Assembly: GCF_019024325.1 (NCBI RefSeq)
Contig: NZ_JAFNJS010000002.1
Location: 558,118-622,117 of the forward strand
Reading direction: 5' to 3'
DNA from: Falsiroseomonas tokyonensis
GTDB taxonomy: Bacteria; Pseudomonadota; Alphaproteobacteria; Acetobacterales; Acetobacteraceae
DNA length: 64,000 nucleotides
Below the pieces are notes generated by a model that did not search any database, was not told the origin of the DNA, and saw only the letters and a program-made list of their open reading frames with translations. Every line of letters begins with the position of its first letter. Positions within the stretch are counted from its first letter, which is position 1. The translations under genes were made by a program, and so were the position numbers. This document shows positions 1-64,000 of the stretch, piece by piece.

Positions 1-563
1 AGTTCCAGCGCATGCACGGTGAATTCGGTCTCGGTCTCGAAGCCTTCCGCCAAAGCGGGGAAGGATTTCGCGAAGCGGCGGGAGAAGACGCGGTAGCCGG
101 AGAGCATGTCGCTGATCCGGTTGCCGAAGATCACGCGGACCATGCCGGTCAGCACCAGGTTGCCCAGCACATGGCCGGGGCGATAGGCGGCTTCAGCCTC
201 CGTCACGCGGGTGCCGGTGACCATGTCCAGCTTCTGGTCGATGGCCAGGCGCAGCATCTCGGGCGCCGCGGCGGCCTCGTAGGTGTCGTCGCCATCGACC
301 AGCACGTAGAAATCGGCCTCGATATCGGCCAGCATCCGCCGCACCACATGGCCCTTGCCCTGCTGCGGCTCCGACCGCACCAGGGCGCCGGCGGCGCGCG
401 CCGCTTCCACCGTGCCGTCGCGGCTGTTGTTGTCATAGACATGGATGACGGCGCCGGGCAGGGCGGCGCGGAAGGCGGCGACCACGCGGGGGATCGCCAC
501 CTCCTCGTTGTAGCAGGGAATCAGGACGGCGATGCGGGGCGCAGCGCCCATTTGGGGGCTCAT
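1..563 (-). CDS. Family 2 glycosyltransferase (partial, 3' end outside window)
   Basis: About 187 codons are visible. The N-terminus reads RIAVLIPCYNEE, the classic GT-A opening, followed by a VDGDDTY segment that supplies the metal- and nucleotide-sugar-binding Asp motif. Such enzymes (DPM1/GtrB-like) usually move a sugar from a nucleotide donor to polyprenyl phosphate at the inner membrane. The ATG at 563 overlaps the stop of the upstream GtrA-family gene as ATGA, so the two are translationally coupled. GtrA/GtrB pairs commonly make and flip lipid-linked sugars for surface-glycan decoration, which is the inferred role. The C-terminus, including any membrane anchor, lies beyond base 1, so the acceptor class cannot be judged. 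Confidence 0.88.
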   Translation of the reverse strand, partial: MSPQMGAAPRIAVLIPCYNEEVAIPRVVAAFRAALPGAVIHVYDNNSRDGTVEAARAAGALVRSEPQQGKGHVVRRMLADIEADFYVLVDGDDTYEAAAAPEMLRLAIDQKLDMVTGTRVTEAEAAYRPGHVLGNLVLTGMVRVIFGNRISDMLSGYRVFSRRFAKSFPALAEGFETETEFTVHALE

Positions 564-1009
564 GCCGCGGCGGCCTGGAAGACGAAGCGGCGCGAGAGGA
601 AGAAATTACCGGCCAGGCCCGCGATCGCGCCGGCCGCGACACCGATCACCGGATGCGCCGCCACGAAGGGCACGAAGGCGACCAGCGCGGCATAGGTGCC
701 GTAGTTGCAGGCGAAGCCGACCAGGTTCACCAGCAGGAACACCGCCCATTGCCGCGCCAGGGGGGCGCGGGGCGCATTGCGAAAGGTCCAGGCGCGATTC
801 AGCGCCCAGGTGGTGCTGGCCGCCGCCACATAGGAGACGGCGCGGCCGGAATAGAGCCCGAGCCCCATCGCCAGCCCGGCATAGAGCACCGCCGAATCCA
901 CCAGGAATCCCACCGTGCCCACCACGCCGAAGCGCAGGAATTGCAACAGCCCGTCCCGCCGGTGCGGCCCCAGGCGCGCGATCAAGGCTTCGGCGGTGCG
1001 TGCGGGCAT
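560..1009 (-). CDS. GtrA-family membrane protein
   Basis: Protein of 149 residues. The core reads LLQFLRFGVVGTVGFLVD, the typical first helix of GtrA/DPMS3-like proteins. Three more hydrophobic segments follow, with the family's WTF motif (ALNRAWTF) between helices 2 and 3 and a basic ending (LSRRFVF). GtrA proteins are four-helix membrane proteins thought to flip or present polyprenyl-linked sugars. The start at 1009 is chosen because GGAAG lies 5 bases upstream; an in-frame TTG at 1054 would add 15 residues without a ribosome site. It overlaps the glycosyltransferase by 4 bases and probably forms a two-gene operon with it. Confidence 0.88.
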   Translation of the reverse strand: MPARTAEALIARLGPHRRDGLLQFLRFGVVGTVGFLVDSAVLYAGLAMGLGLYSGRAVSYVAAASTTWALNRAWTFRNAPRAPLARQWAVFLLVNLVGFACNYGTYAALVAFVPFVAAHPVIGVAAGAIAGLAGNFFLSRRFVFQAAAA

Positions 1010-1142
1010 TGGTCTTCCATGGGCTGGACGTGGTGTGGCGGGCGCGGTCGTCAAACCACGCCACGGTGACGAAAAGGCGGCAGCTTGCCGGCGCCGCGCC
1101 GGGCTGCGAGCCTCGGCGGTGTCACCAAGGGGGTTTTGGCGG

Positions 1143-1991
1143 ATGCGGGTCGGCGTCGTGGGGCTGGGGCAGATGGGCTTGGGCCTGGCCGGGCGGCTGG
1201 TGGAGCAGGGGGCGGACGTCTGCGGCTTCGACCTCGATGCCGGGCGGCGCGCCGCGGCGCAAGCCCGGGGCGTGCGGGTGGTCGAGGCGGCGGAGGTCGT
1301 GGTGGCGCCGATGGTCCTGCTCTCCCTGCCGCAGGACCGGGCGGTGGAGGCGGTGCTGCTGGCGCTGCTGCCGGCGTTGCCGAAGCAGGCGGTGGTGGCC
1401 GATACCTCGACGCTCGACCCCCAGGCGGCGCGGCGCTTCGCGGCCGCGGCGGCGGATTGGGGCGTGGACTACCTGGATGCGCCGGTCTCCGGCGGCCCGG
1501 CTGGCGCCGCGGCCGGCACGCTGGCCATGATGCTGGGCGGCGAGGCGGCGGCGATCGAACGCGCCCGCCCGGCGCTGGCGCTGGTCGCCACGCGGCTGGT
1601 GCATGTGGGCGGCGCGGGGGCGGGGCAGGTGGCCAAGCTGGTGAACAACCTGATGGTGGCGACGCATCTCGCCGTGGCCGGAGAGGCGCTGCGCCTCGGC
1701 GCGTTGGCCGGCGTGGCGCCGGAGGCGCTGCTGCCCGTGGTCAATGCCGCCTCCGGCCGCTCCGCCGCCACCGAGGTCAATTTTCCGAAGTGGATCCTGC
1801 CCGGCGGCTTCGATTCCGGCTTCACCGCCGGGCTGATGCGCAAGGATGTGCGGCTGGCCCAGGCGCTGGCGGCGGATGTGGGCGCCGCCTTGCCGGTCTG
1901 CGCCGCGGCCGTGGCGCGGTGGGAGGCGAGCGAGGTCGCGGACGGCGCCGACTTCAACCGCGTGCCCGCCGCCATCTTAGGGGGCGCATAG
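1143..1991 (+). CDS. NAD-binding beta-hydroxyacid dehydrogenase (3-hydroxyisobutyrate dehydrogenase family)
   Basis: Protein of 282 residues, normal for the family. The N-terminal Rossmann motif is VGVVGLGQMG (residues 2–11), the substrate-binding signature is DAPVSGGPAGA near residue 117, and the conserved catalytic lysine is K165 in GQVAKLVNN. These enzymes oxidise 3-hydroxyacids such as 3-hydroxyisobutyrate, tartronate semialdehyde or related compounds with NAD(P). The next gene, an aldehyde dehydrogenase, starts 3 bases after the stop, so the pair probably acts in sequence: alcohol to aldehyde to acid. The exact substrate cannot be told from sequence. The start is the ATG directly before the Rossmann fold. 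Confidence 0.88.
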   Translation: MRVGVVGLGQMGLGLAGRLVEQGADVCGFDLDAGRRAAAQARGVRVVEAAEVVVAPMVLLSLPQDRAVEAVLLALLPALPKQAVVADTSTLDPQAARRFAAAAADWGVDYLDAPVSGGPAGAAAGTLAMMLGGEAAAIERARPALALVATRLVHVGGAGAGQVAKLVNNLMVATHLAVAGEALRLGALAGVAPEALLPVVNAASGRSAATEVNFPKWILPGGFDSGFTAGLMRKDVRLAQALAADVGAALPVCAAAVARWEASEVADGADFNRVPAAILGGA

Positions 1992-1993
1992 CC

Positions 1994-3508
1994 ATGTTCG
2001 AGGCGAAGGCGGTGCTGGCCGAGGAGATCGGCCAGCTGCTCGGCGGGCGCATCGGCAGCGTGCTGGGCGGGGAGGTGACGGAAGGGCAGGGCCAGCCAAT
2101 CACGCTGCAGGACCCGGTGACCGGCATTGCCATGGCGGACTACGCCGATGCCGGCCCCGCCCTGGCGCGAGAGGCGGCGCGGGGTGCTGCGCAGGCGCAG
2201 CGCGCCTGGATGGCGCTGACCGCGGCGGAGCGCGGCCGCCGCATCTGGAAGCTGAGCATTTTGCTGCGCGCCAATGCGGAGGCGCTGGCCCGCCTCGAAT
2301 CCGCCAATGCCGGCAAGCCGCTGCGCGACTGCCGCGCCCAGGTCGCCCGGGTCGCCGAGATGGCGGAATACTGGGCCGGCTGGTGCGACAAGATCGAGGG
2401 GCGGACGGTGCCCGTGCCCTCCGGCCATACCGTCATCATCCGGCGGGAGCCGATGGGCGTGGTGCTGGCCATTACGCCCTGGAATGCGCCGCTCTTCACC
2501 TGCGGCTGGAACGTGCTGCCGGCCATCGCGGCGGGCAATGCGGTGGTGCTGAAGCCCTCGGAATACACGCCGCTGACCTCGCTGGCCTTCGCCCTGCTGG
2601 CGGTGCAGGCGGGGCTGCCGCGCGGCCTGGTGCAGGTGGTGGCCGGGCTGGGCGCCACGAGCGGGGAGGCGTTGCTGGCGGCGCCGGAGGTCGCCATGGT
2701 GACCTTCGTCGGTGGTGCGGCGAGTGCCAGCCGCATCGCCGCCGCCTGCGCCGCGCGGATGATCCCCTGCCTGCTGGAGCTGGGCGGCAAGTCCGCCAAT
2801 ATCGTCTTTGCCAATGCCGACCTGCCGGCGGCGGTGCAGGGCGCGCAGCAGGCGATCTTTGCGAGTTCCGGCCAGAGCTGCGTCGCCGGGTCCCGGCTGC
2901 TGGTGCAGCGGTCCATCCACGACAGCTTCGTGGCGATGCTGGCCAAGGCCTCCGCAAAAATCCGGATGGGCGATCCGCTGGATGCGGCGACCGAGGCCGG
3001 GCCCGTCGCCACCGCCCGGCAGTTCGCGCATGTGACGGAGATGGTGGCGGCCGGGGTGGCGGAGGGGGCGCAGCTGCTGGCCGCGCCGCGCGGCAAGGCG
3101 CTGCCGGAGGAAGGCTTCTGGGTGATGCCGTCTATCCTGGCCGGCCTGTCCAACGAGGCCCGCGCGGCCCAGACGGAAATCTTCGGCCCGGTCGTTGCCG
3201 CCATTCCCTTCGAGGACGAGGCGGAGGCCGTGGCGCTGGCCAATGCCACCCCCTATGGCCTGGCCGGCGCGGTCTGGACCCGCGACCTCGGCCGGGCGCA
3301 TCGGGTGGCCGCCGGGGTGCGGGCGGGCAGCTTCTGGGTGAACGGCTATGGCACCATCCATGTCTCGGTGCCCTTCGGCGGCTTCGGGGCCAGTGGCCAT
3401 GGCCGGTCCTCGGGCGCCGAGGCGCTGGCCGCCTATACCCAGTCCAAGGCGGTCTGGATCGAGACGGCGGCGGATCCGGTGCTCGGCTTCGGCCATCGTC
3501 CCGCCTGA
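1994..3508 (+). CDS. NAD(P)-dependent aldehyde dehydrogenase
   Basis: Protein of 504 residues, full length for the ALDH superfamily. It shows the cofactor-binding ITPWNAPL motif, the general base E262 in LELGGKS, and the catalytic nucleophile C296 in SSGQSC. The family oxidises aldehydes to carboxylates with NAD(P). The start follows the upstream dehydrogenase stop by only 2 bases (1992–1993), so the two genes form a tight operon. The general sequence resembles betaine-aldehyde/phenylacetaldehyde-type ALDHs, but I cannot assign a substrate. The binding-protein array begins 122 bases downstream. Confidence 0.92.
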   Translation: MFEAKAVLAEEIGQLLGGRIGSVLGGEVTEGQGQPITLQDPVTGIAMADYADAGPALAREAARGAAQAQRAWMALTAAERGRRIWKLSILLRANAEALARLESANAGKPLRDCRAQVARVAEMAEYWAGWCDKIEGRTVPVPSGHTVIIRREPMGVVLAITPWNAPLFTCGWNVLPAIAAGNAVVLKPSEYTPLTSLAFALLAVQAGLPRGLVQVVAGLGATSGEALLAAPEVAMVTFVGGAASASRIAAACAARMIPCLLELGGKSANIVFANADLPAAVQGAQQAIFASSGQSCVAGSRLLVQRSIHDSFVAMLAKASAKIRMGDPLDAATEAGPVATARQFAHVTEMVAAGVAEGAQLLAAPRGKALPEEGFWVMPSILAGLSNEARAAQTEIFGPVVAAIPFEDEAEAVALANATPYGLAGAVWTRDLGRAHRVAAGVRAGSFWVNGYGTIHVSVPFGGFGASGHGRSSGAEALAAYTQSKAVWIETAADPVLGFGHRPA

Positions 3509-3630
3509 TTGTTGCGGCCCTTGCATCGGGAAGGGGAAGCCTGTTCCCTTAACCCCCGCAGGGGCGGCGTGGGGCCGCGCGAGTCAATGGCGGCGCCACG
3601 AAGCGCCCAACCGTCTGGAGATGACAGAAG

Positions 3631-5232
3631 ATGCTGCGACGCCACCTCTTGACCGGCGCCGGGGCGGCGCTGGGCGCCTCGACCCTCGGCGCGCCCAGCT
3701 TCGGCCAGGGCACCTCCGCCGGCGCCCGGGTGCTGAAGTTCATCCCGCAGGCCGACCTGGCGGTGATCGATCCCATCGTCACCACCGCCTATGTCACGCG
3801 CAACCACGCCTATCTGATCTGGGACACGCTCTACGGCTTCGATGCCGACTACAAGGCGCAGCCGCAGATGGCCGCCGGCCATACGGTGGAGGATGACGGC
3901 AAGCGCGTCACCATCACGCTGCGCGACGGGCTGAAGTGGCATGACGGCACGGCGGTGACGGCGAAGGATTGCGTCGCCTCCATCCGCCGCTGGGCGGCGC
4001 GGGACGCGCTGGGCCAGGTGCTGATGACGCAGACGGATGAGCTCGCCGCCTCCGGCGACAAGGCCATCGTCTTCCGCCTGAAGAAGCCCTTTCCGCTGCT
4101 GTTCGAGGCGCTGGGCAAGCCCTCCACCCCCGTCGCCTTCATGATGCCGGAGCGGCTGGCGACGCAGGACCCCGCGACGCCGATCCGCGGCGACCTGATC
4201 GGCAGCGGGCCCTTCAAGTTCGTGGCCGGCGAGCGCGTGCCGGGTGCGCGCATCGTCTATGAACGCTTCGCCGACTACGTGCCGCGCACGGGCGGCGAGC
4301 CGAGCTGGACCGCCGGTCCGAAGGTGGCGCGCTTCGATCGCGTCGAATGGCATGTGACGCCGGATGCGGCGACCGCTGCGGCGGCGCTGCAGAATGGCGA
4401 GATGGACTGGTGGGAGCGGCCGACCGGCGACCTGCAGCCGGTGCTGCGGCGGAACCGCAATATCGTGCTGGAGATCCCGGACCCGACCGGGCTGCTCGCC
4501 ATCGCGCGCTTCAACCACCTGCACCCGCCCTTCGACAAGCCGGCGGTGCGCCGCGCGCTGCTCGGCGCCGTCAACCAGGCGGATTTCATGACCGCCGTGA
4601 TCGGCACGGATCGCAGCCTGTGGCGCGAGGGCATCGGCTTCTTCCCACCGGGCACGCCGCTGGCTTCCGATGCGGGGCTCGAGGCCCTCACCAGCCCGCG
4701 CGACATGGACAAGGTGAAACGCGAACTGGCCGCGGCCGGCTACAACGGGGAGAAGGTGACGCTGATCGCGGCCTCGGACTTCCCGTCGCTGAACGCCCTG
4801 GCGCAGGTGGGCAACGATATGCTGCGCCGCGCGGGCATGAACGTGGACTATGTCTCCACCGACTGGGGCACGGTGGTGCAGCGGCGCGCGAGCCGCGAGG
4901 CGCCGGACAAGGGCGGCTGGAACATGTTCTTCACCTTCTGGTCCGGCCTCGACATGTTCAACCCGGGCGTGCACCAGAGCCTGCGCGGCCATGGCCAGCA
5001 GGCCTGGTTCGGCTGGCCCACCATCCCGAAGATCGAGGAGCTGCGCGCCGCCTGGTTCGACGCGCCGGACCTCGCCGCGCAGCAGGCCATCGGCCGGCAG
5101 ATTCAGGAAGTGGCCTTCCAGGAAGTTCCCTACCTGCCGCTCGGCCAGTATTTCCAGGCGACGGCCTATCGCCGCGACCTGACCGGCGTGCTGAAGGGCC
5201 TGCCGCTGTTCTGGAACGTGGCACGGGGCTGA
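3631..5232 (+). CDS. ABC transporter substrate-binding protein, family 5 (array copy 1)
   Basis: Protein of 533 residues with an RR-containing export signal (MLRRHLLTGAGAALGAS, ending near SFGQG), so it is periplasmic. The mature part carries the family 5 (SBP_bac_5, DppA/OppA-like) hallmarks: QADLAVIDPI near the N-terminus, LRDGLKWHDGT, and LLGAVNQADFM. Near the C-terminus is the block WFGWPTIPKIEELR, which recurs almost unchanged in copies 2 and 4 of this array. Such proteins deliver peptides, nickel-chelates, opines or glycosides to Dpp-type permeases. There is no permease beside it; the nearest is dppBCDF, 9 kb downstream on the same strand. It is separated from copies 2–5 by two unrelated genes. 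Confidence 0.92.
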   Translation: MLRRHLLTGAGAALGASTLGAPSFGQGTSAGARVLKFIPQADLAVIDPIVTTAYVTRNHAYLIWDTLYGFDADYKAQPQMAAGHTVEDDGKRVTITLRDGLKWHDGTAVTAKDCVASIRRWAARDALGQVLMTQTDELAASGDKAIVFRLKKPFPLLFEALGKPSTPVAFMMPERLATQDPATPIRGDLIGSGPFKFVAGERVPGARIVYERFADYVPRTGGEPSWTAGPKVARFDRVEWHVTPDAATAAAALQNGEMDWWERPTGDLQPVLRRNRNIVLEIPDPTGLLAIARFNHLHPPFDKPAVRRALLGAVNQADFMTAVIGTDRSLWREGIGFFPPGTPLASDAGLEALTSPRDMDKVKRELAAAGYNGEKVTLIAASDFPSLNALAQVGNDMLRRAGMNVDYVSTDWGTVVQRRASREAPDKGGWNMFFTFWSGLDMFNPGVHQSLRGHGQQAWFGWPTIPKIEELRAAWFDAPDLAAQQAIGRQIQEVAFQEVPYLPLGQYFQATAYRRDLTGVLKGLPLFWNVARG

Positions 5233-5325
5233 GCCGGCGGTCCGGCGCGGCGGTCGGCGCGCCGCCGCCCACAACATCCTGATCCCGCGCAAGCTGCGGG
5301 AATGGAGGATGAAGCTATATGGTCG

Positions 5326-5352
5326 GGTCTGCCCCGAACCCCGGGGCAGACC
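5326..5352. other. 10-bp perfect inverted repeat downstream of binding protein 1
   Basis: The arms GGTCTGCCCC (5326–5335) and GGGGCAGACC (5343–5352) pair perfectly around a 7-base loop. There is no T-run on either side, so it is not a standard intrinsic terminator. It lies in the 187-base gap between binding protein 1 and the AAA protein and may stabilise the upstream mRNA or be an operator for the downstream gene. The rest of the gap shows no gene. Confidence 0.4.
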
Positions 5353-5419
5353 TGCGGGAGCTGCGGCCCAGGCCGGACCGCGGGGCCACCCTCGACCTTT
5401 GTGAAGTCGCCAAGCCCGC

Positions 5420-7267
5420 ATGCCGACCGATCCCATGGCCGCAGAGCCCGGCCCGCCGCCGCCGAACGGGCAGGCAGACGCCGCGCAAGGGCACCGGCCC
5501 GGCCGGATTGTCCGCCATGCGGCCTGGGTGGAGGCGGAGGCCGCGCTGCTGGCGGCGGTGCGGGAGGAGGCCGGGGTCGTGGCGCTCCTGGGCGCCCCGG
5601 GTGTCGGCAAGACATTGCTGCTGAAGGTCGTGGAACGGCAGCTTCGCGCCGCCGGCATCCCGGCGCAGCGGCTTGAGTTCGGTGACCTCGCCGAGGAAGT
5701 GGCCGAAGCCGGGGCCGCGGTGCTGCTGGTGGATGAGGCGGATCGAATCGACGACACGACCCTGGCCCGGTTGGCGGCCGGCGGCGCCGGTCTGGCCGTG
5801 CTGGCGGCGCTGCCCGGCTTCGGCGCCCGGCTGGAGGGGCTTCCGCATCGGGTGGTGCGGCTGGGCGGGCTGCGCGCCGAGGAGGTGGAAGACTACGTCA
5901 CGGCGCGGCTGGCGGTGCTGGAGGTGCCGGCGGAGCGGATGCCGCCGGATGCGGTGGCGGCCCTCGGCCTGGAATCGGCAGGCGTGCCGCAACGGCTGAA
6001 TGTGCTGATCGGCAGCAGCCTTTTCATGGCCGGGCTGGAGAAGGCGCAAGCCGTCACCGGCGCGCATGTTCGCGGCGCGGCCGGGATGCATGAGCTTTCG
6101 GCGGTGCGGATGCCGGTGCTTGAAGCATCGCCGCCCGATTCCGGCGGGAGGTTCGACGGCGGGCCGGCGGACAGCACGGCCGGGGCCGAGTTGCATCCCG
6201 GGCCTGCCCTGCCTGCCAGGCTGGAAGCAGCGCCCGCGACGGAGCTGCTGCCGATCCTGGTGCCGGCCGCGTCGGAGGCACAGCGCGGTTCGCACCGCCT
6301 GCTGCCCTGGCTGGCGACCGCGGTTGCGCTGGGGCTGATCGGCGCTGCCGGCGCCTGGATGATCCTGGGGCCGGGCTCGTCTGGCGTGGCGCCGCGTGAC
6401 GGCGCCGGGGCGGAGGTGGTGCGGACGGCACAGGCGGAGCCGGCAGAGGCGGCGCCAGGCGCCGCGCCCGCATCTTCGCCAGTCCCGGCGCCAGTCCCGG
6501 CGCCAGTCCCGGCGCCGGCCGCGATCGTGCCGGCCGAGCAGGTTGCGGTGGTGCCTGCCGAGCCGCCCGCGGTGGTGCCCGCGCTGCCGGTGGCGCCGCC
6601 GGCGCGCATCGTGCTGACCTACCCGCGCGGCGACGCCGCCGCCGCAGCGCGGGCGGAGGCGCTGGCCGTGGCGCTGCGCGCGGCTGGCCGGACTGTCGCC
6701 GCGCCCTTTCCGGTGTCCCAGGCCGGGGCGGAAGAAGTTCTGCGCTACTACTTCCTCGAGGATCGGGAGATGGCGCTGTCGGTCGGCGCCCGGGCCGGGC
6801 AGGCGCCGCGCGCGCACCGGCTGGGTGCGGTGCCGGATGGGGCGCCGCTGCCTCGGCCAGGTACCGTGGAATGGGCCCTGCCTGCCACGTCGGACGGCGA
6901 GCCGGCCGTGCGGGAGCCGCCGGCGCCCTTGCGGGCGGCGCCGGAGCTGACCCCGCTGGTGGCGCCAGAACCGCTTGCGCCGGCGCCCGGAAGCCTGGTG
7001 GCGGCGCGGCTGCCGCTGGAGATGGAGCTGCGCTGGCGGCTGCCGACGACCACCGCCTCGCCTTGCTGTTTCATCGAGGTGATGGGCCTGGAGGAGGGCG
7101 CCTGGCAGGCGGTGTTCTCGGGCTATGCAAGCGGTCCGGACCGCCATGCGGTCCCGCTGACGGCGGCGCGGCGCTATGCCTGGCGCGTGACGCAGGTCTC
7201 GCGCGACGGCCCCCGCTACGCCGCGGGGCCGTGGACGCATTTCACGGTTCAGGAGGTTGGGGAATGA
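5420..7267 (+). CDS. AAA ATPase with a single transmembrane segment and Pro/Ala-rich periplasmic region
   Basis: Protein of 615 residues. A cytoplasmic ATPase of the ExeA/AAA_22 kind has Walker A GAPGVGKT (58–65) and Walker B VLLVDEAD (101–108). A single hydrophobic helix follows (about 294–317). Next comes a Pro/Ala/Val linker containing three PVPA units encoded by a perfect 12-base triplication at 6481–6516. The remaining ~260 residues have no domain I can name, though a segment near residue 395 (RIVLTYPRGDAAAA) begins an ordered-looking part. ExeA-like proteins use ATP to place envelope machines in the peptidoglycan; a similar role is only inference. It overlaps the next gene by 4 bases (ATGA). 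Its position inside a binding-protein array is odd. Confidence 0.75.
   Translation: MPTDPMAAEPGPPPPNGQADAAQGHRPGRIVRHAAWVEAEAALLAAVREEAGVVALLGAPGVGKTLLLKVVERQLRAAGIPAQRLEFGDLAEEVAEAGAAVLLVDEADRIDDTTLARLAAGGAGLAVLAALPGFGARLEGLPHRVVRLGGLRAEEVEDYVTARLAVLEVPAERMPPDAVAALGLESAGVPQRLNVLIGSSLFMAGLEKAQAVTGAHVRGAAGMHELSAVRMPVLEASPPDSGGRFDGGPADSTAGAELHPGPALPARLEAAPATELLPILVPAASEAQRGSHRLLPWLATAVALGLIGAAGAWMILGPGSSGVAPRDGAGAEVVRTAQAEPAEAAPGAAPASSPVPAPVPAPVPAPAAIVPAEQVAVVPAEPPAVVPALPVAPPARIVLTYPRGDAAAAARAEALAVALRAAGRTVAAPFPVSQAGAEEVLRYYFLEDREMALSVGARAGQAPRAHRLGAVPDGAPLPRPGTVEWALPATSDGEPAVREPPAPLRAAPELTPLVAPEPLAPAPGSLVAARLPLEMELRWRLPTTTASPCCFIEVMGLEEGAWQAVFSGYASGPDRHAVPLTAARRYAWRVTQVSRDGPRYAAGPWTHFTVQEVGE
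6481..6516 (+). repeat. Tandem 12-bp repeat, three perfect copies
   Basis: AGTCCCGGCGCC is repeated three times without a mismatch inside the AAA-protein gene. It encodes the PVPA linker directly after the transmembrane helix. Copy number could vary by slippage without breaking the frame. Confidence 0.85.
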
Positions 7268-7800
7268 GGCGTCCGGTGGTGCTGGGCCTTCTGGTCCTGA
7301 CCGTTCTGTCCGCCTGCGCGCAGCCGCAGCCGGTGGGGCGGCGGGTCGTGCTGCCGCCGCGCACGGCGCCTGCGGAACCTGCCGAGCGGGGCGAGGCCTC
7401 CTGGTCCTTCAGCATCGCCAATGGCGTCTGCAGCGCATCCCTGGTGCAGGAGGGTGTGACACTGGCGGTGGCGGCGGGGCCGGGGCGCGACGTGACCTAC
7501 ACGGCGCAGGCGGGGCGGCGCATCAGCCAGGTGGCGTTCCGGGGCACGGAGGGGAACTGGCAACTGCGCTTCCCCGGCACCGCGACGCGCGTGACGCGGC
7601 GGCTGGATGCGGCGGGGGAGCGGCGCCTGCGCGCGATGCTGGCCGGCGGTACGCTGCGCTACAGCCGGCCGGGGGCGCGGGTGCTTGCGGTCGCGGTGCC
7701 GGATGCCGGCATCTCCGGCCGGGACTGGTTCGGCTGCGTCTCGGCGCTGCAAAGCGCGCCGCCGGCGCCCCGCCAGTCGGATGCCGATGCGCCTGCCTGA
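7264..7800 (+). CDS. Small putative lipoprotein of unknown function
   Basis: Protein of 178 residues. The N-terminus is a lipoprotein-type signal: basic MRRP, a hydrophobic LGLLVLTVLS stretch and the lipobox LSAC at residues 15–18. The mature part is about 160 residues with two further cysteines (NGVCSASL and WFGCVSAL) that may form a disulphide. I do not recognise the family. The ATG overlaps the stop of the AAA/transmembrane gene, so both are probably made together and may form an envelope complex (inference). A 71-base gap with no visible terminator separates it from binding protein 2. Confidence 0.7.
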   Translation: MRRPVVLGLLVLTVLSACAQPQPVGRRVVLPPRTAPAEPAERGEASWSFSIANGVCSASLVQEGVTLAVAAGPGRDVTYTAQAGRRISQVAFRGTEGNWQLRFPGTATRVTRRLDAAGERRLRAMLAGGTLRYSRPGARVLAVAVPDAGISGRDWFGCVSALQSAPPAPRQSDADAPA

Positions 7801-7871
7801 GGTTGCGGCTTGCGGGATGCGGCCAGGGCTGGTCTGATCCGTTCTCGGGAAGGCTGGAACGGGAGACTGGT

Positions 7872-9464
7872 ATGCTTCGCAGGGACCTGCTGAAGTCAGG
7901 CGCAGCCATTGGCGGTGCGGCCGCCCTGCCAAGGTTTGCCATCGCACAGCCGGCACAGAACCGCATCATGAAGATGGTGCCGCAGGCGAACCTGACCAGC
8001 CTGGATCCGATCTGGACCACGGCGAACATCACCCGCAACCACGGGCACATGATCTACGACACGCTGTACGGCCTGGACGCGCAGTTCCGCCCGCAGCCGC
8101 AGATGGCCGCCGGCCATGTGTCGGAGGATGGCGGTAAGCGCATCATCATCACGCTGCGCGACGGGCTGAAGTTCCACGACGGCACGCCGGTGCTGGCCAA
8201 GGATGTGGTGGCCAGCGTCTCGCGCTGGATGAAGCGCAATCCCTTCGGGCAGAAGCTGGCCTCGCTGACGGATGCGCTGACGGCGCTGGACGACAAGCGC
8301 CTGCAGTTCAGCCTCAAGCGGCCCTTCCCGCTGCTGTTCGCGGCGCTCGGCCAGGTTTCCAACAGCCCGGCCTTCATCATGCCGGAACGCCTGGCCAGCA
8401 CGGATGCCTTCACCCAGATCCGCGAAGCGGTGGGCAGCGGGCCCTTCCGCTTCAAGGCGGATGAGTACAATTCGGGCTCGATGGTGGTCTATACCCGCAA
8501 TGCGGACTACGTGCCCGTTGCCTCCGGCACGCCGAGCCTGACCGCGGGGCCGAAGATCGTGCATTTCGACCGCGTCGAATGGCACATCATCACCGATGCC
8601 GCGACCTCCGCCGCCGCCATCCAGACCGGCGAGATCGACTGGTACGAGCAGCCGCCGCCGGAGATCCAGCAGCTGCTGCGCCGCAACCGCAATGTGCGGA
8701 TCGAGGCGATCGACCCGCTGCCACTGACCGGCATCCTGCGCTTCAACCACCTGCACGCGCCCTTCAACAACAAGAAGCTGCGCCAGGCGATGCTGCCCGC
8801 GATCAGCCAGTCCGACTTCATGCAGGCGATCGTCGGCACCGATCCGGCGAACTTCAACGCCGCCACCGGCTTCTTCACGCCGGGCACGCCGATGGCCAAT
8901 GACGCGGCGATGGCCGCGCTGACCGGCCCGCGCAGCATCGACCGCGCCAAGGCGCTGATGCGCGAAGCTGGCTATGACAACGAGCTGATGCGCCTGATCG
9001 GCCCGACCGACATCCTGGCGCCTTCCGCCATGACGCAGGTGGGCGCGGACCTGGTGCGGCGCCTGGGGTTCAATTCGGATATCGTGCTGACCGACTGGGG
9101 CACCACCGTGCAGCGCCGCACCTCGCGGGAGCCGGTGTCCGCCGGCGGCTGGAGCATGTTGTTCACCGCCTTCTCATCCTTCGACTTCGCCAATCCCGCG
9201 GCGCATTTCCCGCTGCGCGGCAATGGCACCGGCGCCTGGTTCGGCTGGCCCACCATCCCGAAGCTGGAGGAGCTGCGCGACGCCTGGTTCGAGGCGCCGG
9301 ACGAGGCCGCCGAGCAGCGCCTGGGGCGGGAGATGCAGGAGGTGGCGATGGATGAGCTGCCCTATATCCCGGTCGGCGCCTATCTCTCGCTGACCGCGCT
9401 GCGCAGCAACCTCTCGGGCCGCGTGCCCGGGCTGGCGCTGTATTGGGGCATCAAGCGCGACTGA
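7872..9464 (+). CDS. ABC transporter substrate-binding protein, family 5 (array copy 2)
   Basis: Protein of 530 residues with a Tat-like export signal (MLRRDLLKSGAAIGGAAALP, cleavage near AIAQP). It has the family 5 features PQANLTSLDPIWTT, LRDGLKFHDGTPVLAKD and GSGPFRF, plus the C-terminal GWPTIPKLEELRDAWF block shared with copies 1 and 4. The start is the ATG after GGGAG at 7861–7865. It is followed 39 bases later by copy 3, so copies 2–4 probably share a transcript. The ligand is unknown, but the close likeness of the copies suggests recent duplication and divergence of ligand range. Confidence 0.92.
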   Translation: MLRRDLLKSGAAIGGAAALPRFAIAQPAQNRIMKMVPQANLTSLDPIWTTANITRNHGHMIYDTLYGLDAQFRPQPQMAAGHVSEDGGKRIIITLRDGLKFHDGTPVLAKDVVASVSRWMKRNPFGQKLASLTDALTALDDKRLQFSLKRPFPLLFAALGQVSNSPAFIMPERLASTDAFTQIREAVGSGPFRFKADEYNSGSMVVYTRNADYVPVASGTPSLTAGPKIVHFDRVEWHIITDAATSAAAIQTGEIDWYEQPPPEIQQLLRRNRNVRIEAIDPLPLTGILRFNHLHAPFNNKKLRQAMLPAISQSDFMQAIVGTDPANFNAATGFFTPGTPMANDAAMAALTGPRSIDRAKALMREAGYDNELMRLIGPTDILAPSAMTQVGADLVRRLGFNSDIVLTDWGTTVQRRTSREPVSAGGWSMLFTAFSSFDFANPAAHFPLRGNGTGAWFGWPTIPKLEELRDAWFEAPDEAAEQRLGREMQEVAMDELPYIPVGAYLSLTALRSNLSGRVPGLALYWGIKRD

Positions 9465-9503
9465 TCGACCACCCGAAGAGCCACCCAGGAAGGGATAGTG
9501 CAG

Positions 9504-11084
9504 ATGATCGGACGGCGTGGATTGATGGCGGCCTCGGCCGCGGCGGTGGCAGCCCCCAGCGTGGTTTCGGCGCAGGGCGGCGCGCAGCGCGTGCTGCGGG
9601 TGATCCCGCAGGCAAACCTCACCTCGGTGGATCCGGTCTGGACCACCGCGGTGGTCACCCGCAACCACGCCTTCATGCTCTACGACCAGATCTGCGCGCA
9701 GGACAGCAACGGCGAGATCAAGCCGCAGATGGCGGAGGGCTGGACCGTCGCCGACGACCAGCTCAGCTGGACCTTCGTGCTGCGCGACGGGCTCGCCTTC
9801 CATGATGGGGAGCGCGTGCTGGCGAAGGATTGCGTCGCTTCCATCAAGCGCTGGGCGCGGCGCGATCCCTTCATGCAGGTGCTGATCGGCAATGTGGCGG
9901 AGGTGGAGGCGCTGGACGACCGCCGCTTCCGCTTCCGCCTGCACCGCCCCGTGCCGCTGCTGACCATGGCGCTGGGCCAGACGCAGTTCCCCTGCTTCGT
10001 GATGCCGGAGCGCATCGCGGCGACCGATGCCTTCACGCAGATTCGCGACACGGTGGGCAGCGGCCCCTTCAAGTTCGTGCCCGGCGAATGGAATCCCGGC
10101 CAGCGCGCCGTCTGGGCGAAGAACGAGCGTTACGTTCCGCGCAGCGAGGCGGTGGATGGCCTGGCCGGCGGGCGGCGGCCGAATATCGACCGCATCGAAT
10201 GGACCATCATCACCGACCCCGCGACCAGCGCGAATGCGATGATGCAGGGCGAGCAGGACTACTGGGAGTATCCGCTGCACGACCTGCTGCCGCTGATGCG
10301 CCGCAACCGCGAGGTGGTTGTGCAGCAGCGGCTGCTGGACGGCACCTACGGCATCTGCCGCTTCAACACGCTGCAGCCGCCCTTCAACAACCCCGCCATC
10401 CGCCGCGCCGTCGCCATGGCGGTGGACCAGCGCGACTACCTGCGCTCCGTCGCCGGCAACGACCCGGATGGCTGGGGCGTCTGCGAGGGAGTCTTCACCT
10501 GCGGCACGCCGCTGGCGAATGAGAGCGGCAGCGAGATCCTGAAGACGCGCAATATCGAACGCGCCAAGGCCGCGCTGCGCGAAGCCGGCTACAATGGCGA
10601 GAAGGTGGTGCTGATCGCGCCCGGCGACTATCCGCAGATCAACGCGCTGTCGCTGGTCACGGCGGATATCCTGACGCGGATCGGCATGAACCTGGAGGTG
10701 GTCTCCACCGACTGGGGCACGCTGGTGCAGCGCCGCGCGAGCAAGGAACCGGTGGAGCGCGGCGGCTGGAGCATCATCCACACCACCTCCTCCGGCCAGT
10801 CGCTGGCGCTGCCGGTCTATCACCTGTTCCTGCGCGCCAATGCCGACAGCGCCTGGTTCGGCTGGCCGAATGAGCCGGAGATCGAGCGCCTGCGCAGCGA
10901 ATGGGTGCAGACCGGCGACCCGGCGCAGAGCCGCCGGATCGCGGAGCAGCTGAACGCCAAGGCGATGGAATCGATGTACTACATCCCGCTCGGCTTCTAC
11001 TGGCAGCCGAGCGCTTGGCGCCGCAATGTCACCGGCGTGTTCCGCGCGCCGGCCACCGTCTTCTGGAACATCGGCAAGGGTTGA
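9504..11084 (+). CDS. ABC transporter substrate-binding protein, family 5 (array copy 3)
   Basis: Protein of 526 residues. The signal peptide contains MIGRRGLMAASAAAVAAP (Tat-like), cleaved near SAQGG. Family 5 motifs are present: PQANLTSVDPVWTTAVVTRNH, LRDGLAFHDGERVLAKDCV and GSGPFKF. ATG 9504 is preferred over the in-frame GTG at 9498 because AGGAAGGG (9487–9494) is then 9 bases away instead of 3. The C-terminal block reads GWPNEPEIERLRSEW, the most divergent of the first four copies, so it may bind a different ligand. Copy 4 starts 4 bases after its stop. Confidence 0.92.
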   Translation: MIGRRGLMAASAAAVAAPSVVSAQGGAQRVLRVIPQANLTSVDPVWTTAVVTRNHAFMLYDQICAQDSNGEIKPQMAEGWTVADDQLSWTFVLRDGLAFHDGERVLAKDCVASIKRWARRDPFMQVLIGNVAEVEALDDRRFRFRLHRPVPLLTMALGQTQFPCFVMPERIAATDAFTQIRDTVGSGPFKFVPGEWNPGQRAVWAKNERYVPRSEAVDGLAGGRRPNIDRIEWTIITDPATSANAMMQGEQDYWEYPLHDLLPLMRRNREVVVQQRLLDGTYGICRFNTLQPPFNNPAIRRAVAMAVDQRDYLRSVAGNDPDGWGVCEGVFTCGTPLANESGSEILKTRNIERAKAALREAGYNGEKVVLIAPGDYPQINALSLVTADILTRIGMNLEVVSTDWGTLVQRRASKEPVERGGWSIIHTTSSGQSLALPVYHLFLRANADSAWFGWPNEPEIERLRSEWVQTGDPAQSRRIAEQLNAKAMESMYYIPLGFYWQPSAWRRNVTGVFRAPATVFWNIGKG

Positions 11085-11088
11085 TCCC

Positions 11089-12678
11089 ATGATGCAGGCC
11101 ACCAGGCGCGGCGTGATCGGGGCGGCGGGCGCGGCGCTGGTCGCGCCCCGGCTGGGCTCGGCGCAGGCTTCCGCGCGCATCCTGCGCTTCGTGCCGCAGG
11201 CCAATCTCTCGAACATCGACCCCGTCTGGTCGACGGCCGTGGTGGTGCGCAACCACGGGCTGATGATCTACGACACACTCTATGGCCTGGGCGCCGATTT
11301 CCAGCCGAAGCCGCAGATGGCGGCGGGCCACGAGATTGGCGACGAGGGCCGGCGCTGGACCATCACGCTGCGGCCGGGCCTGCGCTTCCATGATGGCACG
11401 CCGGTGCTGGCGCGGGATTGCGTCGCCTCCATCGCGCGCTGGGCGAAGCGGGACGTGCTGGGCCAGCGGCTGGACGGGCTGCTGGACGGCATGCGCGCCA
11501 TCGACGACACGCGCTTCGAGATCCGGATGAAGAAGGCCTGGCCGGGGCTGGCCTTCGCACTCGGAAAGCCGTCCGCGAATATCTGCGCCATTATGCCGGA
11601 GCGCGTGGCGCAGACCGATCCCTTCCAGCAGATCCAGGATTTCACGGGCAGCGGGCCCTTCCGGTTCCTGCGCGACGAATTCCGAGCGGGCGACCGGGTG
11701 CACTACGCGAAATTCGACGGTTATGTTTCGCGCGACGAGCCCACGGACTTCATGGCGGGCGGCAAGCCCGTGCATTTCGACCGCGTCGAATGGCGGGTGA
11801 TGCCGGACCCCTCCACCGCCGCGGCGGCGCTGCAGAACAACGAGGTGGATTGGTGGGAGACGCCGCTGGCGGACCTGCTGCCGGTGCTGCGCCGGAACCG
11901 CGACATCGTCGTGGACCTGGTGAATGGCGCCGGCAATCTCGGCGTGCTGCGCTTCAACTTCCTGCACCCGCCCTTCGACAATGCCGCGGTGCGCCGCGCC
12001 ATCCTGCCGGCGCTAGACCAGCGCGCCTTCATGGATGCAGCGATCGGCACCGACCCGGAGATGTCCCGCGTGCCGGCCGGTGCCTTCACGCCGGGCATGC
12101 CGCTCGCGAATGATGCGGGGCTGGAGGTGCTTTCCGGCCCGCGCAACCTGGCTGCCGCCCAGCGGGCGCTGCGCGAATCGGGCTATGCGGGGCAGCGCGT
12201 GGTGATGCTCTCCGGCACCGATATCCCTGTGCTGCAGAACCTGTCCGTGGTGGCCGCCGACCTGCTGACGCGCATCGGCTTCAATGTGGATCTGCAGGCG
12301 ATGGATTGGGGCACGCATATCCAGCGCCGCACCAATCGCGGCCCGGTGGACCAGGGCGGCTGGAGTGCCTTCTGCACCACCTGGGAAGGCTTCGACGTCT
12401 CCGTCCCCGGCAGCCATCAGCCGATCCGTGGCCATGGCGCCGCGGCCTGGGCGGGCTGGCCCACCATCCCGCGCCTCGAAGAACTGCGCGAGGCCTGGTT
12501 CGAGGCGCCGGACCTGGCGGCGGAGAAGCGAATCGCGGAGGAGATGCAGCGTGTGGTGTGGCAGGAGGTGCCCTTCCTGCCGCTCGGCCAGGTGCTGCCG
12601 CGCATGGCCTATCGGCGCAGCATCACCGGCGTGGTGAAGGGCGGCCCCGCCCTGTTTTGGGGCGTGCGCCGCGCCTGA
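11089..12678 (+). CDS. ABC transporter substrate-binding protein, family 5 (array copy 4)
   Basis: Protein of 529 residues. The signal has TRRGVIGAAGAALVAP and a cleavage region LGSAQAS. Typical sequence follows: PQANLSNIDPVWSTAVVVRNHG, LRPGLRFHDGTPVLARD and GSGPFRFL. The block GWPTIPRLEELREAWF near the C-terminus matches copies 1 and 2. It begins 4 bases after copy 3 ends, so translation is likely coupled. A 150-base intergenic region with a possible sigma54 site follows. Ligand unknown. Confidence 0.92.
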   Translation: MMQATRRGVIGAAGAALVAPRLGSAQASARILRFVPQANLSNIDPVWSTAVVVRNHGLMIYDTLYGLGADFQPKPQMAAGHEIGDEGRRWTITLRPGLRFHDGTPVLARDCVASIARWAKRDVLGQRLDGLLDGMRAIDDTRFEIRMKKAWPGLAFALGKPSANICAIMPERVAQTDPFQQIQDFTGSGPFRFLRDEFRAGDRVHYAKFDGYVSRDEPTDFMAGGKPVHFDRVEWRVMPDPSTAAAALQNNEVDWWETPLADLLPVLRRNRDIVVDLVNGAGNLGVLRFNFLHPPFDNAAVRRAILPALDQRAFMDAAIGTDPEMSRVPAGAFTPGMPLANDAGLEVLSGPRNLAAAQRALRESGYAGQRVVMLSGTDIPVLQNLSVVAADLLTRIGFNVDLQAMDWGTHIQRRTNRGPVDQGGWSAFCTTWEGFDVSVPGSHQPIRGHGAAAWAGWPTIPRLEELREAWFEAPDLAAEKRIAEEMQRVVWQEVPFLPLGQVLPRMAYRRSITGVVKGGPALFWGVRRA

Positions 12679-12695
12679 CCCCGCACCCGGGGGAT

Positions 12696-12711
12696 TGGCA
12701 CGGCACATGCA
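12696..12711 (+). promoter_or_regulatory. Candidate sigma54 (-24/-12) promoter
   Basis: TGGCACG-GCAC-ATGCA agrees with the consensus TGGCACG-N4-TTGCA at 11 of the 12 defined bases. The GG and GC pairs have the required 10-base separation. It lies 117 bases upstream of binding protein 5, in the only sizeable gap of the copy 2–5 array. In high-GC DNA one match can occur by chance, so this is a candidate only; an activator site was not identified. Confidence 0.4.
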
Positions 12712-12828
12712 CTGCAATCCACCCGGATGCGCAGGAGCCGGATGAACCGGCCTGAACGCTGGCGCATCGCACAGGGATAAGGCAGGCTGCCTCCAACGGG
12801 GGCGTCTGGGATCAAGGGGCTTAAAAAT

Positions 12829-14433
12829 ATGGAACGCAGGTCACTCCTCAAGGCCGGCCTGGCCGCCGGCAGCCTGGGCATGGCGGGCGGTTACGCGGCA
12901 CCGGCCCTGTCGCAGGGGGCGAGGGCGCGCACGCTTCGCTTCGTGCCGCAGGCGAATCTGGCGAATTTCGACCCGATCTGGGGCACGCAGTATGTCGTGC
13001 GCAATGCCTCCGCCATGGTGTGGGATACGCTGTATGGCGTGAACGACAAGCTCGAGCCGCTGCCGCAGATGGTGGAGGGTGAGACTGTCTCCCAGGACGG
13101 TCTGACCTGGACCTTCAAGCTGCGCGCTGGGCTGCGCTTCCATGATGGCACGCCGGTGCTGGCGAAGGACGTGGTCGCCTCCATCACCCGCTGGATGCCG
13201 CGCGACCCGATGGGCCAGATGGTGCGCGCCATCCAGAAGGAACTGGTGGCGGTGGACGACACCACCTTCCGTTGGGTGTTGGGCAGCCCGTATCCGAAGC
13301 TGAAATATGCGCTCGGCAAGACCAACACGCCGATCTGCTTCATCATGCCGGAGCGCATCGCGACGAAGTTCGACAGCTTCACGCAGATCGACGAATATGT
13401 CGGCTCCGGCCCGATGCGCTTCGTGCGCAACGAATGGGTGCCTGGCGCTACCGCCGTCTTCCAGAAGTTCGACCAGTACGTTCCGCGCGGAGGCGCGGTC
13501 AGCTGGCTGTCCGGCCCGAAGGTGATGGGTGTGGACCGCGTCGAATGGGTGGTGATGCCGGACCCGGCGACCGCGGTGGCGGCGCTGCAGAACGGTGAGG
13601 TCGATTGGTGGGAGAACCCGATCACCGACTTGGTGCCGCTGATGCGCCGCAACCGGAACATCCGGCTGGATATCGCGGACCCGCTGGGCAACATCGGCAG
13701 CTTCCGCATGAACCACCTGCACGCGCCCTTCAACTCGAAGAAGATCCGCCAGGCTGTGCTCGCGGCGATGAGCCAGGAAGACTACATGCGCGCCCTGGTC
13801 GGTACGGATGATGCGCTCTGGAAGGCGCTGCCGGGCTTCTTCACCCCGGGCACGCCGGCCTATACGGAAGCGGGCGGCGACATCCTGAAGGGTGCGCGCA
13901 ACATGGACCTGGCGAAGCGCCTGTTGCAGGAAGGCGGCTACAACAATGAGCCGGTGGTCTGCATCGTGGCGCAGGACCAGCCGATCACGAAGGCGCAGGG
14001 CGACATCACCGCGGACCTGCTGAAGCGCATGGGCATGAATGTGGACTTCGTCGCGACGGACTGGGGCACCACCGGCCAGCGGCGCGCCATGAAGAACCCG
14101 CCGGCCGCGGGCGGCTGGAGCATGTTCCACACCTGGCACGCTGGCGCCGACTGCGTGAATCCGGCTGCCTACAATGCGGTGCGCGGCACCGGGCAGCAGG
14201 CATGGTTCGGCTGGCCGGAGTCGAAGGGCGTCGAGGACGGCGTGACGGAGTGGTTCGCCGCCCCGAATCCGGCCGCGGAAAAGGTGGCGATGGACAAGAT
14301 CAACACCGCCGCGATCGATGACGTGGTCTATGCGCCGACCGGCTTCTTCCTGGGCTATACCGCCTGGCGCAGCAATGTCACCGGCATCCAGAAGGGCCCG
14401 CTGCCCTTCTTCTGGGGCGTGAACAAGGCCTGA
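12829..14433 (+). CDS. ABC transporter substrate-binding protein, family 5 (array copy 5, dpp-linked)
   Basis: Protein of 534 residues. The signal MERRSLLKAGLAAGSLGMAG is Tat-like, with a cleavage region PALSQG. It has PQANLANFDPIWGTQYVVRN, LRAGLRFHDGTPVLAKD and GSGPMRFV. The C-terminus differs from the other copies (GWPESKGVEDGVTEWF). It is the copy directly next to dppBCDF (73 bases), so it is the likely cognate binding protein of that importer. A perfect 14-bp stem lies in that gap, and a sigma54-like site lies 117 bases upstream. The segment before the start (TTAAAAATATGG) is unusually AT-rich for this window. Confidence 0.92.
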   Translation: MERRSLLKAGLAAGSLGMAGGYAAPALSQGARARTLRFVPQANLANFDPIWGTQYVVRNASAMVWDTLYGVNDKLEPLPQMVEGETVSQDGLTWTFKLRAGLRFHDGTPVLAKDVVASITRWMPRDPMGQMVRAIQKELVAVDDTTFRWVLGSPYPKLKYALGKTNTPICFIMPERIATKFDSFTQIDEYVGSGPMRFVRNEWVPGATAVFQKFDQYVPRGGAVSWLSGPKVMGVDRVEWVVMPDPATAVAALQNGEVDWWENPITDLVPLMRRNRNIRLDIADPLGNIGSFRMNHLHAPFNSKKIRQAVLAAMSQEDYMRALVGTDDALWKALPGFFTPGTPAYTEAGGDILKGARNMDLAKRLLQEGGYNNEPVVCIVAQDQPITKAQGDITADLLKRMGMNVDFVATDWGTTGQRRAMKNPPAAGGWSMFHTWHAGADCVNPAAYNAVRGTGQQAWFGWPESKGVEDGVTEWFAAPNPAAEKVAMDKINTAAIDDVVYAPTGFFLGYTAWRSNVTGIQKGPLPFFWGVNKA

Positions 14434-14442
14434 TGCAGGACC

Positions 14443-14477
14443 GCATCCGGGCCGGGCAGGGACCCCGGCCCGGATGC
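14443..14477 (+). promoter_or_regulatory. 14-bp perfect stem-loop between binding protein and permease genes
   Basis: The arms GCATCCGGGCCGGG (14443–14456) and CCCGGCCCGGATGC (14464–14477) pair perfectly around the 7-base loop CAGGGAC. No T-run follows, so readthrough is expected. Stems at this place in ABC operons are known (for example malE–malF) to protect the binding-protein mRNA and raise its level over the permease. That role is inferred here. Confidence 0.65.
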
Positions 14478-14506
14478 ACAGATGAACCGAAAGGTCTGAA
14501 AAGCGG

Positions 14507-15448
14507 ATGTTCGCCTATATTGTCCGAAGAGTCCTCGCCACCATCCCGGTGATGGCGATCGTCGCATTGTTCGTCTTCTCGCTGCTCTATATCGCGCCGG
14601 GCGATCCGGCCGCGGTGATTGCGGGAGACCAGGCGACGCCGGACGATGTGGAGCGCATCCGCGCCAGCCTCGGCCTGGATCGTCCTTATCTGGTGCGCTT
14701 CGGCGCCTGGGTCTGGGACATCCTGCGCGGCGACCTCGGCGTCTCGATCTTCACCAACCTGCCGGTCAGCACCATGATCCAGCAGCGCATCGAGCCGACG
14801 CTGTCGCTGATGATCGTCACGCTGATCCTGGCGGTGTCCATCGCCGTGCCGATGGGCGTGGTGGCGGCCTGGCGGCAGGGCACCTGGATCGACCGCGCGG
14901 TGATGGGCTTCGCCGTGCTTGGCTTCTCCGTCCCCGTCTTCGTGGTCGGCTATGTGCTGGCCTATTTCTTCGCCCTCGAATGGGACCTGCTGCCGGTGCA
15001 GGGCTATACGCCCTTCGCGCGTGGCTTCTGGCCCTGGCTTGAGAACCTCATCCTGCCGTCCATCGCGCTGGGCAGCGTCTATATCGCGCTGATCGCGCGG
15101 ATCACGCGCGCCACCATGCTGGAGGTGTTGCAGCAGGACTATATCCGAACGGCGCGCGCCAAGGGGCTCAACCAGTCCGGCATTCTGTTCCTGCATGCGC
15201 TGAAGAATGCCGCCGTGCCGATCATCACCGTCATCGGCATCGGCATCGCGCTGCTGATCGGCGGCGCGGTAGTGACGGAAAGCGTCTTCGCCATTCCCGG
15301 CCTGGGCCGGCTGACGGTGGATGCCATCCTGCGGCGCGACTACCCGGTGATCCAGGGCGTCGTGCTGCTGTTCAGCTTCGTCTATGTGCTGGTCAACCTT
15401 GCCATCGACCTGGCCTATACCCTGTTCGACCCGAGGATCCGGTATTGA
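14507..15448 (+). CDS. dppB: Dipeptide/oligopeptide-type ABC permease, DppB-like
   Basis: Protein of 313 residues with six predicted membrane helices, starting MFAYIVRRVLATIPVM. The MetI-type cytoplasmic coupling loop is IRTARAKGLNQSGILFLHALKNA (described by residues ~208–230), with the EAA-like A-x-x-x-G spacing. The ending LFDPRIRY is typical of DppB. It pairs with DppC to form the transmembrane channel of a family 5 importer. The next gene's TTG start overlaps the TGA stop. The five upstream binding proteins are the likely ligand donors. Confidence 0.93.
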   Translation: MFAYIVRRVLATIPVMAIVALFVFSLLYIAPGDPAAVIAGDQATPDDVERIRASLGLDRPYLVRFGAWVWDILRGDLGVSIFTNLPVSTMIQQRIEPTLSLMIVTLILAVSIAVPMGVVAAWRQGTWIDRAVMGFAVLGFSVPVFVVGYVLAYFFALEWDLLPVQGYTPFARGFWPWLENLILPSIALGSVYIALIARITRATMLEVLQQDYIRTARAKGLNQSGILFLHALKNAAVPIITVIGIGIALLIGGAVVTESVFAIPGLGRLTVDAILRRDYPVIQGVVLLFSFVYVLVNLAIDLAYTLFDPRIRY

Positions 15449-16353
15449 GCACCACCACCCTTCCCCCCGGGGTCAACGCCGCCGTCCCGATGCAGGACAT
15501 CATGCCGCCCGTTCGCGCGCGCGGCGGTCTGTTCGGCTTCATCCGGCGCAATCCCACCATTGCCATCGGCGGCCTGCTGGTCTTCCTGATGGTCTTCATC
15601 GCCGTCTTCGCGCCCTTCCTGACCAGCAAGGACCCGACGGCGCTGGCCCCCGCGCTGCGCACGCGCGAACCCTCCGCGCAGTTCTGGTTCGGCAGCGACA
15701 TGCTGGGCCGGGATATCTATTCGCGCGTGCTGTATGGCGCGCGCGTCTCGCTGACCGTGGGCTTCGCTGTGGCCATCTGCGCCTCCGCCATCGGGCTCTT
15801 CATCGGCCTGATCTCCGGCTTCATCCGGGTGGCGGACAGCATCATCATGCGGATCATGGACGGCATGATGTCCATCCCCTCCATCCTGCTGGCGATCGCG
15901 CTGATGGCGCTGACCCGCGGCAGCGTGGGCAATGTGGTGCTGGCCATCACCATCGCTGAAATCCCGCGCGTCTCCCGCCTGGTGCGCGGCGTGGTGCTGA
16001 GCCTGCGCGAGCAACCCTATGTGGATGCGGCGGTGGCCTCCGGCACCCGCACGCCGATGATCATCATCCGCCACATCCTGCCGAACACCCTGGCGCCGCT
16101 GACCGTGCAGGCCACCTATATCTGCGCGAGTGCGATGATCACGGAGGCGATCCTGTCCTTCATCGGCGCCGGCACGCCGCCGATCATCCCGTCCTGGGGC
16201 AATATCATGGCCGAGGGCCGCGCCCTCTGGCAGGTGAAGCCCTATATCGTCTTCTTCCCGGCGCTGTTCCTGTCCATCACCGTGCTGGCCGTGAACCTGC
16301 TGGGCGACGGGCTGCGCGATGCGCTCGACCCGCGCATGGCCAAGAGGCTCTAA
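15445..16353 (+). CDS. dppC: Dipeptide/oligopeptide-type ABC permease, DppC-like
   Basis: Protein of 302 residues. A cytoplasmic leader precedes helix 1 (about 44–65). A periplasmic segment contains [19 protein letters not shown], the DppC signature (GTDxLGRD), followed by further helices and the EAA-type loop [13 protein letters not shown]. The final DPRMAKRL is typical. The TTG at 15445 overlaps the dppB stop and suggests coupling; an internal ATG at 15490 is the alternative start and would remove 15 unconserved residues. It forms the heterodimeric channel with DppB. Confidence 0.92.
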
Positions 16354-16357
16354 GCGA

Positions 16358-17346
<989 letters not shown>

Positions 17347-17350
<4 letters not shown>

Positions 17351-18393
17351 GCACCGCCCCCCTGTTGCAGGTCAATGACCTGAAGAAGCACTTCCCGATC
17401 CATGGCGGGTTCTTCGGCGGCGTGACCGCCAAGGTCTATGCGGTGGATGGCATCTCCTTCGACATCGCGAAGGGGGAGACGCTGTCGCTGGTCGGCGAAT
17501 CGGGCTGTGGCAAGTCCACCGTCGGCAAGGCGCTGCTGCGGCTGTTCCCGCTGACCGATGGCCAGGTGATCCTGGACGGGCAGCGGATCGACGACATGCC
17601 GAGCGGCACGCTGCGGCCGCTGCGCCGGCGCATGCAGGTGGTCTTCCAGGACCCGTTCAGCTCGCTGAACCCACGCATGCGGGTGCGCGACATCCTGGCC
17701 GAGCCGATCCGCAACTTCGGCCTGGCCAAGAATTCGGCGGACCTGGAGGCGCGCCTGGCCGCGCTGATGGACAAGGTCCGCCTGCCGCGGGATGCGGTGA
17801 ACCGCTGGCCGCATGAATTCTCGGGCGGCCAGCGGCAGCGCATCGGCATCGCCCGCGCGCTGGCCGGCGAGCCGGACCTGATCATCTGCGACGAGGCGGT
17901 CTCGGCGCTCGACGTCTCGGTGAAGGCGCAGATCGTGAACCTGCTGCAGGACCTGCAGAAGGAGCTCGGCCTAGCCATGCTCTTCATCAGCCACGATCTG
18001 GCCATCGTGGAACACATGACGCACCGCGTGGCGGTCATGTATCTCGGCAAGATTGTGGAGGTGGCACCGCGCCGCAGCCTGTTTGGCGCGCCGAAGCATC
18101 CCTATACGGAAGCCCTGCTTTCCGCCGTGCCGCAGCCGACGCCGGGCATCCAGCGGCAGCGCATCATCCTGAAGGGCGATGTGCCCAGCCCGATCAACCC
18201 GCCCAAGGGCTGCCGCTTCCACACCCGCTGCCCCTATGCCTTCGACCGCTGCCGGGTGGAGGAGCCCGTCCTGCGGCCGATCCAGGACGCGATGGGGGAG
18301 GGGCATGTGAGCGCCTGCCACCTGCACGACCTGCCGGCGGCGCAGAATCCGCTCTCCGAGGCCAAGGGGGCGCAGCTGCTGGCCGTCGGCTGA
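17347..18393 (+). CDS. dppF: Peptide-type ABC transporter ATPase, DppF-like
   Basis: Protein of 348 residues. Walker A is GESGCGKS (about 50–57), the signature is FSGGQRQR, Walker B is [12 protein letters not shown], and the switch is FISHD. The C-terminus has the [14 protein letters not shown] cysteine cluster of the oligopeptide ATPases. It partners DppD. It is followed, 107 bases later and on the same strand, by the CoxS-like gene, with a small GC hairpin but no T-run between them, so transcription may continue into the hydroxylase genes. Confidence 0.93.
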
Positions 18394-18455
18394 CGGTTTC
18401 GCATTCGCCACGCTTGACGAGGCGCGGGACCGGGACGACTCTCCGAAGCCAGGGC

Positions 18456-18473
18456 GGCCCCCAGCCGGGGGCC
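18456..18473 (+). other. GC-rich stem-loop in the dppF–coxS gap
   Basis: The arms GGCCCCC (18456–18462) and GGGGGCC (18467–18473) pair perfectly around AGCC. No T-run follows, so it is a weak terminator at best. A similar shorter stem (GCCCCC at 19040–19045 with GGGGGC at 19053–19058) precedes the CoxL gene. Confidence 0.35.
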
Positions 18474-18500
18474 GGCAGGCCAAATTCGGGGAGAGGCGCG

Positions 18501-19007
18501 ATGCCGCAGGTGACACTGACGGTCAACGGCACGAAACACACGGTCGAGGTCGAGGCCCGCACCCTGCTGGTCGAGACGCTGCGGGAACAGCTGCGCCTCA
18601 CCGGCACCCATGTCGGCTGCGATACCAGCCAGTGCGGCGCCTGCGTCGTCCATATGGGCGGCGATAGCGTGAAGTCCTGCACCATCCTCGCGGTCCAGTG
18701 CGACGGCAGCGAGATCACCACCATCGAGGGCCTGGCCGCGGCCGATGGCACGCTGCACCCGATGCAGGAAGCCTTCCGCGAATACCATGCCCTGCAGTGC
18801 GGCTTCTGCACGCCGGGCATGGTCATGTCCGCCATCGACCTGGTGAACAAGCACCCGGACGGCATGAGCGAGAAGGAGATCCGGGAGGGGCTGGAGGGCA
18901 ACCTCTGCCGCTGCACCGGCTACCACAACATCGTGAAGGCGATCGCCGCCGCCCAGGACGTGATGCATGGCCGGGTGAAGGAACTGGCGCGCGCCGCCGC
19001 CGAATAG
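18501..19007 (+). CDS. coxS: Molybdenum hydroxylase small (2Fe-2S) subunit, CoxS-like
   Basis: Protein of 168 residues. The N-terminal plant-type ferredoxin motif is [14 protein letters not shown] plus SCTILA. The C-terminal four-helix 2Fe-2S domain has CGFCTPGM and GNLCRCTGY. All eight cluster cysteines are visible. In xanthine-oxidase family enzymes this subunit carries electrons from the molybdenum site to FAD. The ATG follows GGGGAGAGG. With the large and medium subunits behind it, the order is S-L-M, which is typical of form II (putative) CO dehydrogenases and other aerobic hydroxylases, not of the M-S-L order of true form I CODH. Confidence 0.92.
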
Positions 19008-19105
19008 GCCGGAGTTCCGGTTGGGTGCTCCGCGGACCAGCCCCCCGGCAGAGGGGGCGCCGCGGCGGGCCAGCCTGTTGCAACGCGACGGGGAGGATCT
19101 GGACA

Positions 19106-21493
19106 ATGAACGTGGTGACGCCCTTCGAGGGCATCGGCGCCAGCCTGCGCCGCAAGGAGGATTTCCGCTTCCTGCAGGGCCGCGGCCAGTACACGGATGA
19201 CATCAACCGGCCCGGCCAGACCCATGCGGTGATGCTGCGCAGCCCGCATGCGCATGCGACCATCGACCGCATCGACACCGCCGCCGCCCGCGCCATGCCC
19301 GGGGTGAAGGCCATCTTCACCGGCCCGGATATGGCAGCCGAATCCATCGGCGGCATTCCCTGCGGCTGGCAGATCCACAACAAGGACGGCTCGCCGATGG
19401 CGGAGCCGATGCACCCGGCGCTGGCGCTGGGCAAGGTGCGCCATGTGGGCGACCCCGTGGCGGTGGTGATCGCGGAGACGCGGTCCCAGGCGCGGGATGC
19501 GGCCGAGGCCATCGTCGTGGACTACACCCCGCTGCCCGCCGTCTCCGGCACCGAGGCCGCGCTCGCGCCCGGCGCGCCGCAGCTGCATGAGGGTGCGCCG
19601 GGCAACCTCTGCTACGATTGGCATATCGGCGACAAGGCGGCGCAGGAGGCGGCCTTCGCCCGCGCCGCGCGGGTGGTGAAGTTCGAGACGACGAACAACC
19701 GCCTGGTGCCGAATGCCATGGAGCCGCGCGTCGCCATCGGCGATTTCGACAGCTTCTCCGGCGACTATACGCTCTACACGACGAGCCAGAATCCGCATGT
19801 GATCCGGCTGCTGATGGGCGCCTTCGTGCTGCATATCCCGGAGAGCAAGCTGCGCGTGGTGGCGCCCGATGTCGGCGGCGGCTTCGGCAGCAAGATCTAC
19901 CACTATGCCGAGGAAGCCATCGTCACCTGGGCCGCCGGCAAGGTGAAGCGCCCGGTGAAGTGGACCTGCGAGCGCAGCGAGTCCTTCGTGTCCGACGCGC
20001 ATGGCCGCGACCATGTCTCCACCGCGGAATTGGCCCTGGATGAACAGGGCAAGATCCTCGGGCTGAAGGTGCATACGCTGGCGAATATGGGCGCCTATCT
20101 CTCCACCTTCGCGCCCTGCGTGCCGACCTATCTTTACGCCACGCTGCTGTCGGGCGTGTATTCCACGCCGGTGATCTATGCCGAGGTGAAGGCGGTCTTC
20201 ACCAACACCGTCCCTGTCGATGCCTATCGCGGCGCCGGGCGGCCGGAGGCGACCTATCTGCTGGAACGGCTGATGGATGTGGCGGCCGCCGAGGCCGGCA
20301 TCGACAAGGTCGAATTCCGCCGTCGCAATTTCATCCGCCCCGACCAGTTCCCCTACCAGACGCCGGTCGCCCTGCAATACGACAGCGGCAACTACCACGC
20401 GACGCTGGATGCCTGCCTGGAGACGGCGGGCTGGGCCGGCTTCGAGGCGCGGCGGGCGGAGGCCAAGGCCCGCGGCAAGCTGCGCGGCATCGGCATCTCC
20501 ACCTATGTCGAGGCCTGCGGCATCGCCCCCTCCGCCGTCGTCGGCTCGCTGGGCGCGCGCGCCGGGCTGTATGAGGTCGGCGTGATCCGCGTGCACCCCA
20601 CCGGCAGCGTCACCGTGCTGACTGGCGCCCATAGCCACGGGCAGGGGCATGAGACGACCTTCGCCCAGCTGGTCGCCGAAAAACTCGGCGTGCCGACGGC
20701 GAATGTGGACATCGTGCATGGCGACACGGCGAAGGTGCCTTTCGGCATGGGCACCTACGGGTCCCGCAGCCTGGCCGTCGGCGGCAGCGCCATGGACAAG
20801 GCGATGGACAAGATCATCGCCAAGGGCAAGCGCATCGCCGCGCATCTGATGGAAGCCAGCGTCGAGGATATCGAATTCGAGCGCGGCACCTTCCGGGTGG
20901 CCGGCACGGACAAAACCAAGTCGCTGACGGATATCAGCCTGGCCGCCTACGTCCCGCACAACTACCCGATCGAGGAGATCGAGCCGGGGCTGGAGGAGAC
21001 GGCCTTCTACGACCCGAAGAACTTCACCTATCCGGGCGGCTGCCATATCTGCGAGGTCGAGATCGACCCGGATACGGGCCACGTGGAGGTGGTGAACTTC
21101 ACCGCCGTGGACGATGTGGGCCGTGTCATCAACCCGATGATCGTGGAGGGCCAGGTCCAGGGCGGCGTGGCGCAGGGCATCGGCCAGGCGCTGCTGGAGG
21201 CAGCGATCTACGACCCCTCGGGGCAGCTGATCTCCGGCTCATTCATGGACTATACCATGCCGCGGGCCGGCGACCTGCCGGATGTCGGCGTCGCCACCCA
21301 TACCACGCTCTGCACCCACAACCCGCTCGGGGTGAAGGGCTGCGGCGAGGTGGGGGCGATCGGGTCGCCGCCGGCGGTGATGAATGCGGTGGTGGATGCG
21401 CTGCGCGACTATGGCGTGCGCCATGTGGAAATGCCGGCGACGCCGCAGAAGATCTGGGGCATCGTCAATGCCCACAGGCTTGCGGCCGAATAG
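19106..21493 (+). CDS. coxL: Molybdenum hydroxylase large (Mo-pterin) subunit, CoxL-like form II
   Basis: Protein of 795 residues, normal for the large subunit. It has the molybdopterin-family segments [43 protein letters not shown] and the catalytic Glu region [12 protein letters not shown]. The active-site loop is AYRGAGR, the form II type; true CO dehydrogenases carry AYRCSFR with the copper-ligand cysteine. The substrate is therefore more likely an aldehyde or N-heterocycle than CO (family knowledge plus inference). GGGGAGGA at 19090–19097 is the ribosome site. The medium subunit gene follows 16 bases later. Confidence 0.9.
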
Positions 21494-21509
21494 ACAGGGG
21501 ATTCGGAAG

Positions 21510-22307
21510 ATGTACGATTTCGCTTACCACAAGCCGGCCTCGGTCGCGGATGCCGTGAAGATCCTGGCCGCGGACCCCGATGCGCGGCCGATCTCCGGCG
21601 GCATGACCCTGCTGCCGGCGCTGAAGCTGCGGCTGAACAAGCCGACCGCCGTGGTCGACCTCTCCGGCATCGCGGAACTGCGCGGCGTGAAGCGGGACGG
21701 GGACAGCCTGGTGATCGGCGCCCTGACCCGGCACTACGAGGTGGCGACCTCGGCCGAGGTGAAGGCCTCCATCCCGACGCTGGCTGCCATGGCCGCAACC
21801 ATCGGCGATACCCAGGTGCGCAACCGCGGCACCATCGGCGGCTCCGTCGCCAACAACGACCCCTCGGCCGACTATCCGGCGGCGCTGCTGGCGCTGGGCG
21901 CCACCATCCAGACCGACAAGCGCAAGCTGGCGGCGGAGGACTTCTTCACCGGGATGTTCACCACCGCGCTGGATGTGGGGGAGCTGGTGACGGCGATCCA
22001 TATCCCGATCCCGAAGAAGGCCGGCTATGCCAAGATGCGCAACCCGGCCAGCCGCTATTCCATGGCCGGCGTCTTCGTGGCGCAGACCGCGTCCGGCGTG
22101 CGCGTGGCGGTGAACGGCGCCGGCGCCAATGGCGTCTTCCGCGAAAAGGCGATGGAGGCGGCGCTCGCCGCCAACTGGTCGGCGGATGCGGTCGCCGGCG
22201 TGAAGGTGGATGCCGGCCTGCTGAATGGCGACATCCATGGCAGCGCCGAATATCGCGCGCATCTGGTCACGGTGATGGCCAAGCGCGCCGTGGTGGATGC
22301 TGGCTGA
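21510..22307 (+). CDS. coxM: Molybdenum hydroxylase medium (FAD) subunit, CoxM-like
   Basis: Protein of 265 residues, slightly shorter than the usual ~285. The FAD-binding motifs are ISGGMTLLPALKLR and the flavin-binding TIGGSVANNDPSADYP, preceded by GDTQVRNRG. It passes electrons from the iron–sulphur subunit to the final acceptor. It is the third gene of the S-L-M operon. Its stop overlaps the start of a decayed gene, so no accessory CoxD/E/F genes follow here; maturation factors must be encoded elsewhere. Confidence 0.9.
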   Translation: MYDFAYHKPASVADAVKILAADPDARPISGGMTLLPALKLRLNKPTAVVDLSGIAELRGVKRDGDSLVIGALTRHYEVATSAEVKASIPTLAAMAATIGDTQVRNRGTIGGSVANNDPSADYPAALLALGATIQTDKRKLAAEDFFTGMFTTALDVGELVTAIHIPIPKKAGYAKMRNPASRYSMAGVFVAQTASGVRVAVNGAGANGVFREKAMEAALAANWSADAVAGVKVDAGLLNGDIHGSAEYRAHLVTVMAKRAVVDAG

Positions 22308-22676
22308 GACCCAGCCAAGCCTGCGGGACCTGCTGGTGGCGCGCCATGAGCGCGTCACCGACGGCATAGGCTTCATGCATGTGCCGAAGCCCGCCAATTC
22401 GCAGAAGCGGCTGATCGTCACCTTCGCCACCCACACAACCGCGGCCGCTACGCCGCGATCGACAGCGTTCAACGCAAGATGCCGTCGGACCTGCTGGCCT
22501 TCTGCGACCCAGACAACAGCTACTAGCTGTATGACGACGGCGGAGCCCGCTTCGGCGCGCTGCTGCGCGAGCTGATAGGGCCCCACGCCCCCAGCCGGCA
22601 CTTCACGCGGCTGGTGGAACAGACCTATGTGCAGCGGCCGGCGCTGGATCTGCCAGTGCCGACGCCGGCGGCGTGA
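22297..22676 (+). pseudogene. Decayed gene: one frameshift and one in-frame stop
   Basis: The opening MLAETQPSLRDLLVAR runs to about base 22430 (KRLIVTFATH). Protein-like sequence then continues in another frame (RYAAIDSVQRKMPSDLLAF, then CDPDNSY). A TAG at 22524–22526 follows, then LYDDGGARFGALLRELIGP and an end at 22676. The jump lies within about 22430–22440. The second frame looks like a real protein and the first-frame continuation (TTAAATPRSTAF) does not. The total is about 125 codons, so a larger middle part may also have been deleted. I do not recognise the parent family. It fills the gap between coxM and the glycosidase. Confidence 0.6.
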
Positions 22677-22680
22677 GGGA

Positions 22681-23946
22681 TCACGCCGCGCTGAGGGGCA
22701 CCTGCAGGCAGAGGCTCTGCGTCGGCAGGACCTCGCGCCAGGACTCGATGAGCCGCTTATAGGCCAGGCCGACGCGGCGTGGCTTGCGGTCCAGGTCGTA
22801 GAGGCCGCGCGGATTCACCACCCCGGCCGGCTCTCGCAATGCGCTGGTCCAGTCGATCTGGTCGGTCAGCGAATACCAGGTGAAGCCGAGCACCGGGATG
22901 CCTTCCCGCCGCAGGCGCAGGATGCCGGACCACTGCTTCCACAGCCAGCGCTCCGCCTCGTCGCCATTCGGGCCCTCGTCCAGGTTGGTCTCGGTGTGCA
23001 TCACCGGCAGGCCGTAGCGGGCATGGTAGTCGCGGGTGACGGTGTCGTAGCCGAAGACCTCGCCGGCCCAGCGGCCATGGCCCTCCGCGTTCAGCAGATG
23101 CTCGTTGGTCTGGTACCAGTCATTGCCCATGACGCAGTGACGCTTCAGGCGGTTGTCGAGGAAGAAGTGGTACTCGGCCCGTGTCATGCCGTTATCCAGC
23201 AGGAACTCGTACATCGTGCTGTCGACGCGGCGGCCGTAGTTCAGGTCGAGGGTCAGGAAGCGCTCCGCATTGCGGAAATCGGCATGGGGGACGGAGGCGG
23301 GGCATTCCGGGTGGAAGGCCTCCGTGCTTTCGGACTGGATGAAGATGGCGTCCGGCCGGTGCTTCAGGATCTCCCGCATCGCCAGCACATTGGCGCGCAC
23401 CACATGCTTGATGGCGGTGACGTAGCTGCGGTCGTCGGCGCGCTGCTCGTTCCACCAGCCGTAGCGGGCGCTGAAGACGGCGGTGATGAACATCTCGTTC
23501 ACCGGCGTATAGAGCTGCACCCAGGGGAAGCGTTGGGCAAAGGCGCCGGCATACTCAGCAAACAGCGCCGGGAAATCCGGGTTCTGGAAATCGCCGATCC
23601 AGTCGGGCACGCCGAAATGGCAGAGGTCGACGATCGGGCGGATGCCGAGCCGCCGGATCTCGGCGAAGGCCTCATCCGCAAAGGACCAGTCATGCAGCCC
23701 GGGGGCGCGCAGCGTGCTGTGTAGCTGGGGGCCGTAGCGGAGGGCATCGCAGCCCAGCTCCCGCACCAGGGCAAAATCCTCCCGCCACCGTTCGTAATGC
23801 CCGCATTCGCGCATCTGGTCCCGGCGCAGTCGTCCGCCCTGGATGGTAGGGGCGCTGTTCTCGATTCCGGTGGCGAAGAGGAAGCCGTGCTGCGACGCAG
23901 CGACGTTGGAACCAACTTGGTTCTGTGGCATAGGCGCGTCGAGCAT
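22681..23946 (-). CDS. Glycoside hydrolase family 1-like protein
   Basis: Protein of 421 residues. It looks like a TIM-barrel glycosidase of the GH1/clan A type. The acid/base candidate is E151 in YTPVNEM (canonical TFNEP) and the nucleophile candidate is E319 in MHTETN (canonical TENG). Also visible are RYGPQLHSTLRAPG near residue 70 and WYSLTDQIDW near the C-terminus (canonical WSLLDNFEW). There is no signal peptide, so it is probably cytoplasmic. It would remove a beta-linked sugar; the altered TPVNEM and TETN motifs place it away from classical beta-glucosidases. The start at 23946 has no clear ribosome site; an in-frame ATG 15 bases later is possible. Convergent with the cox operon. Confidence 0.78.
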   Translation of the reverse strand: MLDAPMPQNQVGSNVAASQHGFLFATGIENSAPTIQGGRLRRDQMRECGHYERWREDFALVRELGCDALRYGPQLHSTLRAPGLHDWSFADEAFAEIRRLGIRPIVDLCHFGVPDWIGDFQNPDFPALFAEYAGAFAQRFPWVQLYTPVNEMFITAVFSARYGWWNEQRADDRSYVTAIKHVVRANVLAMREILKHRPDAIFIQSESTEAFHPECPASVPHADFRNAERFLTLDLNYGRRVDSTMYEFLLDNGMTRAEYHFFLDNRLKRHCVMGNDWYQTNEHLLNAEGHGRWAGEVFGYDTVTRDYHARYGLPVMHTETNLDEGPNGDEAERWLWKQWSGILRLRREGIPVLGFTWYSLTDQIDWTSALREPAGVVNPRGLYDLDRKPRRVGLAYKRLIESWREVLPTQSLCLQVPLSAA

Positions 23947-24011
23947 GCGCGTGTTCCGGTTTGTTAGTGGCGAAGCGGCGAATCCCCTCGCGATACTTAT
24001 AGGTTACTGAT

Positions 24012-24023
24012 CACGCCGGCGTG
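24012..24023. promoter_or_regulatory. 12-bp perfect palindrome in a divergent promoter region
   Basis: CACGCCGGCGTG is a perfect palindrome in the 152-base gap between the glycosidase (minus) and the AtzH-like gene (plus). On the minus strand it lies just upstream of a TATAAG box that could be a -10 element for the glycosidase. An operator is plausible, but the binding protein is not encoded nearby. Confidence 0.35.
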
Positions 24024-24098
24024 AAGCGGAATTCGGCGCCGGCTTTGCAGCACCGCTCGCGGCGGGCATCCTGCCGCCAGCAAGGCAGGAGAAAGCGC

Positions 24099-24509
24099 GT
24101 GCAGATCGACGATCCGGCGGTCCTCGCGGAAGTCCGCGCGGTCTTCGACCGCTACGAGGCAGCGCTGATGGCAAATGAGGTGGCGGTGCTGGACGCCATC
24201 TTCTGGGCCGATCCCCGCACCGTGCGCTTCGGCATCGGCGAGATCCTCTACGGCATCGAGGCGATCCGCGCCTTCCGCGCCTCCGTCCGCGCCTATGCCC
24301 AGCGCATCCAGCGCCAGGTGCGCATCACCGCCTTCGGCCAGGATGTCGCGGCGACGCATCTGGAGTACGAACGCATCGGCACCGGGCTGATCGGCCGCGA
24401 GACCAAGATCATGGCGCGCATTCCGCAGCAGGGGTGGCGGGTGGTCTCGGCCCATGTCTCGCTGCTGGCGGCGGAGGATCCGGGCCGTGTGATGGGGATG
24501 AAGGCGTGA
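24099..24509 (+). CDS. AtzH/HpxZ-like small protein (NTF2/SnoaL fold)
   Basis: Protein of 136 residues. The sequence reads DDPAVLAEVRAVFDRYEAAL at the start, then VRFGIGEILYGIEAIRAFR and WRVVSAHVSLL, which matches AtzH-like/HpxZ proteins (NTF2 fold). Family members accompany amidases of the allophanate/oxalurate type. The GTG at 24099 is chosen because AGGAG (24087–24091) lies 7 bases upstream. The next gene's GTG overlaps its TGA stop (GTGA), so it is coupled to the D-amino-acid-dehydrogenase-like oxidase. In family context it may assist a hydrolase of small amides, but no amidase is adjacent. Confidence 0.75.
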   Translation: MQIDDPAVLAEVRAVFDRYEAALMANEVAVLDAIFWADPRTVRFGIGEILYGIEAIRAFRASVRAYAQRIQRQVRITAFGQDVAATHLEYERIGTGLIGRETKIMARIPQQGWRVVSAHVSLLAAEDPGRVMGMKA

Positions 24510-25804
24510 GTACGGAATTTGCGATGCGGCCCGAGGCCAGTGCCCCCCCGCATGTGGTGGTGATCGGCGCCGGCATCATCGGCGCGGCCACGGCGCTGGG
24601 CGCGCTGCGCGAGGGTTTTCGCGTCACGATCCTGGAGCCGGGCGAGCCCGGTGGGGAACAGGCCGCCAGCTACGGCAATGGCTGCTGGCTGAGCCCCATG
24701 TCGGTCATCCCCCCCTCCAGCCCCGGGCTGTGGAAGAAGGTCCCGAAATTCCTGGCGGACCCCCTGGGGCCGCTCGCGATCCGCTGGTCCTATTTCCCGA
24801 AGGTGCTGCCCTGGCTGGCGCGCTACCTCTGGGCTGGCTGGACCGAGGCCAAGGTGCTGCGCGCCGCCCAGGCGCTGCGCCCGCTGCTGGTGGGCAGCCC
24901 GGCGCTGCACAAGCAGCTCGCGGAACAGGCCGGCGTCGGCCATCTGATCGAGCAGCGCGGCCTGGTCTATGTCTATGAGAACCGGGCGCAGTTCGAATCC
25001 GAGGCGCTGGCCTGGCGGGTGCGCCGGCAGGTCGGCATCGAATGGCTGGAACTGGACGCGGATGAGATGCGCCAGCGGGAGCCGGAGCTCGACCGCCGCT
25101 ATGCCTTCGGCGCGCTGGTGGAGGAAGGCGGCCATTGCCGCGACCCCGGCGCCTATGTCGCCGCCCTGGTGGCTCATGCACGGGCGGAGGGTGCCGAACT
25201 GCGTCGGGAAGCGGCGACGGGTTTCCGGCTGGAGGATGGCCGGCTGCGCGCAGTGCTGACCGGCTCCGGCGAGGTCGCCTGCGATCGCGCCGTGATCTGC
25301 GCCGGCGCCCATTCGAAGAAGCTCGCCGCCGCCGTGGGCTCCCGCGTGCCGCTGGAGACGGAGCGCGGCTACCACGCCATGGTCGCGGACGCGGAGGTCG
25401 GGCCGCGCATGCCGATGATGCCCTATGACGGCAAGATGTCGATCACCTGGACCGATCGCGGCCTGCGCTGCGCCGGCCAGGTGGAGATCGCGGGGCTGGA
25501 GGCGGCGCCGAACTGGAAGCGGGCGGAGATCCTGCGCGATCACCTTCTGCGCAGCTTCCCCGGCCTGCCGCGCGACCTGCCGGCGGAGCGGGTGAAGCTG
25601 TGGATGGGCCATCGCCCCTCCATGCCGGATGGCCTGCCCTGCATCGGACCCTCCGCCGCCACGCCGGACGTGCTGCTGGCCTTCGGCCATGGCCATACCG
25701 GCCTGGTCGCGGCACCGCGCACGGCCGCGGCGGTGGTCGATCTTCTGGCGGGACGGAAGCCGGCCTTGCCGGTGCAACCGTTTCGGCCCGAGCGTTTCGC
25801 GTAA
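24506..25804 (+). CDS. FAD-dependent oxidoreductase, DadA/glycine-oxidase-like
   Basis: Protein of 432 residues. The N-terminal dinucleotide motif is VVVIGAGIIGAATALGALREG. The segment GEQAASYGNGCWLSP corresponds to the DadA family's second FAD motif. The C-terminal HRPSMPDGLPCIGPS and FGHGHTGLVAAP complete the DAO fold. Such enzymes oxidise D-amino acids or related amines, probably at the inner membrane. The GTG at 24506 is used because it overlaps the previous stop and has GGGGATGAAGG before it; the internal ATG at 24524 is the alternative. No other gene shares the operon downstream. Confidence 0.87.
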   Translation: MSTEFAMRPEASAPPHVVVIGAGIIGAATALGALREGFRVTILEPGEPGGEQAASYGNGCWLSPMSVIPPSSPGLWKKVPKFLADPLGPLAIRWSYFPKVLPWLARYLWAGWTEAKVLRAAQALRPLLVGSPALHKQLAEQAGVGHLIEQRGLVYVYENRAQFESEALAWRVRRQVGIEWLELDADEMRQREPELDRRYAFGALVEEGGHCRDPGAYVAALVAHARAEGAELRREAATGFRLEDGRLRAVLTGSGEVACDRAVICAGAHSKKLAAAVGSRVPLETERGYHAMVADAEVGPRMPMMPYDGKMSITWTDRGLRCAGQVEIAGLEAAPNWKRAEILRDHLLRSFPGLPRDLPAERVKLWMGHRPSMPDGLPCIGPSAATPDVLLAFGHGHTGLVAAPRTAAAVVDLLAGRKPALPVQPFRPERFA

Positions 25805-25828
25805 TCACGCTTTTCGCTGGTTTTTCTT

Positions 25829-25856
25829 GCCACCTGGTGCAATCTTGCATGGTGGC
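25829..25856 (+). promoter_or_regulatory. Hairpin in the 5' leader of the cold-shock gene
   Basis: GCCACC (25829–25834) pairs with GGTGGC (25851–25856), and an inner TGCA pairs with TGCA, leaving a small internal loop. It ends 11 bases before the proposed GTG start. Cold-shock mRNAs often carry structured leaders that control translation; that is an inference here. A T-run lies before the hairpin, not after it, so it is not a terminator for the upstream gene. Confidence 0.3.
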
Positions 25857-25867
25857 GGCCCTGCATC

Positions 25868-26662
25868 GTGTCGGGTCGTGTCCACAAGTACGGATTGCAT
25901 AAGATCGTGTTTCCCGACAACGAGCAGGGCGGCGCCGGCCCCGTCGAAGCCGAAGTGAAGTGGTACAATGCCCGCAAGGGTTTCGGCTTCGTACTGGGTC
26001 CGGATGGACAGGACGTCTTCTTCCACGCCTCGGCCTTGACCGAGGCGGGCATTGAGCCGCCGGACACCGGCGACAAGCTGAACTGCGAGATCGGGACGGA
26101 CCGCCAGGGCCGGCGCCTGGTGACGCGGATTCACTCCGTCATCAAGGGTCCGGGCGGCGACCGCGGCCCGCGTCCGGGCGGGTTCGGGGATCGTCCGCCG
26201 CGTCGGGATTTCGGGGGCGGTGGCTTTGGCGACCGGCCGCCGCGTCGTGACTTCGGGGGCGCGCCGGGTGGCTTCGGCGACCGCCCGCCGCGCCGGGATT
26301 TCGGCGGCGGCGGCTTCGGCGATCGCCCGCCGCGCCGGGACTTCGGCGCCCCGCAGGGTGGCGGCTTCGGCGGCGGCGGCGGTGGCGGCTTCGGCGCACC
26401 GCGCGGCAATTTTGGCGACCGTCCGCCGCGGCGTGACCGCGACGAGGGTGGCCCGACCTACGCCGTCAGCGGCACGGTGAAGTGGTTCGACCAGGTGCGC
26501 GGCTTCGGCTTCGTGACGCCCGAGGATGGCGGCCAGGACGTCTTCCTGCATTCCTCCGTCCTGCAGCGCGCCGGCCGGGCCGATGTGCAGCAGGGTGAGA
26601 AGGTGGCGCTGGACGTGCGCGACGGGCAGCGCGGCCGCCAGGCCGTGAACATGAAGGAATAG
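25868..26662 (+). CDS. Double cold-shock-domain protein with Gly/Arg-rich linker
   Basis: Protein of 264 residues. The first cold-shock domain (about 27–93) has RNP1 KGFGFV and RNP2 VFFHAS. The linker (about 94–195) is made of GFGDRPPRRDFGG repeats and a poly-Gly stretch. The second cold-shock domain (about 198–264) has RGFGFV and VFLHSS. Cold-shock domains bind single-stranded RNA/DNA and melt RNA structure. The linker resembles eukaryotic RGG regions and should be disordered and basic. The start is uncertain: GTG 25868 is used, with a later GTG at the VFPDN position as an alternative. A strong intrinsic terminator follows. Confidence 0.88.
   Translation: MSGRVHKYGLHKIVFPDNEQGGAGPVEAEVKWYNARKGFGFVLGPDGQDVFFHASALTEAGIEPPDTGDKLNCEIGTDRQGRRLVTRIHSVIKGPGGDRGPRPGGFGDRPPRRDFGGGGFGDRPPRRDFGGAPGGFGDRPPRRDFGGGGFGDRPPRRDFGAPQGGGFGGGGGGGFGAPRGNFGDRPPRRDRDEGGPTYAVSGTVKWFDQVRGFGFVTPEDGGQDVFLHSSVLQRAGRADVQQGEKVALDVRDGQRGRQAVNMKE
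26173..26440 (+). repeat. In-frame degenerate repeats encoding GFGDRPPRRDFGG
   Basis: Five copies of a unit encoding GFGDRPPRRDF or NFGDRPPRRDR lie in the linker of the cold-shock protein, with spacers of GGG, GAP or longer Gly runs. The units differ at third positions, so they are not a recent perfect expansion. Confidence 0.8.
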
Positions 26663-26691
26663 ACCCCGCCTCCCATGGCGGGCTCCGGAAA

Positions 26692-26720
26692 CCCCGGCCA
26701 CGGAAGTGGCCGGGGTTTTT
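26692..26720 (+). terminator. Intrinsic terminator after the cold-shock gene
   Basis: CCCCGGCCAC and GTGGCCGGGG form a perfect 10-bp stem around GGAA, followed directly by TTTTT. It sits 30 bases after the stop codon and is the clearest rho-independent terminator in the window. A short palindrome, GTTAAGTTAAC, follows at 26723–26733. The remaining gap up to 26898 probably holds the promoter of the next gene. Confidence 0.9.
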
Positions 26721-26898
26721 GCGTTAAGTTAACCCGTTTCGCGACCGACAAGCCCGAGCGGCTCGAATTCTTTACCAAACGTTCACCCCCTCCGGTCGAG
26801 TGTAGCAATGTGAGGCGACCCCCCCGCAGATGCGGCGGTTGATCGCCCGGCAGGCTGACAGGACGAACCCTAACGGGAAAAGCCCGGAGGACACCGAG

Positions 26899-27288
26899 AT
26901 GTCGATTACGCATGTCAGGCCTTCATCCATGGCGTCCTACTACCCAATCCCGGATGAGGGCGGGCTGTTCTACGACCCGGTGCTGCGCATGGGCATCTCC
27001 TGGCTCGACACCCAGCCCAGCCGCCCGGAGCCCGGGCCGCAGGGGACCGAGGCGCTGATCCATGCCGTGGCCGCGGTGCTCGCCATCGCCGCCGCGCGCA
27101 CCCGCCAGGCCGGCAACTTCATGGCGCTGCGCGATGCCGTGGACCGCGCCATGGGGCCCATGCCGTCCGATGCCGAAGGCACGCCCGACCCGCGCGAGGA
27201 GGGGCTGGAGGAGTTGCCGGCAATCCTGGATGCGCGCCCGGCGCATGAGGCCAAGCGCCTCACCGCCCTTCGGCGCCGCCAAGCCTGA
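26899..27288 (+). CDS. Small protein of unknown function
   Basis: Protein of 129 residues beginning MSITHVRPSSMASYYPIP. The ATG is selected because GGAGG (26886–26890) lies 8 bases upstream; an upstream in-frame ATG at 26830 has no ribosome site. The sequence has FYDPVLRMGISWLD, an alanine-rich helix (AVAAVLAIAAARTRQ) and an acidic stretch (PDPREEGLEELPA). No signal peptide, transmembrane helix or known motif is evident. It stands alone between a terminator and a convergent gene. Confidence 0.65.
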   Translation: MSITHVRPSSMASYYPIPDEGGLFYDPVLRMGISWLDTQPSRPEPGPQGTEALIHAVAAVLAIAAARTRQAGNFMALRDAVDRAMGPMPSDAEGTPDPREEGLEELPAILDARPAHEAKRLTALRRRQA

Positions 27289-27312
27289 TCCTGACCCTGC
27301 CGCCTGCGCGCT

Positions 27313-28053
27313 TCAGCCGAAGCGGGCCGGGCGCAGCCCGCCGTGCAGCCAGGTGACCAGCGTATAGATGTCGTAGACCGGCAGGCCGAGCGCCGCCTGT
27401 AGCGCAGCCGCATAGGGCGGCATGTTCGTGCATTCCAGCACGATCGCCCCCACTTCGGGATGCCGCGCCAAAAGGGCGCGCCCCGCATCCAGGATGTCCT
27501 GCTCGGCCAGGGCCACATCCAGATCGGCCTTCTCGGCCTTGATCAGCACGCGGAAGAATTCCCGCCCGCCCTCCGTACCCTCCACCGGCACATCCAGCGG
27601 CACGCCGGCCGCCTGCAGATGGGCTGGGGTCAGGGAATTGCGGCTGACCGTGATCACGCCCACGCGCTTGCCCGGCGGCAGCATGGCCTGCACCCAGGGC
27701 ACCTGCATCAGGGAGGAGGTCGCCACCGGCACCTTGACCGCCGCCGCCAGCTCCGCCTGGAACAGCGACAGGAAGCCGCAATTGGTGGTGATGGCCTCCG
27801 CCCCCAGATCGACCAGGTCCTGCGCCGCGGCGATGAAGTCGGGCAGCAGACCGCGCGCGCCCTGCAGCACCACCTTTTCCGGGCTCGCGCCCCGCACCAC
27901 GCGGAACAGCACCGGGAAGGGCCAGGTGGTGCCATTGCCCATGTCGCCCGGAATGCGCGGGAAACGCGCCTCCAGCATCAGGATGCCGAGCGGGGCGCCG
28001 TAGATGGATTTGCCGCCGCGGGCGATGCGGGGAGAATGGACAGGATCTTGCAT
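27313..28053 (-). CDS. Asp/Glu racemase-like protein
   Basis: Protein of 246 residues. The two family cysteines are visible in TTNCGF (near residue 91) and LECTNM (near residue 208), each in the expected hydrophobic-strand context, as in Asp/Glu/hydantoin racemases and arylmalonate decarboxylases. The two cysteines would act as acid and base in a cofactor-free racemisation. The insertion GNGTTWPFPVLFRVVRG early in the chain is typical of the uncharacterised aspartate/glutamate racemase subgroup. It is divergent from the Bug-type binding protein; a role in processing the compound bound by that protein is possible but unproven. Confidence 0.8.
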   Translation of the reverse strand: MQDPVHSPRIARGGKSIYGAPLGILMLEARFPRIPGDMGNGTTWPFPVLFRVVRGASPEKVVLQGARGLLPDFIAAAQDLVDLGAEAITTNCGFLSLFQAELAAAVKVPVATSSLMQVPWVQAMLPPGKRVGVITVSRNSLTPAHLQAAGVPLDVPVEGTEGGREFFRVLIKAEKADLDVALAEQDILDAGRALLARHPEVGAIVLECTNMPPYAAALQAALGLPVYDIYTLVTWLHGGLRPARFG

Positions 28054-28163
28054 GGCTGAAGCCTAGCCGTCGGCCGCTTTCTGTCCAGCCCTGCCTGGCA
28101 AGGGGTTGCGCAGGATGCGCGGCGGCGGCTTTGCTGCGCAGGAACAGGTTGAGGACTGACCGA

Positions 28164-29153
28164 ATGAAACTCCGACATCGCCTTCTGCTGCCGCTGCTGG
28201 GCGGCCTGCTCGCCGCGATGCCCGCCTTGGCGCAGGACAACTGGCCCTCGCGGCCGATCGAATTCCTGGGCGGCTTCCCGAATGGCTCCGGCGTCGACAT
28301 CTACGCCCGCCGACTGGCCGCGCCGCTGTCCCAGGCGCTGGGCGTGCCGGTGGTGGTGAACAACCGCGTCGGCGCCGGCGGCAATATCGCCTCCGACTAC
28401 GCGGCCAAGGCGCGGCCGGATGGCTATCTCATCCTGTTCGGCACCGCCGGCACGCATGCCATCAATGCGACGCTCTACCGCCGCCTGCCTTTCGACCCGA
28501 TGCGCGACGTGACGCATATCGCGCATCTGGGCGATGTGCCGAATGTGCTGATCACCAGCATCCAGCACCGCCCGCAATATACCAGCTGCGCGGCGCTGGT
28601 GGCCGATGCCAAGGCGCGGCCCGGGGCGCTGAACTATGCCAGCACCGGCAATGGCGCCTCCACCCACCTGGCCGGCGCAGTCTTCGCCCGGGCGGCGGGG
28701 ATCGACATGCTGCACATTCCCTTCCCTGGCCAGGGCCCGGCCGTCACCTCGCTGCTCGGCGGGCAGACCGACCTGTTCTTCAACCAGGTGGGCCCAGCAA
28801 TAGGGCTGATCCAGCAGGGCGCCGTGCGGGCGCTGGGCGTCACCACACCGCAGCGCCTGGCCGCGCTGCCGGATGTGCCGACCATCGCCGAGGCCTGCAA
28901 CCTGCCGGGCTTCGAGAGCACCACCTGGTACGGCGTCTTCGGCCCTCCCGGCATGCCGGCGGCAATCCAGCAGCGGCTGAACACGGAAATCCGCAAGATC
29001 ATCGAGGCGCCGGATTTCCGCGACTGGCTGGTGAACAACCAGGGCATTTCGCCCTCCACCATCCGAACGCCGGAGGAGTTCCGGCGCGTGCATGAGCAGG
29101 ACATCGCCCGTTGGGGCGAGGTGATCCGCGCCGCCGGCGCCCAAGTGGATTGA
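28164..29153 (+). CDS. Tripartite tricarboxylate transporter receptor-like protein (Bug/TctC)
   Basis: Protein of 329 residues with a Sec signal peptide (LLPLLGGLLAAMPALAQ). The Bug-family signature W-P-S-R-P-I-E and F-x-G-F-P-N-G-S-G-V-D is present, as are NNRVGAGGNIASD and the domain 2 segment QRLAALPDVPTIAEA. Such periplasmic proteins bind small carboxylates. No tctA/tctB genes are adjacent; such orphan Bug proteins are common in beta- and some alphaproteobacteria. A strong terminator follows. Confidence 0.92.
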   Translation: MKLRHRLLLPLLGGLLAAMPALAQDNWPSRPIEFLGGFPNGSGVDIYARRLAAPLSQALGVPVVVNNRVGAGGNIASDYAAKARPDGYLILFGTAGTHAINATLYRRLPFDPMRDVTHIAHLGDVPNVLITSIQHRPQYTSCAALVADAKARPGALNYASTGNGASTHLAGAVFARAAGIDMLHIPFPGQGPAVTSLLGGQTDLFFNQVGPAIGLIQQGAVRALGVTTPQRLAALPDVPTIAEACNLPGFESTTWYGVFGPPGMPAAIQQRLNTEIRKIIEAPDFRDWLVNNQGISPSTIRTPEEFRRVHEQDIARWGEVIRAAGAQVD

Positions 29154-29166
29154 CAGGGTCGGGGAG

Positions 29167-29190
29167 GGGGGCGCCGCGGCGCCCCCTTTT
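29167..29190 (+). terminator. Intrinsic terminator after the Bug gene
   Basis: GGGGGCGCC pairs perfectly with GGCGCCCCC (29178–29186) around a 2-base centre and is followed by TTTT (29187–29190). The last T is the first base of the convergent RTX fragment's stop codon. On the opposite strand there is no T-run, so it serves the plus-strand gene. Confidence 0.75.
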
Positions 29191-29687
29191 CAGGACAGGA
29201 TGAACTCGGCGGCCGTCAATTCATGCAGCCCGGCGAGTACCACATACGTCTCTGGCACCAGATCCGGGTCGGCGCTGTCGAGCTGGATCACCGTATTGCC
29301 GCCGAACTGCACGAAGCGCAGGCCCGGCGTGCCTGGCGTGAAGCCGCCGGCGCCGAGCAGCACGAAGCCCTGGATGTCGGGCAGGGACAGGTCGCCATCG
29401 ATGGCGGAAAAGTCCAGGCGATCCTCCCCCACCACGAAATCCAGCACCCGGTCCCGCGCCGCCAGGCTGCTCTCGGCCAGCGAGGTCCAGCGGAAGACGT
29501 CGCGCCCCTCATCGCTGCGCAGCAGGTCCGCGCCCGCCTGGCCGAGCAGGTAGTCGGCGCCATCGCCGCCGGAGAGCGTGTCGCGCCCATCTCCGCCGAA
29601 GAGGCGATCCTCGCCATCGCCGTCATCCAGGCTGTCATCGCAGGCATCGCCCAGCAGGCGGTCGCGATCCGCCCCGCCGAACAGCAC
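29190..29687 (-). pseudogene. Headless RTX-type calcium-binding repeat fragment
   Basis: The frame encodes nonapeptide repeats of the GGxGxDxLx type (FGGDGRDTLSGGDGADYLLG) followed by a typical RTX C-terminal cap (RDVFRWTSLAESS, then DRVLDFVVGEDRLDFS). RTX repeats fold as calcium-bound beta-rolls in secreted proteins. The repeat frame continues upstream of 29687 (SLGADTLSGDAGNDTLAGG) right up to the 3' end of the PhnD-like gene, but the first possible start codon is the internal GTG at 29687. It therefore lacks the N-terminal part and a normal start, which suggests a deletion remnant. A small functional 165-residue protein from the GTG remains possible. Confidence 0.6.
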
Positions 29688-29764
29688 ATCGCCGTCCTCG
29701 CCACCGGCCAGCGTGTCGTTCCCGGCATCGCCGCTGAGCGTATCCGCGCCGAGCGACGACCTTT

Positions 29765-30733
29765 CTAGTTGCGCCTCCGGCGCTGGGCGGCTTCCTCCTG
29801 CCGCATGGTCACGAAGACCTCGTATTCGGAATGCTGCGTCGGCACCCAGCCGATGACATTGCCGCGTTCCACCGCGCGATGGATCTCGGGGTGGGCGGCG
29901 GGCAGGGCCAGGTGGAAGGCGGTGATATCCGCCTTGAAGCCATCCGGCGTGTCCTTGCGCACCACGATGGGGCCGTTCTTGATCGGGCGCGACTGCCAGA
30001 TGATGCGCAGGTCGCGCATGTTTAGCAGGCCCTTTTCCGCCGTCGCCCGGAGCATGCCGCGCGAAAAACCCTCCGCCGGGTCGCCGACGCCGGAGGCCCA
30101 GGTGACGCCGGCATCGAACTGCCGGCCCATCACGGCGACGATCGCCTGTTCATGCCCGCCGGCGAAGCCGGTGCGGCCGAAGAACTGCTCCGGGTTGATG
30201 CCGGCGGCGCGCAGCTCGGCGCGGGGGATCAGGTAGCCGCTGGCGCTGTTCGGATCGGCCCAGGCCATGGTCTTGCCCCGCATCTGCTCCAGGCTGGTGA
30301 TGCCGCTATCGGCGCGGGTGTACATGACGGCGATGTAGCTTGTGCTGCGATCCGCCTCCTGCGTCACCAGGATGGGCTCGACATTGCCGTTGGATTCCAT
30401 CCAGGACGCGGCATAGGCGGCGGGCGACATGGACGCCATCTCGATATGCTTGCCCGCGAAGGCCTGGACCACGCCGGAATAGTCGCTGGCCTGGAACAGG
30501 CGGACGGGGACGCCGAAGGTCTCCTCGATCAACCGGCCATAGGCGCCGTAGCGCCCGATGCGATCCGCCTCATTCTCCCCGCCCAGGATGCCGATGCGGA
30601 TCTGTGGCAGCTGATCCGCCCAGGGGCGGCGGCCCTTCGCCGGCATGGCCGGTGCCTGGGCGCGGGCGGCGAGGGGGGCCAGAGGGGGCAGGATGGCGGC
30701 GGCGGCGATCAGGCTGCGGCGGCGGATCAGCAT
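29765..30733 (-). CDS. Phosphate/phosphonate-type ABC binding protein, PhnD-like
   Basis: Protein of 322 residues. The signal peptide is MLIRRRSLIAAAAILPPLAPLAARAQ. The mature part has RIGILGGENEADRIGRYG, FGVPVRLFQASDYSGVVQAFAGKHIEMA and TMAWADPNSASGYLIPRAEL. The DPNSxSG element is characteristic of PhnD/PtxB-type binding pockets. It would bind phosphonate, phosphite or another small anion. No permease or ATPase gene is adjacent. It is 55 bases behind the dihydroorotase-like gene on the same strand and may be in its operon. The stop abuts the RTX remnant. Confidence 0.87.
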   Translation of the reverse strand: MLIRRRSLIAAAAILPPLAPLAARAQAPAMPAKGRRPWADQLPQIRIGILGGENEADRIGRYGAYGRLIEETFGVPVRLFQASDYSGVVQAFAGKHIEMASMSPAAYAASWMESNGNVEPILVTQEADRSTSYIAVMYTRADSGITSLEQMRGKTMAWADPNSASGYLIPRAELRAAGINPEQFFGRTGFAGGHEQAIVAVMGRQFDAGVTWASGVGDPAEGFSRGMLRATAEKGLLNMRDLRIIWQSRPIKNGPIVVRKDTPDGFKADITAFHLALPAAHPEIHRAVERGNVIGWVPTQHSEYEVFVTMRQEEAAQRRRRN

Positions 30734-30788
30734 GGGTGCGAGGGCCTCGGTGACGGTGCCGCGACAGTAGCGTGACACGCGGCGGGAA

Positions 30789-32222
30789 TCACCAGGATTG
30801 GGCGTTCGGCCGCAGGATCGCCTTGGTGGTCGTGGCCAGGTTGCGCGGGGCCGGCTTGTCCATCTGCGGCCGCTCCATCCGGCCCCAGCCGGGCGCATCC
30901 AGCACGGTGCCGCCTTCCATCACCACGCGGCCGCGGACGATGGTGGCCACTGGCAGGCCCACCGTCTCCATGCCTTCGTAAGGGGTGAAGGGGCTGCGCG
31001 TGCTGTGCAGCTCCGCGCCGCGGATCACGCCTTCCTTCGTGGGGTCGACCACGGCGAGATCGGCATCCGCGCCGGGCTGGATCACGCCCTTGCGTGGATA
31101 GAGCCCGAAAGCCTTGGCGGGGGCGGCGCAGGCCATGCGGACATACTGCTCCATCGTCATGCGGCCCTGATGCACCAGGGTGAGCATGAGGCGCATGGAG
31201 GTCTCGACGCCGGGAAAGCCGCAGGCATTGTCCCAGAAGCTGGCGTGCTGCTTCTCCGCCATGGCATGCGGCGCGTGGTCCGTGCCGAGCATGTCGATCG
31301 TGCCGTCCAGCAGCGCGGCGAGGATCGGTTCCTGCTGCGCCCTTTCGCGGATCGGCGGGTTGAGGCGGGCAATGCGCGCCTTGTCGCCCACCAGATCCTC
31401 CGCGGCGAGCAGGAAATACTGCGGGCCGGTCTCCACCGTCATCGGCACGCCGCGCGCCTTGGCATCGCGGATGATGGGCAGCGAGCGCATGCAGCTCTCA
31501 TGCACGATGTGGATGCGCGCGCCGGTCCACTCCGAGAGGGTGATGGAGCGGTTCAGCGATTCCAGCGCGACGATGTCTGCGCGCGCGGCCAGATGCGCCC
31601 AGGCGTCGTCGCGGCCGGCGGCCTTCATGCGGTTCTCGCGCCAGAAGAGCATGGGCGAGTTCTCGGCATGGATCGAGCAGCGAAGGCCGAGCTCGGCCAG
31701 GATCTCGAAGCCCTCCAGCACCGCGCCGTCATTTGGCGCGGGCAGGTTGCCGGTGGTATTGCCGTAGAACAGTTTTGTTCCAATGATCCCGGCCTCGGCC
31801 AGCTGCGGCAGAATATCCAGCGTGCGCTCGTCCAGCAGGCCGTAGAGGCCATAGTTCACATGCGCCTGGCGGGCGGCGGCTTCCTGCTTGATGGCCAGCG
31901 CATCCAGCGACCAGACGGGCGGGTCCGTGTTCGGCATGTCGAAGATGGTGGTGACGCCACCGGCGGCGGCGGCGCGGGTGCCGGTGGTCCAATCCTCCTT
32001 CTGCGTCATGCCGGGTTCGCGGATATGCGTATGCACGTCGATGGCGCCGGGGATGACGAATTTGCCGGCGGCCTGCATCACGCGCTTGGCGCGTGGCGCG
32101 AAATCGGGATGGCCGACGAAGACGATCAGCCCGTCCTTCACCGCGACATCGGCGGCGAAGCGGCCGGTCTCGTTGATGACGGTGCCGCCGGAGATCAGCA
32201 GGTCGGCTTCGAAATCGCTCAT
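30789..32222 (-). CDS. Dihydroorotase/hydantoinase-family amidohydrolase
   Basis: Protein of 477 residues. Metal ligands are visible: HTHIREPG (two His), the likely carbamylated Lys in GTKLFYGN, H in SIHAENS, H in IHIVHES, and the catalytic Asp in LGTDHAPH. Family members cleave cyclic amides (dihydroorotate, hydantoin, allantoin). The length and the order next to an SDR and a second amidohydrolase argue for a catabolic cyclic-amide hydrolase, not the pyrimidine-biosynthetic pyrC, but this is inference. Its ATG is one base beyond the SDR stop. Confidence 0.87.
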   Translation of the reverse strand: MSDFEADLLISGGTVINETGRFAADVAVKDGLIVFVGHPDFAPRAKRVMQAAGKFVIPGAIDVHTHIREPGMTQKEDWTTGTRAAAAGGVTTIFDMPNTDPPVWSLDALAIKQEAAARQAHVNYGLYGLLDERTLDILPQLAEAGIIGTKLFYGNTTGNLPAPNDGAVLEGFEILAELGLRCSIHAENSPMLFWRENRMKAAGRDDAWAHLAARADIVALESLNRSITLSEWTGARIHIVHESCMRSLPIIRDAKARGVPMTVETGPQYFLLAAEDLVGDKARIARLNPPIRERAQQEPILAALLDGTIDMLGTDHAPHAMAEKQHASFWDNACGFPGVETSMRLMLTLVHQGRMTMEQYVRMACAAPAKAFGLYPRKGVIQPGADADLAVVDPTKEGVIRGAELHSTRSPFTPYEGMETVGLPVATIVRGRVVMEGGTVLDAPGWGRMERPQMDKPAPRNLATTTKAILRPNAQSW

Positions 32223-32223
32223 G

Positions 32224-33003
32224 TCAGATCACCCACCCGCCATCGACGGTGAAATCCTGCCCCGTGGTCTGGCGCGACAGGTCGGAGGCGAAGAACAGCA
32301 CGGCATTGGCCACATCCACATCGGTGCTGATGCGGCGCAGCGCGTATTCGCTGGCGTGCTTGGTGCGCGCCTCCTCCAGGCTGATGCCGTCCTTGCGCGC
32401 CATCGTGGCCAGCACGTTCTGGAAGCGGTCGCCCTCCACCATGCCGGGGGCCACGACATTGACGTTGATGTTGTGCGGGCCGAGTTCCAACGCTGCGGAT
32501 TTGCTCAGGCCCCGCAGGCCCCACTTGCTGGCGGAATAGGCGCTGCGCCCGGCGCGGCCGCGCATGCCGAATGTGCCGCCGACATTGACGATCTTTCCCG
32601 ACTTCGCAGCGATCATCGTCGGCGCGAAGGCGCGCATGGTGAGGAAGCAGCCGGTGACGTTGAGGCGGAGGATTTCGTCGAACTCTTCCGGCGTGGTTTC
32701 CCAGAAGGTCTTGCCGAGCGGACCACGGCCGCCGGCGATGTTAATCAAGGCGTCGCAGCGGGTGAAGCTGGCCAGCACGGACTTCGCCATGGCGTCCACG
32801 CTCGCGGCCTCCATCAGGTCGCAGCCGAAGATTTCGGCACGGCGGCCCATGGCGCGGACCTGCTCGGCGACGGGCTCGATGGCGGCGGTGTCGCGGCCGA
32901 CGAGGGCGAGATCCGCACCGTGTTCGGCCAGCAGCAGGGTGCAGGCGGCGCCCATGCCCTTGGCGGGGCCGGTCACCACCGCCACGCGGTTCTTCAATAG
33001 CAT
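32224..33003 (-). CDS. Short-chain dehydrogenase/reductase with altered catalytic site
   Basis: Protein of 259 residues. The cofactor motif is TGPAKGMG, NIAGG is in place of NNAG, and the catalytic YSASK is present. In the usual position 13 residues before the Tyr, where SDRs have Ser, the sequence reads VGGTFG, so the serine is Gly with a neighbouring Thr. The Thr may substitute, or the reaction may be altered. The C-terminus (TGQDFTVDGGWVI) is standard. SDRs oxidise or reduce alcohols and ketones with NAD(P). It is the upstream partner of the dihydroorotase-like gene, with a one-base spacing. Confidence 0.88.
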   Translation of the reverse strand: MLLKNRVAVVTGPAKGMGAACTLLLAEHGADLALVGRDTAAIEPVAEQVRAMGRRAEIFGCDLMEAASVDAMAKSVLASFTRCDALINIAGGRGPLGKTFWETTPEEFDEILRLNVTGCFLTMRAFAPTMIAAKSGKIVNVGGTFGMRGRAGRSAYSASKWGLRGLSKSAALELGPHNINVNVVAPGMVEGDRFQNVLATMARKDGISLEEARTKHASEYALRRISTDVDVANAVLFFASDLSRQTTGQDFTVDGGWVI

Positions 33004-33031
33004 GTGTGGGTTCCTCCGCTGCGCGCCTAAT

Positions 33032-33148
33032 GCCCCCACCCCGACCCTCCCCCGTAAGCACGGGGGAGGGAGAACGCGTGGCTCCCTCCCCTGCGAAGCG
33101 GGGGGTTGCGGCACTGCCGCAACGCCGAAGGCTGGTCGGGGTGGGGGC
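33032..33148. repeat. Compound palindromic intergenic element (REP-like)
   Basis: The outer arms GCCCCCACCCCGACC (33032–33046) and GGTCGGGGTGGGGGC (33134–33148) are perfect reverse complements. Inside are a perfect 11-bp stem (33045–33055 with 33060–33070; the outer arm and this stem share two bases) and the palindrome TTGCGGCACTGCCGCAA (33106–33122). It fills the gap between the amidohydrolase and the SDR. Such clusters are typical of dispersed intergenic repeats in GC-rich proteobacteria and could also attenuate transcription. A related stem occurs at 63172–63197. Confidence 0.65.
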
Positions 33149-33154
33149 CTCTCC

Positions 33155-34645
33155 CTACTCCGCCTTCAACAGCCGCTTCGACCGCGTCCAGCCCTTCGCC
33201 ATCGCGCGGCAATGACACGCCACATGCGGCGCCACCGCCTCGCACCATTTGCGGGCCTCGGCATTCACGCCGCGCAGCCGCTCCGCCGCCTCATTCGCCG
33301 CGGCGGCCAGCTTCGCCTCGTCGATGCCGAGGACCTTGCGGTCGCGCAGCTTCCACTGGCCGGCGACCATGACATCGGCGACCGCGCTTCCATCCTCGGT
33401 CCAGACCATCTGGTTGGCCGCATCGTTCAGCGGCGCCCAGTTCACATGCGTCAGATCCAGCAGCACCAAGTCGGCATTCTGGCCGACCTCGATGGTGCCG
33501 CCGCTGAGCCCCATCAGCCTGGACGAACCCTGCGTCGCCAGCCGCACCGTCTCCGCAGTGCCGAGCCAGTCGTCATCCTCCGCATCCTCCCAGAGACGGG
33601 AGGCGAAGGCGGCGAGGCGCATGGCCTCGAACATGTTCTGGTTGTCGGAGGAGGAGGAGCCATCGGTGCCGATGCCCACCGTGACGCCCGCCGCAATCGC
33701 CTTGCGCACCGGCGCGATGCCGGAGGCCAGCCGCATATTGGCGCCCGGATTGTGCGAGATGCCGGCGCCGCGTTCGGCCAGCAGCGCCAGGTCCTCCTCC
33801 GTCAGCCAGACGCCATGCGCCACGCTGAACCACGGCCCGACCAGGCCGAGCTTGTCCATATGGCCGAGCAGCGTCGCGCCCTCGTAGCGGATCGCGCCGC
33901 CCGCCGCCTGGTAGCGGGATTCGGCGACATGGGACTGCATCGGCAGCCCATGCTCGGCGGCCAGCGCGCGGCAGGCCTTCAGGAAATCATCCGTGCCGTG
34001 CAGCGGGATGGTCGGCGCCACGCCGAAGCGGATGTTGCGCGAGCCATGCGACCAGCCGCGGGCGATGGCGTCCATCGCGCCCAGGGTCTGCGCGGCGGGC
34101 GCGGCGGACATGGCCTCGACCTTGCTCCGGAACGGCTCGGGCAGGCTCTCGATCAGCCCGGGTGTAGCCTGGAAGAAGGTGAGGTCGCCCAGCATCGGCG
34201 CCAGCACGGCGCGGATGCCGACCGCCGCATAGGCCTCCGCCATGGCATCGAGCCCCTCGGCCGTCGGCAGCGGGATCTCGGAAGGCAGGTCATAGACCGC
34301 GGTGCAGCCCTTCTTCAGGTTCTCCACGGCGTTCAGCGCGGAGGACAGGTACTTGTCCTGCAGCAGCCGCCCGCCGGTGACCCAAGGCGCATGGGCCAGC
34401 AGCAGGGCCAGGTCCCATTTGTCGCCCGAACCCTTGGCCAGGCCGCCATGGCCATGGCTGTGGCCGTTCACCAGGCCGGGGATGATGAGGCGGTGGCTGG
34501 CGTCGTGGGTCTGCGCGGACTCCACCTTCGTGCCCGGCGGCAGCAGCGCGGCGATGCGGCCGTCCTCGACCAGCACCTCCTGAAAGCTTGTGGACAGCGC
34601 ATCCGGCGCCAGAACGCGCGCGCCGGTCAAAAGAATCTTGGGCAT
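33155..34645 (-). CDS. TRZ/ATZ-family amidohydrolase (cytosine/guanine-deaminase-like)
   Basis: Protein of 496 residues. The metal motif is NGHSHGHGG, with further ligands in MQSHVAES, VAHGVWL and the catalytic Asp in GIGTDGSSSSDNQNM. This subtype removes ammonia or chloride from N-heterocycles and related amidines. The start at 34645 is preferred over the ATG at 34663 because GAGGA lies just upstream. Its neighbours are an SDR, a dihydroorotase-like enzyme and two orphan binding proteins, so the set looks like a small catabolic island for an N-rich compound; substrate unknown. Confidence 0.85.
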   Translation of the reverse strand: MPKILLTGARVLAPDALSTSFQEVLVEDGRIAALLPPGTKVESAQTHDASHRLIIPGLVNGHSHGHGGLAKGSGDKWDLALLLAHAPWVTGGRLLQDKYLSSALNAVENLKKGCTAVYDLPSEIPLPTAEGLDAMAEAYAAVGIRAVLAPMLGDLTFFQATPGLIESLPEPFRSKVEAMSAAPAAQTLGAMDAIARGWSHGSRNIRFGVAPTIPLHGTDDFLKACRALAAEHGLPMQSHVAESRYQAAGGAIRYEGATLLGHMDKLGLVGPWFSVAHGVWLTEEDLALLAERGAGISHNPGANMRLASGIAPVRKAIAAGVTVGIGTDGSSSSDNQNMFEAMRLAAFASRLWEDAEDDDWLGTAETVRLATQGSSRLMGLSGGTIEVGQNADLVLLDLTHVNWAPLNDAANQMVWTEDGSAVADVMVAGQWKLRDRKVLGIDEAKLAAAANEAAERLRGVNAEARKWCEAVAPHVACHCRAMAKGWTRSKRLLKAE

Positions 34646-34746
34646 GCGTTCCTCACTGGACATGGGGCCGGTGACGTCCGCACCGGCCGATCTTGGGCAC
34701 CGCCGCTCATGCGGGCGCCCGGCGCCTGAAGGCTAGGCCGCCTTCC

Positions 34747-35766
34747 TCAAAACATCCGCTCGGACTTCGGCGGCAGGTAGCGGTCGGTGAACATGCTGTC
34801 CGCGCTCGGCGGATTGGCGACGCCCAGCGCCTCCGCATTCACCTGTACCAGCTGCTGCGCGCGCGCCATGTCGAGGTAGCCCATGCCATTGGCGCGGCTG
34901 TTCGGCGTGATGATGGAGCGGTCGCGCGTCATGGCGAAGCGGCGGGCTTCCAGCGCCTCGTCGAACAGCGGCTCGCGCCGCTTCAGCGCCGCCATGCCGC
35001 CGGGGATGTCGTTCAGCAGCAGCTTGAGACCCTCGATCGAGGCCTTCACGAACCGCGCCGCCACCTCCTGGTTCCGCTCCAGCCATTCGGCGCGGACGAA
35101 GACGCCGGAGCCGTAGAGGTCGAGGCCATGCTCGGCATAGGGCCAGGACAGGATGTTGTCCTCCGGGATGCCGAGGCCCACCAGGTTGAAATGCACGGTG
35201 AAGAGGAAGCCCGTGACGGCATCCACCTGGCCGGTACGCAGCATGGTGTCGCGCAGATTCGCGGCCATCGAGGTCCAGCGCACCCGGCTGGTGTCGATCC
35301 CCGCCACCTTGGCGAAGGCCGGGAAGAGAAGGCGGGAGCCTTCGCCCTCCGGCGCGCCCAGGCTCTTGCCCGCCACATCCTGCGGCTTCTCGATGCCGCG
35401 CCCGCGCATGGTGACGATGGCGGCCGCGGTGCGGTCGAAGACGGGGTAGAGCATCACCAGCCGGCTGTTCGGGTTCTCCGCATTGAACTTCACCGCGCCG
35501 GAGAAATCCGCGAAGCCGATGTCGTAGGCGCCGGAGCCAACCTTCACGAGGGCATCGCCGGAGCCGAAGCCGCGGTCCATGCGGACGGCCAGCTGTTCCC
35601 GCCGGAAGATGCCGCGATCCTCGGCGAGCGCCCACATGCCGTGGTTGCCCTGCAGCGCCCAGTCGAGCGTGAAGCGCACGGCGCTCTGCGCCTGGGCGGT
35701 GCGGATGGCGGGAAGGGCGAGCGTGGTGCCGGCGGCGGCGGCCATCAGGGTGCGACGGTTGAGCAT
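34747..35766 (-). CDS. NMT1/THI5-like ABC substrate-binding protein
   Basis: Protein of 339 residues. The signal peptide MLNRRTLMAAAAGTTLALPAIRTAQA is followed by TLDWALQGNHGMWALAEDRGIF, the typical NMT1/SsuA opening. Later come GSGDALVKVGSGAYDIGFAD and DAVTGFLFTVHFN. Members bind pyrimidine precursors, sulphonates, nitrate or aromatic acids. GAGGAGG upstream of the ATG fixes the start. No permease or ATPase is adjacent. It is probably co-transcribed with the amidohydrolase 101 bases downstream, so the ligand may be that enzyme's substrate (inference). Confidence 0.88.
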   Translation of the reverse strand: MLNRRTLMAAAAGTTLALPAIRTAQAQSAVRFTLDWALQGNHGMWALAEDRGIFRREQLAVRMDRGFGSGDALVKVGSGAYDIGFADFSGAVKFNAENPNSRLVMLYPVFDRTAAAIVTMRGRGIEKPQDVAGKSLGAPEGEGSRLLFPAFAKVAGIDTSRVRWTSMAANLRDTMLRTGQVDAVTGFLFTVHFNLVGLGIPEDNILSWPYAEHGLDLYGSGVFVRAEWLERNQEVAARFVKASIEGLKLLLNDIPGGMAALKRREPLFDEALEARRFAMTRDRSIITPNSRANGMGYLDMARAQQLVQVNAEALGVANPPSADSMFTDRYLPPKSERMF

Positions 35767-35898
35767 GTGCGGATCCTCCTCGGTGGCCGGCACCATAGCC
35801 TGGAAATGCGGCCTGTCACGGCCCAGAGAGCCGGGCGGCGCCCTGGTTGCGCGCGAATCTGCCGTCGGCTTGGGCAGGCTGACCGCTTCGCAGGCAGC

Positions 35899-36792
35899 TC
35901 AGCCGCCGTGCTGGCTGCGCTGCGCCAGGTAGAGCGTGGCCGCCACCATGATCAGCGTGCCCCAGAGCAGGCTCCAGCCCGGCGCCTCGCCGAAGGCCAC
36001 CAGGCCGATGATCGCGGCGGCCGGGATCTGCACATATTCGATAGGCGCCAGCAGCCCCACCGGCGTGCGCCGCGCGGCCCAGGAGGCCAGGAAGTCGCCC
36101 AATATGGCGCAGGCCGACCCCGCCATCAGCAGCAGCAGTGCGGCCAGCGTCGGCGTCTGCCAGACGAAGGCGGAGACCGGCCCCCAGATCACCACGGAAC
36201 AGATCGCATACCACGCGACGACCCGCGCCGGCGGCTCGGTAGAGGACAGGTTCTTCACCGCCACCAGCACCATGGCGCCGGAAGCCCCGCCCGCCAGCGC
36301 CGCCAGCGTGCCGGCGGAGGGCGGCCAGGCCAGCCCGCCATCCGGCCCGATGATCACCAGCACGCCGGCGAATCCCACCGCCGCCGCGATCGCCCGGTCC
36401 CACCCCACCCTCTCCCCCAACAGAAGAAAAGCCAGCGGCAGCGCCCAGAGCGGCTTGGCATGCAGGATCGCCACCGCATCGGCCAGCGGCAGCCAGAGCA
36501 GCGCGAACATGGAGAGGATGAAGCTGCAGGACCCGGCGGCGCAGCGCGCCACATGGGCGCCGGGGCGGCGGGTGGCCAGGGCGGCGGTGCCGTGGCGCAG
36601 CAGCCAGGGCAGCATGACCAGGGTGGTGAAGACGCCGCGGGCGAAGGGCACGAGCGGGACCGGCAGGCCTTCCTGCATGGCGGCGCGGAAGCAGGCGCCC
36701 ATCACGGCGAAGACCAGGCAGCAGGCCAGCATCAGGCCCATGCCCGCCAGCAGGCGGCGCCCCTCCGGGGGTAGGGGCGCCGCCCGCGGCAT
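35899..36792 (-). CDS. EamA/DMT-family transporter
   Basis: Protein of 297 residues with about ten hydrophobic segments in two EamA repeats. The first half reads GLMLACCLVFAVMGACFRAAMQ and the second PVGLLAPIEYVQIPAAAIIGLVAFGE, the characteristic end of helix 9/10 in DMT exporters. Such proteins export metabolites such as amino acids or nucleosides. It is unrelated in orientation to a clear operon: a small gene lies 5 bases upstream, so the two may be co-transcribed. Confidence 0.88.
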   Translation of the reverse strand: MPRAAPLPPEGRRLLAGMGLMLACCLVFAVMGACFRAAMQEGLPVPLVPFARGVFTTLVMLPWLLRHGTAALATRRPGAHVARCAAGSCSFILSMFALLWLPLADAVAILHAKPLWALPLAFLLLGERVGWDRAIAAAVGFAGVLVIIGPDGGLAWPPSAGTLAALAGGASGAMVLVAVKNLSSTEPPARVVAWYAICSVVIWGPVSAFVWQTPTLAALLLLMAGSACAILGDFLASWAARRTPVGLLAPIEYVQIPAAAIIGLVAFGEAPGWSLLWGTLIMVAATLYLAQRSQHGG

Positions 36793-36797
36793 CGGGA

Positions 36798-36989
36798 CTA
36801 CTTGCGTTCCGGCGCCAGCTCCGCCTCAAGCTCCTTGATCCGGGCGAGCAGGGTGGTGCGCAGGCTGGGGGAGTTGTGCGGCTTGATCCCGGCCAGGGTC
36901 TCCTTCAGCTCCGCCAGCAGGCGGCGCTTTTCCTGGGGAGACCGGCGGATCGGGCGATTGTCGGAGAACTGGCCCTCATGCGAGCGCAT
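36798..36989 (-). CDS. Small basic protein of unknown function
   Basis: Protein of 63 residues, rich in Arg, Lys and Glu: MRSHEGQFSDNRPIRRSP, then a helical part ending LLARIKELEAELAPERK that looks like a short coiled coil. GGGAAGG lies 8 bases upstream of the ATG. It ends 5 bases before the EamA transporter start on the same strand. I do not know the family. Confidence 0.6.
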   Translation of the reverse strand: MRSHEGQFSDNRPIRRSPQEKRRLLAELKETLAGIKPHNSPSLRTTLLARIKELEAELAPERK

Positions 36990-37088
36990 CGGCGTGACCT
37001 TCCCGGGCTGTTGTTGATGGGCTGGGGTTAGGGGCAGGCGCGGCGGGCGTCAACGCGCGGCAGGGGCTGCCCCTTTCGGTGGCATCTG

Positions 37089-37106
37089 CCCTGCCGGCCG
37101 GCAGGG
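37089..37106. promoter_or_regulatory. 18-bp perfect palindrome upstream of livK
   Basis: CCCTGCCGGCCGGCAGGG reads the same on both strands. With a second palindrome, TGTCCGGACA, at 37132–37141 it lies in the 249-base divergent gap before livK. Operators for a dimeric regulator are plausible. The gap holds no gene that I can see. Confidence 0.4.
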
Positions 37107-37238
37107 ACGCGGCGGCGGAGGGCCGCCGGCTTGTCCGGACAGCTTGCCGAAAAGGACGCGGCAGCGCAGATATCGCCCCAACGCGGCTGCCGCGCCAAGG
37201 TGCCGATCCACTGGGACCACCAAAGGGGAACCAAGACA

Positions 37239-38465
37239 ATGCCGAACGCATTCCAGCCCTCCCGCCGCGCCGTCCTGCTGGGGGCTGCTGGCGCCTCCCT
37301 GGGCACCCTGGCCGCGCCTGGCCTGCTGCGCGCCCAGCCCGCCGCCATCAAGCTGGGCATCCTGCAGCCCGTCACCGGCGCCCTGGCGCAGGATGGCGAA
37401 TATGGCCGCCTGGGCGCCGAGCTCGCGATCAACGAGATCAACCAGACCGGCGGCATCAAGTCCCTGGGCGGTGCGCAGATCCAGATGGTCTTCGGCGATG
37501 CCCGCTCCTCGCCCGAGGGTGGCACGGCGGAGGTGGAACGCATGCAGGCGGAGGGTGTGGTGGCCGTGGTCGGCGGCTTCGCCAGCCCGATCTGCCTCGC
37601 CTCCTCCCAGGCTGCGGCGCGCTACGACCTGCCCTATGTGGCGGATGTCGGCGTCTCGGATGCCATCGTCACGCGCGGGTTGAAGAATACGTTCCGCTTC
37701 TCGCCCGGCTTCGGCAGCATCACGGCCGCGGCGCTCGACAACCTGGTGAAGCTGAATGACGCGGCGGGCAAGCCGGCCAAGACCGTCGTGGTGGTGCATG
37801 AGGACGGGCTGTTCGGTTCCGGCATGGCGCGGCTGATGGGCGCGGAACTGCCGAAGCGCGGCTTCGAGGTGCTGGAGACGATCAGCCACCCGACGCCGGC
37901 GCGCGACATGTCCAATATCGCGCTGCGCATCCGCAGCCTGAACCCGGACCTGATCATCCCCTCCAGCTACTACGCCGAATTCGTGCTGCTGAGCCGTACG
38001 CTGCAGCAGCGCCGCATCCGGCCGAAGGGCATCTACTGCGTGCTGAACGGCGCCGCTTCCAACTACCGCTTCCTGCGCGAATTCCCGGAGGCGGCGAACC
38101 TGGTGATGGACGTGAATCACTGGGCCGACCCGCGCAAGCCGAAGACCGCCGAGCTGCGCCGCACGGTGGAGGCGCAGGGCCGTTTCTGGCTGTACAACAC
38201 GCCGATGAACTACTCGGCCGTGATGCTGGTGGCCGATGCGCTGGAGCGCGCGGGCGCCGCCGACCGCGCCAAGCTGATCGAGGCGCTGGCGGCGACCGAT
38301 GGCAAGTTCGACCGCCACATCATGCCCTATGGCCCGACGAACTTCGTCAATGGCCAGAACCAGGCGGGCCAGGCGGTGAATACCCAGGTGCAGGGCAACG
38401 ACATCAAGGTGATCTTCCCGAGCGAATTCGCCGACGCCCAGGCCGTCTTCCCCTGGCCGGCCTGA
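37239..38465 (+). CDS. livK: Branched-chain amino acid-type ABC binding protein, LivK-like
   Basis: Protein of 408 residues with a Tat-like signal (SRRAVLLGAAGASLGTL, cleavage after LLRAQP). It is a periplasmic-binding fold type I protein: KLGILQPVTGALAQDGEYGRLGAELAINEIN at the start, then VAVVGGFASPICLASSQ, and VVVVHEDGLFGSGMA in the second lobe. Although named for amino acids, such proteins in catabolic operons often bind amides, urea or aromatic acids. It opens a set of eleven same-strand genes reaching 51312, so the ligand is probably the operon's substrate. The ATG follows AAAGGGGAACC. Confidence 0.92.
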   Translation: MPNAFQPSRRAVLLGAAGASLGTLAAPGLLRAQPAAIKLGILQPVTGALAQDGEYGRLGAELAINEINQTGGIKSLGGAQIQMVFGDARSSPEGGTAEVERMQAEGVVAVVGGFASPICLASSQAAARYDLPYVADVGVSDAIVTRGLKNTFRFSPGFGSITAAALDNLVKLNDAAGKPAKTVVVVHEDGLFGSGMARLMGAELPKRGFEVLETISHPTPARDMSNIALRIRSLNPDLIIPSSYYAEFVLLSRTLQQRRIRPKGIYCVLNGAASNYRFLREFPEAANLVMDVNHWADPRKPKTAELRRTVEAQGRFWLYNTPMNYSAVMLVADALERAGAADRAKLIEALAATDGKFDRHIMPYGPTNFVNGQNQAGQAVNTQVQGNDIKVIFPSEFADAQAVFPWPA

Positions 38466-38491
38466 TATCGCCATGCCCTCAAACGCCGGGC

Positions 38492-38571
38492 GGCGGCCGT
38501 CCGGCCGCCTTGGCTTCGCCGCACGGGCGGCGGCGGCCATTCGGCCGCGCGGCGCGCTGAAGACGCGCGCC
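38492..38571 (+). promoter_or_regulatory. Three tandem GC-rich stem-loops between livK and livH
   Basis: Stem 1 is GGCGGCCG/CGGCCGCC around TC-rich centre bases (38492–38509). Stem 2 is GCGGCC/GGCCGC around ATTC (38533–38548). Stem 3 is GGCGCGC (38551–38557) with GCGCGCC (38565–38571), ending two bases before the proposed livH start. None has a T-run. They may protect the binding-protein mRNA and lower permease translation. Stem 3 could also mask the livH ribosome site. Confidence 0.55.
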
Positions 38572-38573
38572 GC

Positions 38574-39452
38574 ATGAGGTCCTTCCCCGCTGAGATCGTG
38601 ATGGAGGCCGTGGCCAACGGCCTCCTCACCGGTGCCGTCTATGGGCTGGTCGCGCTCGGCCTGACCCTGGTCTATGGCGTGCTGCACATCATCAACTTCG
38701 CCCATGGCGCGCTGCTGACCCTCGCCATGTATGCCGCCTGGGTCTGCTGGGCGGCCTTCGGGCTCGACCCCTATGTGGCGATCCTGCCGCTGGTGCCGTT
38801 GTTCTTCGTGCTGGGCTATGCCGTGCAGCGTCTGGTGATCGGTCCGGCAAGCGGCGGCAACGACCAGAACATCCTGCTGGTGACGCTGGGCCTCTCCATC
38901 GTGCTGGAGAACGCCATGCTGGCGATCTTCCGCTCCGACACGCTCTCCGTGCAGGTCGACTACGCCATGGAGGTGATTGAGGCCGGCCCCATGCTGCTGT
39001 CCTTCCCGCGCGTCGTCGGCTTCGGCGTCGCCTTCGTGGTGGCGGCGGTGCTTTTCGTGCTGCTGCGGATGACCGATACCGGGCGCGCGATTCGCGCCGT
39101 GGCGAAGGAACGCACCGGCGCGGCGCTGGTCGGCATCGATGTCGGCCATGTTTATGCCGTGACCTTCGGCATCGGCACCGCCTGCCTGGCCGTCGCGGCC
39201 TGCCTGCTGCTGCCGTCCTTTTACGTGAATCCGCGCGTCGGCAATGCCTTCGTGCTGGTGGCCTTCACCATCGTCGTGCTGGGCGGCATGGGCAGCGTGC
39301 CCGGCGCGCTGCTGGGCGGGCTGGTGATCGGCGTGGTGGAGAGCCTGTCGGGCCTCTATCTTGGCGACAGCCTCGGCCAGCTCGGCATCTTCGTGATCTT
39401 CATCCTGGTGCTGCTGTTCAAGCCGACCGGCCTGTTCGGGGCACGCGCATGA
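38574..39452 (+). CDS. livH: Branched-chain amino acid-type ABC permease, LivH-like
   Basis: Protein of 292 residues with about eight helices. Signature segments are GLLTGAVYGLVALGLTLVYGVLHIINFAHG near the N-terminus (described by residues 16–45) and GMGSVPGALLGGLVIGVVES near the C-terminus. LivH and LivM form the membrane channel. The start at 38574 lacks a clear ribosome site; an ATG at 38601 (MEAVANG) fits the usual family length better and is a real alternative. The stop overlaps livM by 4 bases. Confidence 0.92.
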   Translation: MRSFPAEIVMEAVANGLLTGAVYGLVALGLTLVYGVLHIINFAHGALLTLAMYAAWVCWAAFGLDPYVAILPLVPLFFVLGYAVQRLVIGPASGGNDQNILLVTLGLSIVLENAMLAIFRSDTLSVQVDYAMEVIEAGPMLLSFPRVVGFGVAFVVAAVLFVLLRMTDTGRAIRAVAKERTGAALVGIDVGHVYAVTFGIGTACLAVAACLLLPSFYVNPRVGNAFVLVAFTIVVLGGMGSVPGALLGGLVIGVVESLSGLYLGDSLGQLGIFVIFILVLLFKPTGLFGARA

Positions 39453-40390
39453 CGGCGCGGGATGTCTGGCCCATCCTGCTGTTCGGCGCGATCGCGGCCC
39501 TGCTGCCGCTTTTCGTCACCGCCGGCACGCTGCTGAATTTTGCGATCTTCACGCTGATCCTCTGCCTCGCCGCGCAGGGGTGGAACATCCTTGGCGGCTT
39601 CGGCGGGCAGTATTCCTTTGGCCACGCCGCCTTCTTCGGCACGGGCGCCTATGCGGCCGCGGTGCTGCAGGTGCGCTATGGCGTGAACCCCTACATCACC
39701 TTCCTGGCCGGCATCGCCCTGGCCGCGCTGGTGGGCTGGGTGATCGGTTTCCTGTCCTTCCGCTCCGGCCTGCGCGGCAGCTATTTCGCGCTGGTGACGC
39801 TGGCCTTTGCCGAGGTGTTTCGCGTGCTCGCCAATGCGGCGAGTTTCACCGGCGGTGCGGCGGGGCTGCTGATCCCGCTCGACCAGCGGCCGGCCAACTT
39901 CCAGTTCGAATCGCGCGGCTGGTTCTACCTAGTGGTGCTGGCGCTGGTCGTCGTGGCGCTGCTGCTGACCCGCGCGCTCGAACGCTCCCGCCTCGGCGCG
40001 CAGCTGGTCGCGGTGCGGGAGAATGAGGAAGCGGCCCGCGCCGTCGGCGTGGATGCGCTGCGGGTGAAGCTCTCGGCCATCACGCTCTCCGCGGCGATGA
40101 CGGGTGCTGCAGGCGGGCTCTATGCGCAGTATTTCCTCTATCTCGACAGCACCATTGCCTATGGCACCTGGATTTCGGTGGAGGCGCTGCTGGCGCCGAT
40201 CATCGGCGGGGCAGGGACCGTCTTCGGTCCGGTCATCGGCGCCGTCATCCTGCATACGCTGGCGGAGCTCACGCGCATGATGGTGGGGCGCATCCCGGGC
40301 ATCGACTTGGTGATCTTCGGCGTGCTGCTGATTTTGGTGGTGCGCTACCCGCCGCGGCACCTGCTGCGCTTCCTACGGTGGCGCCGATGA
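39449..40390 (+). CDS. livM: Branched-chain amino acid-type ABC permease, LivM-like
   Basis: Protein of 313 residues with the LivM features GWNILGGFGGQYSFGHAAFFGTGAYAAA (residues ~47–74) and the coupling loop ENEEAARAVGVDALRVKLSAITLSA. It ends FGVLLILVVRYPPRHLL. It partners LivH. The livG ATG overlaps its TGA stop. Confidence 0.93.
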   Translation: MTARDVWPILLFGAIAALLPLFVTAGTLLNFAIFTLILCLAAQGWNILGGFGGQYSFGHAAFFGTGAYAAAVLQVRYGVNPYITFLAGIALAALVGWVIGFLSFRSGLRGSYFALVTLAFAEVFRVLANAASFTGGAAGLLIPLDQRPANFQFESRGWFYLVVLALVVVALLLTRALERSRLGAQLVAVRENEEAARAVGVDALRVKLSAITLSAAMTGAAGGLYAQYFLYLDSTIAYGTWISVEALLAPIIGGAGTVFGPVIGAVILHTLAELTRMMVGRIPGIDLVIFGVLLILVVRYPPRHLLRFLRWRR

Positions 40391-41133
40391 GCTTTCTGCA
40401 AATCCGCAATGTCTCGATGCGCTTCGGCGGGCTGCTCGCCGTTTCCGACGCCAGCTTCGAGGTGGCGGAGGGCAGCATCACTGGGCTGATCGGGCCGAAC
40501 GGCGCGGGCAAGACCACGCTGTTTGCCATCGTCTCCGGCTTCCAGAAGCCGACCAGCGGCCAGGTGCTGTGGAAGGGGGCCGAGATTACCGCGCGCCCGC
40601 CGCATCTGCTGGCCGCCGAGGGCCTGTCCCGCACCTTCCAGATCGTGCAGCCCTTCGCCGGGCTTTCGGTGCGGGAGAATATCGCGGTGGGTGCCTTCCT
40701 GCGCCACAAGCGCCGCGCTGATGCGATTGCGCTGGCGGAGCAGGTGGCGGAGCAGGTCGGCCTGACGGCCGAGCTCGACAAGCCCGCCGCCGCGCTCACC
40801 GTCTCCGGCCGCAAGCGCGTCGAACTCGGAAAGGCGCTGGCGACGCAGCCGAAACTGCTGCTGCTGGATGAGGTGCTGGCCGGGCTCAACCCCAGCGAGG
40901 TGCGCGACATCGTCCCCGTGGTGCGCGCCATCCGCGATTCCGGGGTGACGGTCCTGATGATCGAGCATGTCATGCAGGCCGTGATGAACCTCTGTGAATC
41001 GGTGCATGTGCTGGCCCAGGGCCGCATCATCGCCAGCGGCACGCCGGCCGAGGTCGTGGCGACGCCCGCGGTGGTGGAGGCCTATCTCGGCCACGGCGCG
41101 GCCGCGCGCCTGGCGGGAGGCGCGCATGCTTGA
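40387..41133 (+). CDS. livG: Branched-chain amino acid-type ABC ATPase, LivG-like
   Basis: Protein of 248 residues. Walker A is GPNGAGKT (about 34–41), followed by a LivG-type insertion and the segment GLSRTFQIVQPFAGLSVREN. Walker B is LLLLDEVLAGL and the switch is MIEHVM. The usual signature LSGG is replaced by LTVSGRKRVEL. The ATG at 40387 overlaps the livM stop; a GTG at 40378 is possible but has no advantage. The gene overlaps livF by 8 bases. Confidence 0.92.
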   Translation: MSFLQIRNVSMRFGGLLAVSDASFEVAEGSITGLIGPNGAGKTTLFAIVSGFQKPTSGQVLWKGAEITARPPHLLAAEGLSRTFQIVQPFAGLSVRENIAVGAFLRHKRRADAIALAEQVAEQVGLTAELDKPAAALTVSGRKRVELGKALATQPKLLLLDEVLAGLNPSEVRDIVPVVRAIRDSGVTVLMIEHVMQAVMNLCESVHVLAQGRIIASGTPAEVVATPAVVEAYLGHGAAARLAGGAHA

Positions 41134-41827
41134 GGTGCGGGACCTGGTCGCAGGCTACGGGCTGACGCGGGTGCTGGAGGGTGTTTCTCTCGATGTCACC
41201 GCGGGCGAGATCGTCGCCGTGCTGGGATCGAACGGCGCCGGCAAGACCACGCTGAACATGGTGCTCTCCGGCCTGGTGAAGCCGCGCGACGGAGAGGTGC
41301 GCTTTGCGGGCGAACGAATCACCGGCCTGTCGCCGGCGCAGGTGATGGCGCGCGGGCTGATCCAGGTGCCGGAAGGCCGCAAGATATTTCCCAATCTGAA
41401 CGTGCGGGAGAATCTGGAGCTGGGCTCCTACCGCCGCGCCAAGGCGAGCCGCGCGCAGAACCTGGAAAAGGTTTTTGAGACCTTCCCGCGCCTGCGCGAA
41501 CGCGTGGCGCAGGCGGCCGGCACGCTCTCGGGTGGCGAGCAGCAGATGCTCGCCATCGGCCGCGGCATGATGGCGGAACCCAGGCTGCTGATCCTGGACG
41601 AGCCCTCGCTCGGCCTCTCGCCGCTGCTGGTGGAGGAGATGTTCACGCTGATCCGCCGGCTGCATGGCGAGGGCCTCGCCATCATGCTGGTGGAGCAGAA
41701 TGTCGCGCAGTCGCTCGACATCGCGGATCGTGCCTATGTGCTGGAACACGGCGTCTTCGCACTTGCCGGCCCCGCGGCCGAAGTCCGGGAGAATCCGGAA
41801 CTGAAGCGCGCCTATCTGGGTCTCTAG
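41126..41827 (+). CDS. livF: Branched-chain amino acid-type ABC ATPase, LivF-like
   Basis: Protein of 233 residues, the usual LivF length. Walker A is GSNGAGKT, the LivF hallmark is LIQVPEGRKIFPNLNVREN, the signature is LSGGEQQM, Walker B is LLILDEPSLGL, and the switch is LVEQN. It forms the nucleotide-binding pair with LivG. It ends 30 bases before the MmgE/PrpD gene, so transport and catabolic genes are probably one transcript. Confidence 0.93.
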   Translation: MLEVRDLVAGYGLTRVLEGVSLDVTAGEIVAVLGSNGAGKTTLNMVLSGLVKPRDGEVRFAGERITGLSPAQVMARGLIQVPEGRKIFPNLNVRENLELGSYRRAKASRAQNLEKVFETFPRLRERVAQAAGTLSGGEQQMLAIGRGMMAEPRLLILDEPSLGLSPLLVEEMFTLIRRLHGEGLAIMLVEQNVAQSLDIADRAYVLEHGVFALAGPAAEVRENPELKRAYLGL

Positions 41828-41857
41828 GGCCGAAAACTTGGGGAAGGAAAAAGCATC

Positions 41858-43249
41858 ATGGCCATCGTGACGCCGGGCGTCGAACCCGCCTCCACGCTGC
41901 TCGCTGCGCCGCCGCCCTCCTGGCTCGGCGAATGGGCCGGCTTCGCGGCCCGCGCGCGCTTTGCCGAACTGCCGGCCGAGGTCGCGCAGCGCACGCGTCT
42001 CGCGCTGCTGGACTGCATCGGCGCCATCGCGGCCGGCGCGCAGGAAGCCGAGACCCAGGCGCTGGCGGCCCGCATGATCGCACGGGAAGGTGGCGGCGAC
42101 GCGCCCGTCATCGGCTTCGCGGGCGGCGCGCGGCCCGGCACGGCGGCCTTCCTCAATGGCACCGCCGGCACGATGTTGGAGCTCGATGAGGGCAACCAGT
42201 ATGCGCGCGGCCATCCGGCCATCCATGTGGTGCCGGCGCTGCTGGCGGCGCCGCGCGGTGATGGCGCGGGATTCCTGATGGCGCTGGCGCTGGGCTACGA
42301 GATGGGCAGCCGCGTCGGCATCGCCAGCAAGCTGAATGTCGCGATGCATCCCCACGGCACCTGGGGCACGCTTGGCGCGGCCGTGGCTGTAGCCAAGCTG
42401 CATGGCGCCAGTGCGGCAGAGTTCCGCGGCGTCATCAACATGGCCTCCTCGCTCGGCCTGGCGACCTCGCGCAACAACATGCTGGAGGGCGGCACGGTGC
42501 GGAACACCTATGCCGGCGTCTCCAATATGCTCGGCCTCACCGTGTGGGACCTGGCACGCGCGGGCTTCGAGGCGGAGCGCGACGGCGTCGCGACCATCTT
42601 CGGCAAGGTTTCGGCCAGCGATTTCCGGCCGGAAGAAATGGTGGCGGAACTCGGCACGCGCTGGGAGGTGGCACGCAACTACTTCAAGCGCCACGCTGCC
42701 TGCCGCTACACCCATGGCGCGCTAGATGCGCTGGCCCGCATCACGGCGAGCACCGGCAAGCTGGACCCGTCGCAGGTGAAGTCCATTGCCGTGCAGACCT
42801 ATGTCTGGGCCGCACAGCTCGACAGCCCCGCGGCGCCGAACATGCTGGCGGCCAAGTTCAGCATTCCTTTCGCGCTGGCCACCTTCATCGTGCACGGCGC
42901 GGCTACCGTGCCCGCCTTCCGCGGGCCGGCTCGTGAAAATCCTGAGATCCTGGCGCTGGCTTCGCGCGTGACCGTTGACGAGGAAGCGGCGATGACCGCG
43001 CAGCTGCCGGGCCTGCGCCCCGCACGCGTCACCATCACCATGCAGGACGGCACGCGGCACGTGGCCGAGGTTACGACCAATCGCGGCGACACCGAGGACC
43101 CCTTCACCGAGGCCGAGGTGCGCGAGAAATTCCATGAATTGACCGACCCGGTCTATGGCCGCGAACGCGCCGCGGCAATCGAAGGCGCCGTGATGGGAAT
43201 GGGGCCGCACACCGAGGCCTCCGCATTGGTGGAACTGTTGAAATCATGA
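41858..43249 (+). CDS. MmgE/PrpD-family protein
   Basis: Protein of 463 residues. The N-terminal helical domain has TRLALLDCIGAIAAGAQE, LNGTAGTMLELDEGN and the glycine-rich HPHGTWGTLGAAVAVAKLHG. The later HAACRYTHGALDAL is the PrpD active-site-like block. Members include 2-methylcitrate dehydratase, cis-aconitate decarboxylase and many uncharacterised enzymes acting on small di- or tricarboxylates. Here it precedes hyuB with a 4-base overlap, so it is likely part of the degradation route. Its substrate cannot be named from sequence. Confidence 0.87.
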   Translation: MAIVTPGVEPASTLLAAPPPSWLGEWAGFAARARFAELPAEVAQRTRLALLDCIGAIAAGAQEAETQALAARMIAREGGGDAPVIGFAGGARPGTAAFLNGTAGTMLELDEGNQYARGHPAIHVVPALLAAPRGDGAGFLMALALGYEMGSRVGIASKLNVAMHPHGTWGTLGAAVAVAKLHGASAAEFRGVINMASSLGLATSRNNMLEGGTVRNTYAGVSNMLGLTVWDLARAGFEAERDGVATIFGKVSASDFRPEEMVAELGTRWEVARNYFKRHAACRYTHGALDALARITASTGKLDPSQVKSIAVQTYVWAAQLDSPAAPNMLAAKFSIPFALATFIVHGAATVPAFRGPARENPEILALASRVTVDEEAAMTAQLPGLRPARVTITMQDGTRHVAEVTTNRGDTEDPFTEAEVREKFHELTDPVYGRERAAAIEGAVMGMGPHTEASALVELLKS

Positions 43250-44922
43250 GTCTGGATGCCGTCACGCTGGCCGTCCTCAAGGGGCGGCTGGAACAGATCG
43301 CCGATGAGATGGATGCGACGCTCTATCGCAGCGCCTTCAATCCCATCATCGCGGAGGCGCGGGATGCCTGCCACGGCCTGTACCAGGCCGAGACGGGTGC
43401 GACGCTGGTGCAGGGCACCAAGGGCCTGCCGATCTTCGTCGGCGCCATGTCCTTCGCTGTGCAGGCCGTCATCAAGCGCGTGCAGGCCGGCGCGGGGCTT
43501 GAGCCGGGCGATACCTTCATCTTCAACGACCCTTATGAGGGCGGCACGCACCTCAACGATTTCCGCCTGGTGCGCCCCGTGTTCCGGTCGGGAAAACTGT
43601 TCTGCTGGCTGGCGAGCGTTGGCCATTGGCTCGACATCGGCGGCAATGTGCCCGGCAACTACAATCCGCGCGCGACCGAAAGCCACCAGGAAGGCGTGCG
43701 CTTCCCGCCCGTGAAACTGTTCCGCGCGGGCGTGATCCAGCAGGACATCCTGGACATCCTCGCCGCCAATTCGCGCGTGCCGCAATCCAACTGGGGCGAT
43801 CTCAACGGCCAGCTCAATGCGCTGGATCTCGGCGAGCGGCGCCTGCTGGAACTGCTCGACGATACCGGCGACGACGTGGTCGAGGCTGCCTTTGGCGCGC
43901 TGGCCGATCGCGCCGCCGCGCTGATGCAGGCGGAGGTCGAGGCGCTGCCGGATGGCCACTACGCCTTCGAGGATTACCTCGACAATGACGGCGTGGTGGA
44001 TGAGCGGCTGACCATCGCGCTGGACATGACGGTGCAGGGCGGGCGGATGACGCTCGATTTCTCGCGCAGCTCCGCCGCCTGCCTCGGCCCGATCAATATC
44101 AGCTACGCGACATCCGTCGCCGCCTGCTACGTCGCGCTGAAGCACGCCTTTCCGGATGTGCCGGCCAATGCCGGCGTGCTGCGGCCGATCGACTTCGTGA
44201 TTCCGGACAACTCGCTGCTGGCCGTCGGTCCGCCGCGGCCGGTGGCGGGCTACACCGAGACCATCCTGCGGCTGATCGGCGTGATCTTCGGCGCGCTCGG
44301 CAAGGCGATGCCGGACCGCGCCACCGCCGCGCCCTTCGGCACCATCAATGCGCTGTCGCTCTCCGGCCAGAAGCAGGACGGCACGCGCTGGGTGATGTTC
44401 TCCTTCTTCGGCGGCGGGCTCGGCGGTAATCCGGAGACGGATGGGCTGCACCACGCCAACAACCCGATCTCCACCGCGACGATTCCGCCGGCCGAGATCA
44501 TGGAGGCCGCCTATCCCGTGATGTTCACGCAATGGGCGTTGCGGCCGGATAGCGGCGGCGCCGGGCTGCATCGCGGCGGCGTCGGCGCGGTCTATGAGAT
44601 CGAGGCGCTGTCGCCCGGCACCACGGAAGTGGCACTGCTGGGCGAGCGTGGCCGCTACGCACCCTTCGGCGTGACCGGCGGCAGCGAAGGCGCGCTGAAC
44701 CGCTTCACCTGGCAGGACGGCACCGGCTGGCAGACGCCGCCGATGGCCAGCAAGATCGTCGGCGTGAAGCTGCAGAAGGGCCAGCGGCTGCGGCTGGAAA
44801 GCCCGGGCGGCGGTGGCTGGGGGGACCCGAAGCAGCGGGCGAGGGAGGACGTGGCGCGCGACCTGCGCCTCGGCTTCGTGACGGCGGAAGTGGCGAAGCG
44901 CGAATACGGATACGAGGCATGA
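43246..44922 (+). CDS. hyuB: Hydantoinase/oxoprolinase B-type subunit, HyuB-like
   Basis: Protein of 558 residues. Hallmarks of the hydantoinase B family are seen: LYRSAFNPIIAEARDACHGLY, GDTFIFNDPYEGGTHLNDF, HWLDIGGNVPGN and SGGAGLHRGGVGAVYEIE. The C-terminus has LESPGGGGWGDPKQR, a typical family ending. HyuA/HyuB complexes hydrolyse hydantoins or 5-oxoproline with ATP, or carboxylate ketones in related enzymes. It overlaps hyuA by 4 bases. Confidence 0.9.
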   Translation: MSLDAVTLAVLKGRLEQIADEMDATLYRSAFNPIIAEARDACHGLYQAETGATLVQGTKGLPIFVGAMSFAVQAVIKRVQAGAGLEPGDTFIFNDPYEGGTHLNDFRLVRPVFRSGKLFCWLASVGHWLDIGGNVPGNYNPRATESHQEGVRFPPVKLFRAGVIQQDILDILAANSRVPQSNWGDLNGQLNALDLGERRLLELLDDTGDDVVEAAFGALADRAAALMQAEVEALPDGHYAFEDYLDNDGVVDERLTIALDMTVQGGRMTLDFSRSSAACLGPINISYATSVAACYVALKHAFPDVPANAGVLRPIDFVIPDNSLLAVGPPRPVAGYTETILRLIGVIFGALGKAMPDRATAAPFGTINALSLSGQKQDGTRWVMFSFFGGGLGGNPETDGLHHANNPISTATIPPAEIMEAAYPVMFTQWALRPDSGGAGLHRGGVGAVYEIEALSPGTTEVALLGERGRYAPFGVTGGSEGALNRFTWQDGTGWQTPPMASKIVGVKLQKGQRLRLESPGGGGWGDPKQRAREDVARDLRLGFVTAEVAKREYGYEA

Positions 44923-46985
44923 GCGGCGAGACCAAGGGCGGCCCGATCGTGGGTGTCGATGTCGGTGGCACTTTCACCGACCTGTTCCTGTTTGATCCCG
45001 CCAAGGGCACCTTCCGCACGGAGAAGGTGCCGTCCAATCGCGGTGACGAGGCGGTGGGCTTCATGTCCGGCCTGCGCAAGCTCGGCGGCCCCGCGGGCTT
45101 CGAGGCGATCGTGCATGGCACGACGGTCGGCACCAATGCGCTGCTGGAACGCAAGGGCTGCAAGCTCGGCATCATCACCACGGCTGGCTTCCGCGACGTG
45201 CTGGAAATGCGCCGGCGCGACCGGCGGCATACCTGGGGCCTCTGGGGCGATTTCCTGCCGGTGACAGAGCGCGACATGCGCCTGGAAGTGGCGGAGCGCG
45301 TGCTGGCGGATGGCACCATCCACACGGCGGTGCAGGCGGAGGAAGTCGCGGCCGTCGCGCGCGAACTCCTGGCGCGCGGCGCCGAGGCCTGCGCCATCAT
45401 CTTCATCAACTCCTACGCCAATGCGGCGAATGAGCGCGCGGCGGCCGCGGCGGTGCGGGCCATCTGGCCGAATCCGCATGTCTCCGTGTCCTCGGAGATC
45501 CTGCCGGAGATCCGCGAATTCGAACGCGCCTCCACCACCGCGCTGAACGCCTATCTGCAGCCGGTGGTGGCGAGCTATCTCGGCAAGCTGGAATCGGCGC
45601 TTTCCGAGGACGGGTTCGGCGGCCGCTTCCACATCGTGCAGTCGAATGGCGGCATCATGTCGACCGCGACGGCGCGCAGCGTGCCGGTGCGCACGGCGCT
45701 GTCGGGCCCCGCGGCCGGTGTGATCGCGGCGGCGGCCATCGCCAAGGCGGCGGGGTTCGAGAATGCCATCACCTGCGACCTCGGCGGCACCAGCTTCGAC
45801 GTCTCGCTGGTCAGCCGTGGGCGGATGGAGCTGGCAGCGCAGGCCACCATCGACTTCGGCCTGGTGATCCGCAGCCCGATGATCGAGATCACCACCATCG
45901 GCGCAGGCGGCGGCTCCATCGCCCATGTCGATCGCGGCGGGCTGCTGCAGGTGGGGCCGGAAAGCGCCGGCAGCCGCCCGGGCCCGGTCTGCTACGGCCA
46001 GGGCAATACGCGACCGACGCTGACGGATGCGAATGTGGTGCTCGGCCGCATCAATGCGGACCGGCCCATCGGCGGCGCGCTGGCGCGGCTGGATGTGGAG
46101 GGTGCGAAGGCGGCCATTGCCGAGCATGTCGGCAATCCCCTTGGCCTCGATGCCATGCAGGCGGCGGAGGCCATCGTGCGCCTGGCCAATGCGAAGATGG
46201 CCGGCGCCATCCGCCTGGTTTCCATTGAGCGCGGGCATGATCCGCAAAAATTCGTGGCGCTGCCCTTCGGTGGCGGCGGCGCGCTGCATGTCGGCGCGCT
46301 GATCAAGGAGGTTGGTCTGCGCGCCGCGCTGGTACCGCGCTTCCCGGGAGTGACCTCCGCCATCGGCTGCGTCATCGCCGATGTGCGGCACGACCAGGTG
46401 CGCACGCTGAACCTGAACCTGGACGGCATCGATGCCGCCGCGCTGGATACGCGGATGGTGGAGGAGGCCACCGCCGCCCGCGCCGTGGTGGATGGCGCCG
46501 GCCTGCCGGTGACACGGACGGAAATCCGCTTCGAGCTCGACATGCACTATGCCGGCCAGACCCATACGGTGGGCGTGCCGATCCCCGTGCATGTGATCGA
46601 CGGCACCACGGGCGTCTCCGAGGCGATCATCCGCACCGCCTTCGAGGCCGCCTACCAGACCGCCTTCAGCCGGCTGCTGCCGGGCCTGCCGATCCGCATC
46701 GTCTCGCTGCGCACCGCGGCCATCGGCGTGCGGCCGGACTTTGACCTGAAGGCGCTGGCGCCGCCCAAGGATGCGACGGTGGAGGGCGCGGCGCGTGGCG
46801 TGCGGCAGGTGTGGTTCGACGGCGCCTGGCACACGGCGCAGGTCTGGTCGCGGCTGGACCTGCCGGAGGGTGCGCTTGTGCATGGCCCGGCGATCCTGGA
46901 ACAGGGCGATGCCACGGTGGTGGTGGACCCGGACCTTGTCGCGCGCGTCGATGGCTATGGCAACCTGATCATCGAGCGGGAGTGA
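44919..46985 (+). CDS. hyuA: Hydantoinase/oxoprolinase A-type subunit, HyuA-like
   Basis: Protein of 688 residues. The ATP-binding actin-like motif is GVDVGGTFTDLFLFD near the N-terminus. Further hallmarks are VHGTTVGTNALLERKG, SGPAAGVIAAAAIAK, CDLGGTSFDVSLV and GAGGGSIAHVD. It probably phosphorylates and opens a cyclic amide together with HyuB. No small third subunit as in acetone carboxylase (acxC) follows, which argues against a carboxylase. Downstream, 4 bases after the stop, is the isochorismatase-like gene. Confidence 0.9.
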   Translation: MSGETKGGPIVGVDVGGTFTDLFLFDPAKGTFRTEKVPSNRGDEAVGFMSGLRKLGGPAGFEAIVHGTTVGTNALLERKGCKLGIITTAGFRDVLEMRRRDRRHTWGLWGDFLPVTERDMRLEVAERVLADGTIHTAVQAEEVAAVARELLARGAEACAIIFINSYANAANERAAAAAVRAIWPNPHVSVSSEILPEIREFERASTTALNAYLQPVVASYLGKLESALSEDGFGGRFHIVQSNGGIMSTATARSVPVRTALSGPAAGVIAAAAIAKAAGFENAITCDLGGTSFDVSLVSRGRMELAAQATIDFGLVIRSPMIEITTIGAGGGSIAHVDRGGLLQVGPESAGSRPGPVCYGQGNTRPTLTDANVVLGRINADRPIGGALARLDVEGAKAAIAEHVGNPLGLDAMQAAEAIVRLANAKMAGAIRLVSIERGHDPQKFVALPFGGGGALHVGALIKEVGLRAALVPRFPGVTSAIGCVIADVRHDQVRTLNLNLDGIDAAALDTRMVEEATAARAVVDGAGLPVTRTEIRFELDMHYAGQTHTVGVPIPVHVIDGTTGVSEAIIRTAFEAAYQTAFSRLLPGLPIRIVSLRTAAIGVRPDFDLKALAPPKDATVEGAARGVRQVWFDGAWHTAQVWSRLDLPEGALVHGPAILEQGDATVVVDPDLVARVDGYGNLIIERE

Positions 46986-46989
46986 CGCC

Positions 46990-47580
46990 ATGCTGAGCGA
47001 TACCGCGCTGCTGCTCTGCGACCTGCAGAACGACTTTATCCATCCCGATGGCGCCTATGGACGGGCCGGGCAGGGGGCGGCGGAGATCGCCGCCATTCCC
47101 GCGCGCCTGAAGCCGCTGGCGGACAAGGTGCGGGAGAAGGGCGGCTGGATCGCCTCCACCCACTTCACCCTGTTCACCGGCAAGCAGGGCGAACCCTTCA
47201 TCGACCCGCATCTGCGTCACCTGCGCCCCTTCCTGAAGAAGGGCGACTTCGTGCAGGGCAGCTGGGGGCATGCGGTGGTGGAGGAACTCGCCCCCTCCGA
47301 CCTTCCGGTGGAGAAGGTGGGCTACGACGCCTTCTACCAGACGCGCCTGGAATGGATTCTGCGCAAGGCGGGCGTGCGAAAGCTGCTGGTGGCGGGCATC
47401 GTCACAAATGGCGGCGTTTCCTCTACCGTGCGCGGCGCGCATGTGCGGGAATTCGATGTGACCGTGCTGGAGGATGCCTGCGCCGCCTTCTCCCGCGAGG
47501 TGCATGAGACGGCGATCGCGGCGCTGCGTCCGGTGGCGAAGATCAGCACCGTCGCGGCCGAGCTGGCGAAGCTGCAATGA
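46990..47580 (+). CDS. Isochorismatase-like hydrolase lacking the catalytic cysteine
   Basis: Protein of 196 residues, normal length. The conserved Asp is D11 in LLLCDLQNDF and the Lys is K109 in VEKVGYDAF. The expected nucleophile motif (TNVCVEST in amidases) reads TNGGVSST, with Gly at position 142. Cysteine-dependent amidase activity (nicotinamidase, carbamoylsarcosine or biuret hydrolase) is therefore unlikely. True isochorismatases also lack the Cys and hydrolyse an enol ether, so an active enzyme of that kind is possible. It overlaps the flavoprotein gene by 4 bases. Confidence 0.85.
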   Translation: MLSDTALLLCDLQNDFIHPDGAYGRAGQGAAEIAAIPARLKPLADKVREKGGWIASTHFTLFTGKQGEPFIDPHLRHLRPFLKKGDFVQGSWGHAVVEELAPSDLPVEKVGYDAFYQTRLEWILRKAGVRKLLVAGIVTNGGVSSTVRGAHVREFDVTVLEDACAAFSREVHETAIAALRPVAKISTVAAELAKLQ

Positions 47581-48965
47581 GCATCAGCCGCGAACAGGAT
47601 CCGGTCTTCGATGCCGAGGTGACCGTCGCCATCATCGGCGCCGGCGCCGCCGGCCTAGTCGCGGCGCTCGCCTGCCGCGGTGCTGGGGCGGAGCCGCTGG
47701 TGCTGGAGCGGGATGCGGTGCCGCGGGGCAGCACCTCGCTCTCCGCCGGCCTAATCCCGGCCGCCGGCACGCGCTTCCAGCGCGCGCACGGCATCGCCGA
47801 TGATAGCGAGACCTTTGCGGCGGATATCCAGCGCAAGGCGCATGGCGAGGCCGAACCCGGCACCGTCGCGACCGTGGCGCGCGAAGCCGCGCCGACGCTG
47901 GAATGGCTGGCCGAAACCCACGGTCTCGACTTCAGCGTGGTGCATGATTTCGACTATCCCGGCCACAGCCGCCGCCGCATGCACGGCCTGCCCAGCCGCA
48001 GCGGCGCGGAGCTGGTGGACCGGCTGCGCACGGCGGCGGAGGCGGCGGAGGTGCCGCTGCTGACGGAAGCCCGCGTAACCACCCTGGTGCTCGACCAGCA
48101 CGGCACGATCCGCGGCCTGGTGGCGCAGCGGCCGGATGGCACGCAGGAACGCATCGGCGCCAAGGCCATCGTGCTCGCCTGCTGCGGCTATGCCGGCAAC
48201 AAGGCGCTGGTCGCGCGCTACATCCCCGACCTTGCGGAGGCGGTGTACTTCGGCCATCCCGGCAATGAGGGCGAGGCGCTCGCCTGGGGCGAGGCGCTGG
48301 GTGCCGAGCTGCGCGACATGACCGGCCACCAGGGCCACGGCTCCGTCGCACATCCGCAGGGCATCCTGGTGTCCTGGGCCGTCATCATGGAAGGCGGCTT
48401 CCAGGTGAATGCGCAGGGCGCGCGCTTCTGGAACGAATCCAGTGGCTATTCGGAAGCGGGTCGCGCCGTGATGGGCCAGCCCGACCACATCGCCTGGGAC
48501 ATTTTCGACGATCGCATCGCCGGCATCACGCGGCAGTTCGAGGATTTCCGGCAGGCGGAGGCGCAGGGCGCCGTGCTGCGGGCCGACAGCATCGCGGAAC
48601 TCGCGCGGATGACGAAACTGCCTCTGGAGTCAGAGATGCAGACGGTGGCTGCGTTGAAACAGGCCGGCGCCACCGATGGGTTCGGTCGCAACTGGGCCGG
48701 TGTGGCGCAGCTCGCGCCGCCCTATTGCGCCGTGCGCGTCACCGGCGCGCTGTTCCACAGCCAGGGCGGCATGGTGGTGGACGATCGGGCGCGGGTGCGT
48801 CTTGCCGCCGGCGGGATCGTGCCGAATCTCTTTGCCGCCGGCGGGGCCGCCTGTGGCGTATCCGGGCCGGACGCTTCGGGCTACCTTTCGGGAAATGGCT
48901 TGCTCACCGCCGTCACCCTCGGCCGCATCGCCGGGGAAGAGGCAGCGAGGCTCGCCCAAGCTTAA
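47577..48965 (+). CDS. FAD-dependent oxidoreductase, fumarate-reductase/ketosteroid-dehydrogenase type
   Basis: Protein of 462 residues. The dinucleotide motif is VAIIGAGAAGLVAALACRGAGA. The substrate domain has the SLSAGLIPAAGTRFQ segment. The C-terminal FAD-binding element reads GGMVVDDRARVRL, NLFAAGGAACGVSGPDASGYLSGNGLL, typical of the FAD_binding_2 (FrdA/KstD) family. It could reduce or desaturate a C=C bond in an acid intermediate. It sits between the isochorismatase-like gene and CoxL; the next start is 14 bases after its stop. Confidence 0.87.
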   Translation: MSISREQDPVFDAEVTVAIIGAGAAGLVAALACRGAGAEPLVLERDAVPRGSTSLSAGLIPAAGTRFQRAHGIADDSETFAADIQRKAHGEAEPGTVATVAREAAPTLEWLAETHGLDFSVVHDFDYPGHSRRRMHGLPSRSGAELVDRLRTAAEAAEVPLLTEARVTTLVLDQHGTIRGLVAQRPDGTQERIGAKAIVLACCGYAGNKALVARYIPDLAEAVYFGHPGNEGEALAWGEALGAELRDMTGHQGHGSVAHPQGILVSWAVIMEGGFQVNAQGARFWNESSGYSEAGRAVMGQPDHIAWDIFDDRIAGITRQFEDFRQAEAQGAVLRADSIAELARMTKLPLESEMQTVAALKQAGATDGFGRNWAGVAQLAPPYCAVRVTGALFHSQGGMVVDDRARVRLAAGGIVPNLFAAGGAACGVSGPDASGYLSGNGLLTAVTLGRIAGEEAARLAQA

Positions 48966-48978
48966 GGGACGGACCAGG

Positions 48979-51312
48979 ATGGACGTGAACGTCACGCAGA
49001 CGGCTGAGGACCAGTTCGGCATCGGCCAGCCGGTGCGGCGGAAGGAGGATGTCCGCCTGCTGACCGGTGCCGGCCGCTACACGGACGACATCAACCTGCC
49101 CGGACAGGCGCATCTCGCCATCCTGCGTTCGCCGCATGCCCATGCGCGCATCCTCTCCCTCGATACCAGTGCGGCCAAGGCGGCGCCGGGCGTGCTGCTG
49201 GTGCTGACCGGGCATGATGCGGCGGCCGATGGGCTCGGCCTTTTCCCAGTGATGGTGGAGGTGCCACCGATGGCCGGCACGCCGCCGCTCTATGCGCCGC
49301 CGCGCCAAATCCTGCAGACCGAGGCGGTGCGCTTCGTCGGCGACCCCGTCGTCGCCATCGTCGCCGAGACCCGCGCGCAGGCGATGGACGCCGCGGAGCT
49401 GGTCGAGATCGACTACGAGATGCTGCCCTCCATCACCGACACGGCGCGCGCCCTGGATGCCGATGCGCCGGTGATCTGGCCGGAGCGTGGAAGCAACCTC
49501 TGCGTCACCTGGTCGAATGGCCGCCAGGCGGAGACGGATGCGGCCTTCGCCAAGGCGCATACCATCGCGCGCGTCGAGCTGGTGCAGAACCGCCTCGTCG
49601 GCAATCCGATGGAGCCCCGCGTGGCCGTCGGCGCCTTCGACACCGAGCGCGACCGCTACGAGCTGCACAGCCCGAGCCAGGGCGTGATGAAGGTGCGGGA
49701 GTCCCTCGCCAAATTCATCTTCCAGATCCCGATGGAGAAGCTGCGCGTCGTCTCCCTCGATGTCGGCGGCGGTTTTGGCCTGCGCGGCAAGAATTTTCCT
49801 GAATCTGCCATGGTGCTCTGGGCCGCGAAGAAGCTGGGCCGGCCGGTGAAGTGGCGTGCGGATCGGACGGAGACCTTCCTGTCCGATCCGCATGGCCGCG
49901 ACCATGTCACGAGGGCCGAGATGGCCTTCGACGCGAATGGCAAGGCGCTCGGCATGCGCACCAAGACCATGGCGGCGATGGGCGCCTACCTGTTCGATTT
50001 CGGCCCGCGCATCCCGACCGTCGCCGGCGCGCGTATCGCGGGCACGGTCTATGACCTGCAGGCGGTGAACCTGCAGGTGCAGTGCGTCTTCACCAATACG
50101 CATTCGACGGATGCCTATCGCGGCGCCGGCCGGCCGGAGATCGCCTATACCGTCGAACGCCTGCTGGATGTCGGCGCGAAGATGTTCGGGCTGGAGAAGG
50201 ACGAGATCCGCCGGCGCAACTACATCCGCCCGGACCAGATGCCCTATGTGAACTGCGTCGGCAACGAGCTGGACAGCGGCGACTTCGCCGGCACGCAGCA
50301 GATGGCGCTGGACCTCGCGGATTGGACCGGCTTCGCCGCGCGTCGCGCCGCCTCCGAGGCGCGCGGCAAGAAGCGCGGCCGCGGCATCGGCTATTTCATC
50401 GAGGCCTCGGGCGGCCAGCCGCAGGAATGGGCGCGGCTGCACATGACCGCCGATGGCAAGGCGCGGCTACATGTCGGCACCTTCAGCCACGGCCAGGGGC
50501 ACGAGACCGCCTTCGCGCAGATCGTCCATGCGCGCCTCGGCATTCCCTTCGGCGATATCGAGCTGGTGCAGGGCGACACCGACCAGGTGGAGCAGGGGTT
50601 CGGCACCGGCGGCTCCCGCTCCTCCCAGATGGGCGGCGTCGCGACCTCGCGTGCTTCGGAGGCCGTGCTCGCCAAGGCGAAGCGCATCGCGGCGCATCTG
50701 CTGGAAGCGGCCGTGGCGGATGTGGAGCTGCAGGCCGGCCGCTTCGTCGTGGCCGGCACGGATCTCGCCGTGACCTGGAAGCAGGTCGCCGCCGCGGCGC
50801 AGAACCCGCCGGAGGGCGAGGAACCGGGCCTCGATGAGCAGGTGCTCTATAAGCGCAGCACCGAATGCAACTTCCCCAACGGCTGCCATGTGGCGGAGGT
50901 GGAGATCGACCCGGAGACGGGCGTGCTGACGGTCGACCGCTACGCCGCCGTGGACGACGTGGGCAATGTCATCAATCCCATGCTGGTGCATGGCCAGTCG
51001 CATGGCGGCATCGCCCAGGGCCTCGGCCAGGCGGTGCTGGAACATGCGGTGTACGACCGTGAGTCAGGTCAGTTCCTGACCGCCACCTTCCAGGACTATG
51101 CGATGCCGCGCGCCCAGGACCTGCCGGACCTGGCCATCGGCTTCAACATCGTCCCGACGCCGATCAACGAGCTCGGCGTAAAGGGCGCGGGGGAGGGTGG
51201 CGCCTGCGGCGCGCCGCCGGCCATCGTCTCGGCCGCCTGCGATGCGCTCGGCCTGGATCACATCGACATGCCGCTGACGCCGGAGCGCGTCTGGCGGGCG
51301 TTCCACCGCTAA
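48979..51312 (+). CDS. Orphan molybdenum hydroxylase large subunit, CoxL-like form II
   Basis: Protein of 777 residues. It has GGGFGLRGKNFPESAMVLWA, the active-site loop [31 protein letters not shown] and the catalytic Glu block GVKGAGEGGACGAPP. It is form II type, without the CSFR loop of CO dehydrogenase. No small or medium subunit gene is next to it, unlike the coxSLM set at 18501–22307. It must use subunits encoded elsewhere or a different electron partner. It is the last gene of the liv–hyu run; the next gene converges and overlaps its stop by 4 bases. Confidence 0.88.
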   Translation: MDVNVTQTAEDQFGIGQPVRRKEDVRLLTGAGRYTDDINLPGQAHLAILRSPHAHARILSLDTSAAKAAPGVLLVLTGHDAAADGLGLFPVMVEVPPMAGTPPLYAPPRQILQTEAVRFVGDPVVAIVAETRAQAMDAAELVEIDYEMLPSITDTARALDADAPVIWPERGSNLCVTWSNGRQAETDAAFAKAHTIARVELVQNRLVGNPMEPRVAVGAFDTERDRYELHSPSQGVMKVRESLAKFIFQIPMEKLRVVSLDVGGGFGLRGKNFPESAMVLWAAKKLGRPVKWRADRTETFLSDPHGRDHVTRAEMAFDANGKALGMRTKTMAAMGAYLFDFGPRIPTVAGARIAGTVYDLQAVNLQVQCVFTNTHSTDAYRGAGRPEIAYTVERLLDVGAKMFGLEKDEIRRRNYIRPDQMPYVNCVGNELDSGDFAGTQQMALDLADWTGFAARRAASEARGKKRGRGIGYFIEASGGQPQEWARLHMTADGKARLHVGTFSHGQGHETAFAQIVHARLGIPFGDIELVQGDTDQVEQGFGTGGSRSSQMGGVATSRASEAVLAKAKRIAAHLLEAAVADVELQAGRFVVAGTDLAVTWKQVAAAAQNPPEGEEPGLDEQVLYKRSTECNFPNGCHVAEVEIDPETGVLTVDRYAAVDDVGNVINPMLVHGQSHGGIAQGLGQAVLEHAVYDRESGQFLTATFQDYAMPRAQDLPDLAIGFNIVPTPINELGVKGAGEGGACGAPPAIVSAACDALGLDHIDMPLTPERVWRAFHR

Positions 51313-53078
51313 TCGGCGAAGGTCAGGCGCGGCTCGGCACCCCCGCCGGGCCGCACCCGCTGCTCCACCGTCTCCGCATTGCGGGTGGCGAGCCACAGAG
51401 CAAAAGCCTGCTGCGCCGTCTCGCTGCCTTCCAGGTCGGCGGCATCGGGGCGCAGCGAAGGCTTCGGCAGCGGCGCCCCATCCCAGGCGGCACTGACAAA
51501 AATCTGGTCCGTGGCGTAGCTCGCCTGGACGCGGATCTCGCCCTCGCCACGTTCGGCCAGCAACTCCTCCAGCTCCAGCAGCGCATGGCCGATGCGGCTC
51601 ATCGTCTCCCGCCGCGCACCCCAGCGGCCGCCCAGCGCCTCCACCTCGTCCAGCAGGGCCTGGTTCATCCCGGCGCCAGGGCGGATGGTGAACGTGGCGC
51701 GCTGCGCCACCAGCGGCGCCGTGACCAGGTTCAGCAGGATGGCGATCAGCGCGCCGGCGGTGACCGGCGCCTTCAGCATCGGCGGCAGCAGCTGTTCCAG
51801 CACCGGCACGTTCAGCAGCGTGGCCAGGCCGAGGGCCAAGCCGAGCCCCACGGTGAAGGTGCGCCGCGCATCCAGCATCCGCGCGCCCATCAGCTGGCAG
51901 CCGGTCGCAATCATGAAGCAGCAGACATAGAGCAGCATGGCCGCTTCCACCGGCTCCGGCAGTTCCAGCAGCAGGGCCAGCAGCTTCGGGCAGCAGGCCA
52001 GCAGCAGCAGGGCGACGCTGCCCCAGATGGCGACGCGCCGCGCCAGCACGCGGGTTGCGATGGACAGGCCGACGCAGGCCGAGGAACTGCCCGCCGGCAT
52101 GGCGCCGCCCAGCGCCGAAAGGCCGAAGGCGGCGCTATAGGCCAGCAGGCCGCGGCGGATCGGCGGCGTATCCGGCCGCCGCCAGCTGCCATCCGCCGCG
52201 CGCTGGAAGGCCACCAGATCCCCGGTCCAGGAGGCGAAGGAAGCGAAGAGCGCGACCATGAAGGCCGGCAGCATCCCGGGATCCAGCCCGCCGAAGGCGG
52301 GGAGGGAAGGGCTAGGCAGCGCGAACCAGGGCGCCTCGCGCAGCATCGACCCGTCGCTGAGCCCGATGCCATAGGGCACGGCGACCAGCGTGCCCGCCAC
52401 CGCGCCCACCAGCACCGCGAAGCGCGCCAGCCGCCCGCCGGACAGCGCCACCGCCATCATGCCCAGCAGCGTCACCACCGTCACCGCCGCCGGCTCCGGC
52501 GTGGTGCCGGTGGAGGCGAAGGCACGCGGCAGCAGGCTGACGCCGATCAGCAGCACGACCACGCCGGCCACCTCCGGCGGGATCACCTTCTGAAGCCGCC
52601 GCAGCGTGCCGGCCAGCAGCATGCCGATCAGCCCGGTCAGCGCCGCGGCGATGGACACCATCTCCAGGCTCGCCGAGGAGGCGGCGGCGAGATAGACCGC
52701 GACGAAGACCGGGGAAGGGATGGCCGCGATCGGATAGCCGGACCCGATCGGCCCGCGCGTCAGCACCTGCAGCAGCCCGGTCAGCGCCAGGGCAACGACG
52801 GAGAGGCTGACGAAATTCAGCACATCCAGCGGCAGCAGCCCGAATTGCGCGCCCACCAGCCCCGGCAGGATCAGGTAGATCGACTGGATGCCGATCTGCT
52901 GAGCCGCCAGCCCCGCCGTCTGCAGGATGCCGGGCCGGCCGTCGATGCCGTGTTCCAGCTGCGCGGGGCGGGTGGTGGGGCGGTCGTTGCGCGGTGCCTG
53001 CAGCCAGCGTGGCAGCGCCTGCGCCAGGAAAGCGGAAAAGGATCTTGGGGGAATGCGCCAATTCCTCGCAGCAGTCAT
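51309..53078 (-). CDS. NCS2-type nucleobase permease with an extra C-terminal domain
   Basis: Protein of 589 residues. About the first 470 form a NCS2/uracil–xanthine permease-type core: GLAAQQIGIQSIYLILPGLVG, GPIGSGYPIAAIPSPVFVAV and AMPAGSSSACVGLSIATR. The last ~115 residues follow the final helix and read ALLDEVEALGGRWGARRETMSR, then IGHALLELEELLAERG, resembling the N-box helix of RsbW/histidine-kinase ATPase folds, then ATDQIFVSAAWDGAPLP. This tail is absent from standard NCS2 proteins. It may be a regulatory cytosolic domain; ATP binding is doubtful since the Gly-rich boxes are not clear. The start has no good ribosome site. Confidence 0.8.
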   Translation of the reverse strand: MTAARNWRIPPRSFSAFLAQALPRWLQAPRNDRPTTRPAQLEHGIDGRPGILQTAGLAAQQIGIQSIYLILPGLVGAQFGLLPLDVLNFVSLSVVALALTGLLQVLTRGPIGSGYPIAAIPSPVFVAVYLAAASSASLEMVSIAAALTGLIGMLLAGTLRRLQKVIPPEVAGVVVLLIGVSLLPRAFASTGTTPEPAAVTVVTLLGMMAVALSGGRLARFAVLVGAVAGTLVAVPYGIGLSDGSMLREAPWFALPSPSLPAFGGLDPGMLPAFMVALFASFASWTGDLVAFQRAADGSWRRPDTPPIRRGLLAYSAAFGLSALGGAMPAGSSSACVGLSIATRVLARRVAIWGSVALLLLACCPKLLALLLELPEPVEAAMLLYVCCFMIATGCQLMGARMLDARRTFTVGLGLALGLATLLNVPVLEQLLPPMLKAPVTAGALIAILLNLVTAPLVAQRATFTIRPGAGMNQALLDEVEALGGRWGARRETMSRIGHALLELEELLAERGEGEIRVQASYATDQIFVSAAWDGAPLPKPSLRPDAADLEGSETAQQAFALWLATRNAETVEQRVRPGGGAEPRLTFAD

Positions 53079-53277
53079 GGGGAGAACAGTTCGAGTTGCA
53101 AACGTCCTGCATGGCCAGCCGGAGGAGGCGCGGCCTATTGCGGGCGCATTGCACCAGGTGACAGCATCGCGAGACCGCCGGATCGGGCTTCCCGTTTTAG
53201 TGATGGCTCATACGGGCAGAAGGCCATCTTTCTGTAAAGACTTCCTTTGCCTTGCCGCCTGCTGGAAAGCGGGACGG

Positions 53278-54852
53278 CTAGGCCAGGCTGAGCTGCGCCT
53301 GGCGCCGGACCAGCCACACCGCACGCTCGAACTGCGCCGTGGCGGCCAGCAGCAGGGCGCGGGCCTCGGCCGTCAGCTCCGGCTCGCGTTCCGCCAGGCG
53401 CTGACGCAGCCCGGCCATCAGCGTGCCGCGGTCATCGGCCATGTCGCGCAGCATCTCGGCATCCGTGGCATCCCGGGCCTCCGCCAGGGCGCCGAGCAGC
53501 AGGTGCAGCGCCTCCGCAAGCCGTTCCAGCGTCGGGCGCAGCGGCGCGGCCGCCGTGCCCTGCCGCGCGGTGGCGGCGAATTCGCTCAGGGTCTCCCGCA
53601 GCGCGGCCAGGCCGGCATTCGCCGCCTCCAGCGCCAGCACGCGGTCGAGCACATCGCGGTCGCCGCCGCGCGTCAGCAGCTCCGCCAGGAAGCGGCCGAT
53701 GGCGCCCTCCAGCGCGCGGCTCGCGGCCTGGCCGGTGCCGGCGGGTTCGGGCGGCAGCTCCGGCTCGGCGCGCAGCGGGTCGACGAAGGCGGGCAGGCGC
53801 AGCGCCAGGCGCTGCTGCTCGCGCGCCACCAGTTCCAGCGCCGTCGGCGGGTCGTCCAGTGCGCGGTCATAGAGGAATTGCGGGCGGGACGCCGCCTCGG
53901 CCGGGCTGTCGGGGCAGAGCCGGGTCAGCAGCGCCGCCATGGAGGCCGGTGCCATCACGCCGAGCAGCGCGGAGACCAGCTGCAGCAGCAGGAACAGCAG
54001 CCCGATGCGCGCCTGCGGATCCGGCGCCAGCTCCGTCGTCGCGGCCAGCACCAGCGGCAGGCCGGCCAGGCGCTCCAGCACGAAAAGGCCGAGGAACAGC
54101 GCCGCCCCCGCCGCCTTTACCAGCGCCTGGAACACCGCCAGGCGCCGCGCCGCGCCGGCAAGACCCGCAGACAGCAGCAGCACCGCGCCGCCGGAGCCGA
54201 GCGAGGCGCCATAGACCGCCAGCGCCGCCTGTTCGAAGCCGAGCAGGCCCGCCGCATGCAGCGTCAGCGCCAGGATGCTGACGGTGGAGGAGGACTGGGC
54301 GAGAAGCGTCACCCCCGCGCCGGCCAGGAAGGGCAGAGCGAGCCCGGCGCCGCCGGCCATGCTCGCCAGCAGCGGTAGCTCGCGCAGCGGCACGGCCGCG
54401 GTCTTCAGCAGGTCGAGGCCCAGGAACATCAGCGCCAGGCCCAGCAGGGCGCCGAGCGCCGGCTTCAGCCGGCCGCTGCGATCCAGGTTCAGCGCGCTGC
54501 TCAGCCCGACCAGGCCGATCAGCCACAGCACCGCCAGGCGGATATCCACCGTCGCGAGCAGCACCAGCCCGGCCGTGCCCGGATTGGCGAAGGCCGCGAT
54601 CGGCAAGGCGCGGCGCAGGCCCAGCAGGCCGGATTGGATCATCGCGGTCAGGATGAAGGTGACCGCATTGCTGGATTGGGTGAGGCCGCCCAGCAGCAGG
54701 CCGGTGGCTGCGGCGCGCAGCGGGTTGCTGGTGGCGTGCGCCACCACGGCACGCATCCGCGGCCCCGCCAGCGCCTGAAGACTGCTTCCCAGGCCCTTGA
54801 TGCCGATGAGGAAAAGGCCGATGCCGCCCAGCAGCGCCGCGATCAGCTCCAT
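53278..54852 (-). CDS. Na+/phosphate cotransporter-family protein with PhoU-like C-terminus
   Basis: Protein of 524 residues. The N-terminal NptA-type membrane domain has the inverted QSS repeats GGLTQSSNAVTFIL (near 55–68) and TLLAQSSSTVSILAL (near 182–196), which form the sodium/phosphate site. About 200 C-terminal residues are helical with PhoU-like character (LVAREQQRLALRLPAF and AEMLRDMADDRGTLMAGLRQRL). Such proteins import or export phosphate with sodium. The upstream divergent region holds PHO-box-like repeats. NCS2 lies 199 bases downstream. Confidence 0.88.
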   Translation of the reverse strand: MELIAALLGGIGLFLIGIKGLGSSLQALAGPRMRAVVAHATSNPLRAAATGLLLGGLTQSSNAVTFILTAMIQSGLLGLRRALPIAAFANPGTAGLVLLATVDIRLAVLWLIGLVGLSSALNLDRSGRLKPALGALLGLALMFLGLDLLKTAAVPLRELPLLASMAGGAGLALPFLAGAGVTLLAQSSSTVSILALTLHAAGLLGFEQAALAVYGASLGSGGAVLLLSAGLAGAARRLAVFQALVKAAGAALFLGLFVLERLAGLPLVLAATTELAPDPQARIGLLFLLLQLVSALLGVMAPASMAALLTRLCPDSPAEAASRPQFLYDRALDDPPTALELVAREQQRLALRLPAFVDPLRAEPELPPEPAGTGQAASRALEGAIGRFLAELLTRGGDRDVLDRVLALEAANAGLAALRETLSEFAATARQGTAAAPLRPTLERLAEALHLLLGALAEARDATDAEMLRDMADDRGTLMAGLRQRLAEREPELTAEARALLLAATAQFERAVWLVRRQAQLSLA

Positions 54853-54871
54853 CGGTTCGTCACGGGCTTGG

Positions 54872-54911
54872 CTTCATATCAGGTGTCATCTATCAGTCAT
54901 AAATCACGGAT
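54872..54911 (+). promoter_or_regulatory. PHO-box-like direct repeats with 11-bp period
   Basis: GTGTCAT (54883–54889) and CAGTCAT (54894–54900) are separated by 4 bases and each matches 6 of 7 positions of the PhoB half-site CTGTCAT. Weaker units flank them (CTTCATA at 54872 and CACGGAT at 54905) on the same 11-bp period. They lie 31 bases from the phosphate-transporter start but in the orientation of the opposite strand's gene. PhoB control is a hypothesis. Confidence 0.35.
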
Positions 54912-55050
54912 ATTCATGGAATTTTGCCAGAACGGCGCTGCCCGCGCCATGGCCAGGTCCAGATCCGGGGTCGCGGCTTGGCCCGGGGGACGCGACAAGC
55001 GCCGCGGGCGCGGCTAGGCTCGGCGCAATCGGCTTCAAGAGAGCACGGAC

Positions 55051-55473
55051 GTGCCGCCAGCGCTGGACATCACCATCCCGCCCGACACCGAGGCGGTCGC
55101 GCGCCTGTTGGACGCGCTGGAGGCCTTCGCCGAGGAAGCGGAACTGCCGCCCAAGGTCGCGCATCGCCTGGCCGTGGTGGTGGAGGAACTCGCCGCCAAT
55201 GTCGCCATGCATGGCGGCAGCGGCCCCGGCGCGGCCACCTTCGTCGCCGTCACCGTGCGGCAGCAGGATGGCGCCGTGATCGCCAGCATCGAGGATGACG
55301 GCCGCGCCTTCGACCCCCTGTCCCGCGCCGCGCCGGATACCGAGGCCGCGCTGGAGGATCGCGACGTTGGTGGCCTCGGCGTGCATTTCGTGCGGCAGAT
55401 GACGCGCAGCCTGGACTACAGCCGGGCGGATGGTCGCAACCGGCTGGTCGCCGTGTTGGATGCCTCCGGCTGA
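55051..55473 (+). CDS. RsbW/anti-sigma-type ATP-binding protein
   Basis: Protein of 140 residues, the size of RsbW/SpoIIAB-like serine kinases. The N-box is VVEELAANVAMHGG, followed by the G1-like EDDGRAFDP and G2-like GGLGVHFVRQM. Such proteins bind sigma factors or phosphorylate antagonists, and SpoIIE-type phosphatases act as their counterparts. The GTG at 55051 is the only sensible start; the ribosome site is weak. It opens the chemosensory cluster, and a SpoIIE-type phosphatase is at the other end of the window. No STAS antagonist or sigma factor is seen here. Confidence 0.85.
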   Translation: MPPALDITIPPDTEAVARLLDALEAFAEEAELPPKVAHRLAVVVEELAANVAMHGGSGPGAATFVAVTVRQQDGAVIASIEDDGRAFDPLSRAAPDTEAALEDRDVGGLGVHFVRQMTRSLDYSRADGRNRLVAVLDASG

Positions 55474-55490
55474 GCGGTCCGGCCCCCCGC

Positions 55491-56273
55491 GTGCAAGCCA
55501 GCGGCCTGGCCGCGCCGGCGTTGAGCGCCGTGCAGGAGAGGCTGGCGGGCCTGGCGGGCTTTTCCGAATCGGAGGTGCTGCGCAACCGGCTGCTGCGCGC
55601 CGCACCGCTGCTCTCCCGCCTGCCGCTCGACCGCGCCAGCATCGACCATCCGGACTGGGCCGCGCTGCTGGATGCGGTGACGGTGCAGGAGACGCGCATG
55701 TTCCGCGCCGCGCCGCAGATCGCCGCCTTCCGGGCCGAGGTGCTGCCGGCGCTCGCCGCGCGCGGGGCGCTGACACTGGTCTCGGCCGGCTGCGCCACGG
55801 GGGAGGAGGCCTGGACGCTGGCCATCCTGGCCGCCGGCGCCGGGGTGCCCTGGCAGGTGGAGGGCCTCGACCTCTGCCGCCCGGCGCTGGAGGCGGCCTT
55901 GGCGGCACGCTACCGCCTCGGCCCGCCCGATGCGCTGCGCGAAGTGCCGCAAGCGGACCGCGCCATGCTCGATATCGCCGATGGCTGGTTCGAGCCGGCC
56001 GAAAACCTGCGCCCGCATGTCGCCTTCCGCCGCGCCAATCTGCTGGATGCCTGCCTGCCGGATGAGGCGGCGGATGCCATCCTCTGCCGCAACGTGCTGA
56101 TCTACATGACAGAAGAAGGCCGGCTTGCGGTGCTGCGACGGCTGGTCGCGGCGCTGCGTCCGGGCGGCGCGCTGCTGCTGGGCCCGACCGACCGGCCGAC
56201 GCGCGACATCGGCCTCAGGCCCTGGTCGCGCGACCTGATCGGCATCTGGCGGCGGGAGGGCGCGGATGGCTGA
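55491..56273 (+). CDS. cheR: Chemotaxis-type protein methyltransferase, CheR-like
   Basis: Protein of 260 residues. The N-terminal helical part contains VTVQETRMFRAAPQI. The S-adenosylmethionine site is LVSAGCATGEEAWTLAIL, and the CheR hallmark CRNVLIYMTEEGR follows. CheR methylates glutamates of chemoreceptors. No receptor gene is nearby, so its target is encoded elsewhere or is unusual. The start is a GTG at 55491; the stop overlaps the next gene by 8 bases. Confidence 0.9.
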   Translation: MQASGLAAPALSAVQERLAGLAGFSESEVLRNRLLRAAPLLSRLPLDRASIDHPDWAALLDAVTVQETRMFRAAPQIAAFRAEVLPALAARGALTLVSAGCATGEEAWTLAILAAGAGVPWQVEGLDLCRPALEAALAARYRLGPPDALREVPQADRAMLDIADGWFEPAENLRPHVAFRRANLLDACLPDEAADAILCRNVLIYMTEEGRLAVLRRLVAALRPGGALLLGPTDRPTRDIGLRPWSRDLIGIWRREGADG

Positions 56274-57441
56274 GGCCCCCGCGGCCCTCCTGGCTGGCGG
56301 CCACGCCTTTGCCCTTCCGGCCGATGCCGAGGTGGTGGAAGCCGCGCCGCTGCGCCCGGCGCCGCTGGCCGGGCCCGGCATGCTGGGCATCGCCGTGGTG
56401 GCGGGGCAGGTGGTGCCGGTGATGGCGGCGGCGCCCGGCCTCCCTGGCGGCCCGGCCTGGGTGCTGCTGGACGGGCCGAATGGCCGCGTCGTGGTGGCCG
56501 GGGAGGCCTTTGCCGAAATCCAGCCCCAGGGTGCGAATCACGGCGCGCCGATGCTGGTGCCGCCGCGCCTGGCCGCGCGCCGCGTGCCGCCGGCGCTGCC
56601 GGCGGGGCCGGGCGGCTGGTCCGTGCCGATGCGCGGCGCCGCTGTGCGGCAGCTGGCGCTGGCGGCGGAGCTTGGCGGGCTGCGCCTGGTGCTGCCCTTC
56701 GCCCTGCTGGAACGGGTCCTCCCCATGCCGGTGCTGCGGCCGGCCCCGGCGGCGGGCGCCGCTGCGCTGGGCTATGCGGTGGCCGCCGGCGCGCCGGTGC
56801 TGGTGCTGGACCCGGCCTGGCTGCTGCAGGCGGATCGCCCCGTGGCGGCGGCCGGGCTGCTGGTGCTGTTCCGCCATGGCGGCCGCCGCCTCGGCCTGCC
56901 CTGCGACCGCATCGGCCCGGCCCGGCCCGGCGAGGCCACGCTGCTGCCGCGGCTGGAGGCGGCGGCCGAGGAACTTGTGGTCGCCCCGCTGGCCGAGGCC
57001 TCGGCGCCGCCGCCCCCCGAACCCAGCCGCGCCTTGCTGCTCTGCGCCGCCGGCGGGCAGGCCTTCGCCTTGCCGGTGGAGGAGGTGGTGGCGGTGATCC
57101 CGCCCATCGCCCCGTCGCCCGCGCCCGGGCTCGCGGAGCACCCGATCCATGGCTTCCGCGGTGTCACGGCGCATCGCGGCGATGTGCTGCCGGTGCTGGA
57201 TGGCGGCCTGCGCCTGGGCGCGACGGAGGTGCTCGGCCGTCACGCCGCGGAAGCGCCGCTGCTGCGCCTGGCCGGGGCGCCGCCGGTGGCGCTGGCGGTC
57301 AGCCATGTCACCGGCCTGCGCCGCATCCCGGAACGGCTGATCGCGGCCGTGGCGGGGGAGGGGCTGGTCTCCGCCGTGGTGGCGATGGCGGAGGCGCCGC
57401 TGCCGGTCTGCCGCGCCGCCGTGCTGGGCGCCCTGAAGTGA
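56266..57441 (+). CDS. Protein with three CheW-like modules
   Basis: Protein of 391 residues, more than twice a normal CheW (~150). Three stretches have CheW-like strand patterns. Residues ~10–85 (FALPADAEVVEAAPLRP, then IAVVAGQVVPVM) are the most degenerate. Residues ~125–225 contain LRLVLPFALLERVLPMP and LVLFRHGGRRLGLPCDRI. Residues ~255–390 contain QAFALPVEEVVAVIPP, FRGVTAHRGDVLPVLDG and LAVSHVTGLRRIPE, the clearest copy. CheW couples receptors to CheA. Three copies suggest a scaffold that joins several CheA or receptor units. It overlaps CheB (GTGA). Confidence 0.78.
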   Translation: MAEAPAALLAGGHAFALPADAEVVEAAPLRPAPLAGPGMLGIAVVAGQVVPVMAAAPGLPGGPAWVLLDGPNGRVVVAGEAFAEIQPQGANHGAPMLVPPRLAARRVPPALPAGPGGWSVPMRGAAVRQLALAAELGGLRLVLPFALLERVLPMPVLRPAPAAGAAALGYAVAAGAPVLVLDPAWLLQADRPVAAAGLLVLFRHGGRRLGLPCDRIGPARPGEATLLPRLEAAAEELVVAPLAEASAPPPPEPSRALLLCAAGGQAFALPVEEVVAVIPPIAPSPAPGLAEHPIHGFRGVTAHRGDVLPVLDGGLRLGATEVLGRHAAEAPLLRLAGAPPVALAVSHVTGLRRIPERLIAAVAGEGLVSAVVAMAEAPLPVCRAAVLGALK

Positions 57442-58475
57442 TCCGCGTCCTTCTCGTCGACGACAGCGGCTTCATGCGCATGGCGCTGCGGCGGATCATC
57501 GAGGCCGAGGGCGACCTGAAGGTGGTCGGCGAGGCCTCGGACGGGGAGGCCGCGATCGAGCAGGCGGCGAAGTTGCGCCCCGATGTCATCGCCATGGATG
57601 TGGAGATGCCGCGCCTCGATGGGCTGGAGGCGACGCGGCGCATCATGGCGCTGCCCGATCCGCCGGCGGTGCTGATGGTCAGCCACCATACCAGCGACGG
57701 CTCCGCCACCGCGCTGGCGGCGCTGGACCGGGGCGCGGTGGATTACCTGTGCAAGGATGGCGACCTCGGCGGCGTCGATCTCTCGATGCTCGATCGCGAA
57801 TTGCGTGGCCGGCTGCGGCACTGGGCCGGGCAGCGCGCCAAGGTGCGGCCGGCGGCGCGGGGCGCGGCGCCGGTGCGGGTGGTGCGGGCGGCGGGCGGGG
57901 CCGATGTGGTGCTGCTCGGCGCCTCCACCGGCGGGCCGGATGCGCTGGCCGCCTTCCTCTCGGCCGCCGGGCGGCTGCCGGTGCCCTGCGTGGTGGCGCA
58001 GCACATGCCGGCCGACCTGGCGCCGGACCTGGCGCAGCACCTGGCCAGGCTTTCGGGCGTGCCGGTCGGCGTCGGGCGCGCGGGGCAGCGGCTGATGTCG
58101 GGCGAGGTCACCGTGATTCCGGGCGGCACGGATGGCCACCTGGCGCGCGGCCCGGGGGTGGATGGCGGCTTCGTCTTGCGGCTCGCGGTCGGCGTCGCGG
58201 CGGTGCATCCTTCGGTGGACCTGCTGTTCCAGTCGGCGGCGCTGGTGGCGCAGCGTGCGCTCGGCGTGGTGCTGACGGGCATGGGGCGGGACGGGCTGCT
58301 GGGGGCGCGGACGATGCAGGACAGGGGCATGCCGGTACTGGCCCAGACGGTGGCGAGCTGCGTCGTCGGCGGCATGCCCGGCGCGCTGATCGAGGCTGGG
58401 CTTGCCATCGAGACGGCGGACCCCGCCGGCCTCGGCCGGCGCGTGGCGGCGCTGGTGCGGGAGAAGGTGGCATGA
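57438..58475 (+). CDS. cheB: Protein-glutamate methylesterase, CheB-like
   Basis: Protein of 345 residues. A receiver domain comes first: VLLVDDSGFMRMALR with the acid pocket and phosphoacceptor Asp in AMDVEMPRLDG. After a linker comes the esterase domain with Ser in LLGASTGGPDA, His in VVAQHMPADL and Asp in GMGRDGLLG. It removes receptor methyl groups and opposes CheR. The GTG at 57438 overlaps the stop before it, and its stop overlaps the next ATG, so the four genes are tightly coupled. Confidence 0.93.
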   Translation: MIRVLLVDDSGFMRMALRRIIEAEGDLKVVGEASDGEAAIEQAAKLRPDVIAMDVEMPRLDGLEATRRIMALPDPPAVLMVSHHTSDGSATALAALDRGAVDYLCKDGDLGGVDLSMLDRELRGRLRHWAGQRAKVRPAARGAAPVRVVRAAGGADVVLLGASTGGPDALAAFLSAAGRLPVPCVVAQHMPADLAPDLAQHLARLSGVPVGVGRAGQRLMSGEVTVIPGGTDGHLARGPGVDGGFVLRLAVGVAAVHPSVDLLFQSAALVAQRALGVVLTGMGRDGLLGARTMQDRGMPVLAQTVASCVVGGMPGALIEAGLAIETADPAGLGRRVAALVREKVA

Positions 58476-59824
58476 CGCCTTCACCCCTGGATCGCGACCT
58501 GCTGGACGCCTTCGTGCCGGAATTCGAGGCCGAGGCGGTCCGGCTCGCCATGGTGCGGGATGCCTCGCAGGCGGGGCGCGCGCTGGACCAGCTGCGCGCC
58601 ATGGCCGCCGCACTCGGCGCGCCCTCGCTGGCCGCGCTGGTGGAGCGGACGGCGCAGGCGCTCGACCCGCTGGACTGGCCCGCCCTGCATGCGGGGGCGG
58701 AGGCGCTGGCGCGGCAGGCGATCGCGATCGGTGCGGCCGGCTCCGACCTGCCGCTGCCCGATTCCGCTGCCGAGGCCCCGCCCGAACCCCCGCCCGCCGA
58801 AGCGCCCGCCACCCTGCTGGACCGGGAGATGCTGGAGGCCCTGGCGCCCGAATTCGCCGCCGGCTGCGCGCGTCTCGCCGCCGCCCCGGATGCGGTGGAG
58901 GCCGGGCGGGCGCTGGACAATCTGCGCGCCATGGCGGGCGCCGTTGGGCTCGCCTCCCTGCTCGCCCTGCTGGCGCCGGCGGCGGGGCTGCTCGACCCCT
59001 ATGATGCGGCCGCGCTGCGCGACCTGGCCGGCAGGCTCGCGGCGCAGGCGGAGCGGATCGTGCAGGCCGGCGCCGATCTGCCGCCGCAGGAGGAGGCCCG
59101 TCCAACCGAGGCCCCGCCGCTGGATCCCGACCTGCTGGCCGCCTTCGCCCCCGAATTCGCCGCCGCCTGCCAAAGGCTCGGCGCCGCCACGGAGGCTGCC
59201 GGCGCGGCGCGGGCGGCGGAGGCGCTGCGCGGCATGGCCGGCGCGCTGGGCCTCGATTCGCTGCGCACCCTGCTCGACGCCCTGCCGCTGGAGCCTTTTG
59301 CAGCCGCGGCGCTGCCCGGCCATGCCGCGGCCCTGGCGGCCCAGGCCCAGGCCATCGTCGCGGCGGGGCACGACCTGCCCCCGCCCGAGGCCGCCCCCGC
59401 CGGTTCGCGCCGCCGCGTGCTGGTGGTGGATGACAGCGCCATGATGCGCCGCCTGGTCCGCGAAACCTTGGCGCTGGATGCGGATTTCGAGGTGGTGGGC
59501 GAGGCCGCGGATGGCGTGCAGGCGCTGGCCGCCATGGCCCGCCTGGCCCCCGACCTGACCATGCTGGATATCGAGATGCCGGAGCTGGACGGCATCGGCG
59601 TGCTGCGTCGCTGGGCGCTGTCGGGTGGCGGCGCGGTGGTCATCGTCTCCTCCGCCGCAAGGCCGGGCTCCGCCACGGCGGCGGAAGCGCGGCGGCTCGG
59701 CGTTGCGGGCATCGTCGGCAAGCCCTCGGGCGCGCTGAGCCCCGACCTGCGCGAGCGCCAGGGCGTGGCGCTGCTGCGCACGGCGCGGCGCGCGGCCGGG
59801 CTGGCGGTGGAGGCGCCGAGATGA
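58472..59824 (+). CDS. Three degenerate Hpt-like modules fused to a receiver domain
   Basis: Protein of 450 residues. Three ~100-residue helical repeats share the opening LLDAFVPEFEA, MLEALAPEFAA or LLAAFAPEFAA, and a core matching the Hpt pattern H-x-L-K-G-x-A-x-x-L-G. The phospho-accepting His is replaced by D39 (ALDQLRAMAAALG), D149 (ALDNLRAMAGAVG) and E250 (AAEALRGMAGALG). A Pro-rich linker then leads to a receiver (about 314–445): VLVVDDSAMMRRL, phosphoacceptor D366 in MLDIEMPELDG, and GIVGKPSG. Hpt domains relay phosphate; these cannot, but the acidic residues may mimic the phosphorylated form. The receiver is the most likely CheA target here. Overlaps cheB by 4 bases. Confidence 0.82.
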   Translation: MTPSPLDRDLLDAFVPEFEAEAVRLAMVRDASQAGRALDQLRAMAAALGAPSLAALVERTAQALDPLDWPALHAGAEALARQAIAIGAAGSDLPLPDSAAEAPPEPPPAEAPATLLDREMLEALAPEFAAGCARLAAAPDAVEAGRALDNLRAMAGAVGLASLLALLAPAAGLLDPYDAAALRDLAGRLAAQAERIVQAGADLPPQEEARPTEAPPLDPDLLAAFAPEFAAACQRLGAATEAAGAARAAEALRGMAGALGLDSLRTLLDALPLEPFAAAALPGHAAALAAQAQAIVAAGHDLPPPEAAPAGSRRRVLVVDDSAMMRRLVRETLALDADFEVVGEAADGVQALAAMARLAPDLTMLDIEMPELDGIGVLRRWALSGGGAVVIVSSAARPGSATAAEARRLGVAGIVGKPSGALSPDLRERQGVALLRTARRAAGLAVEAPR

Positions 59825-59846
59825 TCGAGCCTGCGGGGGACCCGCA

Positions 59847-62453
59847 ATGATCGAAGACGAGGCGCTCTGGCAGGAATTCGCGGGCGAGTCGGAGGACCAC
59901 CTGGATGCGATCGACCGCATCCTCTCGGCCGGCGAGTCCGATCGCGGCGCGGTGGACCGGCTGTTCCGCGCCTTCCATTCGCTGAAGGGCATGTCGGATG
60001 CGCTCGGCGCGCCCGGCATGAAGAACGTCGCGCATCGCTGCGAGGATCTGCTGGGACTGGCCCGGAACGGCCGGCTCGCGGTGCAGGGCGCCGTCGCGGA
60101 CGGTCTGCTGGCCGCGGTCGATACGCTTCGCCGCCAGCGCGCCACGGTGCTGCAGGCGCATCGCGACGTGCCGGCGCCGCCGGACCTGCTGGCCCGCCTG
60201 GCGGCGTTGGCGGAGGGCGGGCCGACCGCGCCCGTGGCGAAGCCTGCGCCCGCCGCGCCGGCGCCTCAGCTCGGTGCCGGCGCGGCGCTGCTGGGCGCGC
60301 TCGCCTCCCGCTTCGAAGCCGCGGCGCCGCTGCTGGCCGGGCTGGTGCAGGACCGCAGGGCGGAGGTGCTGCGCGAGGCCGGGGAGCTGGCCGAGGCGGC
60401 GCGCATGCTGGGCCTCGCGCGTCTTGCCGCCGCGGTGGAGCGGCTGGCCCAGGCGGCGGGCGGGCTGGCCGCGCTGCCGGCGCTCGGCGCGCTGCGCCGC
60501 GGCCTGGTGCTGCTGGCGGAACAGGCCGGGGAGCCGGCAGGGGCCGGGCCGCTGGCGGGGCCCAAGGGCGGCGAATCCGTCGCGCTGGGGCCGCGCCTGG
60601 CGGCGCTGACCCTGCAGCTGGAGGCAGCCCTGGCCGGTGGCGACGCCACCGCCGCCATGGCCGGGGCGGAGGAGGCCGCCGAGGTCGCCGCCGCCTTCGG
60701 GCTGGAGGGGCTGGAACACCTTCTGCTGGCCGTGGGCGACCTGGCGGATCGCGCGGCGGATCCGGATGCGGCGGCGATCCTCGCCGCCCAGGGCCCCGCC
60801 ATCGTCGAGCGCCTGCGCAATGCGGCGGAGGGCGGGCTGGCGGCGCTGCGGGGGGTGGCGGAGGCGCTGCCGGGCACGGACCCGGCCGATCCGCGCATCC
60901 CCCCCGGCTTCGCCACGCTGCTGGGCGCCGAGGGGCGCCGCCGGGTGATCGCGGCGCTGGAGGGCGGCCGGCTGCTGGTGCGACTGCGCATGGCCATCGG
61001 CGTGCCGGCGGAGCTGGAGGCGGCGGTCGCCGCCGCGCTGGCGGCGGAGGCCGAGGTGCTGACCAGCCGCACCGTGCTGGACGGCCAGCCGCCGCATCTC
61101 GACATGCTGCTGGCCGGCCCGTCGGACTTCGATTTGTTGTCCCGCGCCCTGACCGCCGCCGACCCGGCCCGCCGCGTGGTGCTGGACCTGGCCCCGGCCG
61201 AGACCGGCCCGGCCCCCGAGACCCCGCCCGGCCGCGCCGCCCCCGTGACCATGCGGGTGCGGCAGGAGACGATCGACCAGATCATCGCGCTGGAGACCGA
61301 GGTGCGCGCCGCCGCCCTGGCGCTGGCGGAGGCGCTGGACGATGGCGGCGCGACGGAGGCGCTGGCCGTGCTCGGCGCGCTGGAACGCCGCCTGCCGCCC
61401 GGCGCGGCGCGCGAGCTGGGCGGCGCGCTCGGCCGGCTGCGGCAATTGCAGGAGACGCTGGAGCGCACGGAGAACCGCCTGGCCGTCGGGATGCGCCGGC
61501 TTGATGATGCGGTAATGGAGTTGCGCGTGGTGCCGGTGGGCACGCTGTTCGGCCGGCTGCCGCGGGTGGTCCGCGCCGTGGCCCAGGCCTCGGGCCGCGA
61601 GGTCGAGCTGGTGATGGAGGGCGAGGACGTCACCATCGACCGCAGCCTGGTCGAATTGCTGGCCGACCCGCTGCTGCACCTGACCCGCAACGCCGTGGAC
61701 CATGGCATCGAACCGCCGGAGGAGCGGGAGGCCGCAGGCAAGCCGCGGCGCGGCACGCTGCGGGTTTCCGCCGCGCGGCGCACCGGCCAGGTGCGGGTGC
61801 GGGTTTCCGAGGATGGGCGGGGAATCGACCGCGGCCGCGTGCTGGCGCGTGCCATCGATCGCGGCCTTGTCTCCCCCGAGCAGGCCGCGGCGATGGGGGA
61901 GGAGGAGGTGCATGCGCTGCTCTTCCGCCCCGGCTTCTCCACCGCCGAGGCCGTGACGGAAACCTCCGGCCGTGGCGTCGGGCTGGACGTGGTGCAGGAT
62001 GCGATCCGCCGCGCCGGCGGCACGGTGGAGATCGCCAGCGCGCCAGGGCAGGGCACCAGCTTCACCCTGCGCCTGCCGCTGACCGCCGCGGTGCAGCCCG
62101 TGCTGCTGGTGGAATCCGGCGGCCATCCCTATGCCCTGCCGGCGGCGCGGGTGGAGGCGGTGCTGGAGGCCGGCGCCTCGGCGGGCTGCGAGGTGCTGGC
62201 GCTGGACCGCCTGGTGGGCGCGACCGGCCGGCCGCCGGCGGGCGGCGGGGCCATCGTGATCGTGAAGTCTGGCGGCCGCAGCTTCGGCCTGGCGGTGGAC
62301 CGGGTGCAGCGGCGCACCGACCTGCTGCTGCGGCCGATGCATCCCGCGCTCTCCGCCCTGCCGGGCATCGGCGGCGTCGGCGTGCTGGGCAATGGGGAGC
62401 CGGTGGTGGTTCTGGAACCGGATGGGTTCGCGCCCGAAGTGACGCCCGGGTGA
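59847..62453 (+). CDS. cheA: Chemotaxis histidine kinase, CheA-like
   Basis: Protein of 868 residues. P1 has the phosphorylated H44 in RAFHSLKGMSDALG. Residues ~140–440 are a long Ala/Leu-rich insert; two stretches (around 179 and 275) fit the Hpt spacing but have Gly and Glu at the His position. A dimerisation helix pair follows (about 470–550). The ATPase has the N-box HLTRNAVDHGIEP (about 609–621), G1 EDGRGID and G2 TSGRGVGLDVV. P5 (about 750–865) is CheW-like. It autophosphorylates H44 and passes phosphate to receivers in CheB and the preceding protein. It starts 22 bases after that gene. Confidence 0.92.
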   Translation: MIEDEALWQEFAGESEDHLDAIDRILSAGESDRGAVDRLFRAFHSLKGMSDALGAPGMKNVAHRCEDLLGLARNGRLAVQGAVADGLLAAVDTLRRQRATVLQAHRDVPAPPDLLARLAALAEGGPTAPVAKPAPAAPAPQLGAGAALLGALASRFEAAAPLLAGLVQDRRAEVLREAGELAEAARMLGLARLAAAVERLAQAAGGLAALPALGALRRGLVLLAEQAGEPAGAGPLAGPKGGESVALGPRLAALTLQLEAALAGGDATAAMAGAEEAAEVAAAFGLEGLEHLLLAVGDLADRAADPDAAAILAAQGPAIVERLRNAAEGGLAALRGVAEALPGTDPADPRIPPGFATLLGAEGRRRVIAALEGGRLLVRLRMAIGVPAELEAAVAAALAAEAEVLTSRTVLDGQPPHLDMLLAGPSDFDLLSRALTAADPARRVVLDLAPAETGPAPETPPGRAAPVTMRVRQETIDQIIALETEVRAAALALAEALDDGGATEALAVLGALERRLPPGAARELGGALGRLRQLQETLERTENRLAVGMRRLDDAVMELRVVPVGTLFGRLPRVVRAVAQASGREVELVMEGEDVTIDRSLVELLADPLLHLTRNAVDHGIEPPEEREAAGKPRRGTLRVSAARRTGQVRVRVSEDGRGIDRGRVLARAIDRGLVSPEQAAAMGEEEVHALLFRPGFSTAEAVTETSGRGVGLDVVQDAIRRAGGTVEIASAPGQGTSFTLRLPLTAAVQPVLLVESGGHPYALPAARVEAVLEAGASAGCEVLALDRLVGATGRPPAGGGAIVIVKSGGRSFGLAVDRVQRRTDLLLRPMHPALSALPGIGGVGVLGNGEPVVVLEPDGFAPEVTPG

Positions 62454-62588
62454 AACCCGCGGGCGTTTCGGGCGCTGGACGCTGCACGCCGGCGAGGCTA
62501 GAGCCCGGCCTCTGCCGCGTGTTCTGCGATTCGTCTCCTGATCTGCTGCTTCGCTGCGTGGCCTGATGTTGTGTGGAAGGACTTGCCC

Positions 62589-63158
62589 GTGATTGACCGT
62601 CGCCATGCGCTCGGTGCCGGCGGCCTCGCGCTGCTGCTGGCCGCCTGCCAAAAAGTGGTTCCGCCGCGAATCCTGCCGGAGGACGGCACCATCGACCTGC
62701 TGACACTGCTGCGCGGCAAGCCGGAGCATCGCCGCTTCGCCGCCGCGCTGACGGTGGCCGGCGCGGCGCCGCGGCTCGGCCTGCGCAGCGGCGCGGTGAC
62801 GCTTTTCGCCCCGGTGAATGAGGGCTTCGACGGGCTGCCGGCGCCGGTGCTGGCGCTGCTGGACAATCCGCCCGAGAACCCGACCGAGGCGCAGCGCGCT
62901 TTGGTGCAGCCCATCGTCTTCGCCAATGCCGCCTTCGGCCTGCTGCGGCTGGAGGATATCGCGGCGCGCCGCAATGTGGTGGTGACCTGGGACCGCGCCC
63001 GGCTGATGGTGCAGCCGACCGGCGCCCGCACCGCGACGCTGGCGCGCGAGGGTGTGACCCCCGTGGCCGGCCGGGCCCCGGTGGCCGTGACGCGGGCCAA
63101 TGTGCTGGCCTCCGACGGCGTCTTCCACGTGACCAACGCGCCGGTCCTGCCGGGCTGA
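62589..63158 (+). CDS. FAS1 (fasciclin)-domain lipoprotein
   Basis: Protein of 189 residues. The GTG at 62589 is preferred because GGAAGGA lies 7 bases upstream; the GTG at 62571 has none. The N-terminus ALGAGGLALLLAAC is a lipoprotein signal with the lipobox Cys. The FAS1 hallmarks follow: VTLFAPVNEGFDGLPA and, at the end, VTRANVLASDGVFHVTNAPVLP. FAS1 proteins act in adhesion or surface attachment. It lies 135 bases behind CheA on the same strand; a link to the sensory cluster is possible but not shown. Confidence 0.82.
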   Translation: MIDRRHALGAGGLALLLAACQKVVPPRILPEDGTIDLLTLLRGKPEHRRFAAALTVAGAAPRLGLRSGAVTLFAPVNEGFDGLPAPVLALLDNPPENPTEAQRALVQPIVFANAAFGLLRLEDIAARRNVVVTWDRARLMVQPTGARTATLAREGVTPVAGRAPVAVTRANVLASDGVFHVTNAPVLPG

Positions 63159-63171
63159 CCAGCGGCCGAGA

Positions 63172-63197
63172 CCCTCTCCCCTAATTCGGGGAGAGGG
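63172..63197. other. 10-bp perfect stem-loop between convergent genes
   Basis: CCCTCTCCCC (63172–63181) and GGGGAGAGGG (63188–63197) pair perfectly around TAATTC. It lies between the FAS1 gene and the convergent phosphatase. No T-run is present on either side. It resembles the stem in the element at 33032–33148 and may be a dispersed repeat or a weak bidirectional terminator. Confidence 0.5.
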
Positions 63198-63206
63198 CTA
63201 GCCCGA

Positions 63207-64000
63207 CTAGCCAGCGTAGCGCAGCGCAAGGGCGGTGATGTCGTCCGCCTGCGGGGCGCCGTTGGCGAAGGCGGTCACGGCGCGCAGCACGGTATCCACC
63301 ACCTCGCGCGGGTCGGTGCCGGCGGCGGCCAGGGCCTGTTCCAGGCGGTCCCGCCCGAAGAAGCCGCCCTTGTCGTCCTCGGCTTCCGACACGCCGTCGG
63401 AATAGCAGAACATGGTCTGCCCGGACTTCAGCTGGAAGGGGTCGGAGGCATAGGGGATGCCCTCCATCACCCCCAGCGCCGGCTGGCGGCGCAGCTTTTC
63501 CATTAGCCGCGGCGCGGCGCCGGCGGCCACCAGGATGGGAATGTCGTGGCCGGCCACCGCGATCCGCCCGGCGCCGGTGGTGCCATCGATCACGCCCACT
63601 ACGACGGTGACGAAGGTCTGGCTCTCATTGTCGATCGCCAGGTCGTCATTGGTCATGGCCAGGATCGCGCCCGGATCCGGCGCGCCATCGGCGGGCGCGA
63701 GGCGCTTGGCGGCGGCGCGCATCAGGCCCAGCGTGCGCGCCATGGTCAGCCCCGCCGGCGCGCCCTTGCCCGAGACATCGGCCACCGCGAACAGCATGTG
63801 CTTCGCATCCAGCCGGATGCAGTCGTAGAGATCGCCGCCCACCTGCCGCGCCGGCACCATGGCCGCATGCACGGCCAACTGCCCGGTGGCCGCCCCCGGG
63901 AAATCGCGCGGGACGAGGGAGAGCTGCGCGGCGCGGGCCGATTCCAACTCTGCCTCCAGCGCCGCCAGCCGGGCATCGGCCAGGTCGCGCAGCCGCTTCT
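63207..64000 (-). CDS. SpoIIE/PP2C-type serine phosphatase (5' part outside window)
   Basis: The visible 264 codons hold a complete PPM/SpoIIE domain. Metal-binding motifs are GGDLYDC, AVADVSGKG, CYSDGVSEAED and PQADDITALALR. The reading frame runs on without a start to the right edge (RLRDLADARLAALEAELESA, a coiled-coil-like linker), so the N-terminal sensor or HAMP part is outside. SpoIIE-type enzymes dephosphorylate STAS antagonists of RsbW-like kinases. With the RsbW-like gene at 55051 it could form a partner-switching output for this cluster (inference). It is convergent with the FAS1 gene. Confidence 0.9.
   Translation of the reverse strand, partial: KRLRDLADARLAALEAELESARAAQLSLVPRDFPGAATGQLAVHAAMVPARQVGGDLYDCIRLDAKHMLFAVADVSGKGAPAGLTMARTLGLMRAAAKRLAPADGAPDPGAILAMTNDDLAIDNESQTFVTVVVGVIDGTTGAGRIAVAGHDIPILVAAGAAPRLMEKLRRQPALGVMEGIPYASDPFQLKSGQTMFCYSDGVSEAEDDKGGFFGRDRLEQALAAAGTDPREVVDTVLRAVTAFANGAPQADDITALALRYAG

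Follow-up and report, generated by a model that had tools for sequence, protein, structure and literature searches.

Several signalling systems contain Hpt domains that lack the acceptor histidine or pair a receiver closely with the P1 (Hpt) domain of a chemosensory kinase. One such pairing is that of CheY6 with the P1 domain of CheA3 from Rhodobacter (Cereibacter) sphaeroides, which have been co-crystallised (3kyi/3kyj): Met13 of CheY6 inserts in a pocket that lies on helices A and B of P1, and residues A12-M13 determine specificity (PMC2817712, in the parts of the article available). Histidine-less domains are represented by FimL, whose two Hpt acceptor sites are both occupied by Gln (PMC3019171) and which aids polar recruitment of the receiver PilG (PMC10519157), both as described in the accessible portions of these papers, and by the plant proteins AHP6/PHP1 and rice PHPs, which are described as negative regulators in the available part of PMC12115143. 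Here we analyse a chemosensory cluster of Falsiroseomonas tokyonensis, contained in a stretch of 64,000 nucleotides (the window), in which a separate gene, termed X, precedes cheA and encodes three pseudo-Hpt units followed by a receiver.

Gene X and its chemosensory cluster

The features of the window to which we refer are as follows.

55051..55473, plus strand: HATPase_c_2 (RsbW-like) protein (Pfam; synteny)
55491..56273, plus strand: CheR (Pfam)
56266..57441, plus strand: protein with three CheW matches (Pfam, 3 stretches)
57438..58475, plus strand: CheB, receiver and methylesterase (Pfam)
58472..59824, plus strand: gene X, 450 aa, three pseudo-Hpt units and a CheY6-type receiver (frame, Pfam, AlphaFold2)
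58493..58738, plus strand: pseudo-Hpt unit 1, residues 8-89, four helices (AlphaFold2; profile match to CheA P1)
58586..58588, plus strand: D39 codon, phospho-His column
58823..59068, plus strand: pseudo-Hpt unit 2, residues 118-199 (AlphaFold2; repeat identity)
58916..58918, plus strand: D149 codon, phospho-His column
59126..59365, plus strand: pseudo-Hpt unit 3, residues 219-298, at the position held by the lone unit in other genera
59219..59221, plus strand: E250 codon, phospho-His column
59411..59794, plus strand: receiver with KPSG loop, residues 314-441; nearest solved sequence CheY6
59438..59443, plus strand: A323-M324, equivalent to the 'Met finger' A12-M13 of CheY6 (alignment; role from the available part of PMC2817712)
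59567..59569, plus strand: codon of D366, the phospho-acceptor
59847..62453, plus strand: CheA; P1 His44 intact (codon 59976-59978), P1 nearest to CheA3 P1
63207..64000, minus strand: C-terminal part of a receiver-SpoIIE phosphatase that extends beyond the window end (whole gene L118:13325-14506)

The ATG of X at 58472 overlaps the cheB stop, and its own stop ends at 59824. We infer a start at 58472 within a frame that is open from 57749; homologues align from about residue 5 onward. Pfam recognizes the receiver at residues 316-419 (65 bits), and D366, like D39, D149 and E250, stands where the earlier note had placed it.

A tblastn comparison of 11 Acetobacteraceae loci matched X, the CheA and the CheW protein in every one, CheB and CheR in 10, the RsbW-like ATPase also in 10, and the receiver-SpoIIE phosphatase and an MCP in 7. 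The same method gave no match to RsbW or SpoIIE in 5 loci of other families, two of which are shorter than 11 kb. A STAS protein, named by eye from its sequence, lies between the RsbW-like gene and cheR in L145 and L147; in the window's genome its closest relative (63% identity) is about 41 kb beyond cheA. The chemosensory system probably drives a partner switch, as judged from gene content, in which case X, CheB and the receiver-SpoIIE protein would all draw on one P1.

Some further observations concern the neighbourhood. The cluster is linked to a partner-switch set comprising the RsbW-like ATPase, the receiver-SpoIIE phosphatase and the MCP (55051-55473, 63207-64000 and L118:13325-16146). 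The three CheW matches at 56266-57441 lie in one polypeptide, not in separate CheWs, with a relative in 11/11 family loci. A small fasciclin-domain protein is encoded at 62571-63158, between cheA and the receiver-SpoIIE gene; it is matched again in L159, and the other 9 family loci gave no match (tblastn).

Histidine-less units, present as copies in the triple proteins

The earlier note had described three consecutive Hpt-like modules without the acceptor histidine, and AlphaFold2 indeed predicts a four-helix bundle for all three. With 11 sequences, full-length X was modelled as three such units plus a receiver (pLDDT 85.1, pTM 0.37, a value at which domain packing cannot be read), with helices at residues 8-27, 31-48, 51-61 and 69-89 in unit 1, 118-136, 141-158, 161-174 and 179-199 in unit 2, and 219-238, 242-258, 262-269 and 278-298 in unit 3. 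Unit 1 alone, modelled from 38 unit sequences, reached pLDDT 94.5 and pTM 0.86. A Foldseek search with this model returned the P1 domain of T. maritima CheA first (E=0.14), CheA3 P1 third and plant Hpts fourth and sixth, interspersed with unrelated helical bundles such as cytochromes c' and GPCR constructs, a result consistent with a P1 fold but not decisive; the listing obtained with full X was filled by receivers.

Sequence comparisons agree on the register. In a MAFFT alignment with the neighbouring CheA P1, His44 falls on D39. A profile of 38 units searched against PDB sequences matched T. maritima CheA P1 best (E=0.0011), again with the His under the Asp column; with a designed repeat protein next at 0.0019 and HLA chains from 0.04 upward, this match is weak and the profile not very specific. 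The hhalign comparison with CheA P1s gave the same register at a probability of 25% (E=7.6e-4), using a P1 alignment of 43 rows drawn mostly from these clusters, with some genomes present twice and with L043 and L059 from other bacteria. D39, D149 and E250 stand at the phospho-histidine position, as first proposed. The Pfam Hpt model (PF01627) scored 10.6 bits on X and 15.7 bits on unit 1, both under the cut-off of 24.6, and matched 15 of 38 units at E<=1 (best 2.4e-4).

To what extent is the substitution conserved? Among 59 relatives searched with X, triple proteins occurred in 8 of the 15 genomes (G000-G014) that belong to genus g1, which we take as Falsiroseomonas, the seven named copies being three Falsiroseomonas, three Roseomonas and one labelled Acetobacteraceae only. 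An alignment of unit plus receiver, searched in 397 Acetobacteraceae genomes, identified X in 44 (G337 by a short match); adding G005 and G013 from the search of relatives brings the X-bearing genomes to 46, in eight genera of one family. The 44 X proteins that we read, 8 triple and 36 single, contain 60 units. Two X-bearing genomes are outside this set: G378, partly masked (L096/L117), and G337, with a short frame (L115) whose unit has Ala at the His column by eye. L114, which is not an X, was left out, and second readings of one genome were counted once (L031-L037, repeating L002-L008; L071-L076, L078, L080 and L081; L093, the same as L116; and L119-L134).

None of the 60 units has His at the phospho-His column. 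Asp or Glu occupies it in 41/41 units of g1, g4, g6, g12 and g17, a non-acidic residue in 19/19 units of g69, g97 and g126 (Ala 16, Val 2, Asn 1), and in these last three genera X has the same gene place (one to two loci each). Within the acidic group, codons at the column vary synonymously and the sole replacement is Asp-Glu; column 39 is 100% acidic and ranks 13 of 92 in conservation, its neighbour, column 40, 87. The residues are thus not random, as the earlier note had anticipated. Acidity is a stable trait within a clade and not a requirement of the architecture. Around the column in helix B, most units, acidic and non-acidic alike, retain R36 (-3), L41 (+2), R42 (+3; Lys in P1), A/G43 (+4), M/L44 (+5) and A45 (+6). 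At column 61, the counterpart of a conserved P1 Glu, Asp and Glu together account for no more than roughly one fifth of the weight. This pattern is suggestive of an acceptor lost while the surrounding helix was kept, some of the positions being helix core.

Genus g97 (L109-L113) differs in that its unit is shortened, leaving 65-79 aa ahead of the receiver. The unit looks weakly constrained and may be either in decay or small from the outset. The receiver residues of these proteins are intact despite the short unit.

The repeats are copies of one another. Within any one of the 8 triple proteins, the units show 43-60% identity to each other, and units 1 and 2 of X share 49 identities, compared with a mean of 13 and a maximum of 25 in 5000 shuffles. 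A unit tree was built from 59 units and 92 columns (few for the number of rows), with the acid column kept in as one of the 92 and L116 excluded for an insertion. All 8 copies of unit 1 group in a single starred clade. Those of unit 3 also come together, less well supported (89/74), and those of unit 2 do so in 7 of 8 proteins, the unit 2 of L008 lying beside unit 1; the 40 acidic units included also form one starred clade (97/91). Since the units are duplicates, the most plausible reading of the three acids within a protein is a single inherited state, and we reject three independent acidic replacements. By composition alone, three acids at one column have a probability of 0.0024, but in 8/8 triple proteins every repeat is acidic at columns 7, 17 and 92 as well as at 39.

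Partner kinase, receiver and origin

The earlier note had X encoded just ahead of CheA, and this arrangement proved general: a CheA with the P1 His comes after X in 44 of the 44 proteins read, as scored by a motif search that left the His residue free and required the flanking residues. Among PDB sequences, the closest to the cluster's P1 is CheA3 P1 (E=4.7e-14). With the window's P1 as query, 50 of 397 genomes matched at E<=1e-10. The strong matches (E<=5e-18) fall in 45 places of 44 genomes, identical by hand comparison to the 44 of 397 with X; one X-bearing genome has a second strong place apart from X, and six genomes have weaker P1 matches alone, without X. By eye, CheA also contains two helical-looking, alanine-rich stretches at about residues 140-350 that resemble Hpt; compared by hhalign as further pseudo-Hpts, these stretches gave probabilities of 5.6% and 3.5%, which do not confirm the resemblance.

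The receiver of X has its acidic pair DD, phospho-Asp D, SS and K in all 44 proteins (43 by pattern; L091, with KPAG, by eye). Among PDB sequences it matches CheY6 best (E=2.7e-25), followed by the T. maritima CheB receiver (3.3e-20); by fold, Foldseek places the latter first and CheY6 twelfth. X carries A323-M324 at the place of CheY6 A12-M13 in the alignment, and the A-M pair is present in 26 of 44 X proteins, the others having P-T (10), A-T (3), A-L (2), R-T (2) or P-L (1). For comparison, plain receivers outside the family have Met at the finger position in 2 of 7 cases and A-M in none, and CheB receivers have Phe in 7/7. Mapped by hand through alignments, the Met-finger pocket of CheA3 P1 corresponds in the units to L10, A13, F14, M44, A47 and L48, all small or hydrophobic in the acidic clade; these positions are partly helix core and might be conserved anyway. 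From these alignments we classify the X receiver as CheY6-type and regard its phosphorylation by the neighbouring CheA as putative. A CheY6 search of 385 genomes of the class at E<=1e-28, an overly strict threshold, gave no match.

Besides the window's genome, 9 of the 385 genomes of the class matched the X model at E<=1e-38, all from model position 67 on, that is, in receiver and linker. In three of these nine (L135, L137 and L143), which lie outside the family, a plain receiver stands between cheB and a cheA with the P1 His. In a receiver tree rooted on CheB, a root of our choosing for which CheB was sought in 8 loci and taken from 7, the X receivers group in a single starred clade (100/99), whose sister is L135 (97/79). 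CheB receivers form a starred clade of their own, and X lies with the plain receivers of other families, which leads us to reject the simple derivation of its receiver from the neighbouring CheB. Acid versus non-acid requires two changes on this tree, in which three Asp proteins of g17 group with g69 and g126 at modest support; in the unit tree, the same three join the acidic clade. Across the order, 27 of the 250 genomes searched contained X, every one of them from Acetobacteraceae, and a plasmid search with X returned two short matches, to the receiver part only. The simplest history would be a plain receiver between cheB and cheA, the gain of one pseudo-P1, and triplication in g1.

What the units may do

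Our preferred reading, held tentatively and with a little less than even confidence, is that X is a CheY6-type response regulator that gained one or more histidine-less P1-like domains, triplicated in Falsiroseomonas, which dock receivers. X would be the response regulator of a CheA3/CheY6-like chemosensory cluster, and a domain related to CheA P1 (Hpt) but without the histidine would have been gained at its N terminus in Acetobacteraceae and tripled in g1. The units, presumably incapable of carrying phosphate, would probably dock receivers through the old P1 face, be these the receiver of X itself or those of CheB and the receiver-SpoIIE phosphatase, by analogy with FimL. X may thereby compete with the CheA P1, or keep receivers near it, and so tune where phosphate goes; the acid would be a fixed trait of one clade and at most of local importance. 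A contact surface is favoured because the Asp/Glu clade is strict and helix B is kept.

The shortened g97 unit and the variable His column favour instead a structural spacer or oligomerisation domain, in which the units would be decayed P1 copies kept as helical bundles alone. We consider this unlikely but worth taking seriously: the low Pfam scores and the Ala, Val or Asn of three genera fit it, but a decayed copy does not readily account for Asp or Glu in every unit of five genera, with synonymous codon changes and Asp-Glu exchange only, or for a helix B motif retained in acidic and non-acidic groups alike.

A second alternative, which we judge unlikely, is that the units mimic P1 as pseudosubstrates and dock on the ATPase domain (P4) of CheA, three copies giving avidity; P1 phosphorylation would be lowered and the X receiver placed at the kinase. 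The linkage of X to CheA agrees with this, as does a P1-like helix B kept around a position that is never His in the units read, whatever the substitute. The P1 surfaces facing the receiver and P4 are expected to overlap, however, and conservation cannot separate this reading from receiver docking. Rice pseudo-Hpts interact with cytokinin receptors as well as response regulators, which is in line with kinase docking, and a receptor contact of Arabidopsis AHP6 is called only probable, both in the available part of PMC12115143.

It is improbable that a unit sits on the receiver active site and the residue at its His position helps or blocks hydrolysis of the aspartyl-phosphate. CheA3 is a specific CheY6-P phosphatase (PMC2924250, in the part available) whose middle region has two His-less Hpt domains (PMC10782961), and the X receiver is CheY6-like; yet neither the available part of PMC2924250 nor PMC10782961 assigns the activity to the pseudo-Hpts, and the Ala or Val of 18/60 units could not serve as base or amide helper. 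Very improbable is the earlier note's suggestion of a fixed mimic of phosphorylated P1, whose carboxylates would stand in for phospho-histidine and keep the attached receiver fixed in one state: the acid throughout five genera (41/41 units) and the single acidic clade (40 units, 97/91, in a tree that includes the acid column) speak for it, but the three acids are duplicates, three other columns share this acidity in every repeat of the 8 triple proteins, the receiver tree needs two acid/non-acid changes, and g69, g97 and g126 have Ala, Val or Asn in 19/19 units with X in the same gene place, so that 'phosphomimetic' can be at most the trait of one clade.

Receiver docking also admits a bolder and doubtful form, in which X is a decoy donor fused to an acceptor. 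The pseudo-P1 would dock the receivers of the real P1, in cis and in trans, and set kinase reach and phosphate lifetime; the carboxylate of one clade would have been selected to tune the contact, and a tripled domain would mean tripled docking sites. If true, X would represent a distinct class of phosphate-flow regulator.

In the open-access literature (top-ranked matches; subscription journals mostly absent), we found no description of a pseudo-Hpt plus receiver protein beside cheA. X also exemplifies the gain and triplication of a domain in a gene that keeps its place between cheB and cheA, and its natural Asp/Glu and Ala/Val/Asn variants, together with differences in copy number, make the role of His-less Hpts directly testable. 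Unlike X, FimL presumably lacks a receiver of its own, and we take the plant pseudo-phosphotransmitters to carry no fused receiver.

By description, the units resemble those plant proteins (AHP6/PHP1 and rice PHPs), which are of Hpt type and lack the acceptor His (PMC12115143, available part). Pseudomonas aeruginosa FimL, also likened to X by description only, has Hpt-like domains without the acceptor His in a chemosensory context, helps to recruit a receiver (PMC10519157) and is related to the ChpA N terminus (PMC3019171, available part). The CheY6/CheA3 P1 pair of R. sphaeroides shares with the X cluster the KPSG loop, the A-M pair and a CheA3-like P1, but CheY6 in the solved structure is a receiver alone (a 145-residue chain), whereas X has one or three pseudo-Hpt units ahead of it. 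CheA3 and ChpA have, as in the X cluster, His-less Hpt domains beside working Hpts in one system (PMC10782961). Theirs lie inside large kinases, however, whereas X is encoded on its own and carries a receiver: a small one-receiver protein with one or three His-less domains, next to its presumed kinase, and thus a compact system for asking what histidine-less phosphotransfer domains are for.
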